Below the pieces are notes generated by a model. It saw only the letters and a list, made by a program, of their open reading frames with translations, ran no database searches and was not told where the DNA came from. The translations under genes and the position numbers were made by a program. From positions 1 through 64,000 of the forward strand of contig JADHPT010000003.1 in the NCBI GenBank assembly GCA_016778305.1: a stretch of DNA of 64,000 bases, written 5' to 3'. Positions 1 to 64,000 of this stretch are shown in pieces (positions within the stretch are counted from its first letter, which is position 1; each line of letters opens with the position of its first letter). The stretch comes from Candidatus Poseidonia sp. GTDB lineage: Archaea; Thermoplasmatota; Poseidoniia; Poseidoniales; Poseidoniaceae.

Positions 1-10
1 TAACCATTGC

Positions 11-667
11 TCATGCTTGCAGTGCTTCGGAAATGGGTGCCCATTCCGAGGCACCAAGCGCTTGCTCAACGCCGTTCATGTGCATGGAGAAGGGCGCGGG
101 CGGCATGGCTCCCTGCAGTGCCTTGGCGTATTCAACACGTGTATCGCTATCGAGTCGCTTGAAAACCCAGGGGATTCCCTTGGCCATGAAATCCTCTGGG
201 AACGCACCCATCATCTTCCCCATCATTCCACCCTGTTCCTCCATGGAGAAATTAGCTTCGATGAGCGGTACAAGGAGGGCTTCTTCCTTGTTCATGTGAC
301 GCACAGTAGTATGGAGAAGTTGGGAGCACTGGCGAGCGAAGGCCTCACCGGCAGAGGCGTTGCCTTCCCCGAAGGCTGCGAGGTTCGTTGTCATTTCTTC
401 CCGAAGGGTTTCCTCTACTCGATGATCATCCTCAAAGGTTGTTGCTACGTGTGGCATACGATCGTTGACGGTTCCAAAAACACCGATATCTTCGCCTTTG
501 GCATGGTAATCAAGGACATAACCTGTCCAATCAAAGCGTTCGCTCAAATCTTCAAACGAGACGCTACCCGCAAGGGCAAGCATTGCATCTGCTTCAAGCA
601 ATTCGAGTTCTCGTTCAAGGGCTGTGTGGATGTATTTCAGAGCGCGGAGCGGACCTGGGTTTGACAT
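11..667 (-). CDS. Hemerythrin-like (HHE cation-binding) domain protein
   Basis: ORF 11..697; internal ATG at 667 (MSNPGPLRALKYIHTALERELE) is a plausible start. Helical protein with spaced H/E motifs: YIHTALERE, DYHAKGED, EDDHRVEE, LLHTTVRHMNKEEALLVPLIE. Confidence 0.6.
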   Translation of the reverse strand: MSNPGPLRALKYIHTALERELELLEADAMLALAGSVSFEDLSERFDWTGYVLDYHAKGEDIGVFGTVNDRMPHVATTFEDDHRVEETLREEMTTNLAAFGEGNASAGEAFARQCSQLLHTTVRHMNKEEALLVPLIEANFSMEEQGGMMGKMMGAFPEDFMAKGIPWVFKRLDSDTRVEYAKALQGAMPPAPFSMHMNGVEQALGASEWAPISEALQA

Positions 668-779
668 GAACAACGCTACGAGGGAGGTACTTATCAAGAG
701 TTGTGAGGGAATCTAAAGAGATGGCTTTCTAACTACGGAAAATGTATTGATTGGAGCGATATGCATGCTTGGTTGATTG

Positions 780-1502
780 CTATTCAGGTTGCATATCCTC
801 TTCGGAAAGATGTTTCAGTACGCCCGGAAGAATTTCGCCCGCTTTCCCTAAGTGGACCTCCGTGAAGGCATCAGCGTTAACGGGCGCCTCGAGATTCACG
901 AGGATGGTCTTCGCTCCTGCTGCATTGGCGACATTCACCAGACCAGCAGCGGGGTAAACATGACCAGAACTGCCAACAACGAGAAAGGTATCACATTCTT
1001 CAACCGCTGCGTAAATGTCTTCCATGTGCATTGGCATCTCTCCAAACCAAACGATGTCAGGGCGAAGCCGTTGGGCAACCGCACAACAGGTGCAGGTAAG
1101 GAATTCATCCTTGAGGTCGCCCTCTTCCATTCTCACTTCTGTTTGACCACTCCTTTCGCAACGAAGAGTTTTCAATCGTCCGTGCATGTGGATTGTGGAA
1201 GTATTGCCTGCTCGTTCGTGCAGATCGTCGACGTTCTGCGTGATGAGGGTTAACTCCTCGTGACGTTCTGCCAAATCAGCCAGAGCCTCGTGTGCTGGAT
1301 TGGGCTCGACTTCCAGCATCTGTCGTCTTCTTGCCTGATAAAAGCGCCATACAAACATCGGATCCGCATGCCAGGCTTGTGGAGTGGCGACATCTTCAAT
1401 CCGATGTTCTTCCCAGAGCCCGTCGCCGTCACGGAAGGTCCGAATCCCCGATTCGGCCGATATACCCGCTCCGGTCAACACAACAATTCGTTGTCTGCTC
1501 AT
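780..1502 (-). CDS. cobB: NAD-dependent protein deacylase, sirtuin (CobB/SIRT5-like class)
   Basis: GAGISAESGIRTFR, TQNVDDLHERAG, H116-type IHMHG, zinc Cys (C..CTCC), DIVWFGEMP, GSSGHVYPAAGL; FYQARR carries the YxxR signature typical of class III sirtuins. Confidence 0.92.
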   Translation of the reverse strand: MSRQRIVVLTGAGISAESGIRTFRDGDGLWEEHRIEDVATPQAWHADPMFVWRFYQARRRQMLEVEPNPAHEALADLAERHEELTLITQNVDDLHERAGNTSTIHMHGRLKTLRCERSGQTEVRMEEGDLKDEFLTCTCCAVAQRLRPDIVWFGEMPMHMEDIYAAVEECDTFLVVGSSGHVYPAAGLVNVANAAGAKTILVNLEAPVNADAFTEVHLGKAGEILPGVLKHLSEEDMQPE

Positions 1503-1580
1503 GAAGTCCCTCCCAGTTTGATCCTATTTGAACATAGAGTGGCGTTCGTCCCGGCCTTTTTCGGCCGCAACCGAGGCAGA

Positions 1581-2768
1581 TTAAACCTCAGCAACACGAA
1601 TTAAACGGGTGGTTCGAAAGCCCTGTAATATTTTGATGAAACGTTTTGTTTGAAACTCATCGTCAAGAGATTCATCGCCCGTGTCAATGCGGACGGCTTC
1701 CAATCCAATGAGTTTCGAAGGTGTGGCAACACCCAAAATATTGGTGTGGCCAACCAGGCGCAGTACGGTGGGTGAGAGTTGGAGGTTGCCTCGGCCAATA
1801 AGGAAGCCTTGGCCCCCCATCGGTGAAAGCAGCAAAAGAAGCGGGCGTTGCTGGCCGTCTTCGTCAACGTGCTCCCCGAGAATCCGGATTAATTCTGATT
1901 CGTCGAGGTCATTATGAAGTGATCCGCCGTGTTGAATATCAATTCCCAGCAGCGTCAGAGATTGGTTCAAGCGTTCACCCATTCGCCTCAGGGTACCTCC
2001 ACTGCCCCATACCACCATGAGATCGTCTTCGTCTTCAAGCAATGAGCCAATGTGATTTGCAAGACCCTCGATGCTATCGTCTTCACTCACACGTTCCACT
2101 TGCTCTTTGGCGCCCTGCATGAAACGGGGCGATGAAGGCGTCCATGCCTCTCCGTACATTCGAACCTTCCAAACTCCTTCCTGGTAGACAACTTCATCCA
2201 AATCCATAACTTCGGTGATGGCGGTTCGTAAATCCCCCAAAGCGAAGGAGAGCACCACTTCAGCCGCAGCTTTTGGTGTGGTCGCAAAACAACCCGAGTG
2301 CATCTTGACGCCCCCTGGAACACCGATCAGGGGGGTTTCCTGTGCGGCCTCACCGCGGTTTTCGAGAGCCTTGACGATGTCCCTTGTGGTACCGTCGCCA
2401 CCTGCATAGAGAAGAGCGTCAACCTCGGCGTCCAAAAGAGCGTTGACGAGGCTGGAGGTGTCCTCTGCACTGGTTGAATCGGGGGTAGAACCGACCCATT
2501 CGGTGCCGACTGCCACACTGTTGTCAACTTGTGGAATCCATGCAGAACCCATTCGGCCCTCCCATGCGACGAAGGTGAGAGAGGTTTGATTGCGATTGAG
2601 AGAGGACGCTGTCAAGCTTTGGAGATGGGTTAAGCACTGCTGCATTCGAGGTCCTGCTCTGTCTTCTGCCCCAGCAGCCCGTGCTTCTGCTGCGCGACCG
2701 TCACTTCCTTTGAATCCTAATTTCCCGCCCAAACCGGCATCTGGATTTACCACGATTCCGATGCGCAT
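1581..2768 (-). CDS. ATP-NAD kinase-like protein (COG3199/AcoX-type)
   Basis: MRIGIVVNPDAGLGGKLGFKGSDG, YAGGDGTTRDIV, GVPGGVKMHSGCFATTP, GRGNLQLSPTVLRLVG..ILGVATPSKL. ORF track extends to 2813; MRIGIVVNP at 2768 is the likelier start. Confidence 0.82.
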   Translation of the reverse strand: MRIGIVVNPDAGLGGKLGFKGSDGRAAEARAAGAEDRAGPRMQQCLTHLQSLTASSLNRNQTSLTFVAWEGRMGSAWIPQVDNSVAVGTEWVGSTPDSTSAEDTSSLVNALLDAEVDALLYAGGDGTTRDIVKALENRGEAAQETPLIGVPGGVKMHSGCFATTPKAAAEVVLSFALGDLRTAITEVMDLDEVVYQEGVWKVRMYGEAWTPSSPRFMQGAKEQVERVSEDDSIEGLANHIGSLLEDEDDLMVVWGSGGTLRRMGERLNQSLTLLGIDIQHGGSLHNDLDESELIRILGEHVDEDGQQRPLLLLLSPMGGQGFLIGRGNLQLSPTVLRLVGHTNILGVATPSKLIGLEAVRIDTGDESLDDEFQTKRFIKILQGFRTTRLIRVAEV

Positions 2769-2878
2769 ACACCACGCAGAAAGCCTTCCCTCAAATATCC
2801 CTGCTTCGCTCAATGAGTACTTTTGGGGTGTGTTTCACCCGAGGTTTGAAGATGTGCTTCTGCCAAGGTAGGACCATG

Positions 2879-3208
2879 AAACGTGCACCGACCGACGAGC
2901 CTAACCTCGACGACATCCTCGCTCGTGATTTTTCTGAATTGAACATGGGAGAGGAGCAAATCACAACAGAGGCGCCCCAAGAGATGCAACGAGACGAGGC
3001 AGAAGGGGCCGATGAGGCAAAGGCGAAGCCCATCATTTACAATCAAAAAATCGATGCTCGAGAAGACCGAGAGTCCTTTTCAGTCGCTCCACCTTCGAGC
3101 GCTTCATCTGCAAAGAATGGAGAGAAGAACACAACGTCAACCCCCTCGACAACCATTCTCAAGGCACCCACATCACAATTGGGCGACGACTTCGACGTCG
3201 AATGGTGA
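2879..3208 (+). CDS. Small acidic, low-complexity hypothetical protein
   Basis: ORF 2813..3208; likely start MKRAPTDEPNLDDILARDFSELN. No recognisable fold. Confidence 0.45.
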   Translation, partial: KRAPTDEPNLDDILARDFSELNMGEEQITTEAPQEMQRDEAEGADEAKAKPIIYNQKIDAREDRESFSVAPPSSASSAKNGEKNTTSTPSTTILKAPTSQLGDDFDVEW

Positions 3209-3256
3209 GAACCAGCAGGAAGGGTCGCCACAAGGCGCGGGATTCATAGCGAAGAG

Positions 3257-3276
3257 GCAACCCCGTAGGGGTTGTC
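3257..3276 (+). promoter_or_regulatory. Stem-loop in thrS leader / after the preceding ORF
   Basis: gcaacccc-gta-ggggttgt: about 8 bp stem and a tight loop, ending ~15 nt before the thrS start. Confidence 0.45.
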
Positions 3277-3291
3277 GGAGGAACGAAGCAC

Positions 3292-5313
3292 ATGACAATG
3301 ATTCACGTTACACTACCAGACGGTACGGTCAACGAATATGCTGCAGGAATCACCTGCGGTGAGGTCATTACCGATGCACTCGGAAAGAAACACGGATGCC
3401 TCGCAGCAAAAGTGGACGGATTGGAATTCGACATGTCGCACGCATTGGACATGAACTGCTCGGTTGAGGGCATCAAATCGGATTCTGAAGATGGCATTCA
3501 CATCCTGCGCCATTCCGCAGCCCACCTTCTGGCGCAAGCGGTCATGGAGTTGTATCCTGGCGCCCTGCCAACTATTGGCCCAGCCATTGACCGTGGCTTT
3601 TACTATGACTTCGCAATGAAGCCCATCGCTGAAGGGGACCTGAAGAAAATCGAAAAGAAAATGCAAGAATTGGCACGCCGAAACTTCACGGTGGAGCGTG
3701 TTGAACTGAACCAAGATTCGTTGCGAGAGCACTTTGAACACAACCCCTACAAGCTTGAAATCATTGATGATAAATTGGAAGCGGGCGACGGTTCAACCAT
3801 CTACAAGCAAGGTGAATGGTACGACCTTTGCCTCGGACCGCACGTCCCGAATACATCTCGCTTGATGTTTGTCAAACTCACCTCCGTTTCCTCTGCCTAC
3901 TGGCGAGGTGACCAGGACCGAGAACAACTCGTTCGTATTTACGGTCTGGTCGAACCAAGCAAAGATGCGCTCAAGCAAACGCTGCACAGAATGGAAGAAG
4001 CAAAGAAACGCGATCACCGCAAACTCGGCAAAGATCTCCAACTCTTTCACATTGACGAGGATGTCGGCCAGGGCCTCATCATGTGGACTCCAAGAGGTGC
4101 GATTATCCGTCAAGAATTGCAGGATTTCATCTCACACCATCTTCGTCGCCAAGGCTATCAGCAGGTATTTACCCCGCATATTGGTAAATTGGATTTGTAC
4201 CGAACCTCAGGCCATTTCCCCTACTATCAGGACTCGCAGTACCCTCCTCTTGTTGAACGCGACCTGATGAAGAAACTCGCTGATGAGGGTTGCACCTGCG
4301 GTGAATTGTCGAACATGATGAAGACTGGCGATATTGACGGTTACATGCTCAAACCGATGAACTGCCCGCATCACGTCAAAATTTACGCCAGTCAAGCACG
4401 TTCCTACCGCAACCTACCACTGCGTTTGGCTGAATTTGGCACCGTCTACCGTTGGGAGCAATCCGGTGAGATCTCTGGCATGACCCGAGTTCGTGGCTTT
4501 ACTCAAGATGACGCCCACCTCTTCGTTACCGAAGACCAAATTTCTCAAGAAGTGCTGGGCTGCATCGAATTGGTTCAAATCATCTTTGACAAACTCGGAA
4601 TGGCAGATTATCGTGTTCGTGTGGGTCTTCGCGACCCTGATTCAACCAAGTATGTGGGCGAGCCTGAGGCTTGGGACAAGGCCGAGGATGCCTGCCGTAA
4701 TGCAGCGGCTTCTTTGGGTGTGGACTGGTCTGAAGAAGAAGGTGAAGCTGCATTTTATGGTCCTAAAATCGACTTTGTTGTCAAGGACGTCATCGGTCGA
4801 GAATGGCAACTTGGAACCGTCCAGGTTGACTATAACCTCCCTGAACGTTTCGACTTAACCTACAAAGGAAGCGATGGAGAATTGCACCGTCCGGTCATGA
4901 TTCATCGCGCCCCATTTGGCTCCATGGAGCGGTTCTGTGGCGTGTTGATCGAGCACTTTGCTGGTCGCTTCCCCACCTGGCTCACGCCAACGCAATGCCA
5001 CATCATTACCATTTCCGAGAAACACAAGGCCTACGCTGCGGAAGTTGCTTCAGCACTCAAGGAACGTGGAATACGTGTTGAAATGGATGATGGAGACGAT
5101 ACGGTAGGCAAGAAGATTCGTACCCATCGTAAACTCCAACCCGCCTACATGGTGATTCTTGGCGATGGAGAAATGGAAGGAAGAACCGTGAGCCTGCGAG
5201 CTCGTAATGGTGATCAGGTTGCAGATCTAGGTCTTGAAGAATTCATTGAAAACCTTCAAACTGAAATCAATGAAAAGGTGAGTCAGCCATCGCTTGTCCC
5301 GCCTTCATCGTGA
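3292..5313 (+). CDS. thrS: Threonyl-tRNA synthetase, bacterial/eukaryotic-type with TGS and editing domains
   Basis: TGS domain, HILRHSAAHLLAQAV editing motif, YDLCLGPHVPNT, MKPMNCPHHVKIY, class II motifs, C-terminal anticodon-binding domain. Confidence 0.95.
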   Translation: MTMIHVTLPDGTVNEYAAGITCGEVITDALGKKHGCLAAKVDGLEFDMSHALDMNCSVEGIKSDSEDGIHILRHSAAHLLAQAVMELYPGALPTIGPAIDRGFYYDFAMKPIAEGDLKKIEKKMQELARRNFTVERVELNQDSLREHFEHNPYKLEIIDDKLEAGDGSTIYKQGEWYDLCLGPHVPNTSRLMFVKLTSVSSAYWRGDQDREQLVRIYGLVEPSKDALKQTLHRMEEAKKRDHRKLGKDLQLFHIDEDVGQGLIMWTPRGAIIRQELQDFISHHLRRQGYQQVFTPHIGKLDLYRTSGHFPYYQDSQYPPLVERDLMKKLADEGCTCGELSNMMKTGDIDGYMLKPMNCPHHVKIYASQARSYRNLPLRLAEFGTVYRWEQSGEISGMTRVRGFTQDDAHLFVTEDQISQEVLGCIELVQIIFDKLGMADYRVRVGLRDPDSTKYVGEPEAWDKAEDACRNAAASLGVDWSEEEGEAAFYGPKIDFVVKDVIGREWQLGTVQVDYNLPERFDLTYKGSDGELHRPVMIHRAPFGSMERFCGVLIEHFAGRFPTWLTPTQCHIITISEKHKAYAAEVASALKERGIRVEMDDGDDTVGKKIRTHRKLQPAYMVILGDGEMEGRTVSLRARNGDQVADLGLEEFIENLQTEINEKVSQPSLVPPSS

Positions 5314-5323
5314 GTGAGTTTTC

Positions 5324-7855
5324 ATGGCACCGGGAATCATTCAAGGCTTTTCTTTTGCCATGATTGGGCCACTTTTCTTCGCCATTCTGACGACTTGGTT
5401 TTTTTGGGATAAGGTCGTGCCTCGACAACTGAAAGGCCTGCAAGTGGCGTTTCAAACTGGAGAACGCACCTATGAAGTTCACCGAGTCACCTCGACGGTG
5501 GAGGACGTCAAGGACCTGCTCGGTCGTCGAGGAACACGCTTTGGAGTGGTTTCATACCTGATGGCTCTCACAGGAAGTCTCATTTTATTATTTGAATTTA
5601 CAAATTTCCGACTCAATCTTTCCGAAGGCTATCATGCACCGTCGGTCGCACTGGCACTGATTCTCATCATGCTTCCTGCCGTCGTATCGAGTGGAACCTC
5701 CTTGGGTGCTCAAGTGATTCGCCCTCTCGGGACCAACCGTGCCACGCTTCAGAACAATACACGGGCACGAAACATCGCTTATGTTGCCTTAACAGCCTCG
5801 TGGCTCTTCTTGGCCGGGATGGTGGGAATGGTCTTGGATGCACAGGGTGCATCACCAACACAAAGCGTCAGTATCGCAGGCTTCATCGCGTTCAGTCCAG
5901 CGGTTCTTGCCTATGGACGGATTCTCGGTTCCTCATGGAATGCACTGAAGCAATCCTCACAACAAAATGCAAAGGGAAAGGCCTCACCTTTTCACAATCA
6001 CATTCCAAACGCACGCCAGCAATTCATCGCTCAAATTGTTCACCTCAACCTGGTAGCCATGCCCTTTGTTGCCGCCAACACCCTCATTTCACTGATCTTG
6101 CTGCTGTACAACCCGGACATGTTTACCCATACGGACCGAGTCATTAACCTTCCAGAATACCGACTCCAAAGCACCTACATGGAGGAAGGAGGTTTGCTTG
6201 GTTTCTGGCTTATTGAACTCTTTTCCAACATCCCACAGGCCGGTATCCGCGTGCCAATTGTGACCTCCTTGCTTTTGTTTTTACTGCTAAACGTAGCTGC
6301 TATTGGATTCCTTTTTGTGTATGAAGTGGCACGAATTCTCTTCCTTGACATCCAAGATGTTTCTGGAAAAGGCGGCATTCGGCTTGCTGATAGTCGCCTC
6401 TTGCGGGCCGAGCCCGTCCAACAAGCGAACGTGTTGAATTTCTGTTTTACCGGATTTGCAGGTCAATCCATGCTTCTGCTCGCTCTAGCGATGATCACGT
6501 TTTGGGATTCCAGTTTCCTTCCCCAAGGCAGCGCATGTGGTTCTTGGGAAGACAGTGTCTGTTCGGTCATGAAAAAGGACATGCTTGAACAATTGACTTG
6601 GATGCTGGCCTCGGGAGGACAAATCGCATTTATTGCAGTGTGGACACTCTCATGGAGACGTTCAAAACGACTTGACGATTTTACATTCGATTCAACCATG
6701 GACGAAGACCGAACCAGACTTCGTGGCATCAGTGACATGATTTACCTCAAGCAGCGCCAGGTTAACGAACTCATTGCAAGTGATGACTGGCAGACTGCAC
6801 TCAATCGCTTTGAATCAAATTCCATGCGAAAAGAAGAAAAATTGGTCGGTTTGGACATGGTACGTAAAACACAGGCCACCATGCTCCTCAAGGTGGCTAT
6901 CAACCGTTGGGATGATGCAGAAGAGGTCGCAGTTGATCTTCTCGCACTTCAGGGCGGACGGGATGCACACCTGTCAAGACTGACGCTTTGTGCCGCCAGT
7001 CTGGCTCAGCGGGACCACAAAGAAGCTCGGCCTCGCCTCGCTCTACTCAAGGACGATGATATTGAAGCAGTCCGCCTCAAATGGATAGCTGCGGTGTTGA
7101 ATCCATCGATGAAACTCGGGCCAGAAGCTCGTTCCATGCTGAGTATTGATCCTATTACTAAGAAAAATATCGCCATGCTACGGCAACTCAATGAAGCTCA
7201 GGTCCTTGCTGATCGACAACGACTGAAACAGCCCACCGACCGGAGAATCTTCCTCAGTGAACTCGCACGTTTGCGCCTCAACGGGCAGAGTGAACGCGCC
7301 CTTACGCTCCTTGAATTGGCCATGAAGGACATAGAGGAAGAAGAATGGGTGCACGGTATCATCGTTCAAAGTCTTTTGAATTACGATGCGGGTCGTATCA
7401 TGACGGCTGTTGACCTTGCTGAGAAATTGAACGAGCGTCATTCACGCAATCCACATTTGCGAAGTGTATTGCACCACTATGCGAGTTTGGGTCACACCAA
7501 GATGCCACCCTCTGAGCAATCTAAAATCGAATGGGCATTTGAGCAGGACTTGGATTGGCGTCAAAAATGGTCGGGCCATAACGTGAGCGTGCCGCCTCAG
7601 TTAGAAACTGCAGAACTCAAGAAACATGCATGGCAGGCCAATGCTTGGGTCGGTTTGGCAAGTGAGAAAGGTTTGTCAAGCCTGCTGAAGGGCAAGCGTA
7701 ACCAACATCAACACCTACCTGACGACCTCCCATTGTGCATCTACACCCACCTCGCCGGCCTGATGGCGACAATCGGTGGGATGCCAGTAGATTTGGGCCT
7801 TCCCGGAACGATTCAATTTGATGAAATTGAAGCGGCAAACCTGCTCGATTTGTAA
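5324..7855 (+). CDS. Large multi-pass membrane protein with C-terminal helical (TPR-like) region
   Basis: Single 843-aa ORF; several hydrophobic segments in the N-terminal half, soluble helical C-terminal half. Confidence 0.7.
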   Translation: MAPGIIQGFSFAMIGPLFFAILTTWFFWDKVVPRQLKGLQVAFQTGERTYEVHRVTSTVEDVKDLLGRRGTRFGVVSYLMALTGSLILLFEFTNFRLNLSEGYHAPSVALALILIMLPAVVSSGTSLGAQVIRPLGTNRATLQNNTRARNIAYVALTASWLFLAGMVGMVLDAQGASPTQSVSIAGFIAFSPAVLAYGRILGSSWNALKQSSQQNAKGKASPFHNHIPNARQQFIAQIVHLNLVAMPFVAANTLISLILLLYNPDMFTHTDRVINLPEYRLQSTYMEEGGLLGFWLIELFSNIPQAGIRVPIVTSLLLFLLLNVAAIGFLFVYEVARILFLDIQDVSGKGGIRLADSRLLRAEPVQQANVLNFCFTGFAGQSMLLLALAMITFWDSSFLPQGSACGSWEDSVCSVMKKDMLEQLTWMLASGGQIAFIAVWTLSWRRSKRLDDFTFDSTMDEDRTRLRGISDMIYLKQRQVNELIASDDWQTALNRFESNSMRKEEKLVGLDMVRKTQATMLLKVAINRWDDAEEVAVDLLALQGGRDAHLSRLTLCAASLAQRDHKEARPRLALLKDDDIEAVRLKWIAAVLNPSMKLGPEARSMLSIDPITKKNIAMLRQLNEAQVLADRQRLKQPTDRRIFLSELARLRLNGQSERALTLLELAMKDIEEEEWVHGIIVQSLLNYDAGRIMTAVDLAEKLNERHSRNPHLRSVLHHYASLGHTKMPPSEQSKIEWAFEQDLDWRQKWSGHNVSVPPQLETAELKKHAWQANAWVGLASEKGLSSLLKGKRNQHQHLPDDLPLCIYTHLAGLMATIGGMPVDLGLPGTIQFDEIEAANLLDL

Positions 7856-9616
7856 TCAAATCCGCCGTCGTAGCCGTTCCATTGCAGCGTCTGCTTGTGA
7901 AAGGTATTGGAGGCATTCTTCAATTCGGCTGACGCCTAACATCTCCTCAGACATTGCAATGGCCTCTTCACAGGCGCGTCGATCTTCATCGGTGATGGTG
8001 ATAGCCACAGCTTCGCATTGATTTCGAAGTACCTTCCATTCGTCCATCACATAGTCGTAGAGCTCAAGCGCTTCACCGCTCGCTCTTCCTTCTTTATCCA
8101 AGTCTGTGGTCATACGTTCCAAGAGCATGCCAGCATGAGACCACGTTCGATCATCTGCCGCCTGTTCAATTTCTGCAAGAGCTTTCGCCCAGATATCCTC
8201 ATCATCTCGACCTTCGTAACGCTTGACGAGTTGTTTTCGCTGCTTGAGAGCGCGAAGAACATCGTCCATGGCCGCACGCTCTCGTTGCAGGGTTCGCACC
8301 ACCCCGTCAGCAAGGCCAATCGCTTGACTTGCATTGCCTTCTTCGAGAGCGTTTTCGGCCTGCTTGAGACGTTGCTTCCCTTCGTCTAAATCCAATCCGT
8401 CTGCTTGATTGATTTGCCGATGCGCCTCATTGATGGATTCAATAGCTCGGTCGTTGGCTTCCCCTTCTGCTTCGAGTTGTCCGGGAATCACAACGGCAAA
8501 TTCGAAAGCCTCACGGGGTTGTTCTTTGGACAATTTTTCCTTAGCGTCTTTGAGAAGATCTCGTAAGGTTGTGATGCCGTCTCCTTTCTTACCGTCAAGG
8601 GACCGAACGGCTTCAGTGATGGCATCCTCAGCTTGTTTCCACCATTCAATAACTTCACCAGCCCGTTTCTTGGCCTGTCGAAACAATTGTTCTCCTTCAC
8701 GAAGCGAACCCAATCCAACTTCTCGCATCCCCATTTCGTAAGCTTTTCTTGGACGCTTGACAACAGGAGCAATCGATTCGGCCTTTTCAACAGCTTCAAG
8801 AGCGTCATGACGAATGATTTCAACGTCGTCTGCAAATGAAAGCGCTCGTTCCATATCCTCTTCGCTCTCATCAAGAAGACGCATGCCGTAAGCCGGATCA
8901 AGGTGGCCTTCTTCTTTGGCAGTGGTCAACAAACTTGCCGCTTGAGCAACCGCTGCTCCTTGCGCTTTCAATTCAAGGAGCCGTCCTTCCAAACGATCGA
9001 GTCTTCTCTGGAATGCCTTTCGTTCAACCTTTTGATCGTCACCAACCGACCATGAATACACGGTATCGCCGCATGCGAATGCCGCCAAGGCCACGGCCAA
9101 ACTGCTTGAAAGCGAGGTGAAGGATTCAACTTGAGTGACGACAAGGGCGACGGCCGATGCACTGCCAATGCCCGTTAGAATTGAGCGAAAACGCAGAACA
9201 CCAAAGTGGCCACGAAGGGTGTTTACTGCCATCGATCGAGCCACGAGGGCTGAGAAAAGAACGAGGAGACTTCCAGCCGATGCCTGATGTGAGCCGGTGT
9301 CAATGCCCAGGGCTCCAATGACGAGAAGGACGGGCCACGCCAAGGCAGTGGATAAACCCAGACGTGTACGAGCTGAGGGCTCATCTAAGACCAAATCTTG
9401 AAGAAAAATACCCCACAAAATGAGAGCGAATGGGGGGCCAAAATTAGCCAAGACAACGCCATCCCCTTGCACCATACTCTTGAGGGTCGGCCAAGCTAAC
9501 CAAAGGGCGCAGCCGAGAATGATGAAAGCAGTGTACATCGCCATGGATTCAACACGCTTTGTTCGTTGCAAGCGCTCGGCTTGAATCGCTGAATCAGTAT
9601 CAGCCCATGTGACCAT
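7856..9616 (-). CDS. Membrane protein with long coiled-coil C-terminal region
   Basis: 586-aa ORF with 4-6 hydrophobic segments, then Glu/Lys/Arg/Ala-rich heptad-like sequence. Convergent and exactly abutting the previous CDS. Confidence 0.7.
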   Translation of the reverse strand: MVTWADTDSAIQAERLQRTKRVESMAMYTAFIILGCALWLAWPTLKSMVQGDGVVLANFGPPFALILWGIFLQDLVLDEPSARTRLGLSTALAWPVLLVIGALGIDTGSHQASAGSLLVLFSALVARSMAVNTLRGHFGVLRFRSILTGIGSASAVALVVTQVESFTSLSSSLAVALAAFACGDTVYSWSVGDDQKVERKAFQRRLDRLEGRLLELKAQGAAVAQAASLLTTAKEEGHLDPAYGMRLLDESEEDMERALSFADDVEIIRHDALEAVEKAESIAPVVKRPRKAYEMGMREVGLGSLREGEQLFRQAKKRAGEVIEWWKQAEDAITEAVRSLDGKKGDGITTLRDLLKDAKEKLSKEQPREAFEFAVVIPGQLEAEGEANDRAIESINEAHRQINQADGLDLDEGKQRLKQAENALEEGNASQAIGLADGVVRTLQRERAAMDDVLRALKQRKQLVKRYEGRDDEDIWAKALAEIEQAADDRTWSHAGMLLERMTTDLDKEGRASGEALELYDYVMDEWKVLRNQCEAVAITITDEDRRACEEAIAMSEEMLGVSRIEECLQYLSQADAAMERLRRRI

Positions 9617-9743
9617 AGAACAACCACACCTTCACCCCTCCATAATCACTCCGACGGGCTTCCCATCACCCAACACTCACATGAAATCCAGCGGCAATGT
9701 TCAAGGGTGTCTTTGGGGTGTGGTGAAAAGGAGAGGGAAGAGT

Positions 9744-10691
9744 ATGCCGGGTCTCATTACAATGGACGATTTATCCAATGACGAAATTATGAGCATCCTT
9801 GATGATGCACAACGCTTGCTTCCCGTTGCAGAAGGCCGGACCTATTTACCCCTCCTTCAGGGAAAAATATTGGGCAATCTCTTCTTTGAACCCAGTACCC
9901 GAACGCGAATGTCTTTCGAAACCGCCATGAAGCGACTGGGCGGCGACGTTGTCAATCTTGGTGACGTGAAGACCTCCTCGGTAGTCAAAGGCGAGACCCT
10001 CTACGACACCATCCAGATGGTCGACGGTTACACCGATATCATTGCCATGCGCCATCCAAGGCAAGGTGCTGCCCAATACGCACAAGATGCCGCACGAGTA
10101 CCCATTTTGAACGGTGGAGACGGAGCGGGGCACCACCCTACTCAAACCATGCTCGACCTGTTCACAATTCGCCAAGCCCACGGTACCCTCGAAGGCCTGA
10201 AGGTGATTTTGGCTGGGGATTTGCGCTACGGTCGTACCGTCCACTCTCTGAGCCATGCACTCACTCGCTTCGGATGCGAATTGATTTTTGCAAGCCCTGA
10301 ACTCCTCAAGATGCCTGCTGAAATTGTCAACGACCTAACGAAGCACGGAGCCAATGTAACGGAAACTGATGAGTTGCTGGGCTCCATTGCTGACGCAGAC
10401 GTCGTCTACATGACTCGTATTCAGAAGGAACGCTTCGCTGATGAAGACGAATATACGAAGGTCGCTGGCGCTTACAAATTGCACGCCTCCAATCTTGAAG
10501 GAGCCAAAGAGAACATGATCATCATGCACCCCCTTCCTCGTGTTGACGAAATCCATCCTTCGGTTGATGGAACTCGCCACGCCCGATATTTCCAACAGGC
10601 CTTCAATGGCGTTGTCGCACGAATGGCGCTTCTTTGCCGTCTTTTGGGAATCAAAGTTCCTCAAACGATTGCAGATGGAGGTGAGGCTTGA
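9744..10691 (+). CDS. pyrB: Aspartate carbamoyltransferase catalytic subunit
   Basis: FFEPSTRTRMSFETAMKRLGG, MRHPRQGAA, DGAGHHPTQTMLDL, HPLPRVDEI. ORF track begins at 9609, but MPGLITMDDLS at 9744 is the likely start. Confidence 0.95.
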   Translation: MPGLITMDDLSNDEIMSILDDAQRLLPVAEGRTYLPLLQGKILGNLFFEPSTRTRMSFETAMKRLGGDVVNLGDVKTSSVVKGETLYDTIQMVDGYTDIIAMRHPRQGAAQYAQDAARVPILNGGDGAGHHPTQTMLDLFTIRQAHGTLEGLKVILAGDLRYGRTVHSLSHALTRFGCELIFASPELLKMPAEIVNDLTKHGANVTETDELLGSIADADVVYMTRIQKERFADEDEYTKVAGAYKLHASNLEGAKENMIIMHPLPRVDEIHPSVDGTRHARYFQQAFNGVVARMALLCRLLGIKVPQTIADGGEA

Positions 10692-11167
10692 TGGCACAAG
10701 AGCACAACATGCGTCGTGTCACAGCCATTCGCAACGGGACGGTCATCGACCACATTCCGTCCGGCCAAGCCATGCGAGTGTTGGAGATGTTGGCCATTGA
10801 CAAATCCACCTCCGTCCCCGTTTCCATGGTGATGAACGTCCCGTCGAAGAAAATGGGAACAAAGGACATCATCAAAGTTGAAGATCGGGAACTGAATCAA
10901 GATGAATTAAATCGCTTGGCACTGGTTGCCCCCGATGCACGGGTGGCCATCATCCGCGCCTACAGTGTGGCCGAAAAGCTGACCATTGAACTTGGAGATG
11001 AAGTCACCAATGTAGTAAGTTGCACCTTCTCAAACTGCATTACAACCAATCCCCGCGAGCCCTTGGCTCACCGCCTCAAGGTCATGTCTCGTGAACCATT
11101 GGAATTGCGCTGTCACTATTGTGGACGACCTCAGGACCTCGAAGAATTGATTCACAACCTATTGTGA
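10691..11167 (+). CDS. pyrI: Aspartate carbamoyltransferase regulatory subunit
   Basis: GTVIDHIPSGQAMRVLEML and zinc-binding C-terminus CTFSNCITTNPREP..CHYCGR; start overlaps pyrB stop. Confidence 0.95.
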   Translation: MAQEHNMRRVTAIRNGTVIDHIPSGQAMRVLEMLAIDKSTSVPVSMVMNVPSKKMGTKDIIKVEDRELNQDELNRLALVAPDARVAIIRAYSVAEKLTIELGDEVTNVVSCTFSNCITTNPREPLAHRLKVMSREPLELRCHYCGRPQDLEELIHNLL

Positions 11168-11169
11168 GT

Positions 11170-12180
11170 TCACTCTTCAACCCCGAGAAGATCTCGCATA
11201 TCACACGCTTTACATTGGTCCTGTGAGGTCATGCTACCGCACCTCGGGCAAGCTGTAGGAGCTGCAGGGCGACGTTGTTGACCCCCCAATTCGACAACTT
11301 GGTCGCGTAATAATTTGACTTGATCGGCCATTTTGACCAGTCCGTGACGAGTACCTGGGACATCTGCTTCCATTTTCGCCACCATTTCACGATGCCGCCA
11401 GCGCAGAGCGCCGCGTGCATTTGGACACTCTTCATGGTGAAGGGGGAGGTCGCGATGAAGGGCATAGAGGTGGATTTCCTGTTCCGGTACCCACCGTAGA
11501 GGGACGATACGAGGTGCGAGGCCATCGACTGGAGTGGAGGTATGAGGTGCGAGGCGAAGGGTGCGTTCGAGGTCTCCATTGGTCACGTTCATCAACACCG
11601 TTTGAGCCATATCGTCGAGATTGTGCCCGAGTGCAATCACATCAGCCCCGACCCGTTGAGCAAGGTGGTTAATGCCTTGGCGACGGAAAACACCACAGTA
11701 AGCACACGCCATTCGTGGCGCGTTGTTGTCCTTCTCAATGACCATAGGGAGGCGTTTGACAACCTCATCGATCTCAACGAAAGAGAGTTCGGGGTAAGAG
11801 ACCACTTCGTGAGCGATACCAAGTCTGTCACACAACGTTTTCGCACAATCAATGGATGGTGGTCGGTAGCCTTCGATTCCCTCATCGACGGTACCCGCAA
11901 CGATGGTCACGTCGCGACGTTGTCCGAGGAGGTCGACCAGGCTATCGAGGAGGACAGCTGAATCTTTGCCCCCAGATACTGCCACTAAAATGGTGGTGTG
12001 CTCGCCTTTTTTGAGGTGGAGTTGTTGACGTAATTCTTTGCTGATCTTCTTGCGCACGGATTTTGCAAGGTGCTTACCACACAAGATTCTGCCAGAATAC
12101 GCCTGCTCAACGAGGGCTGGCTTGTCACAAGAGTCACATTGTGGAATCTGGAAAGCTGGCCTCGTCCCACTGCCTTCCAT
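11170..12180 (-). CDS. tRNA 2-thiolation protein, TtuA/NcsA (TIGR00269-like) family
   Basis: N-terminal CDSC zinc motif, PP-loop AVSGGKDSAVLL, CAYCGVFRR, GHNLDDMAQTVLMN, C-terminal CPRCG..CKAC ribbon. Confidence 0.9.
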   Translation of the reverse strand: MEGSGTRPAFQIPQCDSCDKPALVEQAYSGRILCGKHLAKSVRKKISKELRQQLHLKKGEHTTILVAVSGGKDSAVLLDSLVDLLGQRRDVTIVAGTVDEGIEGYRPPSIDCAKTLCDRLGIAHEVVSYPELSFVEIDEVVKRLPMVIEKDNNAPRMACAYCGVFRRQGINHLAQRVGADVIALGHNLDDMAQTVLMNVTNGDLERTLRLAPHTSTPVDGLAPRIVPLRWVPEQEIHLYALHRDLPLHHEECPNARGALRWRHREMVAKMEADVPGTRHGLVKMADQVKLLRDQVVELGGQQRRPAAPTACPRCGSMTSQDQCKACDMRDLLGVEE

Positions 12181-12258
12181 GGTTGATGGGTATGGCTACA
12201 GGGTTTCAATACAACGGACACAGAAGGGGGTTTGAGTATCTGAATTTGGTTAATTTTT

Positions 12259-12286
12259 TCAATTAAGAAATCAATTTTCTAATTGA
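12259..12286. promoter_or_regulatory. AT-rich inverted repeat in the divergent intergenic region
   Basis: tcaatta-agaaatcaattttc-taattga: 7-bp perfect arms in the longest non-coding gap of the window (12181-12510). Confidence 0.4.
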
Positions 12287-12510
12287 GATTTTAAATTAGG
12301 ATTCACGCATTGCATTTCGTCCGGTTTGGGAACGAGATGCCAGATGTTTTTCCTAAAAATGAATAAAAGACGCCCTGCAATCCAGTTTCTTCCTCTTCCA
12401 AAGCGCATTTCCAGTTGGAAAATCTCAAAGGGTCTTCAAATCAACAATAATCAGCGCTAAAGCGCAAAACTTCTTGAAGGCTACAGCGCTGTCACGGGAA
12501 TTGAGCGAGC

Positions 12511-12852
12511 ATGTTGCAACGACTTCTTACCGGATTCCTAGAGCAGGAAGGCGTGGAGCAAGCCGTGATGTTTGACGACCGTGGGCGACTCATGGCCAGC
12601 GTGGGCCAGCAGGGTCAATTACCTGCTATCGAACACGCCGTTGCCCTCACATCAGCGGCTTTGAGTGCTTGTGTTGAGCACGAATTGGGTGAACTTTACG
12701 AAGTCTGGTCAGAAGGCGAACAACGAACGATGATCGATGTCATCACCCCCTACCGTATCTTGATGCTCAAAGGCAAAGGTGGCCGTCTTGCACGCTGGCG
12801 GCACAGCGTTGACCATCGCCGACGTCTGCTGGCCACAACCCCCGAATTTTAG
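12511..12852 (+). CDS. Roadblock/LC7-like small protein (tentative)
   Basis: 113 aa; LLTGFLEQEGVEQAVMFDDRGRLMASVGQQG..IEHAVALTSAALSACVEHELGELYEVWSEGEQRTMIDVITPYRILMLKG follows a roadblock-like alternation of strands and helix. Confidence 0.5.
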   Translation: MLQRLLTGFLEQEGVEQAVMFDDRGRLMASVGQQGQLPAIEHAVALTSAALSACVEHELGELYEVWSEGEQRTMIDVITPYRILMLKGKGGRLARWRHSVDHRRRLLATTPEF

Positions 12853-15800
12853 GTGAATACGATGTTTAAACTACCCAATGGAACGCCTGTTACCGATGAG
12901 ATTTCCCTCACCGAGGGGCATCTTCAGCCCTTTGCACATGGCGCCATTACAAGCTATATCGGGCGAAGAAAAACGCCGAGTGGGCATCGTTTGGTCCGTG
13001 GCGGGCGCATCGTTGGATGGATTGCCGAAGACAAGGAAAAAGGCGTGATGCTCGGTGGTAGCGAAGCCCGTGCTCAATTGGAAACCATAGAGGCAGAGGG
13101 GAAACTTCGCTTGGTTGGATCTCAATACACCTTAAGTGGCCTTGGAGGAGTTGCTGAAATCATTCCAGAGGCCTTTGAACATCAAGCAGACCGACAGGGG
13201 TTGAGAGCCAGCACAAATTTTGTTGAACGATTGCTCGCCAGGGACCTTTCCATGGTTGTGAAGACACTCATTCTTGACCCAACGGTACGAGGCGCCATCG
13301 CTATTGATGGAGGCATGCTCATCGATTATGCTGGAGACCTTCCTGGCTTTGGAAAAGAAGAAGCGCTTGCATCTCAGGTCTATGACCTTCTTTCAAACAT
13401 GCGAATGGAGGACCATCCACATCTCGCTGTCAAGGGGCAAGGTCACTGGATTTTACACACCGATGAAGGGTCTCTCTTGCTTGCACAAAGCGGGGATATT
13501 GCACTTGCAGCATGGACCGAACGTGATGCAAACCATGCTCGATTGCTTTCTGCAGCATCAACTGCCTTAGGAGGCGATGTAGCCTCTGCGGGTGCTGATG
13601 GAACGAAACTTCCTGAAGGATTTACTCTGCGAGAAGGTCGTGGCGGGCCGGACGCCATCGTGTCAATGCTGAAGGCTGGCCTCTACGAAGAGGTAACGGG
13701 CCATATCCAGTCGGGTAGTTCAAGCAAAGCCGTTTCGTTGGTGCTATCGCAAGGTGTGCCCGTCGCACTCTGGGCACCTTCAGTGGACGATGAAACAGAA
13801 GCACTTCGATTGCTCACAGAGCCAAAGCGTAAGGTTCGGCTCATTCGGCTGCCAGCGGGCACCATTGTTACCGCTGGGTCTGGAACGATCGCTACATTCT
13901 CTCTGACAGGATTCATCGATCAATTGGCCACGATTCGAACGCGTTCTGAGGCACGCCAAGAATCGTTGAGAGCGACCCTTACCGACATGCTTGGCTTTGA
14001 GGCAGGGATTGAGCAATTACGGAGTGAACGTGCGAAGTTGGCATTCAAAACCGACGGCATGGAATCAGCCGTTCCCCTTCAGGTCATGCAAGGACAAGCC
14101 GTATCCGCCGTTGATGAAGGATTGCGTCGCCGTCTCGAGAAGTCAGAGCAAACCGTATCGGATTTGAATGCCTCTATCGCTGTGCTCGAAGGAAAAATCA
14201 AAGAGTTAGAAACCAAAAAAGACGCTGCTCAAATTGTTGCCAGAGAAGCGAGTGAAACACGGCAAGAGCACACCGTCGCCATGGAGAACGCTCATGCACA
14301 ACTCAACACGATGCAGGTTGACCTTGCACAAGCAAGAGCCGTTTCAGATGAAGCCGCGTCAAGAGCTGAACGGCTGGTTCGAAGAGTGAATGAACTCGAA
14401 CATCAAGTCAGCGAGCGAGCAGCAGAATTAGCCAAGGCCATCGGAGATGCGAGTTCAAGCGCAGAATTGCAAGGTATGATCGAAGAACTCTCTCTCAAGG
14501 AAGCCGAATTGCAAGCCAATTTGGGCGAAGGGAGCCAACGATTGACGACCATACGTCAGCAAAGCGATGACGAAGAACGTCGGTTGCGAGTTTTGACCGA
14601 ACAAGTCAGTACGACTCGCGAGCGACATGCACGAGCGCAATCTGACCTCCTTAGCCTGCAGGAACAGGTCCATGTCCAACAACTTGAACTTGAAGCAGCT
14701 CGATTGGAAGAAAAGAAATCCAGAGACCATGCTGACGAAGACCGCAAGCGTCGTGCAGAAGAAGAAGCGCGACGTTCCAACATCGAGGCCGAATTACGTG
14801 AATTGATGAATGAACGACGGCAGGTTCTCAGAGAACTGGGTGATTTGGGTGCTCGAAGAGGGCATGCTGAAGCCGAGTTGGCTTCGCTCGTTGAGAAGGC
14901 CACCGACTTGGCTACCGCCCATGAAGAAGCGCTTGCTGATATCCAAGAAGCAGAACGCTTGCGTGCGCGACTTGCAGAAGAACCACTTGCTCAAGCACTT
15001 CTCGATGATAACAATACATTCGAGGGCCTCGGTCCTGTTTTGGAGCGACTTGAGCATGCTCGAGAACTCGGTTATTCGGTGACGATGCTCGACAGGGCTG
15101 TTGAGCGAGCGCTGCAGGTGATTCAATCAACGGTAGACCACGTTGCGGCCACACCTCGCCACTTACTCTCTTCCGAAGTGATGACACTCTTGGAACGACA
15201 AGTCCCCCAAACTGCAGGAGCCGTGCGAGGACTCGCACGCTGGTCTGTTCAGCAACGACTTGAACTCCAACTTGGAGAAACCGTCAACCACCTCGTGCTT
15301 GATCTTGAACACCTCCTTGAGGATTACGACCGCTCCATTACAATGTTGCGCCGAATCCGAAACGTGCTTGAACAAATCGAGCGACTTGGTGCACCAGAGC
15401 ATGAGGTTCACGCCCTGATGGCCAATTGTCAGCGCCCAGAAGCCCTTCCGAGTCTCGCCCTTGGAACTCGAAAGTTGATTCAAGTTGCTCTTGATGACAT
15501 CTACCTCGAAGCAGATCAGCGCGATGCGGGAGAGGCGATTGGACTGGAGGAAACCGCTCGTGTCCTTGAAGAACTCATCACACAATTGGACGCTTCAGGA
15601 CTGACTGATGGCCGTCCCCGCGGCATGCTTTGGGAATTCCAGCGTGATGGCTTGCTGCCCTTTGAGCGAGAAGCCATTCCTGCTGAACAACGTCTTCCTG
15701 TTGACGAAGGAATGTTGCACGATTTAGAACCTCACCTCCTTGCTTCAGAGGCATTGGAATCCGTCGAGGCCCCAACATCAGAACCTGTCGACAGTGCAGG

Positions 15801-16032
15801 ATGGTCCGAACTTCCCGCACCAAGTGACGATAACCTGCATGCGGCTATTGACTCTTCATCAAAGGTCACGGGCACGCATCATGATTTGGATGACGAGAGA
15901 GCACGCCTAGAGGCTGAATTAGCCCGTATTGATGCTGAGTGGAGTCATCGGGATGCCCCGCCACCAACGCCAGTTCCTGCCGATGCTGCCCTGACTGACC
16001 TCGAGGCTCGTCTTTCGAACATTGACTTTTGA
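12853..16032 (+). CDS. Giant coiled-coil protein with N-terminal roadblock-like region
   Basis: 1059 aa; VRGAIAIDGGMLIDYAGDLPGFGKEEALASQVYDLLSNM..GQGHWILHTDEGSLLLAQSGDIALAAWTERDANHARLLSAASTAL resembles a roadblock fold; residues ~380-720 are long heptad-rich coiled coil. Confidence 0.75.
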   Translation: MNTMFKLPNGTPVTDEISLTEGHLQPFAHGAITSYIGRRKTPSGHRLVRGGRIVGWIAEDKEKGVMLGGSEARAQLETIEAEGKLRLVGSQYTLSGLGGVAEIIPEAFEHQADRQGLRASTNFVERLLARDLSMVVKTLILDPTVRGAIAIDGGMLIDYAGDLPGFGKEEALASQVYDLLSNMRMEDHPHLAVKGQGHWILHTDEGSLLLAQSGDIALAAWTERDANHARLLSAASTALGGDVASAGADGTKLPEGFTLREGRGGPDAIVSMLKAGLYEEVTGHIQSGSSSKAVSLVLSQGVPVALWAPSVDDETEALRLLTEPKRKVRLIRLPAGTIVTAGSGTIATFSLTGFIDQLATIRTRSEARQESLRATLTDMLGFEAGIEQLRSERAKLAFKTDGMESAVPLQVMQGQAVSAVDEGLRRRLEKSEQTVSDLNASIAVLEGKIKELETKKDAAQIVAREASETRQEHTVAMENAHAQLNTMQVDLAQARAVSDEAASRAERLVRRVNELEHQVSERAAELAKAIGDASSSAELQGMIEELSLKEAELQANLGEGSQRLTTIRQQSDDEERRLRVLTEQVSTTRERHARAQSDLLSLQEQVHVQQLELEAARLEEKKSRDHADEDRKRRAEEEARRSNIEAELRELMNERRQVLRELGDLGARRGHAEAELASLVEKATDLATAHEEALADIQEAERLRARLAEEPLAQALLDDNNTFEGLGPVLERLEHARELGYSVTMLDRAVERALQVIQSTVDHVAATPRHLLSSEVMTLLERQVPQTAGAVRGLARWSVQQRLELQLGETVNHLVLDLEHLLEDYDRSITMLRRIRNVLEQIERLGAPEHEVHALMANCQRPEALPSLALGTRKLIQVALDDIYLEADQRDAGEAIGLEETARVLEELITQLDASGLTDGRPRGMLWEFQRDGLLPFEREAIPAEQRLPVDEGMLHDLEPHLLASEALESVEAPTSEPVDSAGWSELPAPSDDNLHAAIDSSSKVTGTHHDLDDERARLEAELARIDAEWSHRDAPPPTPVPADAALTDLEARLSNIDF

Positions 16033-16286
16033 GGTGGTCACGAATGACCGACGCAACCACGCTCATGGGACGAACTGAAGAGCGAGAAAAAGCATACCCG
16101 TTATGGATTGAACGGCTCTTTCTTCTCGTTGCAGTGATCGTCGTCGTTCTCTCTTCATCCGACATACGTGAGGCTGTTGACCATGCGTGGTTAGGGCCGA
16201 TTGTGGCCTACATCCTCCTTCCTTTGGCACTGCTGGCTTGTGTTGAATTGATGGGCCGTTTTGTCCAAGGACAACAAGGCTCATAA
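16029..16286 (+). CDS. Small membrane protein (2 TM), translationally coupled to upstream coiled-coil gene
   Basis: LFLLVAVIVVVLSSSDI and WLGPIVAYILLPLALLACVELM; start overlaps upstream stop. Confidence 0.6.
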   Translation: MRWSRMTDATTLMGRTEEREKAYPLWIERLFLLVAVIVVVLSSSDIREAVDHAWLGPIVAYILLPLALLACVELMGRFVQGQQGS

Positions 16287-17498
16287 TTGGCTGAAATCCT
16301 TTGTAGCAGGCTCTATTTCAACTGGATTGCTTCGTGACTGTATCAATCCAATGACACGCTGCCAGGGGATGAAGAAACGCAGAACAGCCATCAGACTCAA
16401 GAATAAGAGGGCAGAGATGACCAAGCCATAGGTCAACGTCAATTCAATCGATTCTGAGACCTGCCCCGCCCACTGACTTCCAGTGGTATCCGATACAATG
16501 GTCAGCAGCACTTTGTGGAAGCCAAGAGCTACCATCGTCGCAATACCGGTCAATCCAAGGAAGAGGAAGGTGTGTCTCAAGTGCGTATTCAGAACGTTGT
16601 CCATTTGGCGCACATATTCTGGATCACGCTTGCATGATTCAGGAAGACGGAATGCATATTCCAGGTTGCGAATGACACCGTAACTTGCTTCTTGGAAGAC
16701 CATGATCAAGACCGCGATGAGAATGAGATTGAATTGCTCTTGGGTCACCAATTTGAGTCCAAACAGCCCAATGGTCGGGTCTGAGGTCTGACTTTCGAGG
16801 ACGGCAAGGGTTCCTCCGTACGAACCCAATTGTGATTTGATCAGAGGGAAGGTCAGGATGGCGTGTATACCCAAGAACAGCAGCGTAAATCCAATGGCCC
16901 ATGCGATGGAACGTCGTGACAGACCCCAGATCCCTCGAGTACCCATGATTACGGGCAGGAGATAAATGAACATAATGAGCAATGACATAATCATCAACAA
17001 TGGCCACTGGAGTGTTTGCAATTCTGAATCGGTGGGTAAGCGTAAATCAAAGGAAAAGAGCATACCTGCGAACCACGAAAGGGTAAGTCGGCCGATCAGG
17101 AGAACGATGAGACCGACGATGAAACCCAATTTGATACGCTGTTGAACCTTTGGTGTTTGGAATGCGAGGAAGGCCATCGCACCACCAAGACCCAATCCCA
17201 GTACCATGGGGACGAAGAAACGAGCGAGGCCCGAACGACCCTCTCCGGTGAGCCAATCGCCCAACGGGAGTTGGTCCGATATGAGCAATTCAATGGTATC
17301 GAACAGAATTGTATGATCGATGGAGCCAACAACATAGGTTGAGACGACTTCGAGATACATTCCAATCAAGGCCACCGTTGCAACCACCTGCAGCGTTATG
17401 ATTTGCCATTGCCGACGTAGGTTCTTGAGATGCAGCGTACGTGGACGTGCGCTTCCCTCGAGGAGAACATCTGACTGGAGACCGACTTCACCCGCCAT
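16281..17498 (-). CDS. Multi-pass membrane protein in DUF58 operon
   Basis: Multiple hydrophobic segments; MAGEVGLQSDVLLEG at 17498 is the likely start (ORF extends to 17570, overlapping the DUF58 gene). Confidence 0.65.
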   Translation of the reverse strand: MAGEVGLQSDVLLEGSARPRTLHLKNLRRQWQIITLQVVATVALIGMYLEVVSTYVVGSIDHTILFDTIELLISDQLPLGDWLTGEGRSGLARFFVPMVLGLGLGGAMAFLAFQTPKVQQRIKLGFIVGLIVLLIGRLTLSWFAGMLFSFDLRLPTDSELQTLQWPLLMIMSLLIMFIYLLPVIMGTRGIWGLSRRSIAWAIGFTLLFLGIHAILTFPLIKSQLGSYGGTLAVLESQTSDPTIGLFGLKLVTQEQFNLILIAVLIMVFQEASYGVIRNLEYAFRLPESCKRDPEYVRQMDNVLNTHLRHTFLFLGLTGIATMVALGFHKVLLTIVSDTTGSQWAGQVSESIELTLTYGLVISALLFLSLMAVLRFFIPWQRVIGLIQSRSNPVEIEPATKDFSQL

Positions 17499-17499
17499 C

Positions 17500-18753
17500 T
17501 TAGTACCCCCGGACCTGCATGAGTGCCTGTGACAAATCCATGTCAGGCATCCAGTCGATGACCTGTGCACCCGAACCTGCCAACGTGGTCAAACGATTCT
17601 GACGTTCGAGTTTGAGCACTTCGTATGACATACGAGGAATACGGCTGACCAAGCGTTCAAAGTCAACGCTTGAAGGCGAAAGAACCGTGACTTCGTGACC
17701 TCGTCCTACCAAATCGCGTACGGCGGCAGGAACTGTTCCGTCGCCCTCGCACGATGAGATGATGAAGACTGGGCTGCCTCTACTGAAGCGCCCACTGAGA
17801 GAATTGGTCACCGCTTGAAGAGGCATTTCGCCCTTCGGCGTCACGCCTGCAAGAGCACTGAGGATTTTGAAATACTGCTTGTCACCCGTGTCGGGAGGCA
17901 GATAGGAGAGTTTCTCATCGTAAATCGCCAATGCAACTGAATCTCGACGTTGCAGGAAGAAGGCTGCGAGACTGGCTGCAGATACTGTCCCCATTTCGAG
18001 AGGATTCTTGAGAACCGTACCAATACGCGCCAAATCACGACTGTCCAAGATTAGGAAAAGGTCGGTGACTGCATCACGGCACTTTTCGTTGACCATCAAT
18101 TCACCCGTTCGGGCGTATGCTTTCCAATTGATATTCTTGAACGGGTCTCCGGGGACGTATTCCCTCAACGAATAGAATTCAGAGCCTTGTCCTGGTGTTC
18201 TTAGGGTGGTGGCACCCGTGTACATCTTAGGGGTTCGGCTGCGCAAAAATGCTTCTTCGATGTCCTTGATCTGCGGGAAAATCACAATGTCGCTGTGGTG
18301 GTCTACGTACATATCTTCAACACCGAGGTTGAAAGTATTTCGAGCACGTAGTGACACAGGGCCGATGGAGTAGTGGCCACGCAGAGGACAGCGTAGAACG
18401 TAACGAATACGCGCACTTTCGCCAGGCTTGAGGTTCAATTGCATTTGATTGAGGCCACTTCGTAATTTCATTTCGTGAGGAATGTTATCGTAAATATCCA
18501 ACATCTGAGTTTTCCGATTGCTGCGGTTGGTGACGAGCAACTCAACATAAAGGTCGTCCCCTTTGTACAGGTTATCAGCGGAAAGAGTGCGCTGAACTTC
18601 GACATCACCGTGGCCTGAAATCCATGAATTCACGACGATAAAGGCGACAAGGCTCAATCCAAGGATCATCATTTGTTGATTGGAAATCATCATCCCAATC
18701 AGGACCAAAGCAATGCCTCCGGTGAAGGTGAATGCTGCTTTACGAGTCCACAT
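17500..18753 (-). CDS. DUF58 domain protein
   Basis: Two N-terminal TM segments, then GQGSEFYSLREYVPGDPFKNINWKAYARTGELMVNEKCRD, the classic DUF58 core. Confidence 0.9.
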   Translation of the reverse strand: MWTRKAAFTFTGGIALVLIGMMISNQQMMILGLSLVAFIVVNSWISGHGDVEVQRTLSADNLYKGDDLYVELLVTNRSNRKTQMLDIYDNIPHEMKLRSGLNQMQLNLKPGESARIRYVLRCPLRGHYSIGPVSLRARNTFNLGVEDMYVDHHSDIVIFPQIKDIEEAFLRSRTPKMYTGATTLRTPGQGSEFYSLREYVPGDPFKNINWKAYARTGELMVNEKCRDAVTDLFLILDSRDLARIGTVLKNPLEMGTVSAASLAAFFLQRRDSVALAIYDEKLSYLPPDTGDKQYFKILSALAGVTPKGEMPLQAVTNSLSGRFSRGSPVFIISSCEGDGTVPAAVRDLVGRGHEVTVLSPSSVDFERLVSRIPRMSYEVLKLERQNRLTTLAGSGAQVIDWMPDMDLSQALMQVRGY

Positions 18754-18762
18754 GATACCGCC

Positions 18763-20403
18763 TCACTGACGTCCCCACGCCTTGATTCGTTTGACCAGAG
18801 CAACCGTTTGTTCAAGCGTGTATCGGTTGCTTGCTTCGACGGCAAATTTAGCCAGTACTGGGTCGTTGATCATTGAAACCAACTCGTTTGCTTTCATCGC
18901 TTGGAATTCTTCTCGGTTCAAACCGTTCTGATTTCGTACCTTTGAAAGGAAGACTTGGCGGATCTTCTCCACTTTGGAGTAGTAGGCATATCGGTTCGCA
19001 TCACCAAATCCATAGTAGATGATGCTGAATACGTGCCGCCACGGTTCAGGGTCACGTTTCTTGATGAGGACCGCTTCGAAGGTGATGAAGAGAATGAGGA
19101 AAAGAAGGAGCATAGCAAGTCCTTCTCCGGTGAAGTAGACCAAGAGGAAGTAAACCGTGTTGTAGGAGTCAGCAGCCAATGCGCTTTGCGGGTGGCGTGA
19201 CTCGTCAAAGATAACCATGGCGTTTTCTGCAGGTTGTCCTTCCTCGCCGACCAGTTCGCTCATCAATGCTTCTGCAATGAAGTCAAGCGCCCATTTTCGA
19301 TTGTCATTCTCGGGCATCAACGTTGCAGTTTCCCCATAATCGCCGTCGTTGAATCCTTCGTAATCGTACATGGCGTTGATGAGGGCGGAACCGTCAGCGA
19401 TGAACAATACACGACCTCCGTCAGTGGGTGAGCAACTTGCTCGAGCACATGCTTCGATGCTGAGATTGAATTGGCCCCAGCGATCGGGTGTTTCCGGTGT
19501 GATTTCATTGCCAACCCAAATTTCTCCGTCTCCGTTGACGTCAACGGTTGCTTCGTTGCTGGTCAGGGCCCGTATGGCAACTTCGGTCAAGGGACCTCGT
19601 ACACCAGGAATCACTTCCAATGCGGTAATGTTGTTGAGCAACATTTGGTAGGTTGCGTTGTACTCCACGATACCTCCAACGAGATGGTGAGCGCACAAGC
19701 CGGCTTGGGATTCGGTCAAACTTTGTCCGTCAAGTTTTGCACACGGATGCTCACCAGGCCCATCGGGCACACCCCACCGGTCGTGCGTGGAGAGGGTCGT
19801 TGGGTCAACTTCGGTGCCGTTCATCCCGCAAGGATTGGATTGTACACACATCCAGATGTAATTGTAATCCAATTCTGCCACATAAGTCGTATCAAAGACT
19901 TGTTCACCAGTGTATCGAATTCCAAATGCCTCAGCGATGGTGTTGGCATATCCGTAATCTTCGAGGATGAGCGCTGTGCCGCCTGCTTCAACGAACTCAA
20001 CGATTGCATTGATTTCTGAAGGAGAAAATCCATTGCCTGAGGCAATGGTGATGAAACCGTCTTCGTCAAATTGAGGCAAGGTGAGGGTGTCTCGTTCGAC
20101 ACCTGCCAAGACATAGGTCGTGTTGCGAGGGTCCTCAATGTCGGCGAGCAATAGCGGACTGCTGACCAGTGAACGGGTTTCGATATTCATAGCGCGAATG
20201 TCTTCACGGAAGGCAGACATATCGTTCCAATCATCGTCATATGCCGATAGTTGGTTGGTGGCGCTGATGTTGATAAAATTCGACATAATCGTAAGAAGAA
20301 GAATCAGCATGACTCCCCAAAACGAAGCTTGGAGGGCGAGCCTCCGAGCATTGAAGTTGGCGGGGAGTCCAAGCATGTACATCACGAGGGAGACAGTTCC
20401 CAA
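18763..20403 (-). CDS. Membrane protein, DUF4350/GATase-like domain
   Basis: TM at N-terminus, FSPSEINAIVEFVEAGGTALILEDYGYANTIAEAFGIRYTGEQVFD (DUF4350-like), later TM LAMLLLFLILFITFEAVLI; same strand as DUF58. Confidence 0.7.
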   Translation of the reverse strand: MGTVSLVMYMLGLPANFNARRLALQASFWGVMLILLLTIMSNFINISATNQLSAYDDDWNDMSAFREDIRAMNIETRSLVSSPLLLADIEDPRNTTYVLAGVERDTLTLPQFDEDGFITIASGNGFSPSEINAIVEFVEAGGTALILEDYGYANTIAEAFGIRYTGEQVFDTTYVAELDYNYIWMCVQSNPCGMNGTEVDPTTLSTHDRWGVPDGPGEHPCAKLDGQSLTESQAGLCAHHLVGGIVEYNATYQMLLNNITALEVIPGVRGPLTEVAIRALTSNEATVDVNGDGEIWVGNEITPETPDRWGQFNLSIEACARASCSPTDGGRVLFIADGSALINAMYDYEGFNDGDYGETATLMPENDNRKWALDFIAEALMSELVGEEGQPAENAMVIFDESRHPQSALAADSYNTVYFLLVYFTGEGLAMLLLFLILFITFEAVLIKKRDPEPWRHVFSIIYYGFGDANRYAYYSKVEKIRQVFLSKVRNQNGLNREEFQAMKANELVSMINDPVLAKFAVEASNRYTLEQTVALVKRIKAWGRQ

Positions 20404-20479
20404 ATCAGCACGGGCTCCTATGACTTTAGAAGGTTGTCCACCTTCGTGGATAAAATGCTCATCCAGATGTAAGCGCCAT

Positions 20480-20719
20480 TCATTGATTGAGGTGGATTTT
20501 TGCAGCGATTCTAGAAACCGAAGACGAAGGAATTTTCACCGTGCTTTGATCGTTCTCGAAAGGAAGTGCTGAGGGGTCAACGGTTGACTCAACACTCACA
20601 ACGAGATCGCTCAACATACCGGTATTGAGATCAAAATGAATGTCCTTGAGGCGCCCGAGGAGTGCCCCCGTGCGGTCTACGACCTCTCTTCCAATTACTT
20701 CCCTCCCGAAAATTGCCAT
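20480..20719 (-). CDS. PRC-barrel domain protein
   Basis: MAIFGREVIGREVVDRTGALLGRLKDIHFDLNTGMLSDLVV; ORF extends to 20755 but ATG at 20719 fits the family. Confidence 0.8.
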   Translation of the reverse strand: MAIFGREVIGREVVDRTGALLGRLKDIHFDLNTGMLSDLVVSVESTVDPSALPFENDQSTVKIPSSSVSRIAAKIHLNQ

Positions 20720-20786
20720 CAGTGTCACCCCGTTGGTAACCTTCCGGTGAAGCAATCCCTTGAATGCGTCGGTTGGTTAACCGACA

Positions 20787-23015
20787 TCACATCGTTTCCA
20801 TGCCGCGACTGAAGTCTCGGTTTCGCTTGATGTTCGTCAAGCCAGATGTGAGGCGTGTTTCCATCTTTTGGTAGTATTCCAGCATGTCAGGAGTTACGGT
20901 AGGGCGAACTCGGGAAATTGCTTCCTCAAAGTGAGCCTTTGTGACCTTCTTTTTGTTAGCACGCATGCAGATGAGGGCTGCTTCTCGGCAAACAGCTTCA
21001 ATATCGGCTCCAGTGAAGCCATCCATGCCTGTCAAGATGTCGTTGAAGGAGAATTTACTGAGAGGCATACCTTCAGAATGAATACTGAAGATTGCCTCTC
21101 GGGCCCCCGTGTCGGGAGGAGGCACGTGCAAGACACGTTCGAAGCGACCGCTCCGCAGGAGAGCCGGGTCAATCATTTCGGGACGATTGGTGGCTGCGAC
21201 GATGATGACTCCATCGAGTGATTCGACACCGTCCATACTCGCCAATAATTGATTCACGACACGGTTGCCAACATCGCTTCCCTCAGAGGCGCTACCGCCA
21301 CTGCGCATGCTCGCAATGGACTCAAACTCATCAAGGAAAATGATGGAGGGTGCGGATTGCTTTGCTTTCTTGAAAATTTCACGGATGGCACGTTCGGATT
21401 CACCCACCCATTTTGAAATCAATTCTGGCCCTTTGATGCTGATGAAGTTCGCTTGCGCCTCGTTAGCAATGGCCTTGGCCAAGAGAGTCTTACCGGTACC
21501 AGGTGCGCCGAACAGAACAATTCCTCGAGGTGGTTTGATTCCAAAGTGTTCAAACAATTCTGGCTTGGTGAGTGGCCATTCAACCGATTCCTTGAGGCGA
21601 TCTTTGACCTCGAGAAGGCCGCCGACTTCGTCCCAAGATATTTCGGGTACTTCGACATAAATTTCACGGAGCGCAGAGGGTTCAACATCACGAATCGCTT
21701 CTTTGAAATCGTCCATACATACTTCCATCTTTTCAAGAACTTCTGGAGGGAGCGTTTCCTCTTCAAGGTCAATTTCTGGGAGGTATCGGCGCAAGGCACG
21801 CATGGCCGCTTCACGAACCAAGGCAGCAAGATCTGCACCGACAAAGCCGTATGTATTGTCGAGAACCCATGAGATGTCAAAATCATCGGAAATAGGCATT
21901 TGGCGGGTGTGGACATCCATGATTTCGCTTCGTCCTTCTCGGTCGGGCACACCGATCTCGATCTCTCGGTCAAAGCGACCGGGGCGACGAAGGGCTGGGT
22001 CGAGTGCATCCCTTCGGTTGGTAGCTCCGATGATGACAACATTGTCTCGCCCTTGCATGCCGTCCATGAGCGTGAGCATCTGTGCGACCACACGACGTTC
22101 TACTTCACCCGATACGTCTTCCCGCTTGGGGCAAATGGAGTCGATTTCGTCGATGAAGATGATTGCTGGAGAATTCGCAGATGCTTCATCAAAAATTTCT
22201 CGGAGTTTCTTTTCGGATTCTCCGTAGTACTTGGAAATGATTTCCGGTCCATTGATACTCTTGAAATGTGCGTTTACCTCGGTTGCAACAGCCTTGGCAA
22301 TCATCGTCTTACCCGTACCGGGAGGGCCGTGGAGAAGAACTCCTTTGGGGGAGTCAATGCCCAATCGTCGGAACAGTTCGGGATGCTTGAGGGGCAATTC
22401 AATCATTTCACGGACCTTGAGGAGTTGTTGGCCGATGCCTCCGACATCTTCGTACGTGATACCTTCGGATTGACCGAGGTCTTCCTCGGCCACCGCTTCG
22501 TCTTTGATGATGATCTCGGTATCGGTCGTGACTTTGACAATGCCCTTTGGAACGGTTTGAACGACTGCAAACGGGAGTGCTTCAGCGAACAGCGTCATGC
22601 CCGGGATAAAGATACGGTCGCCAGCGACCACGGGCCGCTTGGCAAGTCCACGCTTTGCGAAGCCTTCGATGCCGGGGCCAAATTTGACCTTCTGCTTATT
22701 GGCCATCACGGGAGAGATGGTCAACTTCGTACATTCTTTGGCTTCGACTCTTCGAACGGTCACACGGTCACCGAGGCTGACGCCTGCGTTTTTGCGGATG
22801 ATACCGTCAACTCTGATGATGTCCATTTTTGCATCTTCGGGTCGACTACGCCAATAAATAGCAGCTGTAGAGCGTTCATCCCCGCTGATTTCGACGATAT
22901 CGCCTGGCTTGAGATCGAGGCCCATCTCCGAGGAGATTCGGGCTCGACCGTGCCCAACGTCGGACGGTATGGCCTTGGAAACACGCACTTCAATGGATTC
23001 GTCTTTGTCCGCCAT
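20787..23015 (-). CDS. CDC48/VAT-family AAA+ ATPase
   Basis: VAT-N domain, two AAA modules (GPPGTGKTMIAKAVA / GAPGTGKTLLAKAIA), Walker B, SRH motifs; 742 aa. Confidence 0.97.
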   Translation of the reverse strand: MADKDESIEVRVSKAIPSDVGHGRARISSEMGLDLKPGDIVEISGDERSTAAIYWRSRPEDAKMDIIRVDGIIRKNAGVSLGDRVTVRRVEAKECTKLTISPVMANKQKVKFGPGIEGFAKRGLAKRPVVAGDRIFIPGMTLFAEALPFAVVQTVPKGIVKVTTDTEIIIKDEAVAEEDLGQSEGITYEDVGGIGQQLLKVREMIELPLKHPELFRRLGIDSPKGVLLHGPPGTGKTMIAKAVATEVNAHFKSINGPEIISKYYGESEKKLREIFDEASANSPAIIFIDEIDSICPKREDVSGEVERRVVAQMLTLMDGMQGRDNVVIIGATNRRDALDPALRRPGRFDREIEIGVPDREGRSEIMDVHTRQMPISDDFDISWVLDNTYGFVGADLAALVREAAMRALRRYLPEIDLEEETLPPEVLEKMEVCMDDFKEAIRDVEPSALREIYVEVPEISWDEVGGLLEVKDRLKESVEWPLTKPELFEHFGIKPPRGIVLFGAPGTGKTLLAKAIANEAQANFISIKGPELISKWVGESERAIREIFKKAKQSAPSIIFLDEFESIASMRSGGSASEGSDVGNRVVNQLLASMDGVESLDGVIIVAATNRPEMIDPALLRSGRFERVLHVPPPDTGAREAIFSIHSEGMPLSKFSFNDILTGMDGFTGADIEAVCREAALICMRANKKKVTKAHFEEAISRVRPTVTPDMLEYYQKMETRLTSGLTNIKRNRDFSRGMETM

Positions 23016-23052
23016 AATATTCTCTCCTGTCTAATTTTGTTGATGCTTTGAC

Positions 23053-23063
23053 GGTATATTAAC
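23053..23063 (-). promoter_or_regulatory. Putative TATA-like promoter element for the VAT gene
   Basis: Minus strand reads ttaatatacc ~40 nt upstream of the start, with ggagaga just before ATG. Confidence 0.35.
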
Positions 23064-23212
23064 GCACGCCACTAAGGGTTTCGCTCCGCCTCGCACATGG
23101 AAATCATTGCTGGGGACTATAAACCCGAGGCCGAATTCCTTTGAAGCACTCAAATCCCTCTTCATTCAAGCGAGCCATCACATTCAAGAGACGAATATGT
23201 GTCGCTCGCTTT

Positions 23213-24841
23213 ATGGTTCATGTTCTCGAAACTGGTCTGGAATTCCTCCAAGCAGATAACCCCAACGGCAAACCCTCAGTACGAGGCTTCAACATCATCA
23301 ACGGTCAATTAGCCAATGCCAGTAACGGACAAAGCTTCCAATCAATCAACCCTGCTCTTCTCGCAGATTGCCTCGGCGAATTCCCGCTTTCAACCCGTGA
23401 GGACGTGCATGCTGCCCTCAATGCAGCGCAGGCAGCATTCCCTGCTTGGTCAGCGACCCCTGCGCCAACTCGCGGCCAAATCATTGGCAATATGGGTCGC
23501 TTGCTCATGGAACACAAAGACGACCTCGTGGCTCTCGAAACACGTGAAATCGGTAAAACCCTCAAAGAATCCGGTGGCGAAATCCAAGAAGCGATCGATA
23601 CATGTCTCTTTTTCCAGTCAGAAGGGCGACGACTCTACGGCCAAACCGTCAACTCGGAATTGCCCGACAAGGAATTGTTCACCTATCGCCGCCCCCTGGG
23701 CGTCTGCGGTATCATCAATGCCTGCAATTTCCCATCAGCAGTTCCTTTCTGGAAGATGATTCCAGCCATCATGTGCGGCAATACCTGCGTTTGGAAGAGC
23801 CCCCAAGACGCTCCGCTCCTTTCCTTTGCTCTTGCTCGCATCATGCACCAAGCAGGCCTTCCAGACGGCGTGATCAACCTCGTTCACGGAAAAGGGAGCG
23901 GGGCTGGCCAGTACCTTGTCGACGCTGTTGACGAAGGTTTGGTCAACAAGATCTCGTTCACGGGTTCGACTGAAGTTGGAAAGATGATCGGGGAAGTGTG
24001 TGGACGAAACCTGGTTTCATGCTCACTCGAACTTGGCGGGAAAAATCCCTTGGTCGTGATGCCCTCTGCCAACCTCGACAACGCAGTAGCAGGAGCATAT
24101 TGGGGCGCCTTTGGAACCGCTGGCCAACGCTGCACAAGTTTGGGCAACCTCATCCTCCACGAAAGCATCTACGACGCCTTTATGGAGAAGTTCATGGCCA
24201 AGGTCAAAACAACACGTATCGGTGATTCATCCGTCCACAAGGACGTCCTCTACGGGCCGATGTTGTCACCAAAATACGCCAAGGATTTCATGGCCGGACT
24301 CGACATGGCGAAGGCCTCCGGAGCAACTCAACTCTGGGGCGAAGGAGCGATCACTGCCGACAACCAACCTGAGAATTTCATGGGTGACGCAACAGAGGGC
24401 GTCTTCATGTGGCCTCACGTCTTTGCCGATGTCACTGAAGACATGGATTGCTTCCAAGAAGAAATCTTTGGACCTGTTGTCACCGTGGTCAAGGCCAAAG
24501 ATTTCGATCACGCCCTCCACCTGGCCAACGCAAGCCCCTACGGCCTGTCCTCCGCCATCTACACCAACGACCGACTTGAGGCCTACCGCTACAAGACCGG
24601 CATCAAAGCAGGTATGACCGGCATCAATAACTCTACCACCGGCGCTGAAGCTCATCTGCCCTTTGGTGGCGTCAAAGGTTCGGGCAACGGAACACGCGAA
24701 TCAGGCATCTGGGTCCTTGAAGCATACTCGTACTGGCACGCAGTCAACGATGAATTGTCAGGGAAATTACAACTCGCTCAGATGGATGTTGACGAAATTG
24801 AAATGGTCGAAGCGGAAGTAAATTGGAGCGATTTAGCCTGA
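23213..24841 (+). CDS. NAD(P)-dependent aldehyde dehydrogenase family protein
   Basis: GVCGIINACNFPSAVPFWKMIPAIMCGNTCVWKSPQDAP, FTGSTEVGKMI, ELGGKNPLVV, GTAGQRCTSL, EEIFGPVVTVV. ATG at 23213 likely start. Confidence 0.9.
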   Translation: MVHVLETGLEFLQADNPNGKPSVRGFNIINGQLANASNGQSFQSINPALLADCLGEFPLSTREDVHAALNAAQAAFPAWSATPAPTRGQIIGNMGRLLMEHKDDLVALETREIGKTLKESGGEIQEAIDTCLFFQSEGRRLYGQTVNSELPDKELFTYRRPLGVCGIINACNFPSAVPFWKMIPAIMCGNTCVWKSPQDAPLLSFALARIMHQAGLPDGVINLVHGKGSGAGQYLVDAVDEGLVNKISFTGSTEVGKMIGEVCGRNLVSCSLELGGKNPLVVMPSANLDNAVAGAYWGAFGTAGQRCTSLGNLILHESIYDAFMEKFMAKVKTTRIGDSSVHKDVLYGPMLSPKYAKDFMAGLDMAKASGATQLWGEGAITADNQPENFMGDATEGVFMWPHVFADVTEDMDCFQEEIFGPVVTVVKAKDFDHALHLANASPYGLSSAIYTNDRLEAYRYKTGIKAGMTGINNSTTGAEAHLPFGGVKGSGNGTRESGIWVLEAYSYWHAVNDELSGKLQLAQMDVDEIEMVEAEVNWSDLA

Positions 24842-24907
24842 TTTTCTAACACTTTTACCCTGTGGGTGAATGGTGAACCTCAAAGACCCTGCGCTAGTCC
24901 GCTAACA

Positions 24908-24923
24908 TATCCCCTTTGGGATA
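24908..24923 (+). promoter_or_regulatory. Short perfect hairpin immediately upstream of the sdh operon
   Basis: tatccc-cttt-gggata: 6-bp stem and 4-nt loop, 12 nt before the start at 24936. Confidence 0.35.
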
Positions 24924-24935
24924 CGTGGCGATTTT

Positions 24936-25748
24936 ATGGGTGACGGCATCAAACTTCCAATGCTCAATGGGTTGGGTCGGACCAACCGAATCGACAACTG
25001 GTGGAGCCAACCTCTTACCATGGGCCTAGCCCTTACCGCCGCTCTCATCTACACCTTCTGGCGTCTCTTCCTCAATGATGCCGATATTTCCTACACGCTC
25101 GAAGGCAGTACGGTGATGTCACCTATTTTTTCACCCAACGTACTCGAATGGGATTTGTTCGGACTTTCTTCATGGGACCATCCTGAATGGGTCAACGCCG
25201 CTATCCTCGTCCTGTGGATTCCCTTTGGCTTCCGCGGCACCTGCTATTACATGCGTCGCGTGTACTACAGGACATTCTTTGCAAGCCCAACCGCATGCTG
25301 GGTGGACGAACCAGAGATCAACAAGGCAATTGGGTACAAAGGAGAAAAGCGCCTGTTTATCTTCAACAACCTGCACCGTTACTTCCTCTATGCGGCCATG
25401 ATTATTCTTGTCATCAAATGGTGGGACGTCACACACACGATGCATTTCAAGGACACTCACGAATACGGTGTTTCGATTGGCACCTTCGTGATGGCTCTTG
25501 AAGCCTTTTTGCTGACCATGTATGTCACCTCCTGCCACGCACTTCGCCATCTTGCTGGTGGCATGCTCGACCGATGGACCACGGGCATCAGCCGCGTTCG
25601 TGGGCGCTTGTTTGGAGGAATAAGCGTCCTGAACCGGTCCCACGGCTTCTGGTTTTGGACCTCACTCGTGTTCGTATTCTTAGGAGACCTCTGGGTCTTG
25701 GCTGTGGCCGATGGACGCTTCAATGACGTCGTATTGTTCAGTTTTTGA
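24936..25748 (+). CDS. sdhC: Succinate dehydrogenase / fumarate reductase membrane anchor (cytochrome b-like)
   Basis: ~5 TM segments with spaced His (HRYFLYAAMIILVIKWWDVTHTMHF, CHALRHLAGG), directly upstream of sdhA-sdhB. Confidence 0.75.
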   Translation: MGDGIKLPMLNGLGRTNRIDNWWSQPLTMGLALTAALIYTFWRLFLNDADISYTLEGSTVMSPIFSPNVLEWDLFGLSSWDHPEWVNAAILVLWIPFGFRGTCYYMRRVYYRTFFASPTACWVDEPEINKAIGYKGEKRLFIFNNLHRYFLYAAMIILVIKWWDVTHTMHFKDTHEYGVSIGTFVMALEAFLLTMYVTSCHALRHLAGGMLDRWTTGISRVRGRLFGGISVLNRSHGFWFWTSLVFVFLGDLWVLAVADGRFNDVVLFSF

Positions 25749-25754
25749 GGTGAG

Positions 25755-27611
25755 ATGATGAGTGAGAAAATAAGCAATCATGAGTACGATGTCATCATCA
25801 TTGGTGCAGGTGGCGCTGGCTTACGAGCCGCCATCGAGTCTGCACGATCCGGAGCAAAGACTGCCATCATCACCAAGTCGCTTCTCGGTAAGGCTCACAC
25901 GGTAATGGCTGAAGGTGGCTGTGCAGCAGCCTTGCAAAATGCCGATCCTCGTGACGGCTGGAAAGTTCACTTTCACGACACCATGAAAGGGAGCAAATGG
26001 CTTGCTGACTGGCGTATGGCCGAGTTCCATGCCAAAGAAGCTCCAGACCGTGTCCGAGAACTCGAACAGTGGGGTGCGGTCTTTGACAGGACTCCCAAGA
26101 ACCTCATCAATCAACGGAACTTTGGCGGGCACACCTTCCCTCGTTTGGCTCACGTTGGTGACGCTACGGGTCTCGAAATCATCCGAACCCTCCAAGAGCG
26201 TGGAATTCACGAAGGCATTGACATCTTCATGGAATACACCGTCAGAACCCTGCTCAAAGAAGGAGACCGTGTCACCGGTTGCGTAGCCTACAACCGCGTT
26301 GATGGCGACATTCACGCTTTTTCCGCCAAGTCCGTTGTTCTCGCAACGGGCGGCATTACCCGCTGCTGGTCGGTTTGTTCTGGCTCATGGGAGTACACTG
26401 GCGACGGACACGCTCTCGCTCTTTGGGCTGGTGCTGAACTGCGCGACATGGAATTCGTTCAATTTCACCCAACTGGCATGGTATGGCCACCCTCTGTTCG
26501 TGGCATCCTTGTCACAGAAGGCGTGCGTGGTGAAGGTGGACGCCTTACCAACAACAAAGGCGAGCGCTTCATGTTCGACTACGTTCCTGAAATGTTTGCA
26601 GGCGACCACGCCGACACCATTGAAGAATCCGACCAGTGGGTTGAGGAAATCGTAAGCGGCAAACTCGCAACGGTTCGTCGGCCTCCTGAATTGCTGACAC
26701 GTGACGTCGTTTCGAAAGCGATCAACGAAGAGGTCAAGGCCGGACGAGGCTCACCCCACGGGGGAGCATTCTTGGACATCTCGCATCGTGGCGAAGAAGC
26801 CATTTTGAAGAAGTTACCTTCAATGCACCATCAATTCAAGGAATTGGCTGGCGTCGATATCAGCAAGGAGGCAATGGAAGTTGGCCCCACCGCCCACTAT
26901 GTTATGGGCGGCGTTTGCGTTGATGCCGAATCTCAAGAAACGACGGTCCCCGGGCTCTTTGCCTGTGGAGAAGTAGCATCCGGTCTCCACGGTGCAAACC
27001 GATTGGGCGGGAATTCACTCTCTGACCTCATCGTTTTCGGCAAGCGTGCCGGAGAATTTGCTGCCAAGCGTGCCTCGAACCTTGCTCAGCCTACCATAGA
27101 CAGTGCTCAAGTCAAGGCTGCTGTCTCCGATATGCTGGCGCCTTTGGAACGCGACGGCGGCGAAAACCCCGGCCAAATTTACGACGAAATGCGGGAGATG
27201 ATGCAAGCGAAGGTCGGTATTATTCGTACCAAGTCTGAGCTTGAAGAGGCCCTGATCGATATCGAGCAATTCAAAGAACGAGCCATGGCCTGTTCGTCAG
27301 GTACCTCTCGAAAATATAACTCTGGTTGGCACCAAGCCCTTGACCTGCTCAACATGGCAGATGTATCTCATGCTGCAACTCTGGCTGCCATCACCCGAGA
27401 AGAAAGCCGCGGTGGACACACCCGTGACGACTACCCTACCCCTGAAGACGACTACTGGGGTAAGACACTCAACATCATCTGGATGGAAGATGGAGAGATG
27501 AAGATTCGACAAGAGCCCGTTGAAGAAATGCGAGATGACCTTCAAGAAGTACTGAAGGAAGTTAAGTCCATCATCGCTGAACGTGCTGCCGAAGCTGGAG
27601 GTGAGAACTAA
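25755..27611 (+). CDS. sdhA: Succinate dehydrogenase/fumarate reductase flavoprotein subunit
   Basis: DVIIIGAGGAGLRAAIESARSG, HTVMAEGGCAAAL, FVQFHPTGM, TEGVRGEGG, GLHGANRLGGNSL. Confidence 0.95.
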   Translation: MMSEKISNHEYDVIIIGAGGAGLRAAIESARSGAKTAIITKSLLGKAHTVMAEGGCAAALQNADPRDGWKVHFHDTMKGSKWLADWRMAEFHAKEAPDRVRELEQWGAVFDRTPKNLINQRNFGGHTFPRLAHVGDATGLEIIRTLQERGIHEGIDIFMEYTVRTLLKEGDRVTGCVAYNRVDGDIHAFSAKSVVLATGGITRCWSVCSGSWEYTGDGHALALWAGAELRDMEFVQFHPTGMVWPPSVRGILVTEGVRGEGGRLTNNKGERFMFDYVPEMFAGDHADTIEESDQWVEEIVSGKLATVRRPPELLTRDVVSKAINEEVKAGRGSPHGGAFLDISHRGEEAILKKLPSMHHQFKELAGVDISKEAMEVGPTAHYVMGGVCVDAESQETTVPGLFACGEVASGLHGANRLGGNSLSDLIVFGKRAGEFAAKRASNLAQPTIDSAQVKAAVSDMLAPLERDGGENPGQIYDEMREMMQAKVGIIRTKSELEEALIDIEQFKERAMACSSGTSRKYNSGWHQALDLLNMADVSHAATLAAITREESRGGHTRDDYPTPEDDYWGKTLNIIWMEDGEMKIRQEPVEEMRDDLQEVLKEVKSIIAERAAEAGGEN

Positions 27612-28378
27612 TGTCACTCAAAGGAACCAAACAATCGTTCAATATTCTACGTGGAGAAGGTGAAGAGGCCTCGCTTGATGGCTACGAAATTGAACTTGAT
27701 GAGGGCATGGTCGTATTGGATTGCCTTCACCGCATTCAACACGAACAGGAACCCGATATGGCCGTTCGTTGGAACTGCAAAGCAGGAAAATGCGGTTCAT
27801 GTTCTGCTGAAATCAACGGCCGACCTCGTCTGATGTGCATGACTCGGATGAGCGACGTGGTCGCTGAAACACCGGCAGGCCAACCCATTGAGATTCGTCC
27901 AATGAAAGCCTTCCCTCACGTCAAAGACCTTGTCACAGACGTCAGTTGGAATTACGAAGTTGCCCAACGTATCAAGCCCATCAACGGACCCGAGGAGATG
28001 AATTGGGAATTCAATCAGATGGAAGCAGATCGTGTTCAAGAATTCCGTGAATGCATCGAGTGCTTTCTGTGCGTCAATACCTGCCACGTTCTACGAGACC
28101 ACGCCTTGTTCGATGATTTCGCAGGACCTCGTAACCTGGTACGCCTCGCCCAGTATGAGATGCACCCGTTGGATACCGAAGACCGTGTGCCAGAAATCAA
28201 GAAAGAATTCGGCGTTGAATACTGCAACATCACACGATGCTGCACTGAAGTATGTCCTGCTGGCATCCAAATCACTGATGATGCGATCATCCAATTGAAG
28301 GAACGTGTTGTTGACCGCTACTACGACCCTCTTCAGCGTATCTGGCGCACGCTCACGCGACAGAAAGTTCGCTATTGA
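27611..28378 (+). CDS. sdhB: Succinate dehydrogenase/fumarate reductase iron-sulfur subunit
   Basis: CKAGKCGSCSAEINGRPRLMC (2Fe-2S), CIECFLCVNTC and CCTEVCPAGI cluster motifs. Confidence 0.95.
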   Translation: MSLKGTKQSFNILRGEGEEASLDGYEIELDEGMVVLDCLHRIQHEQEPDMAVRWNCKAGKCGSCSAEINGRPRLMCMTRMSDVVAETPAGQPIEIRPMKAFPHVKDLVTDVSWNYEVAQRIKPINGPEEMNWEFNQMEADRVQEFRECIECFLCVNTCHVLRDHALFDDFAGPRNLVRLAQYEMHPLDTEDRVPEIKKEFGVEYCNITRCCTEVCPAGIQITDDAIIQLKERVVDRYYDPLQRIWRTLTRQKVRY

Positions 28379-28400
28379 GGGAAGATAACGAGCGACGTTG

Positions 28401-28556
28401 ATGTTCAGCCCTGATGGGCACAGCATGTGCAAGCAGTGTTCATTGCCTTGTTCACCCTCGAACCGGACCCCACTGCAAACTGAGGATTATCTCACACCTC
28501 CGGGACGAGGGCTGAGCACCGTTTCCTCAACTCAAGGTCTGGCCTCAAGCCATTGA
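28401..28556 (+). CDS. Possible 51-aa Cys-motif microprotein (below ORF-track cutoff)
   Basis: Hand translation: MFSPDGHSMCKQCSLPCSPSNRTPLQTEDYLTPPGRGLSTVSSTQGLASSH*. CxxCxxxC; fills the sdhB-28532 intergenic gap. Confidence 0.2.
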   Translation: MFSPDGHSMCKQCSLPCSPSNRTPLQTEDYLTPPGRGLSTVSSTQGLASSH

Positions 28557-29413
28557 CGCTGCAGGGATTCACCGAAGGCGTCGCGTTCCAAATCAGGATG
28601 GCCAATGGGGCGAACGAGAATCAGAATGTCGAGTTGACCACCCCAAGATGCGACAGCAGACAGAGCGACTTCACCAACCTTTGTTCCACTTGAATCCAAA
28701 CCAAAAGCAGTGGATTTGATGTCATAGCGCCGGAATTCAACCGTTACAGTTGTTTCATCAAGAAGCCGTACGTCCAATTCATTCGGTGCTGGGACGGGTT
28801 CAAGCAAAACAGTCTCAGGGTCAAGTCGAACAATGGAGACTTCTTCGTCCAAGAGTTGAATGGCTTGATGCATGCGTCCCGTCTCCATATTCAGCAGGGA
28901 AGCAAGAGATAACGCCGTCCATTCTGACCCCATGAGGCCGGTTTGATGGGGCAGTCGCATGCTGATTGATTGAAGGATTTCTACATCAGTGGTAACCCAT
29001 GTGTATTGCTCACTTGCAGGATAGAGTGGAGCATCCGGGTTTTCGCTGAACAGAGGTTGACCCCATTCACTGGGGGCTACGGGGTCGTTAACTGGAAGAA
29101 AACCAGTGGCTGTTAAACAGAGTATCGCGACACTCAACGCGAGCATTCGAGGTGTTCGATGGGTCTTCCAATCATCTCGGGCTGCCGGGCTGAGCAGTGA
29201 GACCAACAAGAGCAACGGCAGGGCAAGGAGGGCGCCAGCGGGCAAGATCCATAGGAAAATAGCGAAGGCGAGCGCCATGCCAATGCCTTGGGAACCGATT
29301 GGAGTCTGCCATGTTTCATCCCCAGGTTCTTCCTTACGTCGGTGAATAACTACCAGCGTCAACCCACCTCCGAGCAGAGGCAGCAGCGATTGAAGCAAAC
29401 CTTGCCATACCAT
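28532..29413 (-). CDS. Membrane protein of unknown function
   Basis: ORF extends to 29569 but that overlaps the divergent ABC gene; ATG at 29413 (MVWQGLLQSLLPLLGGGLTLVVI) is a possible start. Multiple N-terminal TM segments. Confidence 0.55.
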   Translation of the reverse strand: MVWQGLLQSLLPLLGGGLTLVVIHRRKEEPGDETWQTPIGSQGIGMALAFAIFLWILPAGALLALPLLLLVSLLSPAARDDWKTHRTPRMLALSVAILCLTATGFLPVNDPVAPSEWGQPLFSENPDAPLYPASEQYTWVTTDVEILQSISMRLPHQTGLMGSEWTALSLASLLNMETGRMHQAIQLLDEEVSIVRLDPETVLLEPVPAPNELDVRLLDETTVTVEFRRYDIKSTAFGLDSSGTKVGEVALSAVASWGGQLDILILVRPIGHPDLERDAFGESLQRQWLEARP

Positions 29414-29499
29414 GAACGACGGTTCCGACCCCGCATCCAGCCGCCATAGATGTTCGGGTTGTCCCAAGGTTGATGCGAGGGTTTCGTGTAAGATTGACC

Positions 29500-30528
29500 A
29501 TGGCGGAGGCGGTTCTTTCCTTTCTGGACGTCCAACACCGTCACAAGATTCCCACTCCTCGGTGGTCAAAACCTTGGGCTCAACGCTTGGGACCGGGAAT
29601 TGTTGACCTTAACCTCAAGCTGTACAAAGGCTCGATTCTAGGTTTGGTGGGACCGAACGGAGCAGGGAAGACTACCCTGTTGCGCATGATGGCCGGTATC
29701 CTCCCGCTTCAAACAGGCTCGGTGATGCAACGCATTGGCAACGAAGAATGGACTCGAGTTGCCGATTTACGAACCTTGGTCGGTCACATGCCTGAACAGG
29801 TGAGGTGGCAAGGCAGAACTACGGTCAGGAATATTTTGCTTGAACTCGGAGATATGCGAGGGACGCAAACCAATCGCATCGACGCACTGCTCAACCTCGT
29901 CGGCCTTCAACAGCGTCAAGACGAACAGTTGGATAATCTCAGCCAGGGCATGCGTCAACGCCTTTCCATAGCAGCAGCATTGCTGGGGTCACCCAAGGTT
30001 CTGCTGCTGGATGAACCCTTCAACGGACTCGATCCAGTTGCTGCGCAAGCCTTCACTGAACTGATTCAACGACTTGCGAACAAGGGCGTTAGCATCGTCA
30101 TCTCGTCGCACATGGTTGCCCAATTAGGCGGATTCATCGACCGAATCGGCTTGCTCCATCGTGGCCAACTCCTTGATGAAGGGCCGTTAGAAGATGTCGA
30201 AACACGATTAGGGCTTAACGGCCGCTACATGATTTCTGGAACTGGGAAAGTGGACCTCAATCTGCGTCTGAAGGGCATTGACTTGGAACGAATCGAGGAG
30301 ACAACCAATGAAGACGGATGGAGTTTGACCTTTAGGGGAGACTCACAAGAGGTATTGCAGGCCTTGCTTTCAAACGACGTTGTTCTTTCCTCTTGGTCTC
30401 CTCTTGCACCCGATTTGGTTGAGTGGTTATGTGCCGCTACTGGAATGGATGTACGGGATATTTCGTTAGAAGTTGCCTCGTCTGCATTCTTGCCAATGCG
30501 GACCAAGGAGATGGGCGAAGATGAGTGA
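29500..30528 (+). CDS. ABC transporter ATP-binding protein
   Basis: GLVGPNGAGKTTLLRMMAG, LSQGMRQRLSIAAALLGSPKVLLLDEPFNGLDP, H-loop VISSHMV. Start MAEAVLSFLDV at 29500. Confidence 0.93.
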   Translation: MAEAVLSFLDVQHRHKIPTPRWSKPWAQRLGPGIVDLNLKLYKGSILGLVGPNGAGKTTLLRMMAGILPLQTGSVMQRIGNEEWTRVADLRTLVGHMPEQVRWQGRTTVRNILLELGDMRGTQTNRIDALLNLVGLQQRQDEQLDNLSQGMRQRLSIAAALLGSPKVLLLDEPFNGLDPVAAQAFTELIQRLANKGVSIVISSHMVAQLGGFIDRIGLLHRGQLLDEGPLEDVETRLGLNGRYMISGTGKVDLNLRLKGIDLERIEETTNEDGWSLTFRGDSQEVLQALLSNDVVLSSWSPLAPDLVEWLCAATGMDVRDISLEVASSAFLPMRTKEMGEDE

Positions 30529-31351
30529 TTTCAGACGAATCCGAAGCATGGCTGCCCGCATACGGCGTGAACGCCTCTTTGGCATCCGCATGAACATCAT
30601 GCTCCCCATTCTCCTCCTGTTCTTGCCGGGAATGGCGTGGGGTTTTTCTGACCCCAACATCATCTTGCCCGGTGGCCATCAGCCATCCACTGCGATGGAA
30701 GTCCTGTTCTATGCTTCTCTCGGTGTCGTATTTGGGGCCACCATGTGTGCTGTTTTGCTCTCATTTGACGGAGTGAGTCGAGATCGAGCAAGTGGCATGC
30801 TCGAAGTTCGACTTGCTCAACCAATGCCTCGTCAACATCAAGCGACTGCCTTGGTATTGGGTTATTTGCAAAGCATTCTGATACCGGTGTATGGACTCAT
30901 GGTATTGTGCCTCGTAATTGTACGCATCCGCATGGGCGAGTGGACAAGTCTTGAGGAGACCTTGGTGTACTTTGCTTCAACGGGACTCATTCTTCTGTGG
31001 TACACACTGTTCGCTCTCCTCGCCTCAACGACTGCGAAAGAACAGGGTACTGCAGTTGCCTTTGGAGTTGGTGTTTGGTTCTTTTTCACCTTCTTATGGG
31101 CGCTGGTGACGACCATGGTGGCCTATGCATCAGGTGTTGCGGTTGGTGAAGCTAATGACCCTGGATGGGTGGCTTTGGAGGGGGCGCTAGACCTGTTGTC
31201 ACCAAATGGCGTTTATCATCATCTTTTGGAAACACAACTTCCAAGCGTTGACAGAGGCGTCCCTATGTGGCAAACATGGGCTGCAGCAATCGCCTGGACA
31301 GTCCTGCCTTGGTGGGGGCTTCAACGGCGCATGGAAGCACTTGTACCTTGA
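30521..31351 (+). CDS. ABC-2 type transporter permease
   Basis: Six-TM-like hydrophobic pattern with conserved FDGVSRDRASGMLEVRLAQPMPR cytoplasmic segment; overlaps ATPase stop. Confidence 0.82.
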   Translation: MSDFRRIRSMAARIRRERLFGIRMNIMLPILLLFLPGMAWGFSDPNIILPGGHQPSTAMEVLFYASLGVVFGATMCAVLLSFDGVSRDRASGMLEVRLAQPMPRQHQATALVLGYLQSILIPVYGLMVLCLVIVRIRMGEWTSLEETLVYFASTGLILLWYTLFALLASTTAKEQGTAVAFGVGVWFFFTFLWALVTTMVAYASGVAVGEANDPGWVALEGALDLLSPNGVYHHLLETQLPSVDRGVPMWQTWAAAIAWTVLPWWGLQRRMEALVP

Positions 31352-31395
31352 GGAAAAAGGCAATTCTTCATGAAGGCGAAAGCCTACGCCTGTAT

Positions 31396-33357
31396 ATGAC
31401 ACGCCGCCCGCTCTCACTGCAAATCGCCTCGTTGGCACTCACGCTACTGATGGTTCTGGTCACAACATCACCTCTTATGACGCCCGTCTTGGATGAACAA
31501 TCAATCGTTCTCCCCACTGAAGGGCGCCAGGATGCACTCGACGTCGACTGCAGCGGATATTCATTTGAAGACCTCTTTGAATACGATTTCGCATTGTTCG
31601 AACTTGTTATTCTTGACGATTGGGCAACCGGCGATATGTTTGCAAATGCATGGGTCAACGGCTCCAACTCGGCTATCGTGCGCGACAACCTTGACGGTCT
31701 GTTCGAAGGTTTGCCCGGCGGCGATAACGATTGGATCAGCACTGATGAGCGTGATGCTGTTCGCAGTATTGGGCCAAAATGTATCGCTGATATGGAAACA
31801 CGACTTGGAATGCGTGAGGGCATCCCTCACTCGGGTGGCGTTGATTGGAATGATTTTGAATTCGTAGAAGATGGAATCGGACTGGATGAAGTCAACCTTG
31901 TTCCTGAAGGCCATCCTGATGCTCGCACCTGTACCAACTTTGGTGCTGAGCAAAGTTGCAAAGAAGTTCCTACTTCAACCACCGAGGATTTAGAAATCAG
32001 CCTTTTTGTTAACGATGGAGAAAATAACAATGTGCGATGGGACCAGTTGCCCAACAGTGGCTCGTCAAACTTCACGCTCGCCATGAACATCACCAATATG
32101 AGCGATGCCGCCCTTGTTGTGACCTTCCCTGTCCTACAGGGCCTACGGATGTACGATTTCCGAGTCACAGACAACAGTGCTGAAGGCGGATTAAACTGTG
32201 ATTACATCAACGAACCATCCTTCAAGTACCTCCCCGATGGGAGCCTTCAAGTGACACAATTGGTCAACTTTGACCGAACACAATGGGCCCTCGAGTGTGC
32301 GATGTTCATGGACTTCACCACCCAAATTCCCGAAACGAACGATTTCCCCATTTGGTCATCGACTGCACCTGCCAACGGCACGCGAATCGCCACCAGTGGT
32401 GCTGGGACAACGGTATTCACGCCAGCTGATGTGGGTAATGCATGGGCGAGTGATGACGACGGATGGTCGCTCGATTGTGTCTTTGATCAAGAAGGATGGT
32501 CGGTTTCAACCAACGTACTGGGCGATTTCCTCGTTGCTCAACCTGCGTCCTCATCGATGGCTGAGGCAACCTGTACTGTCGTTGACCCCTTGGGTGCTAC
32601 TGACGAAAATGATTCTCGTACGTGGACCTTTGGAACCCTCTTCACCGCTACTGGGACAGTGGATGATGACGGTGAAAACGCTCGTATTACCATCACTTCT
32701 TCTGGACTTGTGAGTGAATTTATCTTCACCCCCAGAGCCCTCCAAGACGGACAACTTGGCGGTTCCAATGATGCGGTCACCATCAGTTCAAGCGCACCTT
32801 CGGCGATTGCAATGAGCCTCACAGGCATTCGTCCAGGTTCATTTACCATCACGGGTGTAGCTGAAGCAACCAACATGATCGATTTCACGGTTGATATGGA
32901 TTTGGACCTCATTAAACCAAATTCTCCACCCGTCATCTCTGTTGCCGTCAATTTCAACGGAGAGAACGCCACCTGGGACGATAACCAGCAGAAGTTTGAG
33001 ATGTACGGTCTCGTGAACGACCCGGACCTCGAAGCGGTGAGCATGAGTTTGACAATTTGTGGCGCAATGTACCAAGGTTTTGTGATTGACAACATCAATT
33101 GGAATGTGGAAGTTTCAACGGCCATATGTATGGCAAACGGACTCACCGATTACGATGTGATCATCACGGCCACCGACGATTCTGGAGCATCAACACAGAT
33201 CACCGTTGGAATTCAAGATCCAATGAGCAATGACTTGCCGCTTCCCGCAAATCCAATTGATGATGGCAGCGATTCTTCTCTTCCATTCCCGTCCTTTTTG
33301 GCGACCTTAGCTATGCTCGGGGCTGCACTTATCCTCCGCTCTAAGAACGAAGAATAA
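31396..33357 (+). CDS. Secreted/surface protein with C-terminal sorting-like tail
   Basis: Signal peptide MTRRPLSLQIASLALTLLMVLVTTSPLM; C-terminal LPFPSFLATLAMLGAALILRSKNEE; start inferred at 31396. Confidence 0.7.
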   Translation: MTRRPLSLQIASLALTLLMVLVTTSPLMTPVLDEQSIVLPTEGRQDALDVDCSGYSFEDLFEYDFALFELVILDDWATGDMFANAWVNGSNSAIVRDNLDGLFEGLPGGDNDWISTDERDAVRSIGPKCIADMETRLGMREGIPHSGGVDWNDFEFVEDGIGLDEVNLVPEGHPDARTCTNFGAEQSCKEVPTSTTEDLEISLFVNDGENNNVRWDQLPNSGSSNFTLAMNITNMSDAALVVTFPVLQGLRMYDFRVTDNSAEGGLNCDYINEPSFKYLPDGSLQVTQLVNFDRTQWALECAMFMDFTTQIPETNDFPIWSSTAPANGTRIATSGAGTTVFTPADVGNAWASDDDGWSLDCVFDQEGWSVSTNVLGDFLVAQPASSSMAEATCTVVDPLGATDENDSRTWTFGTLFTATGTVDDDGENARITITSSGLVSEFIFTPRALQDGQLGGSNDAVTISSSAPSAIAMSLTGIRPGSFTITGVAEATNMIDFTVDMDLDLIKPNSPPVISVAVNFNGENATWDDNQQKFEMYGLVNDPDLEAVSMSLTICGAMYQGFVIDNINWNVEVSTAICMANGLTDYDVIITATDDSGASTQITVGIQDPMSNDLPLPANPIDDGSDSSLPFPSFLATLAMLGAALILRSKNEE

Positions 33358-33406
33358 ACCGACACAACCAAAAGGCAGCGCTCGCGGGGCAAATTTAGGG
33401 ATACGT

Positions 33407-34495
33407 ATGTTTACGGGCACTGTTGAGGCACGAAGCCACGAAGGTGGTCTTCTCGTCCATTTTGATGGGTCTTCACCAGCCCTTAATGCGATTGTAATTT
33501 TGGCAGAAGATGGCACCTACATCGGAAAGGTCGATGGTGTCATCGGAAATACCAACCACCCACTTGCTCACATTGGACACGTTGATCGCAAACTCGATTT
33601 GGACACCGTGATGGGTGCCCAAGTTGGCATTCGAGCGAAGAAGGCTCGTCCCGAACGAGAGCGCTCTAACGATCGAGACGACTCCCCACGACGTGATGAC
33701 CGAAGAGATAACCATCGTAGCGACCGCAACAATTCGGGCCGGGAACGTGGTTCATTCTCCCGACAAGACAGAGGGGGCCAACGAGGAAACCATTCCGACA
33801 ACCACGGTGATAACGACTGGGATTGTCCCAAGTGCAACAACTCTAATTTCGCACGACGAACCGTATGCAATCTATGTGAAGAACCCCGCCCGGGTGGAAC
33901 TGGGGGCGGTCAGCGCCATGGTCGAAGAAACGATTTCCAACGCCGAGATAGAAATAGCGGTGGTGGTCGTGAAACCTTCAACGATAACGATTGGACATGC
34001 CCTGAATGTAAGAATTCTAATTTCTCATTCCGTCAACAATGCAACCGTTGTGAAGCACCCCGCCCGGGAGGCGGTGGTGGACGATCAAATTCAGGTCCTT
34101 CGAGTGGAGGCTATCGTGACCGAAACGGTGGCGGAGGCCGTGACCGAGGATCGTCTGATCGAGACGGCGGTGGAGGCTATCGTGACCGAAACGGTGGCGG
34201 AGGCCGTGACCGAGGGTCGTCTGATCGAGGCGGCGGCGGAGGCTATCGTGACCGAAACGGTGGCGGAGGCCGTGACCGAGGATCGTCTGATCGAGGCGGC
34301 GGTGGAGGCTATCGTGACCGAAACGGTGGCGGAGGCCGTGACCGAGGATCGTCTGATCGAGGCGGCGGTGACCGCCGAGGCGGAGATCGCAGTAGTGATT
34401 ATCGCAAGGCCAAAGGAAAGCGCTCGGGCCACGCTCATAACCGCCCACCTCGTGATTTATTCCCACGCAAATTTGAACGTCAAGACGAGGACTGA
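33407..34495 (+). CDS. Gar1-like RNP protein with two RanBP2-type zinc fingers and RGG-rich repeat tail
   Basis: N-term GTVEARSHEGGLLVHFDGSSPALNAIVILAEDGTYIGKVDGVIGNTNHPLAHI (Gar1-like); WDCPKCNNSNFARRTVCNLC and WTCPECKNSNFSFRQQCNRC (WxCx2Cx3Nx6Cx2C); four YRDRNGGGGRDRGSSDR repeats. Confidence 0.75.
   Translation: MFTGTVEARSHEGGLLVHFDGSSPALNAIVILAEDGTYIGKVDGVIGNTNHPLAHIGHVDRKLDLDTVMGAQVGIRAKKARPERERSNDRDDSPRRDDRRDNHRSDRNNSGRERGSFSRQDRGGQRGNHSDNHGDNDWDCPKCNNSNFARRTVCNLCEEPRPGGTGGGQRHGRRNDFQRRDRNSGGGRETFNDNDWTCPECKNSNFSFRQQCNRCEAPRPGGGGGRSNSGPSSGGYRDRNGGGGRDRGSSDRDGGGGYRDRNGGGGRDRGSSDRGGGGGYRDRNGGGGRDRGSSDRGGGGGYRDRNGGGGRDRGSSDRGGGDRRGGDRSSDYRKAKGKRSGHAHNRPPRDLFPRKFERQDED
34112..34375 (+). repeat. 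In-frame tandem repeat, 4 copies of 66 bp (22 aa)
   Basis: Near-identical tatcgtgaccgaaacggtggcggaggccgtgaccgag(g)atcgtctgatcgag... units starting at 34112, 34178, 34244, 34310. Confidence 0.92.
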
Positions 34496-34509
34496 AGGAG
34501 TCGAGATAC

Positions 34510-35544
34510 TTGAGTGCTGAAACGCATTACTTGGACGCCCTTGAAGCCCTTGATGAAGGTCGGCGCGAAGATGCCAAGGTGGAAGCAAAGAAAGCAACCG
34601 ACGCTGATCCTGAACATCTTGAAGCATGGGGAGTCTACGTTGAGGCATGTCTGCCCCCAGCGGGTCAGCCGCCGTCAATGATTGAAGCCGCTCAAGCAAT
34701 TGCTGCAATTCGACGTATTATCGCCATTGACCCAATCCGAATGGACATGTGGGTTCGTGGGGGCCGAATTCTCGCTGATGAACTCGGCATGCTCCATGAC
34801 GCATTGCACTGGTGGCAAGATTGTCGCCAGCACGCTCCCGATGAAGTAACTCCAATCGTTGAGATGGCATCGATTCTCGCTGACATGGGTGAGTACAGCA
34901 AAGCCCAGGAACGTCTGCAGTCCATCTTGGATGAAAACATGGATGTCGGAATGACACAATTTCGTAAAATCAATTCCCTATTGCAACTCGTTCGTGCTGC
35001 AGCAACACAACAAGAAAAAGAGATCTTCCGCCCCTATGAAAAACACCATGATGGCTGGCAGGCTATTGGCCAGAAGATGGGTAAACCCCCGATGTCAGAG
35101 AATTTTATTTTCCTCATCACCACCGTCCCAGTTCTCCTTCTCGTGATCTACTTTTCATCACAATTTTCTTCCGGTGGATGGGCTCCGTTTTGTTTGAACA
35201 CCGTCGCTATCATGTTCATCGTTCTTCTTGGTATTCGGAATGCAAAGCGGTGGTTCCAAATCATCAACCGCCCGGCATTCAATCTCTTGCGTGCCATGAA
35301 CTTTGAAGCAGCAACGGGCTACACGGTGATACCTGAAGACATGCGAACTTCAGTTCTGTATGTGTACATCATGCAACGAAAGCCCCTCGCTTGGCAAGAG
35401 CGTACGCTGAAAGTCATTGAAAAGGGTTCGAACTTGCCAAAGAACTGGAAACTGCGACTCCCTGATTTTGATGCACACATCAATGAAGAAGCAGAGCAGG
35501 CTTTTTGGTCTGAAGAAGCGCTTGATGCATACGAAGAAGAATAA
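34510..35544 (+). CDS. TPR-containing protein with central TM hairpin
   Basis: MSAETHYLDALEALDEGRREDAKVEAKKATDADPEHLEAWGVYVEA (TPR); two TM segments FIFLITTVPVLLLVIYF, FCLNTVAIMFIVLLGI. Confidence 0.7.
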   Translation: MSAETHYLDALEALDEGRREDAKVEAKKATDADPEHLEAWGVYVEACLPPAGQPPSMIEAAQAIAAIRRIIAIDPIRMDMWVRGGRILADELGMLHDALHWWQDCRQHAPDEVTPIVEMASILADMGEYSKAQERLQSILDENMDVGMTQFRKINSLLQLVRAAATQQEKEIFRPYEKHHDGWQAIGQKMGKPPMSENFIFLITTVPVLLLVIYFSSQFSSGGWAPFCLNTVAIMFIVLLGIRNAKRWFQIINRPAFNLLRAMNFEAATGYTVIPEDMRTSVLYVYIMQRKPLAWQERTLKVIEKGSNLPKNWKLRLPDFDAHINEEAEQAFWSEEALDAYEEE

Positions 35545-36810
35545 TCACGTGCCTGCAGTGTAATCTTCAAGGTAGGCAATCTGTTCATCCGTAAGATCAT
35601 CGATTTCCAAGCCCATCGTTGCAAGTTTTGTGCGAGCAAGGTCTGCATCCTGCTGGCTGGAAATATCGTACACGATAGAATCCATCGAGGCTCCTTCTTG
35701 AGCAAGGCGTACCAGAGCGAGATATTGGTTGGCAAAGGACATATCCATTACTTCTGAAGGATGACCTTCAGCTGCTGCGAGGTTGACTAAACGGCCTTCA
35801 GCGAGTAAAAATATTTGATTTCCATTCGCAAGGGTAAATTCCTCATTATTTTCACGAATGCTTCGCTGACTGGTCGACAATGATTTGAGATCTTCAATGT
35901 TGATTTCACAGTCATAATGTCCTGTGTTGGCTACAATAGCCCCGTTTTTCATAGACTTGAAATGACGGCCTACGATTATGTCCTTGATTCCTGTTGCAGT
36001 GCAAAAGATGTCGCCCAATGATGCCGCTTCATCCATGGTCATGACGCGGAACCCGTCCATAACGGCTCGGAGTGCTGGAAGCGGATCGATTTCTGTCACG
36101 ATGACATTGGCGCCCATTCCCTTGGCACGCATGGCGACACCACGTCCACAGTGGCCGTAGCCAGCAACAACGATTGTTTTACCAGCAAGGAGAACGGATG
36201 TTGCTCGAAGGATTCCGTCCAGAGTGGATTGACCCGTGCCGTAGACATTGTCGAAATCCCATTTTGTTTCGGCATCGTTGACTGCAATAACAGGATAACG
36301 TAAGTCCCCTGCTTTGCCCATAGCACGCAAGCGATGTACGCCGGTGGTCGTCTCTTCAGTTCCACCGATGACGCCTTCGGCATATTCTGAGCGCTCCCCG
36401 TGTACACGTACGATGAGGTCTGCACCGTCATCGAGGGTCAAGGTCGGCTTGAATTCCAGAGTCTTGTCAATGCACCAGTAAAAGTCCTCTATGTTCTGTC
36501 CGTGCCAAGCATGGACCGAGTAGCCTTCGCTGGCCAGCCAAGCTGCAACATCGTCCTGAGTAGACAACGGGTTGCAGCCAGACCACGATATTTCAGCACC
36601 TGCGGCAGCAATGGTCTCGATCAATACTGCTGTTTCCTTGGTGACGTGAAGACATCCAGCCACACGCATCCCCTTCAGAGGTTGGGTCTTCATGGCTTCT
36701 TCTTTGAGTGCGTGAAGTACTGGCATGCGTGCTCGTGCCCAATCAACGCGGCGAGAACCTTGTGCTGCGAGGCTAATGTCGGCTACCGTGTAAAGATCGG
36801 TTTTGTCCAT
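35545..36810 (-). CDS. ahcY: Adenosylhomocysteinase
   Basis: AGCLHVTKETAVLIETIAAAGAEISWSGCNPLSTQDD, GTGQSTLDGILRAT, VVAGYGHCGRG, NTGHYDCEI. Confidence 0.95.
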   Translation of the reverse strand: MDKTDLYTVADISLAAQGSRRVDWARARMPVLHALKEEAMKTQPLKGMRVAGCLHVTKETAVLIETIAAAGAEISWSGCNPLSTQDDVAAWLASEGYSVHAWHGQNIEDFYWCIDKTLEFKPTLTLDDGADLIVRVHGERSEYAEGVIGGTEETTTGVHRLRAMGKAGDLRYPVIAVNDAETKWDFDNVYGTGQSTLDGILRATSVLLAGKTIVVAGYGHCGRGVAMRAKGMGANVIVTEIDPLPALRAVMDGFRVMTMDEAASLGDIFCTATGIKDIIVGRHFKSMKNGAIVANTGHYDCEINIEDLKSLSTSQRSIRENNEEFTLANGNQIFLLAEGRLVNLAAAEGHPSEVMDMSFANQYLALVRLAQEGASMDSIVYDISSQQDADLARTKLATMGLEIDDLTDEQIAYLEDYTAGT

Positions 36811-36887
36811 GAGCACCTCACCTAGGGGATGCTTATGAAGATGCGTATCGGTGCTTCCGCCACCGTGATCCGTCAGGACCTACGTGC

Positions 36888-39800
36888 CTATTGCTGGGAC
36901 TGTGCATACTGGATTGCATACTGTTGCGCATATGCTGCAGCTGTTGCTGCATCGTAACCCTGGCCAACGAATTGCTGGTAGTATTGCTCGTAAATCGCTT
37001 GATCAAAGCCGGCTGCGGCTGGTTGAGCGGCTGCGACCGGTTGAGCAGCGGCTGGTTGAGCAGCTGCACCACCGACATATTGCTGGGCAAAGGACCTCGC
37101 AGTTTCTTCAGGGTAGCCTTGAGCAATCAATTGTTGGACGTATTGTTCAGTTGGGTCCAAAGCGTCAGCTCCGAAGGCATTTTCCATACCAAAGGCGTCT
37201 TCCTTCTCAGATCCACTGCGCATGAACATGAGCGTAGCACCCACAATGATCACGAGAATCACAATTCCAATAATGAGCATCGTTGAATCGATGCCACCAG
37301 CATCACCTTGTGTGTCATCGATTGGATTCGAGTTATCTGTCCACAAACCAGTCGTTGGGTCATAGGACCAAGCACCGTTCCATTGACAGTCGCCATTGGC
37401 ATCAAGGATGAACTCTCCACCTGCTGCTTCTGCTTGGGGATCAATTTCAATTCCAGGACAAGCAGGGAGATTGATTTCAATCCACTTGATGGTGACCCAG
37501 CGCTCGTTCGGGTAGTCGCCTTCGTAATACTTGATGAAAACACGTTGTGATTTCGAGACGTTGGTGTAGAGGCTGTCGACGTTGAGAGTAATCTCAAAGC
37601 GGTCGTTATCACCCATGGCATCGCTCTTGCCCCAAAGACCCAATTCGCTCATGTTGTACTTCATGATCGAGGAAGCCGTGAAATCATCCTCAAAGAAGGC
37701 TGCTTCAACGTAAACCTCGCTGGTTTCAGCACCCGAGAGGACGGTCCCAGAAATGGTCAAGGTGTCATCTTCAAATTTGGAATTGTTCAACTGAACGTTA
37801 TCCCATTGAATTGCAGGTTCTTCATCACCAAAGCCTTCTGGTACGACAACGAAGTACATTCGGTGCTTTTCTGAGAACTTACCAGCGCTGTCATAGACAA
37901 CCAATTCAATGCGAATTTGATTTTCTGTGGTGCCTGTAGAGTCAACTGTCTGGTTCTTGAACTTGTACGACCATTGTCCGTTGCTCGCAGCTGTCTGAGT
38001 GAAGGTGTGACCGTCGAGATCGAAGGAATCATCACCGTACGGCGCATCGAAAAGAACCTTCCACTCATAACTTTCAATGCCGTTGCCTTCCAACGAATCT
38101 GCGTCAGAGGAATTGCTGGCATCGAAGTGAATCACGATTTCTGCATCATCTCCTTCACCTTCGAGGATGATTCGATGAATGTCCCATTCTGTATTGGATA
38201 CGGTTTTGGTTCCAATGAACTCAACATTGTCTTGATAGTCGGTTCGAATGTCAACCACAGCATCTGCTTCAGGTCGGAACTCGTCTGCATAAACATCGTT
38301 TGTTTCGACAGTGACCTCGATGGTTCGTGCGTGACCGTTAGCGTCGTGGAGCATCAAAGTGATGTGCCACTGCTCGCCTTGTGCGCAACCTGTTTGAGAC
38401 GCGAGGTCAGCCTTACAGAAGGTCATGGATGGTGAAGCGTCGCTGGTTTCTCCAAGCACACCAGAAGCCAAGGTGTTGCCGTCCCAGTTGGTTGGTCCGT
38501 CAATGACCCAATCGGTGATCATGGTCTCTGTGGTATCGGTTGTGAAACCAAAGTTCAGCGTAGCGTCGCTCTTCATGTAGCGTAGAGCGTACTTTCCTGT
38601 GCTCGGGTCAATGCCCGGGACATCGCCGTTGATGGTCAAATCAAGGCCGTTGCCAAGGGTGCCGAATCCGTTTGGATACGGTGTGACTTGGTAGGACAGG
38701 AGGTTACCCAGCATTGGGAAGGTAGAGCTGTCTGCACGCTCGGAGTGAGTGGCTACGTCAATGGTGGACACAATGAGGCCACCGGAGAAGTAACTGCAAA
38801 CACCGAGAACGGTGTCTTGGATGTCTTCGGTAGATCGGATCAATCGCTGGAAGTAACCGCCCTCTTCCATGTAACCATCACACGTGCCGGGCACGTTATT
38901 GGTACTGACAGATTTCGTGTTGAGGACGGCTTGTGCCACTCCTGAGTTGGCGTCGAACCCTTGGAAAGCGTTCACGTCGATGTTGTCCATGACTGGATGG
39001 TAGGGGTCAGCGAGATCCATGGTGGAGTACGTGACCTGTGTTTCTGCGGTATCACGGCTTTGAACGTCAAGGCCGAACGGTAGACGACCTGCAAGACCTT
39101 GGTCAAGACCGTAAATCTGACTTCCAAGCGGCCCCAAGTGGGCTTGGACTGTTCCGCCGGCTGACATGAAATTCTCAAGAACCGTACGACGTGCTGGCTC
39201 TCCGATGTATTGGTAATAGCCATCGCCACCGAATTGGGTGTCTTTCGCAACCAAGACATCTTGCCAGGGCAGAATGATCTTGTCGTAGTGAGTGAACCAA
39301 CCTGCGTCAAAGTAGGTGCTCCAATCGTTGATCTCAAATTGGGTATAACTCATGCCGAGGATAGCCAAATCTTGCTTGATAGCGGTTGTTCGAGACGATG
39401 TGTCTGAAAGAATAGCGACATCAACTTGGTTGGCAAAGGTAGCGTGGAAGTAACGAACGTTACCGGTTTCGCTACCGTCTGCAAGTTCACCGTAGAAACT
39501 GATGTTGTAGGTATGGCCGTCTTGCCATCCGTTCCATGGTGTAAAGGTGACGTCGGTCTTTTCTTGGTTTTCCAAAGTGACCGCAGGTCCAGAACTCACG
39601 ATGTGAGCTTGGCTACCGTCAGCCATGTCTGTGACTTCCATGTAGAAGAGATAATCTCCAGCGAGGACACCGTTGGTCGCTTGGAACTCCCACGAATGTG
39701 TCAATGCGCCGTCAATAGGAAGGACACAAGGCAATGTTTGGTCGCTGTGGCAGCTTAGTGTATCGGGTTTACCGATAGAGATGTCGACCGACTCAACGTT

Positions 39801-42800
39801 GAAAATCACGCGCTCGATGTTGTTGGCAGAAGAAATCTCATTGCTGTTGAACCAAGGCTTGCCCATGGTGGTATTGTCGAACACCGTCTTGATGTCCAGA
39901 CGATAGACGCCGGATACGAACTCGTGGCTTGCGATGGTACTCATTGCAGCGTCCTCTGCATCCACGTTGGTGCGTGAGTCAGTGTACGTAGCATCCTGAA
40001 TGAAGGTGTATTCCTGAAGGGAAATGTTGTTGATACCAACACCCTTGAAACCATCATTGATTCCGTTTCGTCCATCGTCATCGGATTGGAATTCGAAGTT
40101 AACGTCCACGGTTGAACCTTGGAGCGACATACACTCCGTTAGCCACTGGCTAGAATCTGATGAAGAACGGTTCTGAATGTACAAGTGAGTCAAGTCAATG
40201 CTTGTAGTCTTAACAAGACCGTCGGTGTTGAAGAAGACGTTGTAGTTACTTGTTCCTTCTGAATTCGAGGCGTCTCCAATGAAGTCCAATTCTGTTTGGT
40301 CAATGGATTCTGTTGCGTTCACGATGCCGTTGCCGTCATCGTCGTTTTGACAGGTTCCATCCTCGTTGTAGTCGTTCCATTGAGCATATACCAAACCTGT
40401 GTAATTGGCTCCATCTTTGAGCCAATCCAAGGTCATCACAGCGTAATCGCTGGGGTCAATCTCGCCGTCCTGATCGGTGGTGTAGAACGTATCAGCATAA
40501 TACTCGAAGTTAAGCGAAACGAAGTCCCCAGCCATTGATGTCAAGTCGATATCTGGAATGACCAGTGTTTCATTGGCCCAAGCGTCATCGTAACCGTTGG
40601 TTGATGTGTCGCATGGGTGGCCGAACCAGTAAGCGTTGTTGTTGAAGATCTTGCTCGAACAGGTGTTCTCGTTGTAGATAGCTCCCTTCGGTTGCAATCC
40701 GTCGGTCTTTTCGGAGTAGCGGTAACCTTGGCTACCACCTTCAAAGGATTCCTCACAAACTGCAGATGGAGTACCACAGTACACGTCGGATGGTGTTGCG
40801 GAGTAAACCGTTGCTTCAATGTCGAAGTCGACCGGGGTGTTACCGTAGTTGTTGGTGGTCACACCGATGTCAAAGATACCTTCTGCGTACAGTCCACCGG
40901 GCTTGAAGAAGTCAATACTTTCGACGGTAGGGTCGTAGAGATTGAACGGCGTAACATAGCCGACTGCATCATCGTTGATGGGTTGCTCATCCCACGTGTT
41001 GCTGGACAACGTCGCAGAAATGCGGTAGGTCGTGTCGTTGAGCATATTGGCTTGAATTGAAGTGGTGTATTCTTGTCCAGGTTGCAGGTTGGACAATGGA
41101 CCAATGGTGGCCGATTGAACCTGTGGATTGGGCAGGAAGGCCGTGTTCTGCTTCCAAATGGAGAGGTTGTCAACGGCGAAACCGTCTCGTCCACTCCATC
41201 GGCTTTCGTTGTCATCAGAAGTTGAGCCTTCGAATCCTGTTCGGAGGCGGAAGCGGATATCAACGGTTTCGTCAGCCCACGGAGAGAGGTCAAAGACACC
41301 AAGGTCATCTTCGGTAAAGTTGTCCCATCCATAGTAAGTTCCTGAGCTGTAGAGGCCGTAGTAAACGATGTTTTCTGGGGCTGCACCCCATGCGTTCATC
41401 TTGAACATACGGTCGTTGTCAAAGCCTCCCCACATCGAAGCACCGGAGGCGCAAGCACCTTCAATTGCTGCGAGTTGTGGGCAACCAATGAGATTCCATC
41501 CTGATTCATCACTGCCAACCTCGACGATAGCGAGGTCGTCCCAAACGTCACCAACAATGAAGCCGGTACCGTCAGAACTACCAAGAGCACCCAATCCGAG
41601 GTGACGGAATAATTCCACGCTCATGAAAGCACGGTCTGCACCGGTGAGATCCACGTCATTGAGAACCATGGCGTCATCCCAGTTCTTTCCGTAGCCGCTC
41701 CATGTGTCGCCAGAGGAATTGGTTTGCATGTTTCCAGCCCACATAAAGTTGGACGGATTAAGATAGTTCGCAGAAACGTTAGCATCGTTATTACCGCCGC
41801 CTGTTGCACCTGTTGATTGATTGGTTTCTAGATGCCAGTTGGTGGCACCATCGACGTACTCTTCAAAGGTCCAAGAACATCCTGAGCCGCAGCCAGTCTT
41901 GACTTCGGGGCTATCCCAATCGTTGGAGTAGACGGTGTTGTTGGTCGAGTTTGCTTCGTCAACAATCTTGAGTTCAACGTCCAAGTCTGCCGTTTGTCCA
42001 TTTAAGGTATCCATTCCGGTATTGGTAACGGTGACGTTGATGGTACGTGTTCCTTCTCCTACAAGGCCGAAGAAACGATCGGTTGGTGCTATGTCAAGGT
42101 CGGTTACGGCCAAGTCTTTGTTGTCCATCTCAACGATGGTCAATGTATCATATTGACCCTCCCAGCCGAAGTTGTCTCGCCAACCACCGAAATTGTAGTT
42201 GGTGTGGCCAACAGCGAGGTCGGGAGCTGAGGTGGATGCACCTTGGAGCTGCCCAATAGCTACAGCCGATGGTCTCCGTCCTGCCTCGTATGAGAGCGGG
42301 CTCACGTGGCCGCCATTGCCGTCAGAGAGCGTGACTTGCACGGTCGTGGGGTAGTTCAGCCAGAAGTTGGACGTACTGCCACCAGCAGAGTCGGTGGTAT
42401 TCTGTTGGTAAGCGATGGTTGGGTTCACGAAGTCAGGTTCACCGTCGCCGTTGAGATCTGATACTGCAATGGTCCACGAAATGTAAGGACCGAAATATGC
42501 ATATTGAGAGTTCCCAAATGTACCTTGAGCGGTGGTTTGCTTGAATGTGATGTTCTCCACGCCGCCGTCCATAATAGCGATCGTGTCAACATATCCGTTA
42601 CCGCCAATGTCTGCAATCGAGAAATCTTCAGTCGAGATTGCACCCATGTTGATAACGGCAGTATTTGCTTGGTTGGTACCATACGAATAGGATACTGGAT
42701 AATTCTGAGTCACGCAATCAAATTCAATGACGGTGATGTTGTCGTTGTTACCCGGGTTGGTGGTTTGTCCAGTCGTATAGTCCAAACCTTCGCCTCGAAG

Positions 42801-43571
42801 GAGGAAAATATCATCGTCGGTACAGGAGCCTTGTAGTCCAGTTTGTGTTTCGCCAAAGTCACCGACCTCAATAGATCGGTAGGAATTTGATTGTGATGAG
42901 CCGAGTGTTGTCACCAGGCCGGTGGTAGCGGACGTGATCGGGCTGCGGTAGGTCACGACTCGTTGGGTGGTGATGTCAGCAAGGAGGTCAAGAGCGTAGA
43001 TATCGTCGTTGCCATCTTGGTCAGCATCACCAACTGCAAGGTCCCAGACCCAAAAGTGAGTGAAACGCTCGCCGATTGAAAAGTCCTTGTTGCTGCATCC
43101 ACCGTTCTCAATGATGGTGATGTTACCTGGCTCACCAGCTGGCGTACCTTGGTCGGAGGTCTTGAAGGGATTATTTTTCTGATAGATGACGATATCGGGT
43201 GCGTTGTCGCCTGTGAATTCACCGACTTCGACAAATTCGACGTTCGCAAATTCATCCCAGTCTGCGTTACGGCTTTGATTGCCAGCAACCCAAATGTCTT
43301 GGCGTTCGCTGAAATCACCGTTTCCGTCGTTCCACAAGATGCTCATGGAATGCGTTCCGTCTGTTGCTACTGCCAAATCATTGTGGCCGTCGCAGTTGAA
43401 ATCGCCGATGGCGATGTCGGATGGGTCACGGTTCGTGGTGTAGGTACGGGCCACGGACGCACTCGAGGTGGCGGCCAAAGCAACGGTGGTGCTGAGCAGC
43501 ATTATCGTGGTGATGAAAATACTGCGGATTCGGGCTTTAGAGAGGTCTGTTTGAGATAGCATTGACATCAC
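36888..43571 (-). CDS. Giant (≈2220 aa) type I surface protein: FG-GAP/VCBS-like N-terminus, CARDB-like repeats, C-terminal TM and short cytoplasmic tail
   Basis: Signal-like hydrophobic N-terminus; SDIAIGDFNCDGHNDLAVATDGT and similar FG-GAP repeats; AVTDLDIAPTDRFFGLVGEGTRTINVTVTNTGMDTLNG (CARDB-like); TM STMLIIGIVILVIIVGATLMFM near the C-terminus. Confidence 0.85.
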   Translation of the reverse strand: MMSMLSQTDLSKARIRSIFITTIMLLSTTVALAATSSASVARTYTTNRDPSDIAIGDFNCDGHNDLAVATDGTHSMSILWNDGNGDFSERQDIWVAGNQSRNADWDEFANVEFVEVGEFTGDNAPDIVIYQKNNPFKTSDQGTPAGEPGNITIIENGGCSNKDFSIGERFTHFWVWDLAVGDADQDGNDDIYALDLLADITTQRVVTYRSPITSATTGLVTTLGSSQSNSYRSIEVGDFGETQTGLQGSCTDDDIFLLRGEGLDYTTGQTTNPGNNDNITVIEFDCVTQNYPVSYSYGTNQANTAVINMGAISTEDFSIADIGGNGYVDTIAIMDGGVENITFKQTTAQGTFGNSQYAYFGPYISWTIAVSDLNGDGEPDFVNPTIAYQQNTTDSAGGSTSNFWLNYPTTVQVTLSDGNGGHVSPLSYEAGRRPSAVAIGQLQGASTSAPDLAVGHTNYNFGGWRDNFGWEGQYDTLTIVEMDNKDLAVTDLDIAPTDRFFGLVGEGTRTINVTVTNTGMDTLNGQTADLDVELKIVDEANSTNNTVYSNDWDSPEVKTGCGSGCSWTFEEYVDGATNWHLETNQSTGATGGGNNDANVSANYLNPSNFMWAGNMQTNSSGDTWSGYGKNWDDAMVLNDVDLTGADRAFMSVELFRHLGLGALGSSDGTGFIVGDVWDDLAIVEVGSDESGWNLIGCPQLAAIEGACASGASMWGGFDNDRMFKMNAWGAAPENIVYYGLYSSGTYYGWDNFTEDDLGVFDLSPWADETVDIRFRLRTGFEGSTSDDNESRWSGRDGFAVDNLSIWKQNTAFLPNPQVQSATIGPLSNLQPGQEYTTSIQANMLNDTTYRISATLSSNTWDEQPINDDAVGYVTPFNLYDPTVESIDFFKPGGLYAEGIFDIGVTTNNYGNTPVDFDIEATVYSATPSDVYCGTPSAVCEESFEGGSQGYRYSEKTDGLQPKGAIYNENTCSSKIFNNNAYWFGHPCDTSTNGYDDAWANETLVIPDIDLTSMAGDFVSLNFEYYADTFYTTDQDGEIDPSDYAVMTLDWLKDGANYTGLVYAQWNDYNEDGTCQNDDDGNGIVNATESIDQTELDFIGDASNSEGTSNYNVFFNTDGLVKTTSIDLTHLYIQNRSSSDSSQWLTECMSLQGSTVDVNFEFQSDDDGRNGINDGFKGVGINNISLQEYTFIQDATYTDSRTNVDAEDAAMSTIASHEFVSGVYRLDIKTVFDNTTMGKPWFNSNEISSANNIERVIFNVESVDISIGKPDTLSCHSDQTLPCVLPIDGALTHSWEFQATNGVLAGDYLFYMEVTDMADGSQAHIVSSGPAVTLENQEKTDVTFTPWNGWQDGHTYNISFYGELADGSETGNVRYFHATFANQVDVAILSDTSSRTTAIKQDLAILGMSYTQFEINDWSTYFDAGWFTHYDKIILPWQDVLVAKDTQFGGDGYYQYIGEPARRTVLENFMSAGGTVQAHLGPLGSQIYGLDQGLAGRLPFGLDVQSRDTAETQVTYSTMDLADPYHPVMDNIDVNAFQGFDANSGVAQAVLNTKSVSTNNVPGTCDGYMEEGGYFQRLIRSTEDIQDTVLGVCSYFSGGLIVSTIDVATHSERADSSTFPMLGNLLSYQVTPYPNGFGTLGNGLDLTINGDVPGIDPSTGKYALRYMKSDATLNFGFTTDTTETMITDWVIDGPTNWDGNTLASGVLGETSDASPSMTFCKADLASQTGCAQGEQWHITLMLHDANGHARTIEVTVETNDVYADEFRPEADAVVDIRTDYQDNVEFIGTKTVSNTEWDIHRIILEGEGDDAEIVIHFDASNSSDADSLEGNGIESYEWKVLFDAPYGDDSFDLDGHTFTQTAASNGQWSYKFKNQTVDSTGTTENQIRIELVVYDSAGKFSEKHRMYFVVVPEGFGDEEPAIQWDNVQLNNSKFEDDTLTISGTVLSGAETSEVYVEAAFFEDDFTASSIMKYNMSELGLWGKSDAMGDNDRFEITLNVDSLYTNVSKSQRVFIKYYEGDYPNERWVTIKWIEINLPACPGIEIDPQAEAAGGEFILDANGDCQWNGAWSYDPTTGLWTDNSNPIDDTQGDAGGIDSTMLIIGIVILVIIVGATLMFMRSGSEKEDAFGMENAFGADALDPTEQYVQQLIAQGYPEETARSFAQQYVGGAAAQPAAAQPVAAAQPAAAGFDQAIYEQYYQQFVGQGYDAATAAAYAQQYAIQYAQSQQ

Positions 43572-43592
43572 TTGCTTCGCCCAAGTTCTGTT

Positions 43593-43605
43593 GGGATATA
43601 ATGCC
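43593..43605 (-). promoter_or_regulatory. Putative TATA-box for the giant surface protein gene
   Basis: Minus strand ggcattatatccc, ~25-30 nt upstream of start codons at 43571/43568; suggests a leaderless or near-leaderless transcript. Confidence 0.4.
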
Positions 43606-43691
43606 TTTGTAGTCAGGTTCGTTGAAGGGTGGGGCGCTAAGCGCCGTTTATGGTCAATTTCGACCGTGTAATTTTACAAATGCATCACGGG

Positions 43692-44369
43692 TTAGAATCG
43701 TCCAGACAACCACTTTGGAGAAGGCCCCCAACCGATTGCATCCCCGCCGTGTATTTTCACCAACTTACCCGCTGAGAAAAGCGATTCAAGCCACACTTCA
43801 AGGGCTGTACCCTCGCGGTTGCCTAATTTTTTACTGGCTATTTCTTCAATATCTTCTGTTCGAAGTCCTGTGAGTCCGTGGTCGCGAACGACAAGTTGAA
43901 GCAATTCCCTCAGCCATGCTTCTGCCATTGGATCAACGCTCGTCGCCCCTTGCACGGGTTGAGGGGGGTCCATCTCGTCGAGAATGTCCATTAAATCGAT
44001 TGCATCGGGTTTTTCTGCTGGCTCAAGACCAGCGGCATTCAATCTCGCTTTCAAATCCAATTCCCCGATCGGCCGCCTGACAATTGGGATGCGGCTTGGG
44101 TCTGGTGCTGGACCCATATCTGCTGGCTTTGTGCTCTCTGGAGCATCCTCCATTTCAATATCGACCCCAGCTTTTTTGCGTTCTAAACTGACCTTGGAGA
44201 GATTGGTTGCCTCGACTTGAACGCCGATTGGCATCGTCCATCCTACACCTTGAAGACCGAGCTCTTCAACGTATTTCTCAACCCAATCAACGTCTCCCTC
44301 AATTGTGATATTCACGTCATGGTCGTCCGAGCGAAAGCGGTATCGGACATTGCCGCGAAGTCGAGCCAT
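43692..44369 (-). CDS. Hypothetical protein
   Basis: 225-aa ORF starting MARLRGNVRYRFRSDDHDVNITIEGDVDWVEKYVEEL; no recognised family. Confidence 0.65.
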   Translation of the reverse strand: MARLRGNVRYRFRSDDHDVNITIEGDVDWVEKYVEELGLQGVGWTMPIGVQVEATNLSKVSLERKKAGVDIEMEDAPESTKPADMGPAPDPSRIPIVRRPIGELDLKARLNAAGLEPAEKPDAIDLMDILDEMDPPQPVQGATSVDPMAEAWLRELLQLVVRDHGLTGLRTEDIEEIASKKLGNREGTALEVWLESLFSAGKLVKIHGGDAIGWGPSPKWLSGRF

Positions 44370-44414
44370 GGGTTTTCTTCCTCCTTCTTCTTGCCTATCA
44401 AGGTAATGGATTCA

Positions 44415-47081
44415 TCATTCTTCTCGGGCGAGTTGCCGTAGAACTGTATGTAAAATGCCACCGTTGCGATAGTATTCTACTTCAACAGGAGTGTCGAGAC
44501 GAACTTGTGCTTCAAAGGTCAACCTGCTTCCGTCCTGAGACGTTGCCTCTACGGTCAGCCATTGGAGTGGTCGTACATCGTTATCGACAGGAATTGAGAA
44601 GGACTCGTGGCCCGTTAAGCCAAGTGTTTCGTGGCTCTCACCTTCTTTGAAGGTCAGCGGCAACACGCCCATGCCCACCAAGTTTGAACGGTGAATTCGT
44701 TCAAAGGAGGTAGCAAGAACGGCTTTGACGCCCAAGAGATAGGTGCCCTTTGCCGCCCAATCTCGCGAGGAACCCGTGCCGTACTGGCTGCCAGCGAGAA
44801 CGATCTTGGGTGCTTCAATACGAGCGGCATCGAAGACGGACATGACTTCGCCGCTTTCATGGTTCAAAGCATAGCCTCCTTCTGTCCCGGGTGCCATTTG
44901 ATTGCGGATACGGACGTTCGCAAAGGTGCCTCTCATCATGATTTCGTGATTGCCGCGGCGGCTGCCGAAGGAATTGAAATCACCATCTTGGACATTGCGC
45001 TCGGTCAACCATCGACCTGCAGGACCGTCTGCGGGGAGGGAGCCAGCAGGAGAGATGTGATCGGTGGTGATGGAATCACCCAACTTAAGCAACACTTTGG
45101 CATCATGAATCGGTTGGATGGGGTCAGCCGTTGGCGAAAGACCGCTGAAAAATGTGGGGAGGCGAATGTAAGTTGAATCGTCAACCCACGGATAGAGTGG
45201 AGAAGATTCAGCAGGAATGCTGTTCCAACGAGGCTCGTTCATGGCGTCTGCGTAACGCTGGCGGAACATATCTGGCGTGATGACATTCATCGCTTCCTGC
45301 AATTCTTCGTCGCTTGGCCATACCTCCGCAAGCATCACTGGATTGCCTTCGCTATCGTAACCAATGGGCTCTGTGGCCAAATCAATTTCAAGACTGCCAG
45401 CGATTGCATAGGCGACTACCAAGGGCGGACTTGCAAGATATGAGGCTTTGACTTTCCCGTGAACCCGACCCTCAAAATTCCGGTTTCCAGAGATGACTGA
45501 GCCCACGATAAGGTTGGCTTCATCGATGGCGGCTTCAATCGGCTCGTCCAGCGGCCCTGAATTACCAATACACGTTGTGCAGCCGTAACCCACCACGTGG
45601 AAACCCATGGCGTTGAGATCGTCCTGAAGGCCAGTGGCTTCGTAATATTCGGTAACGACACGGCTACCGGGAGCAAGTGAGGTCTTCACCCACGGTTTGA
45701 CGTTGAGGCCTCGCTGTCGTGCCTTGCGAGCGAGCAAACCAGCAGCGAGCATGACGCCGGGGTTCGAAGTATTCGTGCAGGAGGTGATGGCGGCGATGAC
45801 GACGTCGCCGTGGTTCAGGTCAAAGCGTTCACCGTCGAGATCCACAATTGCGCCGTTTGAAAGGTCGCTTTCAGCGAGGCCGTGCCCGTGGTGACCAACT
45901 TCATGAGTGAGGCTGGTTGCAAAGTGTTCCTTCATTTCGTGCAAGTCCACTCGGTCTTGAGGTCGCTTTGGGCCTGCAAGAGCGGGTAGAACATCGTCAA
46001 GGTTGAGTTCAAGCACGGCGGTGTAGGCCTTTTCCTGAGCCCCTGCCTCGTACCAAAGGCCTTGGGCCTTGGAGTAGGTTTCAACCCCTGCGATGGCAGC
46101 ATCCTCGCGACCTGTCAAGCGAAGATAGTCGAGCGTTCGTTCGTCAACTGGGAAAAAGCCACACGTCGCACCGTATTCTGGGGCCATGTTGGCGATTGTT
46201 GCGCGGTCGGCGAGTGACAGCGCTTTCATTCCTGCACCGAAAAATTCGACGAATTTGCCAACAACACCGTGTTCCCGTAGCATTTCGACGATTCGCAGTG
46301 TCATATCCGTAGCGGTGACGCCAGATTGAAGCTGACCCGTCAATCGTACACCGACGACATCGGGGGCGAGCATGTAGATGGGTTGACCCAACATCACTGC
46401 CTCAGCCTCAATGCCACCTACACCCCAACCAAGGACGCCCAATCCGTTGACCATGGTCGTGTGGGAGTCGGTGCCGACGAGCGTGTCAGCCAACCACACG
46501 CCGTCTTCCTGACGAGCAACGCTGGCCAAGAATTCGAGATTGACTTGATGGACGATACCACGAGAAGGTGGTACTGCTTGGAAGTTGGCCAGTGATTGCT
46601 GACCCCATTTCAAAAAGGTATAACGTTCCATATTTCGGTGGTATTCAATGTCGAGATTGAGGTCAAGAGCATTGGCGTGAGCGCCTGAAACATCCACTTG
46701 GACGGAATGGTCGATGACAAGATCGACGGGGACTTGCGGGTTGACCTTTTCAGGATCGCCTCCCATTTCCACCATGGCGTCACGCAGAGCAGCCAAATCG
46801 ACAACGGCCGGAACGCCCGTGAAATCTTGAAGAATCACACGAGAAGGGCGGAAGGGAATTTCTCCTCGCTCGCCTTGAGGAGCCCACGCTGCGATGCTTC
46901 GTATGTCGTCTTCGGTGATGAGAAAGCCGTCATGGGCTCGCAGGGCCCCTTCGAGAAGAATACGAATGGAATAGGGCAAATGGCTGGTTTGAAGCCCGTT
47001 GCTATCAAGTGCATCAAGGGCAAAATAATCTCCGCCTAATTCAAGCGGACGTCGTGCGTTAAAGGGGTCCAAAGTCGCCAT
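44415..47081 (-). CDS. acnA: Aconitate hydratase, AcnA type
   Basis: GTDSHTTMVNGLGVLGWGVGGIEAEAVMLGQP, AAITSCTNTSNPGVMLAAGLLARKA, GYGCTTCIGNSGPL, AGSQYGTGSSRDWAAKG. Start MATLDPFNARRPLELGG at 47081. Confidence 0.96.
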   Translation of the reverse strand: MATLDPFNARRPLELGGDYFALDALDSNGLQTSHLPYSIRILLEGALRAHDGFLITEDDIRSIAAWAPQGERGEIPFRPSRVILQDFTGVPAVVDLAALRDAMVEMGGDPEKVNPQVPVDLVIDHSVQVDVSGAHANALDLNLDIEYHRNMERYTFLKWGQQSLANFQAVPPSRGIVHQVNLEFLASVARQEDGVWLADTLVGTDSHTTMVNGLGVLGWGVGGIEAEAVMLGQPIYMLAPDVVGVRLTGQLQSGVTATDMTLRIVEMLREHGVVGKFVEFFGAGMKALSLADRATIANMAPEYGATCGFFPVDERTLDYLRLTGREDAAIAGVETYSKAQGLWYEAGAQEKAYTAVLELNLDDVLPALAGPKRPQDRVDLHEMKEHFATSLTHEVGHHGHGLAESDLSNGAIVDLDGERFDLNHGDVVIAAITSCTNTSNPGVMLAAGLLARKARQRGLNVKPWVKTSLAPGSRVVTEYYEATGLQDDLNAMGFHVVGYGCTTCIGNSGPLDEPIEAAIDEANLIVGSVISGNRNFEGRVHGKVKASYLASPPLVVAYAIAGSLEIDLATEPIGYDSEGNPVMLAEVWPSDEELQEAMNVITPDMFRQRYADAMNEPRWNSIPAESSPLYPWVDDSTYIRLPTFFSGLSPTADPIQPIHDAKVLLKLGDSITTDHISPAGSLPADGPAGRWLTERNVQDGDFNSFGSRRGNHEIMMRGTFANVRIRNQMAPGTEGGYALNHESGEVMSVFDAARIEAPKIVLAGSQYGTGSSRDWAAKGTYLLGVKAVLATSFERIHRSNLVGMGVLPLTFKEGESHETLGLTGHESFSIPVDNDVRPLQWLTVEATSQDGSRLTFEAQVRLDTPVEVEYYRNGGILHTVLRQLAREE

Positions 47082-47156
47082 GATAACTGCCAAAACGCAC
47101 CCGTCTATGAAGAAACCCCTCGCCCCGTCTGCTCGAGCAGACACGGTTGGCATTCA

Positions 47157-48167
47157 TCACCAGAATTGGTACCAAGGTGTGACTTCCGAGCCCACAAAGG
47201 TGGCAGAGACCAGAGTGACTGCTTCTTCAGGAACATCTCCTCCCCCAGTTGCTACCTCGGAAATTGCTGTCACGTGCTCGCAGCCGTCAGTGATGCTACC
47301 AAAGACCGTGTGGACACCGTCCAACCAATCCGGTGCGCTGTCCTCGGGGATGAGGAAGAATTGGCTTCCACCCGTGTGTGGCGGACTGGTTTTCGCCATC
47401 GAGATGGTACAAGCATTGTGAACTCGTCCGTTGTCTGCCTCGTCGGGGACCGTCCATGCAGACGCTCCTGCTCCGCTGCAGGTTGAATCCTCTGAAACCT
47501 GTCCGTTACAGTATCCGTAGAAGTTTCCTGCGTGGCCGCCTGTCCCGTCCTGATTGGTGAAATCACCGCCCTGTATCATGAAACCATCAATAATACGGTG
47601 GAAAATGGTGTTATCGTAATCACCGTCGTTGACGAGGGTTTTGAAATTGTCAACGTGGTCCGGGGCATCCATTGGATAGAGTTCAATGGTAACGGTTCCA
47701 GAATCTGCACCACCGTTCCACGTCATTTGTAGTTCGACGATATCGGTGGTTACATCGGTGCGATTGGCGAGGTTGATGGCCGCTAAGACGATGATTCCAG
47801 CCAATAAAATAGCCACCATACCAGCAGGAGTAGGTGTTCCGTCGTTGAGGAGGCGTGGGAGGGTAGTCTCACTGATGCCTTTGTTTTGCATTTCATTCAA
47901 CAGGTCGTTGTACACATTGCCGGCTTTTTTGTCCCGTGGATTCTTTTTGGTGGCTTCACGCATCAAATTCGCTGCCTTTCGGTATTCGGCACGGTTTCCG
48001 CTCGCTTTGGCGTTGAGCCAGGTTGCATGTCCTGCCAGACGCAGGGTAGTTACTTCCTTTCCGTCAGGATCTGCCTCCCGAAGAATCTTAAGCGCTGATT
48101 GGCCTTTTCCTTTGGCGATTGCCTTCTCTGCTTTTTCCCATGCAGGGCCCATTCCATCATCGGACAT
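47157..48167 (-). CDS. Membrane-anchored cyclophilin-type peptidyl-prolyl cis-trans isomerase
   Basis: IELYPMDAPDHVDNFKTLVNDGDYDNTIFHRIIDGFMIQGGD, SMAKTSPPHTGGSQFFLI, FGSITDG; N-terminal TPR-like region and TM VAILLAGIIVLAAINLA. Confidence 0.92.
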   Translation of the reverse strand: MSDDGMGPAWEKAEKAIAKGKGQSALKILREADPDGKEVTTLRLAGHATWLNAKASGNRAEYRKAANLMREATKKNPRDKKAGNVYNDLLNEMQNKGISETTLPRLLNDGTPTPAGMVAILLAGIIVLAAINLANRTDVTTDIVELQMTWNGGADSGTVTIELYPMDAPDHVDNFKTLVNDGDYDNTIFHRIIDGFMIQGGDFTNQDGTGGHAGNFYGYCNGQVSEDSTCSGAGASAWTVPDEADNGRVHNACTISMAKTSPPHTGGSQFFLIPEDSAPDWLDGVHTVFGSITDGCEHVTAISEVATGGGDVPEEAVTLVSATFVGSEVTPWYQFW

Positions 48168-48332
48168 GGACACCCCGATGTGTCGTTTGGTTTTGAGTCT
48201 CACGCCTCGCAAAGGGTGTAGCATTGACCGCCAAAAGGCGGAATGTGCAGACAACATGTTCAAAGAGTGCATGCCTACCCAGAGGGCTAAGGAGGAGTCT
48301 GCAGACTCACCACAACCGAGGGGTGAACACTC

Positions 48333-50123
48333 ATGGACCGTATCATCAATGATTTTACCATCAACATTGCCACCGCCAACGGAACTGGATCACAATCAGC
48401 CAACCTCATCTTGCTCCAGTCACTGTTTGACATGGGAGTTCCAGTCAGTGGAAAGAACCTCTTTCCTTCCAACATCTCTGGCCTTCCGACGTGGTACATC
48501 GTTCGACTTTCCGACCGAGGTTATCAGGCACCTGGTGACCGCACGCACATCCAAATTCTGGTCAACCCAGCGACTTGGGAAGAAGATTTGGCTGCTCTTG
48601 AGCCCGGCAGCGTTGTCATTTGGAACAGTGACACCAAGAAAAAAACCGTCGAGCGTGAAGACATCATCTCCTATCCGGTCCCGATGAGTTCGCTCGCACG
48701 CAAAATCAATCCTAAAATTGCCAAATTAGTTACCAATATCATCTACGTAGGCGTGCTCGCAGAACTGTTGGACATTGACCAAGAATGCCTAGAAGGTGCT
48801 GTCGCAAGGCAATTCAAAGGCAAGGATGCTGCCGTTGAACTGAACATCACTGCTCTTGGACTTGGTCGAGACTACTGCAAGGAACATTTGGTAAAAGAGG
48901 ACCCATATGGTGCACAAAAGCGCACCGTTGAGAAGCCTCAATTCTTCATTGAGGGCAATGAAGCTGCCGCATTAGGAGCCCTTTATGGTGGCGCTCAATT
49001 GTTGGCATGGTACCCCATCACACCTTCTTCATCACTTGCTGAGAACATCATCAATTACATCCCCCGCTTGCGTACCGATGAAGAAGGAAACGCAACCTGT
49101 GCCGTCATTCAAGCAGAAGACGAACTTGCAGCTGCGGGCATGGTTCTTGGTGCTGGATGGGCCGGAGGCAGAGGCATGACCGCTACCTCGGGACCAGGTA
49201 TTTCGCTGATGCAGGAATTCATTGGCCTGGCATACTTTGCTGAGATCCCATCCGTGTTCTGGGACGTCACCCGTGTCGGCCCCTCAACTGGACTCCCTAC
49301 ACGAACCCAACAATCCGATATCGCCATGCTCTACGAGGGCAGTCACGGCGACACGCAACACATCGTTCTGATGCCCGGCACCGTTGAGGAATGCTTTGAA
49401 TTCGGCTGGCGAGCTTTTGATTACACCGAGCGTTTCCAAACACCGGTATTTGGCATGAGTGATTTGGACTTGGGTATGAATCGGTGGGCATGTGATGGAT
49501 TCACCTACCCTGACACTCCGATGGACCGCGGAAAGGTCGTTCGTGAAAAGGATGTTTTCGAAGCATTTGAGACCTTTGGACGCTATCTTGACGTCGATGG
49601 CGATGGTATTCCCTACCGCACCCTACCCGGTTCGGGTATGGCGCCCATCCTCTACCGAGGAACTGGACACAACCCCATGGGCGTTTACTCTGAAAAACCA
49701 GAAGATTACTTCAACCTCATGGCCCGATTGAGATTAAAGATCGACAATGCACGTGATCAACTACCAGCACCCGTCTTGAGAGAAGAAGAAGAGTGTGAAG
49801 TCGGCATCATCTTCTTGGGGAGCATGGAAAACTCCATTCAAGAAATCGATGATATCCTCGAAGACACCGGCATGAAGGTCAGCCAGTGCCGTGTTCGCGC
49901 CCTTCCACTTCATTCAGAGGTTCAGGAATTCATCCGCCGCCATGAAGTTGTCATCGTTCTTGAAATCAACCGTGACGGACAACTCTATGGGATTCTGCGC
50001 CGAGAATTACCCAACGATTTGGTGACCAAAGTACACTCCGTTGCCTATAGCGACGGTATGCCCCCTCGGGCACGAATCTACGCAGAACGTATCTTGACCA
50101 CACTTGAGGAGGTGAACCAATGA
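48333..50123 (+). CDS. 2-oxoacid:acceptor oxidoreductase, fused gamma-alpha subunit (KorA-like)
   Basis: GTGSQSANLILLQSLFDMGVPVSGKNLFPSNISG (gamma), YPITPSSSLAENI, AEDELAAAGMVLGAGWAGGRGMTATSGPGISLM (alpha). Confidence 0.93.
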   Translation: MDRIINDFTINIATANGTGSQSANLILLQSLFDMGVPVSGKNLFPSNISGLPTWYIVRLSDRGYQAPGDRTHIQILVNPATWEEDLAALEPGSVVIWNSDTKKKTVEREDIISYPVPMSSLARKINPKIAKLVTNIIYVGVLAELLDIDQECLEGAVARQFKGKDAAVELNITALGLGRDYCKEHLVKEDPYGAQKRTVEKPQFFIEGNEAAALGALYGGAQLLAWYPITPSSSLAENIINYIPRLRTDEEGNATCAVIQAEDELAAAGMVLGAGWAGGRGMTATSGPGISLMQEFIGLAYFAEIPSVFWDVTRVGPSTGLPTRTQQSDIAMLYEGSHGDTQHIVLMPGTVEECFEFGWRAFDYTERFQTPVFGMSDLDLGMNRWACDGFTYPDTPMDRGKVVREKDVFEAFETFGRYLDVDGDGIPYRTLPGSGMAPILYRGTGHNPMGVYSEKPEDYFNLMARLRLKIDNARDQLPAPVLREEEECEVGIIFLGSMENSIQEIDDILEDTGMKVSQCRVRALPLHSEVQEFIRRHEVVIVLEINRDGQLYGILRRELPNDLVTKVHSVAYSDGMPPRARIYAERILTTLEEVNQ

Positions 50124-51166
50124 GCGATAAACCAGGACGCGCCATAAAATTGAACGTCTTAAACGAACCGAAGGACAGCTACACTGGCGGCCCTTCTTCT
50201 CTTTGCCCTGGCTGCGGTCACGACCAAATCTCAAGCGTTATCATCAATGCTGCGTGGGAGAACGGGATTGAACCCCATCGAATTGCAAAGATGTCAGGTA
50301 TCGGTTGCTCATCGAAAACACCCGCATATTATCTCGGACAGTCCCACGGATTCAACACCGTCCACGGACGCATGCCCTCAGTGACCACTGGTGCCTACGC
50401 CATCAACAAGGACTTGCTGTACCTCGGCGTCTCCGGTGACGGCGATTCTGCTTCAATCGGGATCGGCCAGTTGATTCACGCAATTCGACGAAACATGGAC
50501 ATGGTCTACGTCCTGGAGAACAACGGTGTTTATGGACTCACCAAAGGGCAATATTCCGCTACTGCAGATGTTGGCTCTAAGAAAAAGAAAGGTGCCGTCA
50601 ATGAGACGCAACCCATCGACCTATGCGCCATGGCCATCAATTTGGGATGCACCTTTGTCGCACGTTCATTCTCTGGTTCAAAGAAACAATTGACCTCACT
50701 GATCAAAGCAGCCATGTCCCACAAAGGATTTGCCCTTATTGACGTCATCTCGCCGTGTGTCACCTTCAACAACAACGATGAATCCATGCGTTCGTACGGT
50801 TACGTCAAGGAGAATGAAATCACCCTTCACATGGCCGATTATATCCCTCATTTCAATCCGGTCGCAGAGATTGAGGTGCCTGAGGGTCATTTCCGTGACA
50901 TCACTCTTCACGACGGTTCGACCATTCGTCTGGAGACCATCTCAGAAAAACACGATCCTGCAGATGCCATGGCTGCCTTAACAGCGCTCCATGAGGCTGA
51001 AAACACGAAGAAGCACGTTACGGGGTTGTTGTATTTCGACCCGTCAAAGCCCTCACTTGCTGAAGACCTCGGCCTTGTCGACCAAGCTCTCATCGATGTC
51101 CCAGACGAGGAACTACGCCCGAGCAAAGCATCTCTTGATGCACTTAACGCAGAATTCCTCGCTTGA
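50120..51166 (+). CDS. 2-oxoacid:acceptor oxidoreductase beta subunit (KorB-like, TPP-binding)
   Basis: LCPGCGHDQISSVI, GIGCSSKTPAYYL, HGRMPSVTTGAYAIN, GDGDSASIGIGQLIHAIRRN; ATGA overlap with alpha. Confidence 0.94.
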   Translation: MSDKPGRAIKLNVLNEPKDSYTGGPSSLCPGCGHDQISSVIINAAWENGIEPHRIAKMSGIGCSSKTPAYYLGQSHGFNTVHGRMPSVTTGAYAINKDLLYLGVSGDGDSASIGIGQLIHAIRRNMDMVYVLENNGVYGLTKGQYSATADVGSKKKKGAVNETQPIDLCAMAINLGCTFVARSFSGSKKQLTSLIKAAMSHKGFALIDVISPCVTFNNNDESMRSYGYVKENEITLHMADYIPHFNPVAEIEVPEGHFRDITLHDGSTIRLETISEKHDPADAMAALTALHEAENTKKHVTGLLYFDPSKPSLAEDLGLVDQALIDVPDEELRPSKASLDALNAEFLA

Positions 51167-51215
51167 AATAAGCCCATCGCGCCTCTCATAAAGGAGGAGG
51201 CGGAAAAGAAAACCC

Positions 51216-52079
51216 ATGGTTGAACCAATCACCGCGGCGACAAGCCTTGCTCTGGGAGGAGGAGGCGTGTACCTTCTCCTCAAACAGTGGCGTCTTCGCA
51301 ACCAGCGATTGAGGGCCAAAGCCCTGCTCGAAAAGTACGGAACACGAACGCAACTTCACCAACAATCCGGTCGCATGCGCCTCATTTTCAACAATCCACA
51401 AGTGGGCGATTTACCTTCCAGTGAACAAGAGGCATGGCAGGAACGTGATGAACAGAGGGACCGGAGCTATGTTGAACTCGATTTGATTCAGCCCTCGCAA
51501 GAAGATCCGGGTGAGAGCGAAGAAGAGCGGGCATCAGAGCTTGAGCGACGCCATGAATGGATTTCGAGCAACGAGCCACCGATGCAGGAACACGCTGCCT
51601 TGGTAGCAGAGGAAGAGATTGGAAGTGGAGTGGCGGTCGCTGACCCTGCTGAAGAACTTGATACCGCTATCGATGAACGACTTGAGCGTGAAGGTGGTGC
51701 CTCAGGTGTTGTTCAAATTTCACTCGCCTGGGACGATTATAATGACCTCGACCTGCATCTCTTTTGCCCTTCTGGTGAACGTATTTACTTCAACAACAAG
51801 CGAAGCGAATGCGGGGGGATTTTGGACGTTGACATGAACGTTCGACCCCTCTCGAATACCCCGGTAGAAAATGTAGTATGGAAAGACATCGCACCACTGG
51901 GAGCCTACAAGGTAGGAGTTCACTTCTACAAACACCATCGCAAGCGAAAAACAAAGCGCGTCTGCACCTACCGCTTACGAGTCATTACCCACGGTCGTGC
52001 CAAAGAGTACGTTGGCAAAATCAAGTACGGTCAAGCCATGCAGATGGTCACTTCATTCACGCTTGCTTCAACCAAGTAA
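51216..52079 (+). CDS. Membrane-anchored protein with C-terminal DUF2135/YfaP-like domain
   Basis: VQISLAWDDYNDLDLHLFCPSGERIYFNNKRSECGGILDVDMN...GAYKVGVHFYKHH. Confidence 0.65.
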   Translation: MVEPITAATSLALGGGGVYLLLKQWRLRNQRLRAKALLEKYGTRTQLHQQSGRMRLIFNNPQVGDLPSSEQEAWQERDEQRDRSYVELDLIQPSQEDPGESEEERASELERRHEWISSNEPPMQEHAALVAEEEIGSGVAVADPAEELDTAIDERLEREGGASGVVQISLAWDDYNDLDLHLFCPSGERIYFNNKRSECGGILDVDMNVRPLSNTPVENVVWKDIAPLGAYKVGVHFYKHHRKRKTKRVCTYRLRVITHGRAKEYVGKIKYGQAMQMVTSFTLASTK

Positions 52080-52817
52080 GGAGTTGAGTTCGTCCACGGC
52101 CATGAGGGCCGCGCCCAAAGCGCCAGCAGTTTCGCCATAATGTGCGGCTTTCAGCGGTATTGAAGTTGAAAGATGGGTGGAAATTTCCCTCCAATGTTCC
52201 ATAATGCCACCGTAAAGGATGATGCAGTCGGGCCTGACAAGGTTCTCAAAATACACCAGGCCTTCCTGAAAACGTTCAGCCCATTGCTTAACGGACCACT
52301 GATGCTTTGACCGTGCGGCGGCTGAAATATGCTCCTCTAAACATCCTTTCAATCTCGGGTGTGGATTTCGGCCGTATTCAAGATTCGGCGTCATCACGCC
52401 GTTGTGATGAAGCGTCGTGCCGATGCCCGTCCCGATGGTGAGGGTCAGAAGTGTGCCGGTCTCACCTTGCCCTGCGCCCATCCTGTATTCGGCGACGCCA
52501 ACCGCATCAGCATCGTTCACCAGGGCGAAGCGCCCGTCATGGTGACTCCTCAATTCTTCTCGTAGATCAACTCCAATCCAATCAGCGCCAAGGTTTGGAG
52601 CGGTGAGTATGCGACCTTGTTCAACTGCTCCCGGAAAGCCAATGCCAAGAGGGCCGCTCCAATCTGCATTCTCAAGAGAGGACCGAAGTTGCTCAACAAG
52701 TGTTTGGGGCGAGATGGGTGCATGATGCTGGTGGTGGTGTAATTCCCCTTGTAGCGTCCCTGTGATGGTGTCAAAAACACCCATTCGAAACCCACTGCCA
52801 CCGATATCAATGCCCAT
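52068..52817 (-). CDS. ROK/polyphosphate-glucokinase-like sugar kinase
   Basis: MGIDIGGSGFRMGVFD, GIGFPGAVEQGRILTAPNLGADWIGVDL, VNDADAVGVAEYRMGAG, LTIGTGIGTTLHHNGVMTPNLEYGR. Confidence 0.75.
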   Translation of the reverse strand: MGIDIGGSGFRMGVFDTITGTLQGELHHHQHHAPISPQTLVEQLRSSLENADWSGPLGIGFPGAVEQGRILTAPNLGADWIGVDLREELRSHHDGRFALVNDADAVGVAEYRMGAGQGETGTLLTLTIGTGIGTTLHHNGVMTPNLEYGRNPHPRLKGCLEEHISAAARSKHQWSVKQWAERFQEGLVYFENLVRPDCIILYGGIMEHWREISTHLSTSIPLKAAHYGETAGALGAALMAVDELNSLLG

Positions 52818-52835
52818 GCTTTGCATACCTTGCCC

Positions 52836-53564
52836 TCACCTATTTGCTCTGGCTTTGAGGATGGCGTCAACAAGGGGCGGGAAGGTGTTTCCGTGCATGT
52901 GTGGGGAGATCACATCAGCCGCGTGTGCAACTTCTTCAAAGGCGCCACCGACTGCAATTGCCCACTCAGCAAATTCGAACATCGAAAGGTCATTCGGAGC
53001 ATCGCCTACACAGAGTGCCTGACTTGGAGACCAATTCATTCGTTCAAATAATTCAGTAAGGCCGTGCCCCTTTGAGATATGTGGCTCCATGAGGTGAATT
53101 GCAAAGCCTGTGCGCACCACATCCAGATGCTTCCATGCGCTTCTAGCCATGGCTTCATTCACTGCGTCAAGGTCTTCGTACGGGAAAAGGCACCACTCGC
53201 TCTCACGCCATTGGTTGGATTCAATCCCTTGACTGTCCAACCCATCAATCTCTCCTGCGAGCCAAATAGCGGCCTTGCGAGCTTCTTCTCCCGATGCTCG
53301 CAGGACGGGGCCGTTCCAACTCCGATGCCACAAAACCCCTCCGTTTTCGCAGATAATAGGACCTGTTAGGCCTAGAAAACGCCACAATCCGTAGGTGATA
53401 GCCCGAACATTACCCGTCGCTAAAACCACAGGAATGCCGTGCTCTTCAAGCCGTTGGAGTGCATGAACTGCAACCATCGAAAGACGCTTGTTCTCATCCG
53501 TGAGCGTTCCGTCAATGTCAACGACCACCACGTCAGGTGCCCAATCTACAGGTAGCCATTCCAT
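52836..53564 (-). CDS. HAD-superfamily phosphatase (archaeal phosphoglycolate phosphatase-like, Cof-type)
   Basis: VVVDIDGTLTDENKRLSMVAVHALQRLEEHGIPVVLATGN, CVGDAPNDLSMFEFAEWAIAVGGA. Confidence 0.85.
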   Translation of the reverse strand: MEWLPVDWAPDVVVVDIDGTLTDENKRLSMVAVHALQRLEEHGIPVVLATGNVRAITYGLWRFLGLTGPIICENGGVLWHRSWNGPVLRASGEEARKAAIWLAGEIDGLDSQGIESNQWRESEWCLFPYEDLDAVNEAMARSAWKHLDVVRTGFAIHLMEPHISKGHGLTELFERMNWSPSQALCVGDAPNDLSMFEFAEWAIAVGGAFEEVAHAADVISPHMHGNTFPPLVDAILKARANR

Positions 53565-53599
53565 ACCATGCGCAACAGGCTTATGGGCATGAAGATTCG

Positions 53600-53617
53600 C
53601 ATGATGTGAGCATCATG
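53600..53617. promoter_or_regulatory. Perfect 7-bp inverted repeat in the divergent promoter region of the metal ATPase
   Basis: catgatg-tgag-catcatg between start codons at 53564(-) and 53627/53666(+). Confidence 0.4.
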
Positions 53618-53626
53618 AATTGATTC

Positions 53627-56341
53627 ATGGGGAGGGTTCTTCAATACCTGACTCTTGCCGAAATTATGGGGGAAGACGAAAGCAAGGAAGTCTTTCTCTC
53701 CCTTGAAGACGACGAGGTTGTAGCCGCTCAACCGCAAGCTCAAAAAATAAAGAAACCCAAACCTGTTGAAGAAGACCTTTCGTATCTTGAAGCCGAGATT
53801 GTGGACACCTCAGTCATTGAGGAAGTCAGCGGCAGTTTTAGCGTGACGTGGCCGCTTCTTGGGATGGATTGCCCCGATTGTGCTGCTAAAGCAATGGGTG
53901 CCCTCAATCACATGAAACAGGTGGACAGCCCGTATGTTTCTGCTACCTCGGGTGAAGTCAAGGTGAACATCGTACTCGATTACGGCCCCATGTCGGAGGT
54001 ATCCTCAGTATTGCGTTCATTGGGTCACGCCCCCAATGTCGAACACCACGAATTGGTGGGCGTTCGAGCTGCTGCCGTAGCACATCGAAACGGCGTCCCT
54101 GTTCCGAAACTTGAGCGAGTTATCAAACGGCAGCCGGGAATTCTTGATGCGGAGATATCCGATGACGACCGTATTTTAGTTCAACTTGTATCAACTGCAA
54201 ATCAAGAACTTTTGCAAGCCAGGAAGCGAGCCCTTGAGCAGATCATAGGAGCTGAACCCTCCTTTGCAGTTGCTAAATCAAACCGATTGCGTCCCGACCA
54301 GTGGCGTTTGATCGGCGGGGGAATCGCCCTTCCAGTCCTCGGTTTGGTCATTCTCGCTGAAGTGCTTGGATTTAGCGGGGCTGTGATCGGCGCAATCGCT
54401 CTCCCAGGGGTCATTCTTGGTGGCCTTCAAATGTTCAAAGAAGCACTCGCGTCACTTCGAAACTGGCAGATGGGCTTCCAAGTTCTGACCAGCCTTGCCG
54501 TCATAGGCGCCTGTGTTTTGGGCATGTGGGAAGAAGCACTCATCGTTGCCATTCTCGTTGCATTTACCGCTCACCTGGAAGGAGATGCATTGATCAAAGC
54601 CAGAGAGGCTATGCAAGGTGGTCTTGACAGATTGCCTCGTACGGCACGAAAAATCACCGATCAAGGAGTTCTTAGCCTCACACCATCGACACCCATTAAC
54701 GCGGCCGTGGGCTTTTCACTTCCGATGGCAAACGGACCAACCTTGCCCGTCCATCAACCAACAAAAAAGGGAAGTGAGATGGTCCCTATCGATCTTGTCC
54801 GTACCGGCGATAAGATTGAGATCCGTAGTGGTGAAATAATCCCTGCTGATGGACGTATTGTTGAAGGGAAGGGAGCGCTTGACAAAGCTCCACTGACCGG
54901 TGAATCTGTTCCGGTGGATGTTGGCATTGGTGACGTCATTGAAGCAGGCCTGGTTCTCGCACGAGGACCCGTCGTCTGTGAAGTAATAGCCGTAGGCGAT
55001 AACACGCGACTCTCCGGGCTTATCGATGCAGTTCACTCCTTCCGAGAGGCTCCGCCCCGTCTGCAGAGCGGAATTGAAACATTCACGGCGATTTGGGTGC
55101 CATTCGTTCTCTTTGGAGCCTTTGCCGTATGGTATTTCATCTTCCCTGATAATTGGAAAATCATCCTTCTTCTCTGGGTTGTTTCATGCCCCTGCGCTCT
55201 CCTCTTGGCAACCCCAGTCCCGCATGCTGCAGCCCTTTCGAATGCTGCCCACAGCGGCGTCATCGTACGTGGCGGAGATGCCCTTGAACGAATGGCGAGA
55301 GTCAACCACGTCCTTTTGGATAAAACGGGTACCTTGACTTCAGGCAAGCCAACCGTAACCGAGGTGGTGATGGCTAAGAAACGCCAACGAAAAGCAGCCC
55401 TTCAACTCATCATGGGTCTCGAAGCTCGCTCCTCACACCCCTACGCACTCGCCGTGATGGAATACTGCCAAAGCGAGGGCATCGAACCGGCAACCATCGA
55501 TGGTCTCAGCGATATTGATGCAGGAGTCGAGGGCCTCCAGGGGAAGACGATGGTCGCATTCATTCGCCCGGACAAAGCCGAGACACTCGGTATTACTGTG
55601 GAAGATGCCCTGCAAAATGCCTTCCAAGAAGCGCAGCAACAAGGGAATGGTGCCAGCCTTTTGGTCAAAGGAGGGGTTGCGATTGCCCTTGTTTCCTTCA
55701 AGCATGATGATGTGCGTGATGGATCTGATGCTCTGATCCGAGAAATGGACGAGCGCAACATCAATGTCGAAATCCTGTCGGGTGACCACCAAGAAGCTGT
55801 ATCCCAATTCGCAAGGTCTGTTGGACTTCCAGAAAGTGCAGCCCACGGAGGTTTGAGCCCGGAAGAAAAAGTCAACTGGGTCAAAGCACGGTCGAGTTCA
55901 CACGTAACGATGATGGTCGGGGACGGGTTCAACGATTCCGCAGCCCTCGCCGTCTCAGACGTTGGCGTGGCGGTAGGAACGGGCGAATCGGTGAATCTCG
56001 AAGCTGCTGATATTCTCATTCCCGGTGATGATCCTCGGGTTCTCATTGACATGATCGATTTATCTCGCTCCGCTCAGCGAACACTCACGCAGAATCTTGT
56101 GTTCTCGGTGTTCATCACGATCATTCTTGTCTATGCAGTCATTCAGCAATGGTACGACCAGTTGTGGGTAGGTGTACTTATCCACGAAGCCTCGGTGATA
56201 CTCGTAATTCTGAACGGAGCCCGCTTGGCGCAAAATGGACAAGCACTCACCTTGCTGAAAGAAACGCTGAGAAGCATGGTGGAGGATACAAAAGTGGCTT
56301 TTTCATCTTTCCGTGAGCGATATCTACCATCCAAGGCCTGA
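53627..56341 (+). CDS. P1B-type heavy-metal-transporting ATPase
   Basis: HMA-like GMDCPDCAAKAMGAL, SCPCALLLATPVPHAAALSNAAHSGVIVRGGDALERM, DKTGTLTSGKPTV, SSHPYA, GDGFNDSAALAVSDVGVAVG. Alternative start at 53666. Confidence 0.93.
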   Translation: MGRVLQYLTLAEIMGEDESKEVFLSLEDDEVVAAQPQAQKIKKPKPVEEDLSYLEAEIVDTSVIEEVSGSFSVTWPLLGMDCPDCAAKAMGALNHMKQVDSPYVSATSGEVKVNIVLDYGPMSEVSSVLRSLGHAPNVEHHELVGVRAAAVAHRNGVPVPKLERVIKRQPGILDAEISDDDRILVQLVSTANQELLQARKRALEQIIGAEPSFAVAKSNRLRPDQWRLIGGGIALPVLGLVILAEVLGFSGAVIGAIALPGVILGGLQMFKEALASLRNWQMGFQVLTSLAVIGACVLGMWEEALIVAILVAFTAHLEGDALIKAREAMQGGLDRLPRTARKITDQGVLSLTPSTPINAAVGFSLPMANGPTLPVHQPTKKGSEMVPIDLVRTGDKIEIRSGEIIPADGRIVEGKGALDKAPLTGESVPVDVGIGDVIEAGLVLARGPVVCEVIAVGDNTRLSGLIDAVHSFREAPPRLQSGIETFTAIWVPFVLFGAFAVWYFIFPDNWKIILLLWVVSCPCALLLATPVPHAAALSNAAHSGVIVRGGDALERMARVNHVLLDKTGTLTSGKPTVTEVVMAKKRQRKAALQLIMGLEARSSHPYALAVMEYCQSEGIEPATIDGLSDIDAGVEGLQGKTMVAFIRPDKAETLGITVEDALQNAFQEAQQQGNGASLLVKGGVAIALVSFKHDDVRDGSDALIREMDERNINVEILSGDHQEAVSQFARSVGLPESAAHGGLSPEEKVNWVKARSSSHVTMMVGDGFNDSAALAVSDVGVAVGTGESVNLEAADILIPGDDPRVLIDMIDLSRSAQRTLTQNLVFSVFITIILVYAVIQQWYDQLWVGVLIHEASVILVILNGARLAQNGQALTLLKETLRSMVEDTKVAFSSFRERYLPSKA

Positions 56342-56408
56342 CCTTTTGTGGTTCTTTTCGCGCGACATCTTCAAACCCTAAGGGGTCATCTACCCAATAG
56401 GTGGGAGA

Positions 56409-56915
56409 ATGGCACGAGTACGAGGAGACCCAATCACGACCGCTCTTGCCCACCCCACACGTCGGTCAGCCTACATCGCATTATCCGGTTCCAAAGAGAT
56501 GAGCACCGTGCAACTGCAGGAAGCCGTGGGGGTTGACCGCTACAACCTCTATCACCATCTGAAGAAACTTGCATCGCTTGAGCTCGTCGAAAATCATCGA
56601 GATGAGGGACGTGCTCGTTGGTGGCGCGTGCACCAAAGGGTCAACCTCCCTGAACTTCTGAATGCAGAAGCCCTCTTCGAGGCAGAGCCTGTCCCAATAC
56701 AACAATCCAACATTCAGGTATCGCCATCCACCATGGCGTCCATTGCAATCGATGAAGAGGGCCGGGATTTAATCGTCCTCGACCTTGAGGGGTCGCGGGA
56801 TCAGGTGAGTGCCAAGCAACTTATCACCAGGCTTTCAGAAGAGTTCGGCCTGACGCTTGACGTCCCCTGGAATTTCATCCCTGAACGACTCGTCCTTTAT
56901 GCAAAAAAAAGGTGA
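56409..56915 (+). CDS. ArsR-like winged-helix transcriptional regulator
   Basis: ALAHPTRRSAYIALSGSKEMSTVQLQEAVGVDRYNLYHHLKKLASLELVENHRDEGRARWWRV. Confidence 0.8.
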   Translation: MARVRGDPITTALAHPTRRSAYIALSGSKEMSTVQLQEAVGVDRYNLYHHLKKLASLELVENHRDEGRARWWRVHQRVNLPELLNAEALFEAEPVPIQQSNIQVSPSTMASIAIDEEGRDLIVLDLEGSRDQVSAKQLITRLSEEFGLTLDVPWNFIPERLVLYAKKR

Positions 56916-56921
56916 TAGCCG

Positions 56922-57314
56922 ATGAGTGAGGAATACACGATCGAATCAAAGATTTCGCCGCCTCCCCTCTCATGTCCAAAATGTAATGGCATGTTGCCGA
57001 TGAAATTAGGCGACCTCAATTGTCTCTTATGTGATGCAAAGGTTCGGATTGATCATCCCTTGACACGACGAAAGTGGAAGGAAGAGAAACTGAGTTGCCC
57101 TGAGTGCTCCAAGGTCCTGGTAGCAGGCGTTGACCACCGTCCAGCAGAGCTGAAGTGCAGTTCATGTGAGACACATTTCACTCTCGCTGAACAGGTACCC
57201 CGAGTCGAAATCTCCTGCCCGGGTTGTGAGCGAAACCTCAGAATGAAGCGACGCCCTGGTCGCAGAGAGATTGAGTGTCCAGCATGTGAAACCTCGTTTG
57301 CAGTCAAGTTCTAA
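56922..57314 (+). CDS. Triple zinc-ribbon protein
   Basis: Three CPxC...CxxC units: CPKCNGMLPMKLGDLNCLLC, CPECSKVL..LKCSSC, CPGCERNL..IECPAC. Confidence 0.75.
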   Translation: MSEEYTIESKISPPPLSCPKCNGMLPMKLGDLNCLLCDAKVRIDHPLTRRKWKEEKLSCPECSKVLVAGVDHRPAELKCSSCETHFTLAEQVPRVEISCPGCERNLRMKRRPGRREIECPACETSFAVKF

Positions 57315-57409
57315 TTTCCTCGTGGCACAGAGCCATGAGGTCTCCAAAGCGGGTTCATCACCCGTGTCCGCGTCGCGCTCCTTATCTATGAAGAGAAGTC
57401 CATGAAAAA

Positions 57410-59914
57410 GTGGATGGGATTCCGATGGGGATGAGCGAAAGCCATAACGGAGAGGCAGGAAACACTGCGCTCAAAGAGCAAGAGAGTACCGACAAGGTGA
57501 CCCTTGCTTCGCTTCGATCCCAGTTTACATCTGCAGATTCTACGAGCATTGACGAGGTCATGGGAACGCAAGCACGATTCCGGCAGGAAGAGCGCTTGAG
57601 GGCTGATCTGCGTCGGGAACGACGTTTGAGGCAGCAAGCCATCACGGAGCGTGTGACGGCTATGAAGGCCAACATCGCCAAGGATTTGGCAACCCAACAC
57701 GAATTGACACTGGACGCACTTGAATCTGAGTTGCGAAGCAATATGGAAGCGGAGCTCGAAACCCTTGAGCGCGAGGCACTGTCTCAGGAAGAATCGCGAG
57801 TTCGTCAAGAATTGGATCTTCGTCTTCAACGAGAGATTGACGCGCTGCGAGATCAACATGATGTTGAGCAAAGCAAGCAACTCGAAGACCGAAAGAACGA
57901 GATGAAAGCTTCCATCGAAACACAATTGCATCAAGAATTTGAACGTCGCCTCTCCGTCCAAAAGGAGCGTTTGCGACTTGAATACAATCAAGCACTTCAA
58001 CACCGACTTCGAGACATTGAAGCCAATCTCGAAGAGGAAATGGAACTTCGATTTGTTGACATGGAACAACGCGAAATCGCCCGTCTTGAAGACGGGCATG
58101 AAGCCTTGCTTTCCGAACGTGAAGAACAATTGCGACGCGGCATCCGCACGCGACTGGAGCAACAATTGCGACAACGACTCAAGCAACGTGAAGCACGGTT
58201 GAAGGTAGAATTCGAACGTCGTAGCCTCCGTCTGGAAGAAGACATTGCCCAACAACTTCAAACCGACATTGAAGGTCAACTCCGCAAGGAAACTGACGAA
58301 CTCGAAGAACGCATGCGTGAAGATGTGGAATTGGCTATTGCCAAGCGACGTGATGATTTGCGAACCGAGATCGAATCTCAACTCTCTGAGGCGCAATCCG
58401 AGAAACTTGCAGAGCGAAAAGCACGACTCAAAGCCAAATATGACCTTACATTCAGCAAAGCTGTCGACGACATATCACGCAGCCTCCATGCTGAAATTGA
58501 AGTTGAACTTGAACACCGGATGGACCATGAATACAGCACCTACCGACATGCTCGTGAGGCTGAAATTCAGAACCGTCTCTCCCGCTACCGATATGAACGA
58601 GAAGCAGAATTACGAGAAGAGCTTGAACTTCAATACGGTGTAAATAAGCAGGAGTGGACCGAACGTCTTGATCTAGAATTCCAATCCCGTGAAGCCGCTG
58701 CTCGCAAGGCTATCATGTCTGAAGTTGATGCGCAATTGCGCAACGAACGCTTGACTCATGAGACCGATCTTGATCTTCTCAAGGAGGAAACTTCTCTGGA
58801 ATTGGAAGTGGAAATGGAAGAACGTCTCCGCGATTTCAAAACCAGGAAAGAAGACGAAGTGGCTACACAACTCGAGCGCCAACTCGACAAGCGAGAAGAG
58901 ATCATGCGCAACAAAGCGCTCATCGATGTTCGTAAGCGTGAAGCGCAAATACGCGCTGAAATTGAGGCACAACTGGGTCTCAAGCGTGCTGAAATCCGAG
59001 ATCGCCTTCAGGGCCTCTCGGAGAAAATGGACTCCTTCAAGGAAATGGCTGAAGAAAAGATGCGTGAATCCGTTACGCAGCAAATCCAAGGCGAAATTGA
59101 CGTGGATGAAGAAGAACTCAGAACCCGAGAGCGTGAGTTCAGTTCTCTTCAATCCACGGATACACGAGCTGAAAAGCGACAGAAGTGGATGCAATCAATC
59201 ACGGGACAAGCCCCTGCAGCATTCGGTGCAGGCGCCATGGACCCGAGTGCACTTGGGGCCCGTCCTGATGGATTGGGTGCTGCTGCTGGTCGCCCGTTGC
59301 GCGGCCTTATGGGTCAGCAAAACGAGCCTGAAGAACGACTTGGCCTCGGTACTATGCGTGCCCCGATGACGAGCGCAAAGCCATTGGCTACCCAACAACC
59401 TGCAGCCATCCAACCACGTGCTGTCCGACAGCCTATTGGCCAAGCAACCATGCCTCAGCCTGTTCGAAACGTCCGCCAGCCCATCGCTCAAGAGCCTCAA
59501 TTCGTCCCACAGGAAGAGGTAGTGGCAGAAGAAATCCACCCCACAGAGGAGGTCGGAGTTGAGGAGATCTCAGAGCCTGTAATTGAAGAAGAAGTCGTAT
59601 CTCAACCAGAGTTGGTTGAAGAAGTGATGGAGACTGTCGAGCCTTTGGCACCTGAACCAGAGACTACGGACATTCCCACCACCTTACTGCGCCCGATTGC
59701 AGGCGTTCTTCAACCACTTGAAGAAGAAGCCGAAGAGCCTACTGCCAGGATCACTCCTGTTGGACCTACGTTGATGCCAGGGCCGCCCATCAGCAGCAAT
59801 GTAAAACCAAAAACCGCTGCATTGCGTCCAGTCAGAGGGACATTAACCCCGGTCGAAAAGGCTCCTGTAAGAACATTGCAACCTCAAGAAGAAGAGGATG
59901 AAAGTCAAAATTGA
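57410..59914 (+). CDS. Giant charged coiled-coil / single-alpha-helix protein with proline-rich C-terminal repeats
   Basis: 834 aa; residues ~60-590 almost uninterrupted E/R/K/L/Q helix; C-term carries GRPLRGLMG, LLRPIAGVLQPLEE, ALRPVRGTLTPVEK motifs. True start may be slightly downstream (MGMSESHNGEAG). Confidence 0.8.
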   Translation: MDGIPMGMSESHNGEAGNTALKEQESTDKVTLASLRSQFTSADSTSIDEVMGTQARFRQEERLRADLRRERRLRQQAITERVTAMKANIAKDLATQHELTLDALESELRSNMEAELETLEREALSQEESRVRQELDLRLQREIDALRDQHDVEQSKQLEDRKNEMKASIETQLHQEFERRLSVQKERLRLEYNQALQHRLRDIEANLEEEMELRFVDMEQREIARLEDGHEALLSEREEQLRRGIRTRLEQQLRQRLKQREARLKVEFERRSLRLEEDIAQQLQTDIEGQLRKETDELEERMREDVELAIAKRRDDLRTEIESQLSEAQSEKLAERKARLKAKYDLTFSKAVDDISRSLHAEIEVELEHRMDHEYSTYRHAREAEIQNRLSRYRYEREAELREELELQYGVNKQEWTERLDLEFQSREAAARKAIMSEVDAQLRNERLTHETDLDLLKEETSLELEVEMEERLRDFKTRKEDEVATQLERQLDKREEIMRNKALIDVRKREAQIRAEIEAQLGLKRAEIRDRLQGLSEKMDSFKEMAEEKMRESVTQQIQGEIDVDEEELRTREREFSSLQSTDTRAEKRQKWMQSITGQAPAAFGAGAMDPSALGARPDGLGAAAGRPLRGLMGQQNEPEERLGLGTMRAPMTSAKPLATQQPAAIQPRAVRQPIGQATMPQPVRNVRQPIAQEPQFVPQEEVVAEEIHPTEEVGVEEISEPVIEEEVVSQPELVEEVMETVEPLAPEPETTDIPTTLLRPIAGVLQPLEEEAEEPTARITPVGPTLMPGPPISSNVKPKTAALRPVRGTLTPVEKAPVRTLQPQEEEDESQN

Positions 59915-59976
59915 GGCTTCAGCTCTCTTCACAACCGTGCGCGTGGTTCATATCTTACGTGCCCGTCCGAATTCCT

Positions 59977-62400
59977 ATGAAGCGTTCTCTAGCCCTCATG
60001 CTGGTTTCCCTTCTTTGCCTCCAAGCCACATCAATTGGCATGGTGCAAGGCTCTCTTTCACTCCTCACCGATGGCGGGCAAACCGATGAATTGGACCGTC
60101 CCTTGGTGCTCTGGTCGGTCTTGAATGACGGCAAGGTTCTCACCGTTGACAACACGGGTAATGTCAGTGTGAACGCCCTCACTCAAGGCATATTGTCTGC
60201 GCAATCAACGGTCTTCCTGGACGTGGATGTGAACAACGCCCGCATTGACGACGCACAGGAACTCGTCACGGTAGCCCACGATACGGGTGTGCTGGTGGTT
60301 CAGATGAGTACCCAGACTCTTTTCAGAAACATCACTACCCCAGACCCGGTTGACGATGCGGCATGGGACCCACAAGGCGAATTATGGCTGGTGTATTATG
60401 CGGGGAAGCGCCGTGCTGATGAATACAATTCAGAAGGCCCCACGGGGGCTCAAACATCAACCTTCGGCTCAGGCATATCAGCATTTGAAGTCCTTGATGA
60501 TGGCCGTCTTGCCATCGCTTCTTACGATACCAAAATTTACATCGAAGACAATGCAGGTAACCCGCTTACAACATTGACTGATTCAAACAGCATTGTCTCA
60601 AAACTCAAAGCAACTTCAAGTGACACCTTGCTGGCAGGTACGAACGGTGGAACTGCGCTCAAGTACAACAGTGACACATGGGCCTCCCAATCGGTGAACC
60701 TGCCCCACACCAAACAAACAACGTATCTGCAATCACACGGAAACGATATGTTCGTGGTTGGAGCAAAACAAGGCAAAGTTTCCTTCATCAACGCCACCTC
60801 ATTCACTGAAGAACGTACCTTTACCGCTTCAGGAGATATTATTGGAATTCTACCAGAGTTCACGGGTCAGTTTTACGCAGTAGGCATAACGCCCACAGAG
60901 ACCAAAGTGAGATACTTTGACCTCGATAGCGATGGTGATGGCGTCAATGACCTCGCAGATGCCTTTCCCCTCGATGTCACTCAAAGTTCTGATATAGATG
61001 GTGACGGTTACGGAGACAATCAGGATGGACTTAACCCCGACGCCTTCAAATTTGATGAAACCCAATGGGCTGACCAAGACGGAGACGGTTATGGTGACAA
61101 TCCTGTAGGAAATGACTCCGACCTTTTCCCAACCAATGAGGACCAATGGCAAGACGCTGATGGAGACGGTTACGGCGACAACAGAGATGGACAAGACGGG
61201 GATCAATTTCCAAGCGAATCAACGCAATGGGCTGACCAAGACCTGGACGGATACGGGGACAATCCACTTGGGTTCAAGCCCGACGGATGCCCAACCGTGA
61301 ATGCTTTCTCCACGAATGACCGCTATGGCTGCCCAGATTCAGACCTCGATGGCTTCTCCGACCCAGACGAAAACTGGACGATTGAAGATGGAGCTGATGC
61401 TTTGCCGAAGGTGGGCTCACAATGGATTGATGGAGATGGGGACGGTTACGGCGATGCATCTGACGGTGAACAACCCGATGCATGCCCGTGGGAATTTGGC
61501 CGCTCTACAAAGGCTGTTTCAATCAGTGTGAGCGTCACGAAAGGTTATCTGGAAATCCAATCCTTCGGCTGTCTTGACGAAGATGGCGACGGCTGGGTTG
61601 ACCGAACTGAATCTCCGCTGATGGATATTGATCCAACAGAGCACTTTGATGGTGATGGCGATGGTGTCGGTTCAAATTCTGATTATGATGATTCCCGTGG
61701 CAATATCCAAACAGAACAGGATCACTGCCTCAACGATAAGAACGACACCTCTGAAGCCTGCATGGGTTGGAACGACCCCGCATATCAAGCCTACCAGGCA
61801 ACCTTGGGCAACGAAACTGGACTGGCTTTCAACGCTTGGAACACATCAAAGGATGACAAGGCTGGCGGCCAAACAGCCCTCTCCGTTGACGAAGACACAT
61901 TGAATCAAGTCATTATGGTCGGAATCATCGCCTTTGTTGCTTTGACGGGCGTGATTCTCGCTGCAGCTTACATTATCAACAAAAGAAAGGTATCGAAGAC
62001 CACCAAAGAATACGGAGGCGTGGACCCCTCACTCTCCTCAAGCGCCTCTCGTGAAGCCTTGGAGGGACGGGGTGGTCTTTCTGCAGGCGGCGGAATCGTC
62101 TCGGACTCTTCTTGGGATGATGATGTTGAGCAACTAAACTTCGAAGTAGAACCTGATGGTTTTGCAGATTTGGACATCAAGGAAGATGGACCAGTGGGCG
62201 AGGTTGAAGCCATTACCTACGAGGAGGAAAGTATCGAAGCAATTGCTGGCATGCCCGTCCCTCAATCTGCTGAAGAAGCGACACAAAGCCCTCCAGATGA
62301 AGCTCCGCCACTCCCTGATGGCGGTTTGCCAGATGGTTGGACGATGGACCAATGGCGATGGTATGGAAAAGAATGGCTGGCAAAGTACGGTAAGAACTAG
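59977..62400 (+). CDS. Surface protein: beta-propeller-like N-terminus, thrombospondin type 3 (Ca-binding) repeats, C-terminal TM and cytoplasmic tail
   Basis: Signal peptide MKRSLALMLVSLLCLQATS; many D-DGDGYGDN repeats; TM VIMVGIIAFVALTGVILAAAYII; tail ends LPDGWTMDQWRWYGKEWLAKYGKN. Confidence 0.85.
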   Translation: MKRSLALMLVSLLCLQATSIGMVQGSLSLLTDGGQTDELDRPLVLWSVLNDGKVLTVDNTGNVSVNALTQGILSAQSTVFLDVDVNNARIDDAQELVTVAHDTGVLVVQMSTQTLFRNITTPDPVDDAAWDPQGELWLVYYAGKRRADEYNSEGPTGAQTSTFGSGISAFEVLDDGRLAIASYDTKIYIEDNAGNPLTTLTDSNSIVSKLKATSSDTLLAGTNGGTALKYNSDTWASQSVNLPHTKQTTYLQSHGNDMFVVGAKQGKVSFINATSFTEERTFTASGDIIGILPEFTGQFYAVGITPTETKVRYFDLDSDGDGVNDLADAFPLDVTQSSDIDGDGYGDNQDGLNPDAFKFDETQWADQDGDGYGDNPVGNDSDLFPTNEDQWQDADGDGYGDNRDGQDGDQFPSESTQWADQDLDGYGDNPLGFKPDGCPTVNAFSTNDRYGCPDSDLDGFSDPDENWTIEDGADALPKVGSQWIDGDGDGYGDASDGEQPDACPWEFGRSTKAVSISVSVTKGYLEIQSFGCLDEDGDGWVDRTESPLMDIDPTEHFDGDGDGVGSNSDYDDSRGNIQTEQDHCLNDKNDTSEACMGWNDPAYQAYQATLGNETGLAFNAWNTSKDDKAGGQTALSVDEDTLNQVIMVGIIAFVALTGVILAAAYIINKRKVSKTTKEYGGVDPSLSSSASREALEGRGGLSAGGGIVSDSSWDDDVEQLNFEVEPDGFADLDIKEDGPVGEVEAITYEEESIEAIAGMPVPQSAEEATQSPPDEAPPLPDGGLPDGWTMDQWRWYGKEWLAKYGKN

Positions 62401-62660
62401 AGCCAAACGATTGGGAGGCTTTCTTTGAGCGAGCCCAATTCTGTTCCTGAATAAAGTGGCTTACCCTCAACTTTGAAGGTATTCATGACCAACCAAAGAA
62501 AACCATTCCAGGCCGTCGAATCTGCGAAAATCTCAACCTTTCCGTAAACGGCGGCCATGATGAGTTTAGCTTCGTCTGAATCCTCTCCACACAGACCTTT
62601 GACCAGATCTTTCGCCGTGAAGCGATAGCCAGGTGGTCGCCATTCCATCATAGACTTCAC
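62397..62660 (-). CDS. Small hypothetical protein, translationally coupled to upstream RHH gene
   Basis: 87 aa; MEWRPPGYRFTAKDLVKGLCGEDSDEAKLIMAAVYGKVEIFADSTAWNGFLWLVMNTF; 4-nt overlap with upstream ORF. Confidence 0.6.
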   Translation of the reverse strand: MKSMMEWRPPGYRFTAKDLVKGLCGEDSDEAKLIMAAVYGKVEIFADSTAWNGFLWLVMNTFKVEGKPLYSGTELGSLKESLPIVWL

Positions 62661-62884
62661 ACCTGGAAAGGAGCAAGATTGAGGCGCTCTGCAAGATGTT
62701 CTACATCCACATCAACGGCGATCTTCATTCGCTCACGAAGCAAATCAATTTCGCTTTTCATTTTGAGCATTTTATGAGTGCGAATCATTTCTCCCAGCAG
62801 GTCATTCACACTTTTGTGATTCCCTGTGGTCCTCAACGTGTTGAGTTGTCTTCGGATCTCATAACTCACACTTACGGAGGTCAT
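62657..62884 (-). CDS. Ribbon-helix-helix-like small DNA-binding protein (antitoxin- or SegB-like)
   Basis: MTSVSVSYEIRRQLNTLRTTGNHKSVNDLLGEMIRTHKML is RHH-like; ORF extends to 62914. Confidence 0.65.
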   Translation of the reverse strand: MTSVSVSYEIRRQLNTLRTTGNHKSVNDLLGEMIRTHKMLKMKSEIDLLRERMKIAVDVDVEHLAERLNLAPFQV

Positions 62885-62944
62885 TCCTTCGCCGGTCATG
62901 GTATCTACCCGCATTGTCCTCGGTTTGCATGCCTACTTAATGTG

Positions 62945-62980
62945 TGCGAAGCCAAAGAGGACGGAAAGTGGCTTTTCGCA
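62945..62980. promoter_or_regulatory. Imperfect inverted repeat in the ParA-RHH gap
   Basis: tgcgaagcc ... ggcttttcgca (rc tgcgaaaagcc): 6+3 bp arms with a 2-nt bulge. Confidence 0.4.
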
Positions 62981-63004
62981 AGCACTGGCTGAGTCCCGTA
63001 ATCA

Positions 63005-63964
63005 TCAACGAATATTGCGTCCAAGACGAAGACGAGACTCTTCTGTGACTCCAAATTCACGACGCATTTCTTGGACGCGCTGATGAACTTCTTTTGATAG
63101 GGTCCAATATTCGAGGCTTCCTGCACCTGCACCTGAATTCGTAGGTTTGTTGAGAATAACGGTGGGCGCTCCACTCCATGGAGCTTCGGCAACCTTCGCC
63201 AATCGTCGGACGGTTGTATTGAACAATTTATTTGGCATCTTCTTATTCACTTGGTCGCAGACATAGGTGCTCAATTTCGAGCGACCGTCGACCATGGTCA
63301 TCACAATGCCGAAGATTTTCAAATTCCTGTTGATTCGACGCTGAATCATTTTGATGGAATTCATGAGCATGCTGAATCCCTCAAGGGCGTAATATTCTGC
63401 TTGAACGGGCACGAGTACCCAATTGGCAGCGCACATAGCGTTGATCGAGAGGAGGCCGAGTGAAGGAGGCGTATCGATGATGATATAGTCAAATTCATCC
63501 ATCACGGGGAGGAGGGCTTCCTGCAATCGTGTTTCGCGACCTATTTTGTGGCTCAATTCAATCTCGGCACCCGAAAGATGGATGTCGCTGGGTAGGAGCC
63601 AGAGATGACCAGCATTGATGGAATCAGGTACTTTCTTTCCACCATTACGATTGCTCCAGGCGTCTCGCATGGCCCGCGTGATAACGTCAGGAGGAATCAG
63701 ATACTCATCCATCAGAGGTAATTCCTCGCCAGAATCATTTGCCAATAGGTCATATACCGTCTTTTTGATCTTCTTTTTCTCTAATCCAAAGGATGTTGCA
63801 CAATTGCCTTGTGGGTCAAGGTCAACAAGAAGCACTTTTGCAGGAGGGAGTCCTTGGCGACGGGAGCCTTTAGCGAGGGCGGCTGCAATGTTGACTGCAG
63901 TTGTGGTTTTTGCACAACCCCCTTTCTGGTTGGCAACCGCCATGACCATCTTGTAGGGATTCAT
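63005..63964 (-). CDS. ParA/Soj-family ATPase
   Basis: ANQKGGCAKTTTAVNIAAALA (deviant Walker A), VLLVDLDPQGN, DYIIIDTPPSLGLLSINAM; ggaggt SD just before ATG at 63964. Confidence 0.94.
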   Translation of the reverse strand: MNPYKMVMAVANQKGGCAKTTTAVNIAAALAKGSRRQGLPPAKVLLVDLDPQGNCATSFGLEKKKIKKTVYDLLANDSGEELPLMDEYLIPPDVITRAMRDAWSNRNGGKKVPDSINAGHLWLLPSDIHLSGAEIELSHKIGRETRLQEALLPVMDEFDYIIIDTPPSLGLLSINAMCAANWVLVPVQAEYYALEGFSMLMNSIKMIQRRINRNLKIFGIVMTMVDGRSKLSTYVCDQVNKKMPNKLFNTTVRRLAKVAEAPWSGAPTVILNKPTNSGAGAGSLEYWTLSKEVHQRVQEMRREFGVTEESRLRLGRNIR

Positions 63965-64000
63965 TGCAAGGACCTCCGGCAATTACGATGAGGAGCGACC

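Follow-up and report, generated by a model that had tools for sequence, protein, structure and literature searches.

The locus at positions 33407-34495 of the Candidatus Poseidonia DNA analysed here, a stretch of 64,000 nucleotides referred to as the window, raises the question of whether an archaeon may carry a Gar1 protein extended by RNA-binding modules. Archaeal Gar1 proteins are described in a review as being without the glycine/arginine-rich (GAR) regions of eukaryotes (PMC7991803). The ORF (plus strand, ATG start) encodes 362 residues, and its translation matches base for base that given in the original prediction, which described a Gar1-like core fused to two RanBP2-type zinc fingers and a repetitive tail. 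Two ORFs in other frames, one on the plus strand (33615-34520, 301 residues) and one on the minus strand (34017-34466, 149 residues), probably arise from the repeat array and do not represent genes. Rfam RNAs were not found near gar1, and tRNAs were not found within the window.

Residues 1-80 (33407-33646), predicted to form the beta-barrel with which Gar1 docks on Cbf5 in solved structures, almost certainly constitute a genuine Gar1 core, as indicated by profile comparisons and a structural model. As a single sequence, the protein scores 18.2 bits against the Pfam Gar1 family PF04410, below the curated cut-off of 29.3. The NCBIfam match to Gar1 is also sub-threshold, and a single-sequence PDB search with the core retrieved designed ankyrins alone, at E 0.25 or worse. 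Because the PF04410 score was below the cut-off, a family alignment of the core was built from homologues in both Poseidoniales families. In a PDB profile search with this alignment, Gar1 of P. furiosus occupies places 1-4 (E 0.0017-0.0056). The order-wide profile was also aligned by hhalign to Gar1 of other Thermoplasmatota (30 loci identified by PF04410), with a probability of 97.5% over 78 columns (P 5e-12). The AlphaFold (AF2) model of the domain has a pLDDT of 90, and the 13 structures that Foldseek ranks first for it are without exception Gar1 or Naf1, headed by the P. furiosus Gar1 structures 2EY4 and 2HVY (prob 1.00, TM 0.83-0.86). The core features the key G/P/L/V/G pattern shared with archaeal Gar1. 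Residues 1-80, the region in which the original prediction had placed a Gar1 core and which it had beforehand named as the place where a profile or fold comparison could overturn it, thus match the Gar1 fold. Naf1 (2V3M), which likewise combines a Gar1-like domain with additional regions, was rejected as an identity, as it falls behind Gar1 in the fold search (E 0.07 vs 3e-4); moreover, a separate Gar1 would be expected beside Naf1, and none was found in this genome, estimated at 94.4% completeness.

The presence of another canonical gar1 in the genome would have suggested that the N-terminal domain belongs to a different family. The core profile, however, matches this locus alone, and no second Gar1-like gene was found in the genome, which is estimated to be 94.4% complete. 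Genes for cbf5, the product of which contains the GHGGTLDP motif, nop10 and two L7Ae-family proteins are located elsewhere in the same genome. The proposal of an H/ACA-type RNP factor is therefore sustained by the Gar1 core, the sole copy and the presence of these partners. Three MAGs of the genus (G010, G016 and G023) carry two or three distinct Gar1 copies, and are possibly mixed-strain bins. A search for fibrillarin (PF01269) at E 0.001 found nothing in this genome (94.4% complete), whereas four control archaea scored over the cut-off; the box C/D machinery may be absent, too divergent or encoded in a part that was not assembled. We also considered whether the fingers assist Cbf5 alone in tRNA Psi55 formation. 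This role is weakened by Pus10, which has a match in 37 of 39 relatives and scores over the cut-off in 36 of them. In the window's genus (G000:C5:14117-15622 and relatives), Pus10 appears as two profile pieces within a single frame of ~600 codons, as opposed to ~490 codons in the other family and a profile length of 402, which suggests lineage-specific insertions.

Both fingers noted originally, with the exact pattern W-x-C-x2-C-x3-N-x6-C-x2-C at 33818-33877 and 33992-34051, were confirmed. PF00641 matches the protein over the cut-off (59.7 bits vs 27) in two stretches, and the fingers contain the four cysteines. Finger 1 (33815-33895, DWDCPKCNNSNFARRTVCNLCEEPRP; 38 bits) is of the ZRANB2/TAF15-like FARR type, and its best PDB match is ZRANB2 (E 2e-6). 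Finger 2 (33989-34069, DWTCPECKNSNFSFRQQCNRCEAPRP; 37.4 bits) is of the FUS-like FSFR type, and its best PDB match is FUS (E 1e-7). Among 110 distinct fingers, the RNA-contact positions, in ZRANB2 numbering, are D68 (100%), N76 (99%), an aromatic residue at 79 (100%), R82 (100%) and N86 (99%), while neighbouring positions vary. Fingers featuring D4, N14, W17 and N24, a set that we mapped ourselves onto the ZRANB2-numbered positions, bind single-stranded GGU or GGN RNA with sub-micromolar to micromolar KD (PMC6384913). Judging from these essentially invariant contact residues, the fingers fit the GGU-binding class of ZRANB2 and FUS. Finger 2 of the window differs from that of a relative (L070) by 8 synonymous and 0 non-synonymous changes, and dN is far below dS in the core, the fingers and the C-terminus. 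The fingers may derive from a eukaryotic donor or may have arisen locally, the comparison resting on ~26 residues. No viral relative was confirmed in IMG/VR. A weak match within the same genome (C23:31167, 10.8 bits) was left out.

The fingers are embedded in linkers of biased composition. The first, predicted to be disordered (33647-33814), is rich in R, D, N, S and G, in line with tail composition throughout the order, and the second (33896-33988) is G/R-rich. Downstream of finger 2, all four predicted YRDRNGGGGRDRGSSDR units were found; at the DNA level, they correspond to a 66-bp tandem array (34104-34370, 4.0 copies, 97% matches) encoding the G/R/D repeat tail. The label "RGG-type" given to this tail holds in that the region is G/R-rich, but it is a loose one: the whole protein contains 5 RGG and 11 RG in 362 residues, the density of RGG in the tail is 2.1 per 100 residues, and the tail is a nearly charge-balanced mixture of G, R, D, N and S. 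Arginine accounts for 22%, aspartate for 14% and glycine for 26% of the tail, the net charge is +0.06 per residue, hydrophobic residues are almost absent, and Y+F amount to about 4%. Relatives are richer in RG, with 6-8 per 100 tail residues, and eukaryotic nucleolar GAR domains contain >10 RGG (PMC9957100). On sequence grounds, the tail is best described as a loose relative of RGG domains and not as a dense RGG array. Repeat units vary between relatives while composition is preserved, and G/R-rich tails are retained in both families, even where fingers are absent. The protein ends in a basic C-terminal block overlooked in the original prediction (about 34385-34492, RKAKGKRSGHAHNRPPRD... to ...RKAKGKRSGHAHNRPPRDLFPRKFERQDED), which is under purifying selection. 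This block is kept in the window's family, the Poseidoniaceae, where it follows the pattern (R/K)(A/S)(K/R)GK-x-x-GHAHN-x-x-P (L070-L143); the second family has a different basic end. The block could possibly serve as a docking motif for a partner.

Orthologues arranged in the same way are found throughout the Poseidoniales (Marine Group II). The core profile matches 279 of 319 Poseidoniales genomes, nearly always once, and all 22 genera. Most of these genomes are incomplete MAGs, and the survey covers the phylum Thermoplasmatota. In the window's family, the 40 proteins recovered in full range from 260 to 532 residues and carry one to four fingers. Finger counts are lower bounds overall, because the repeats cause many contigs to break within gar1. 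Contigs of many MAGs of the order stop inside the gene, evidently on account of its repeats (e.g., L004, L005, L022, L023, L103 and L104); gar1 is a place where assemblies break recurrently, and it would be under-annotated. In the second family, some genera have one to three fingers, whereas Gar1 in genera g9 and g13 has a basic G/R tail and no finger. As fingers occur in both families, their presence in the common ancestor followed by later loss is the simplest reading of this distribution, drawn here from occurrence rather than from a tree. The conserved gene neighbourhood argues for orthology. Throughout the order, gar1 is preceded by genes for an ABC permease and a large membrane-anchored protein (600-700 residues), and followed by TPR and SAHH-like genes. 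In the window, this syntenic block spans 30473-36816; the TPR-repeat gene (34510-35544, plus strand) is the immediate downstream neighbour, and the adenosylhomocysteinase-like gene lies on the opposite strand. Further on, 36888-43571 (minus strand) encodes a secreted-looking protein of 2227 residues, in which an FG-GAP/VCBS-like N-terminus, a C-terminal membrane anchor and a subsequent low-complexity A/Q/Y tail were recognised by eye.

RanBP2 fingers over the cut-off are essentially confined to this order in our sample of 390 Thermoplasmatota genomes. Re-examination of 13 genomes outside the order left one match over the cut-off, an unrelated membrane protein. A candidate finger relative in G322 proved to be a Pro-rich membrane protein with a generic zinc ribbon at its end, and the other weak RanBP2 matches examined in the phylum are ordinary zinc ribbons, not counted as relatives. 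Elsewhere in the phylum, Gar1 frames are mostly 60-140 residues long (68-140 codons), with a few longer open frames; the 30 proteins read in detail have 62-124 residues, and no comparable finger was found in Gar1 there. These lengths, together with PMC7991803, bear out the earlier statement that typical archaeal Gar1 is compact.

The protein shares features with several known systems and differs from each. It shares with canonical archaeal Gar1 (2EY4 and 2HVY of P. furiosus; other Thermoplasmatota) the core fold, the G/P/L/V/G pattern, the single copy and the Cbf5, Nop10 and L7Ae-family partners. Those proteins end in a short basic stretch and lack fingers, whereas this one, at 362 residues, carries a G/R/D repeat tail in addition to its two fingers. 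Eukaryotic GAR1 (yeast and human; 3U28 and 7BGB) similarly combines the core with a long, disordered glycine/arginine-rich extension, but has RGG domains at both ends and no zinc fingers (PMC7991803, PMC9957100); here, the extension is exclusively C-terminal, D-rich and bears RanBP2 fingers. The FET proteins (FUS, EWS and TAF15) and ZRANB2 likewise have RanBP2 fingers set in R/G-rich disorder; theirs bind RNA, and the contact residues are shared. Finger spacing is CX4C in FUS and CX2C in both ZRANB2 finger 2 and the window protein. FET proteins have no Gar1 domain, and possess an RRM and a prion-like domain. Membership of this group was rejected, as no RRM was detected by Pfam in the window protein; the only matches there were to the fingers, weakly to Gar1 and, as noise below threshold, to zinc ribbons.

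The protein is probably an H/ACA pseudouridylation subunit to which a GGU-preferring single-stranded RNA tether has been added. The Gar1 core is known to control the thumb loop of Cbf5 and product release (PMC7991803). By analogy, the Poseidoniales core would sit on Cbf5 and, through the thumb loop, govern catalysis as well as the release of product. Two fingers (one to four in relatives) would reach out from the particle on flexible G/R-rich linkers and bind single-stranded RNA containing GGU or GGN, thereby tethering the particle to a substrate or guide RNA, such as pre-rRNA. Arginine-rich linkers and the basic C-terminus would supply non-specific RNA affinity. The particle would be expected to capture its substrate more strongly or release it more slowly, an effect akin to that of the yeast Gar1 RGG domains. 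Those domains influence the conformation and turnover of the RNP, which suggests that they touch the substrate RNA (PMC8096250). We consider this tethering mechanism reasonably likely. The extension would have arisen in Poseidoniales and been kept by selection, independently, as far as the evidence goes, of eukaryotic GAR domains. The Gar1 core alone suffices for essential functions in yeast, including growth (PMC7991803), and the Poseidoniales tail may therefore be accessory. Similarly, the finger-less Gar1 of g9 and g13 indicates that fingers are dispensable over evolutionary time.

Other explanations account for parts of these data. Repeats break many assemblies here, and several contigs end inside gar1, as might be expected if the architecture were an assembly or binning artefact, or two genes fused by sequencing error. 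Independent genomes already refute this: the same architecture occurs in the single-chromosome MG-II assembly CM001443.1 (L115; 302 residues, two fingers), in AH-273-O19 (L096; three fingers), the record of which is not labelled as a MAG, and in independent MAGs, dozens of them, that share the gene order. Nor is the architecture due to chance, given that its parts recur in this order in orthologues and that dN is low relative to dS. The tail might instead be a neutral low-complexity extension driven by slippage, with little function beside a Gar1 core that alone matters. The array is indeed a recent minisatellite, close relatives differ in repeat units, and yeast grows on the Gar1 core (PMC7991803), but dN/dS well below 1 in the fingers and C-terminal block, and the persistence of G/R-rich tails in both families, also without fingers, make this account unlikely. 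It is slightly harder still to regard the fingers as protein-binding modules (NZF or Ran-type) recruiting another factor to the H/ACA RNP. PF00641 also takes in ubiquitin- and Ran-binding fingers, and RNF31 and Nup153 are among the weaker matches; however, these score E 3e-5 to 0.1, against 2e-6 for ZRANB2 (finger 1) and 1e-7 for FUS (finger 2), and the five RNA-contact positions are invariant (99-100%) in the 110 fingers.

The protein might also moonlight, with the extension acting beyond H/ACA RNPs as a FUS/TAF15-like RNA condensate scaffold or a general RNA chaperone, and the core linking it to ribosome assembly sites. The order of finger and G/R-rich repeats recalls FUS and TAF15, two to four fingers confer multivalency in most relatives, and the tail is R-rich, poor in hydrophobic residues and part of long proteins (260-532 residues in total), in which composition outlasts changes in the repeat units. 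The few aromatic residues (Y+F about 4%), the high D content and the near balance of charge (+0.06 per residue) differ from the Y/R-rich sticker pattern of FUS, and we regard a moonlighting role of this kind as doubtful. A broader version is more speculative: the whole order would have come independently to a multivalent, FUS-like Gar1, and through it to a nucleolus-like condensate in which pre-rRNA and H/ACA particles are brought together in a prokaryote. Such a condensate might offset missing sRNP machinery, an idea prompted by the failure to match fibrillarin in this genome; the high D content and scarcity of aromatic residues call for caution on condensates in general.

We found no report of a Gar1 protein with RanBP2 fingers in the open literature, which does not exclude subscription papers. 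Poseidoniales, an abundant marine order, break the "bare core" rule for archaeal Gar1 and have added predicted RNA-binding fingers, a feature that eukaryotic Gar1 does not possess. Eukaryote-like RNP features are also seen here in a lineage that is no close relative of eukaryotes. The finger-bearing, finger-less and repeat-length variants found within this one order offer a natural comparison for the role of disordered G/R-rich extensions in H/ACA RNPs.
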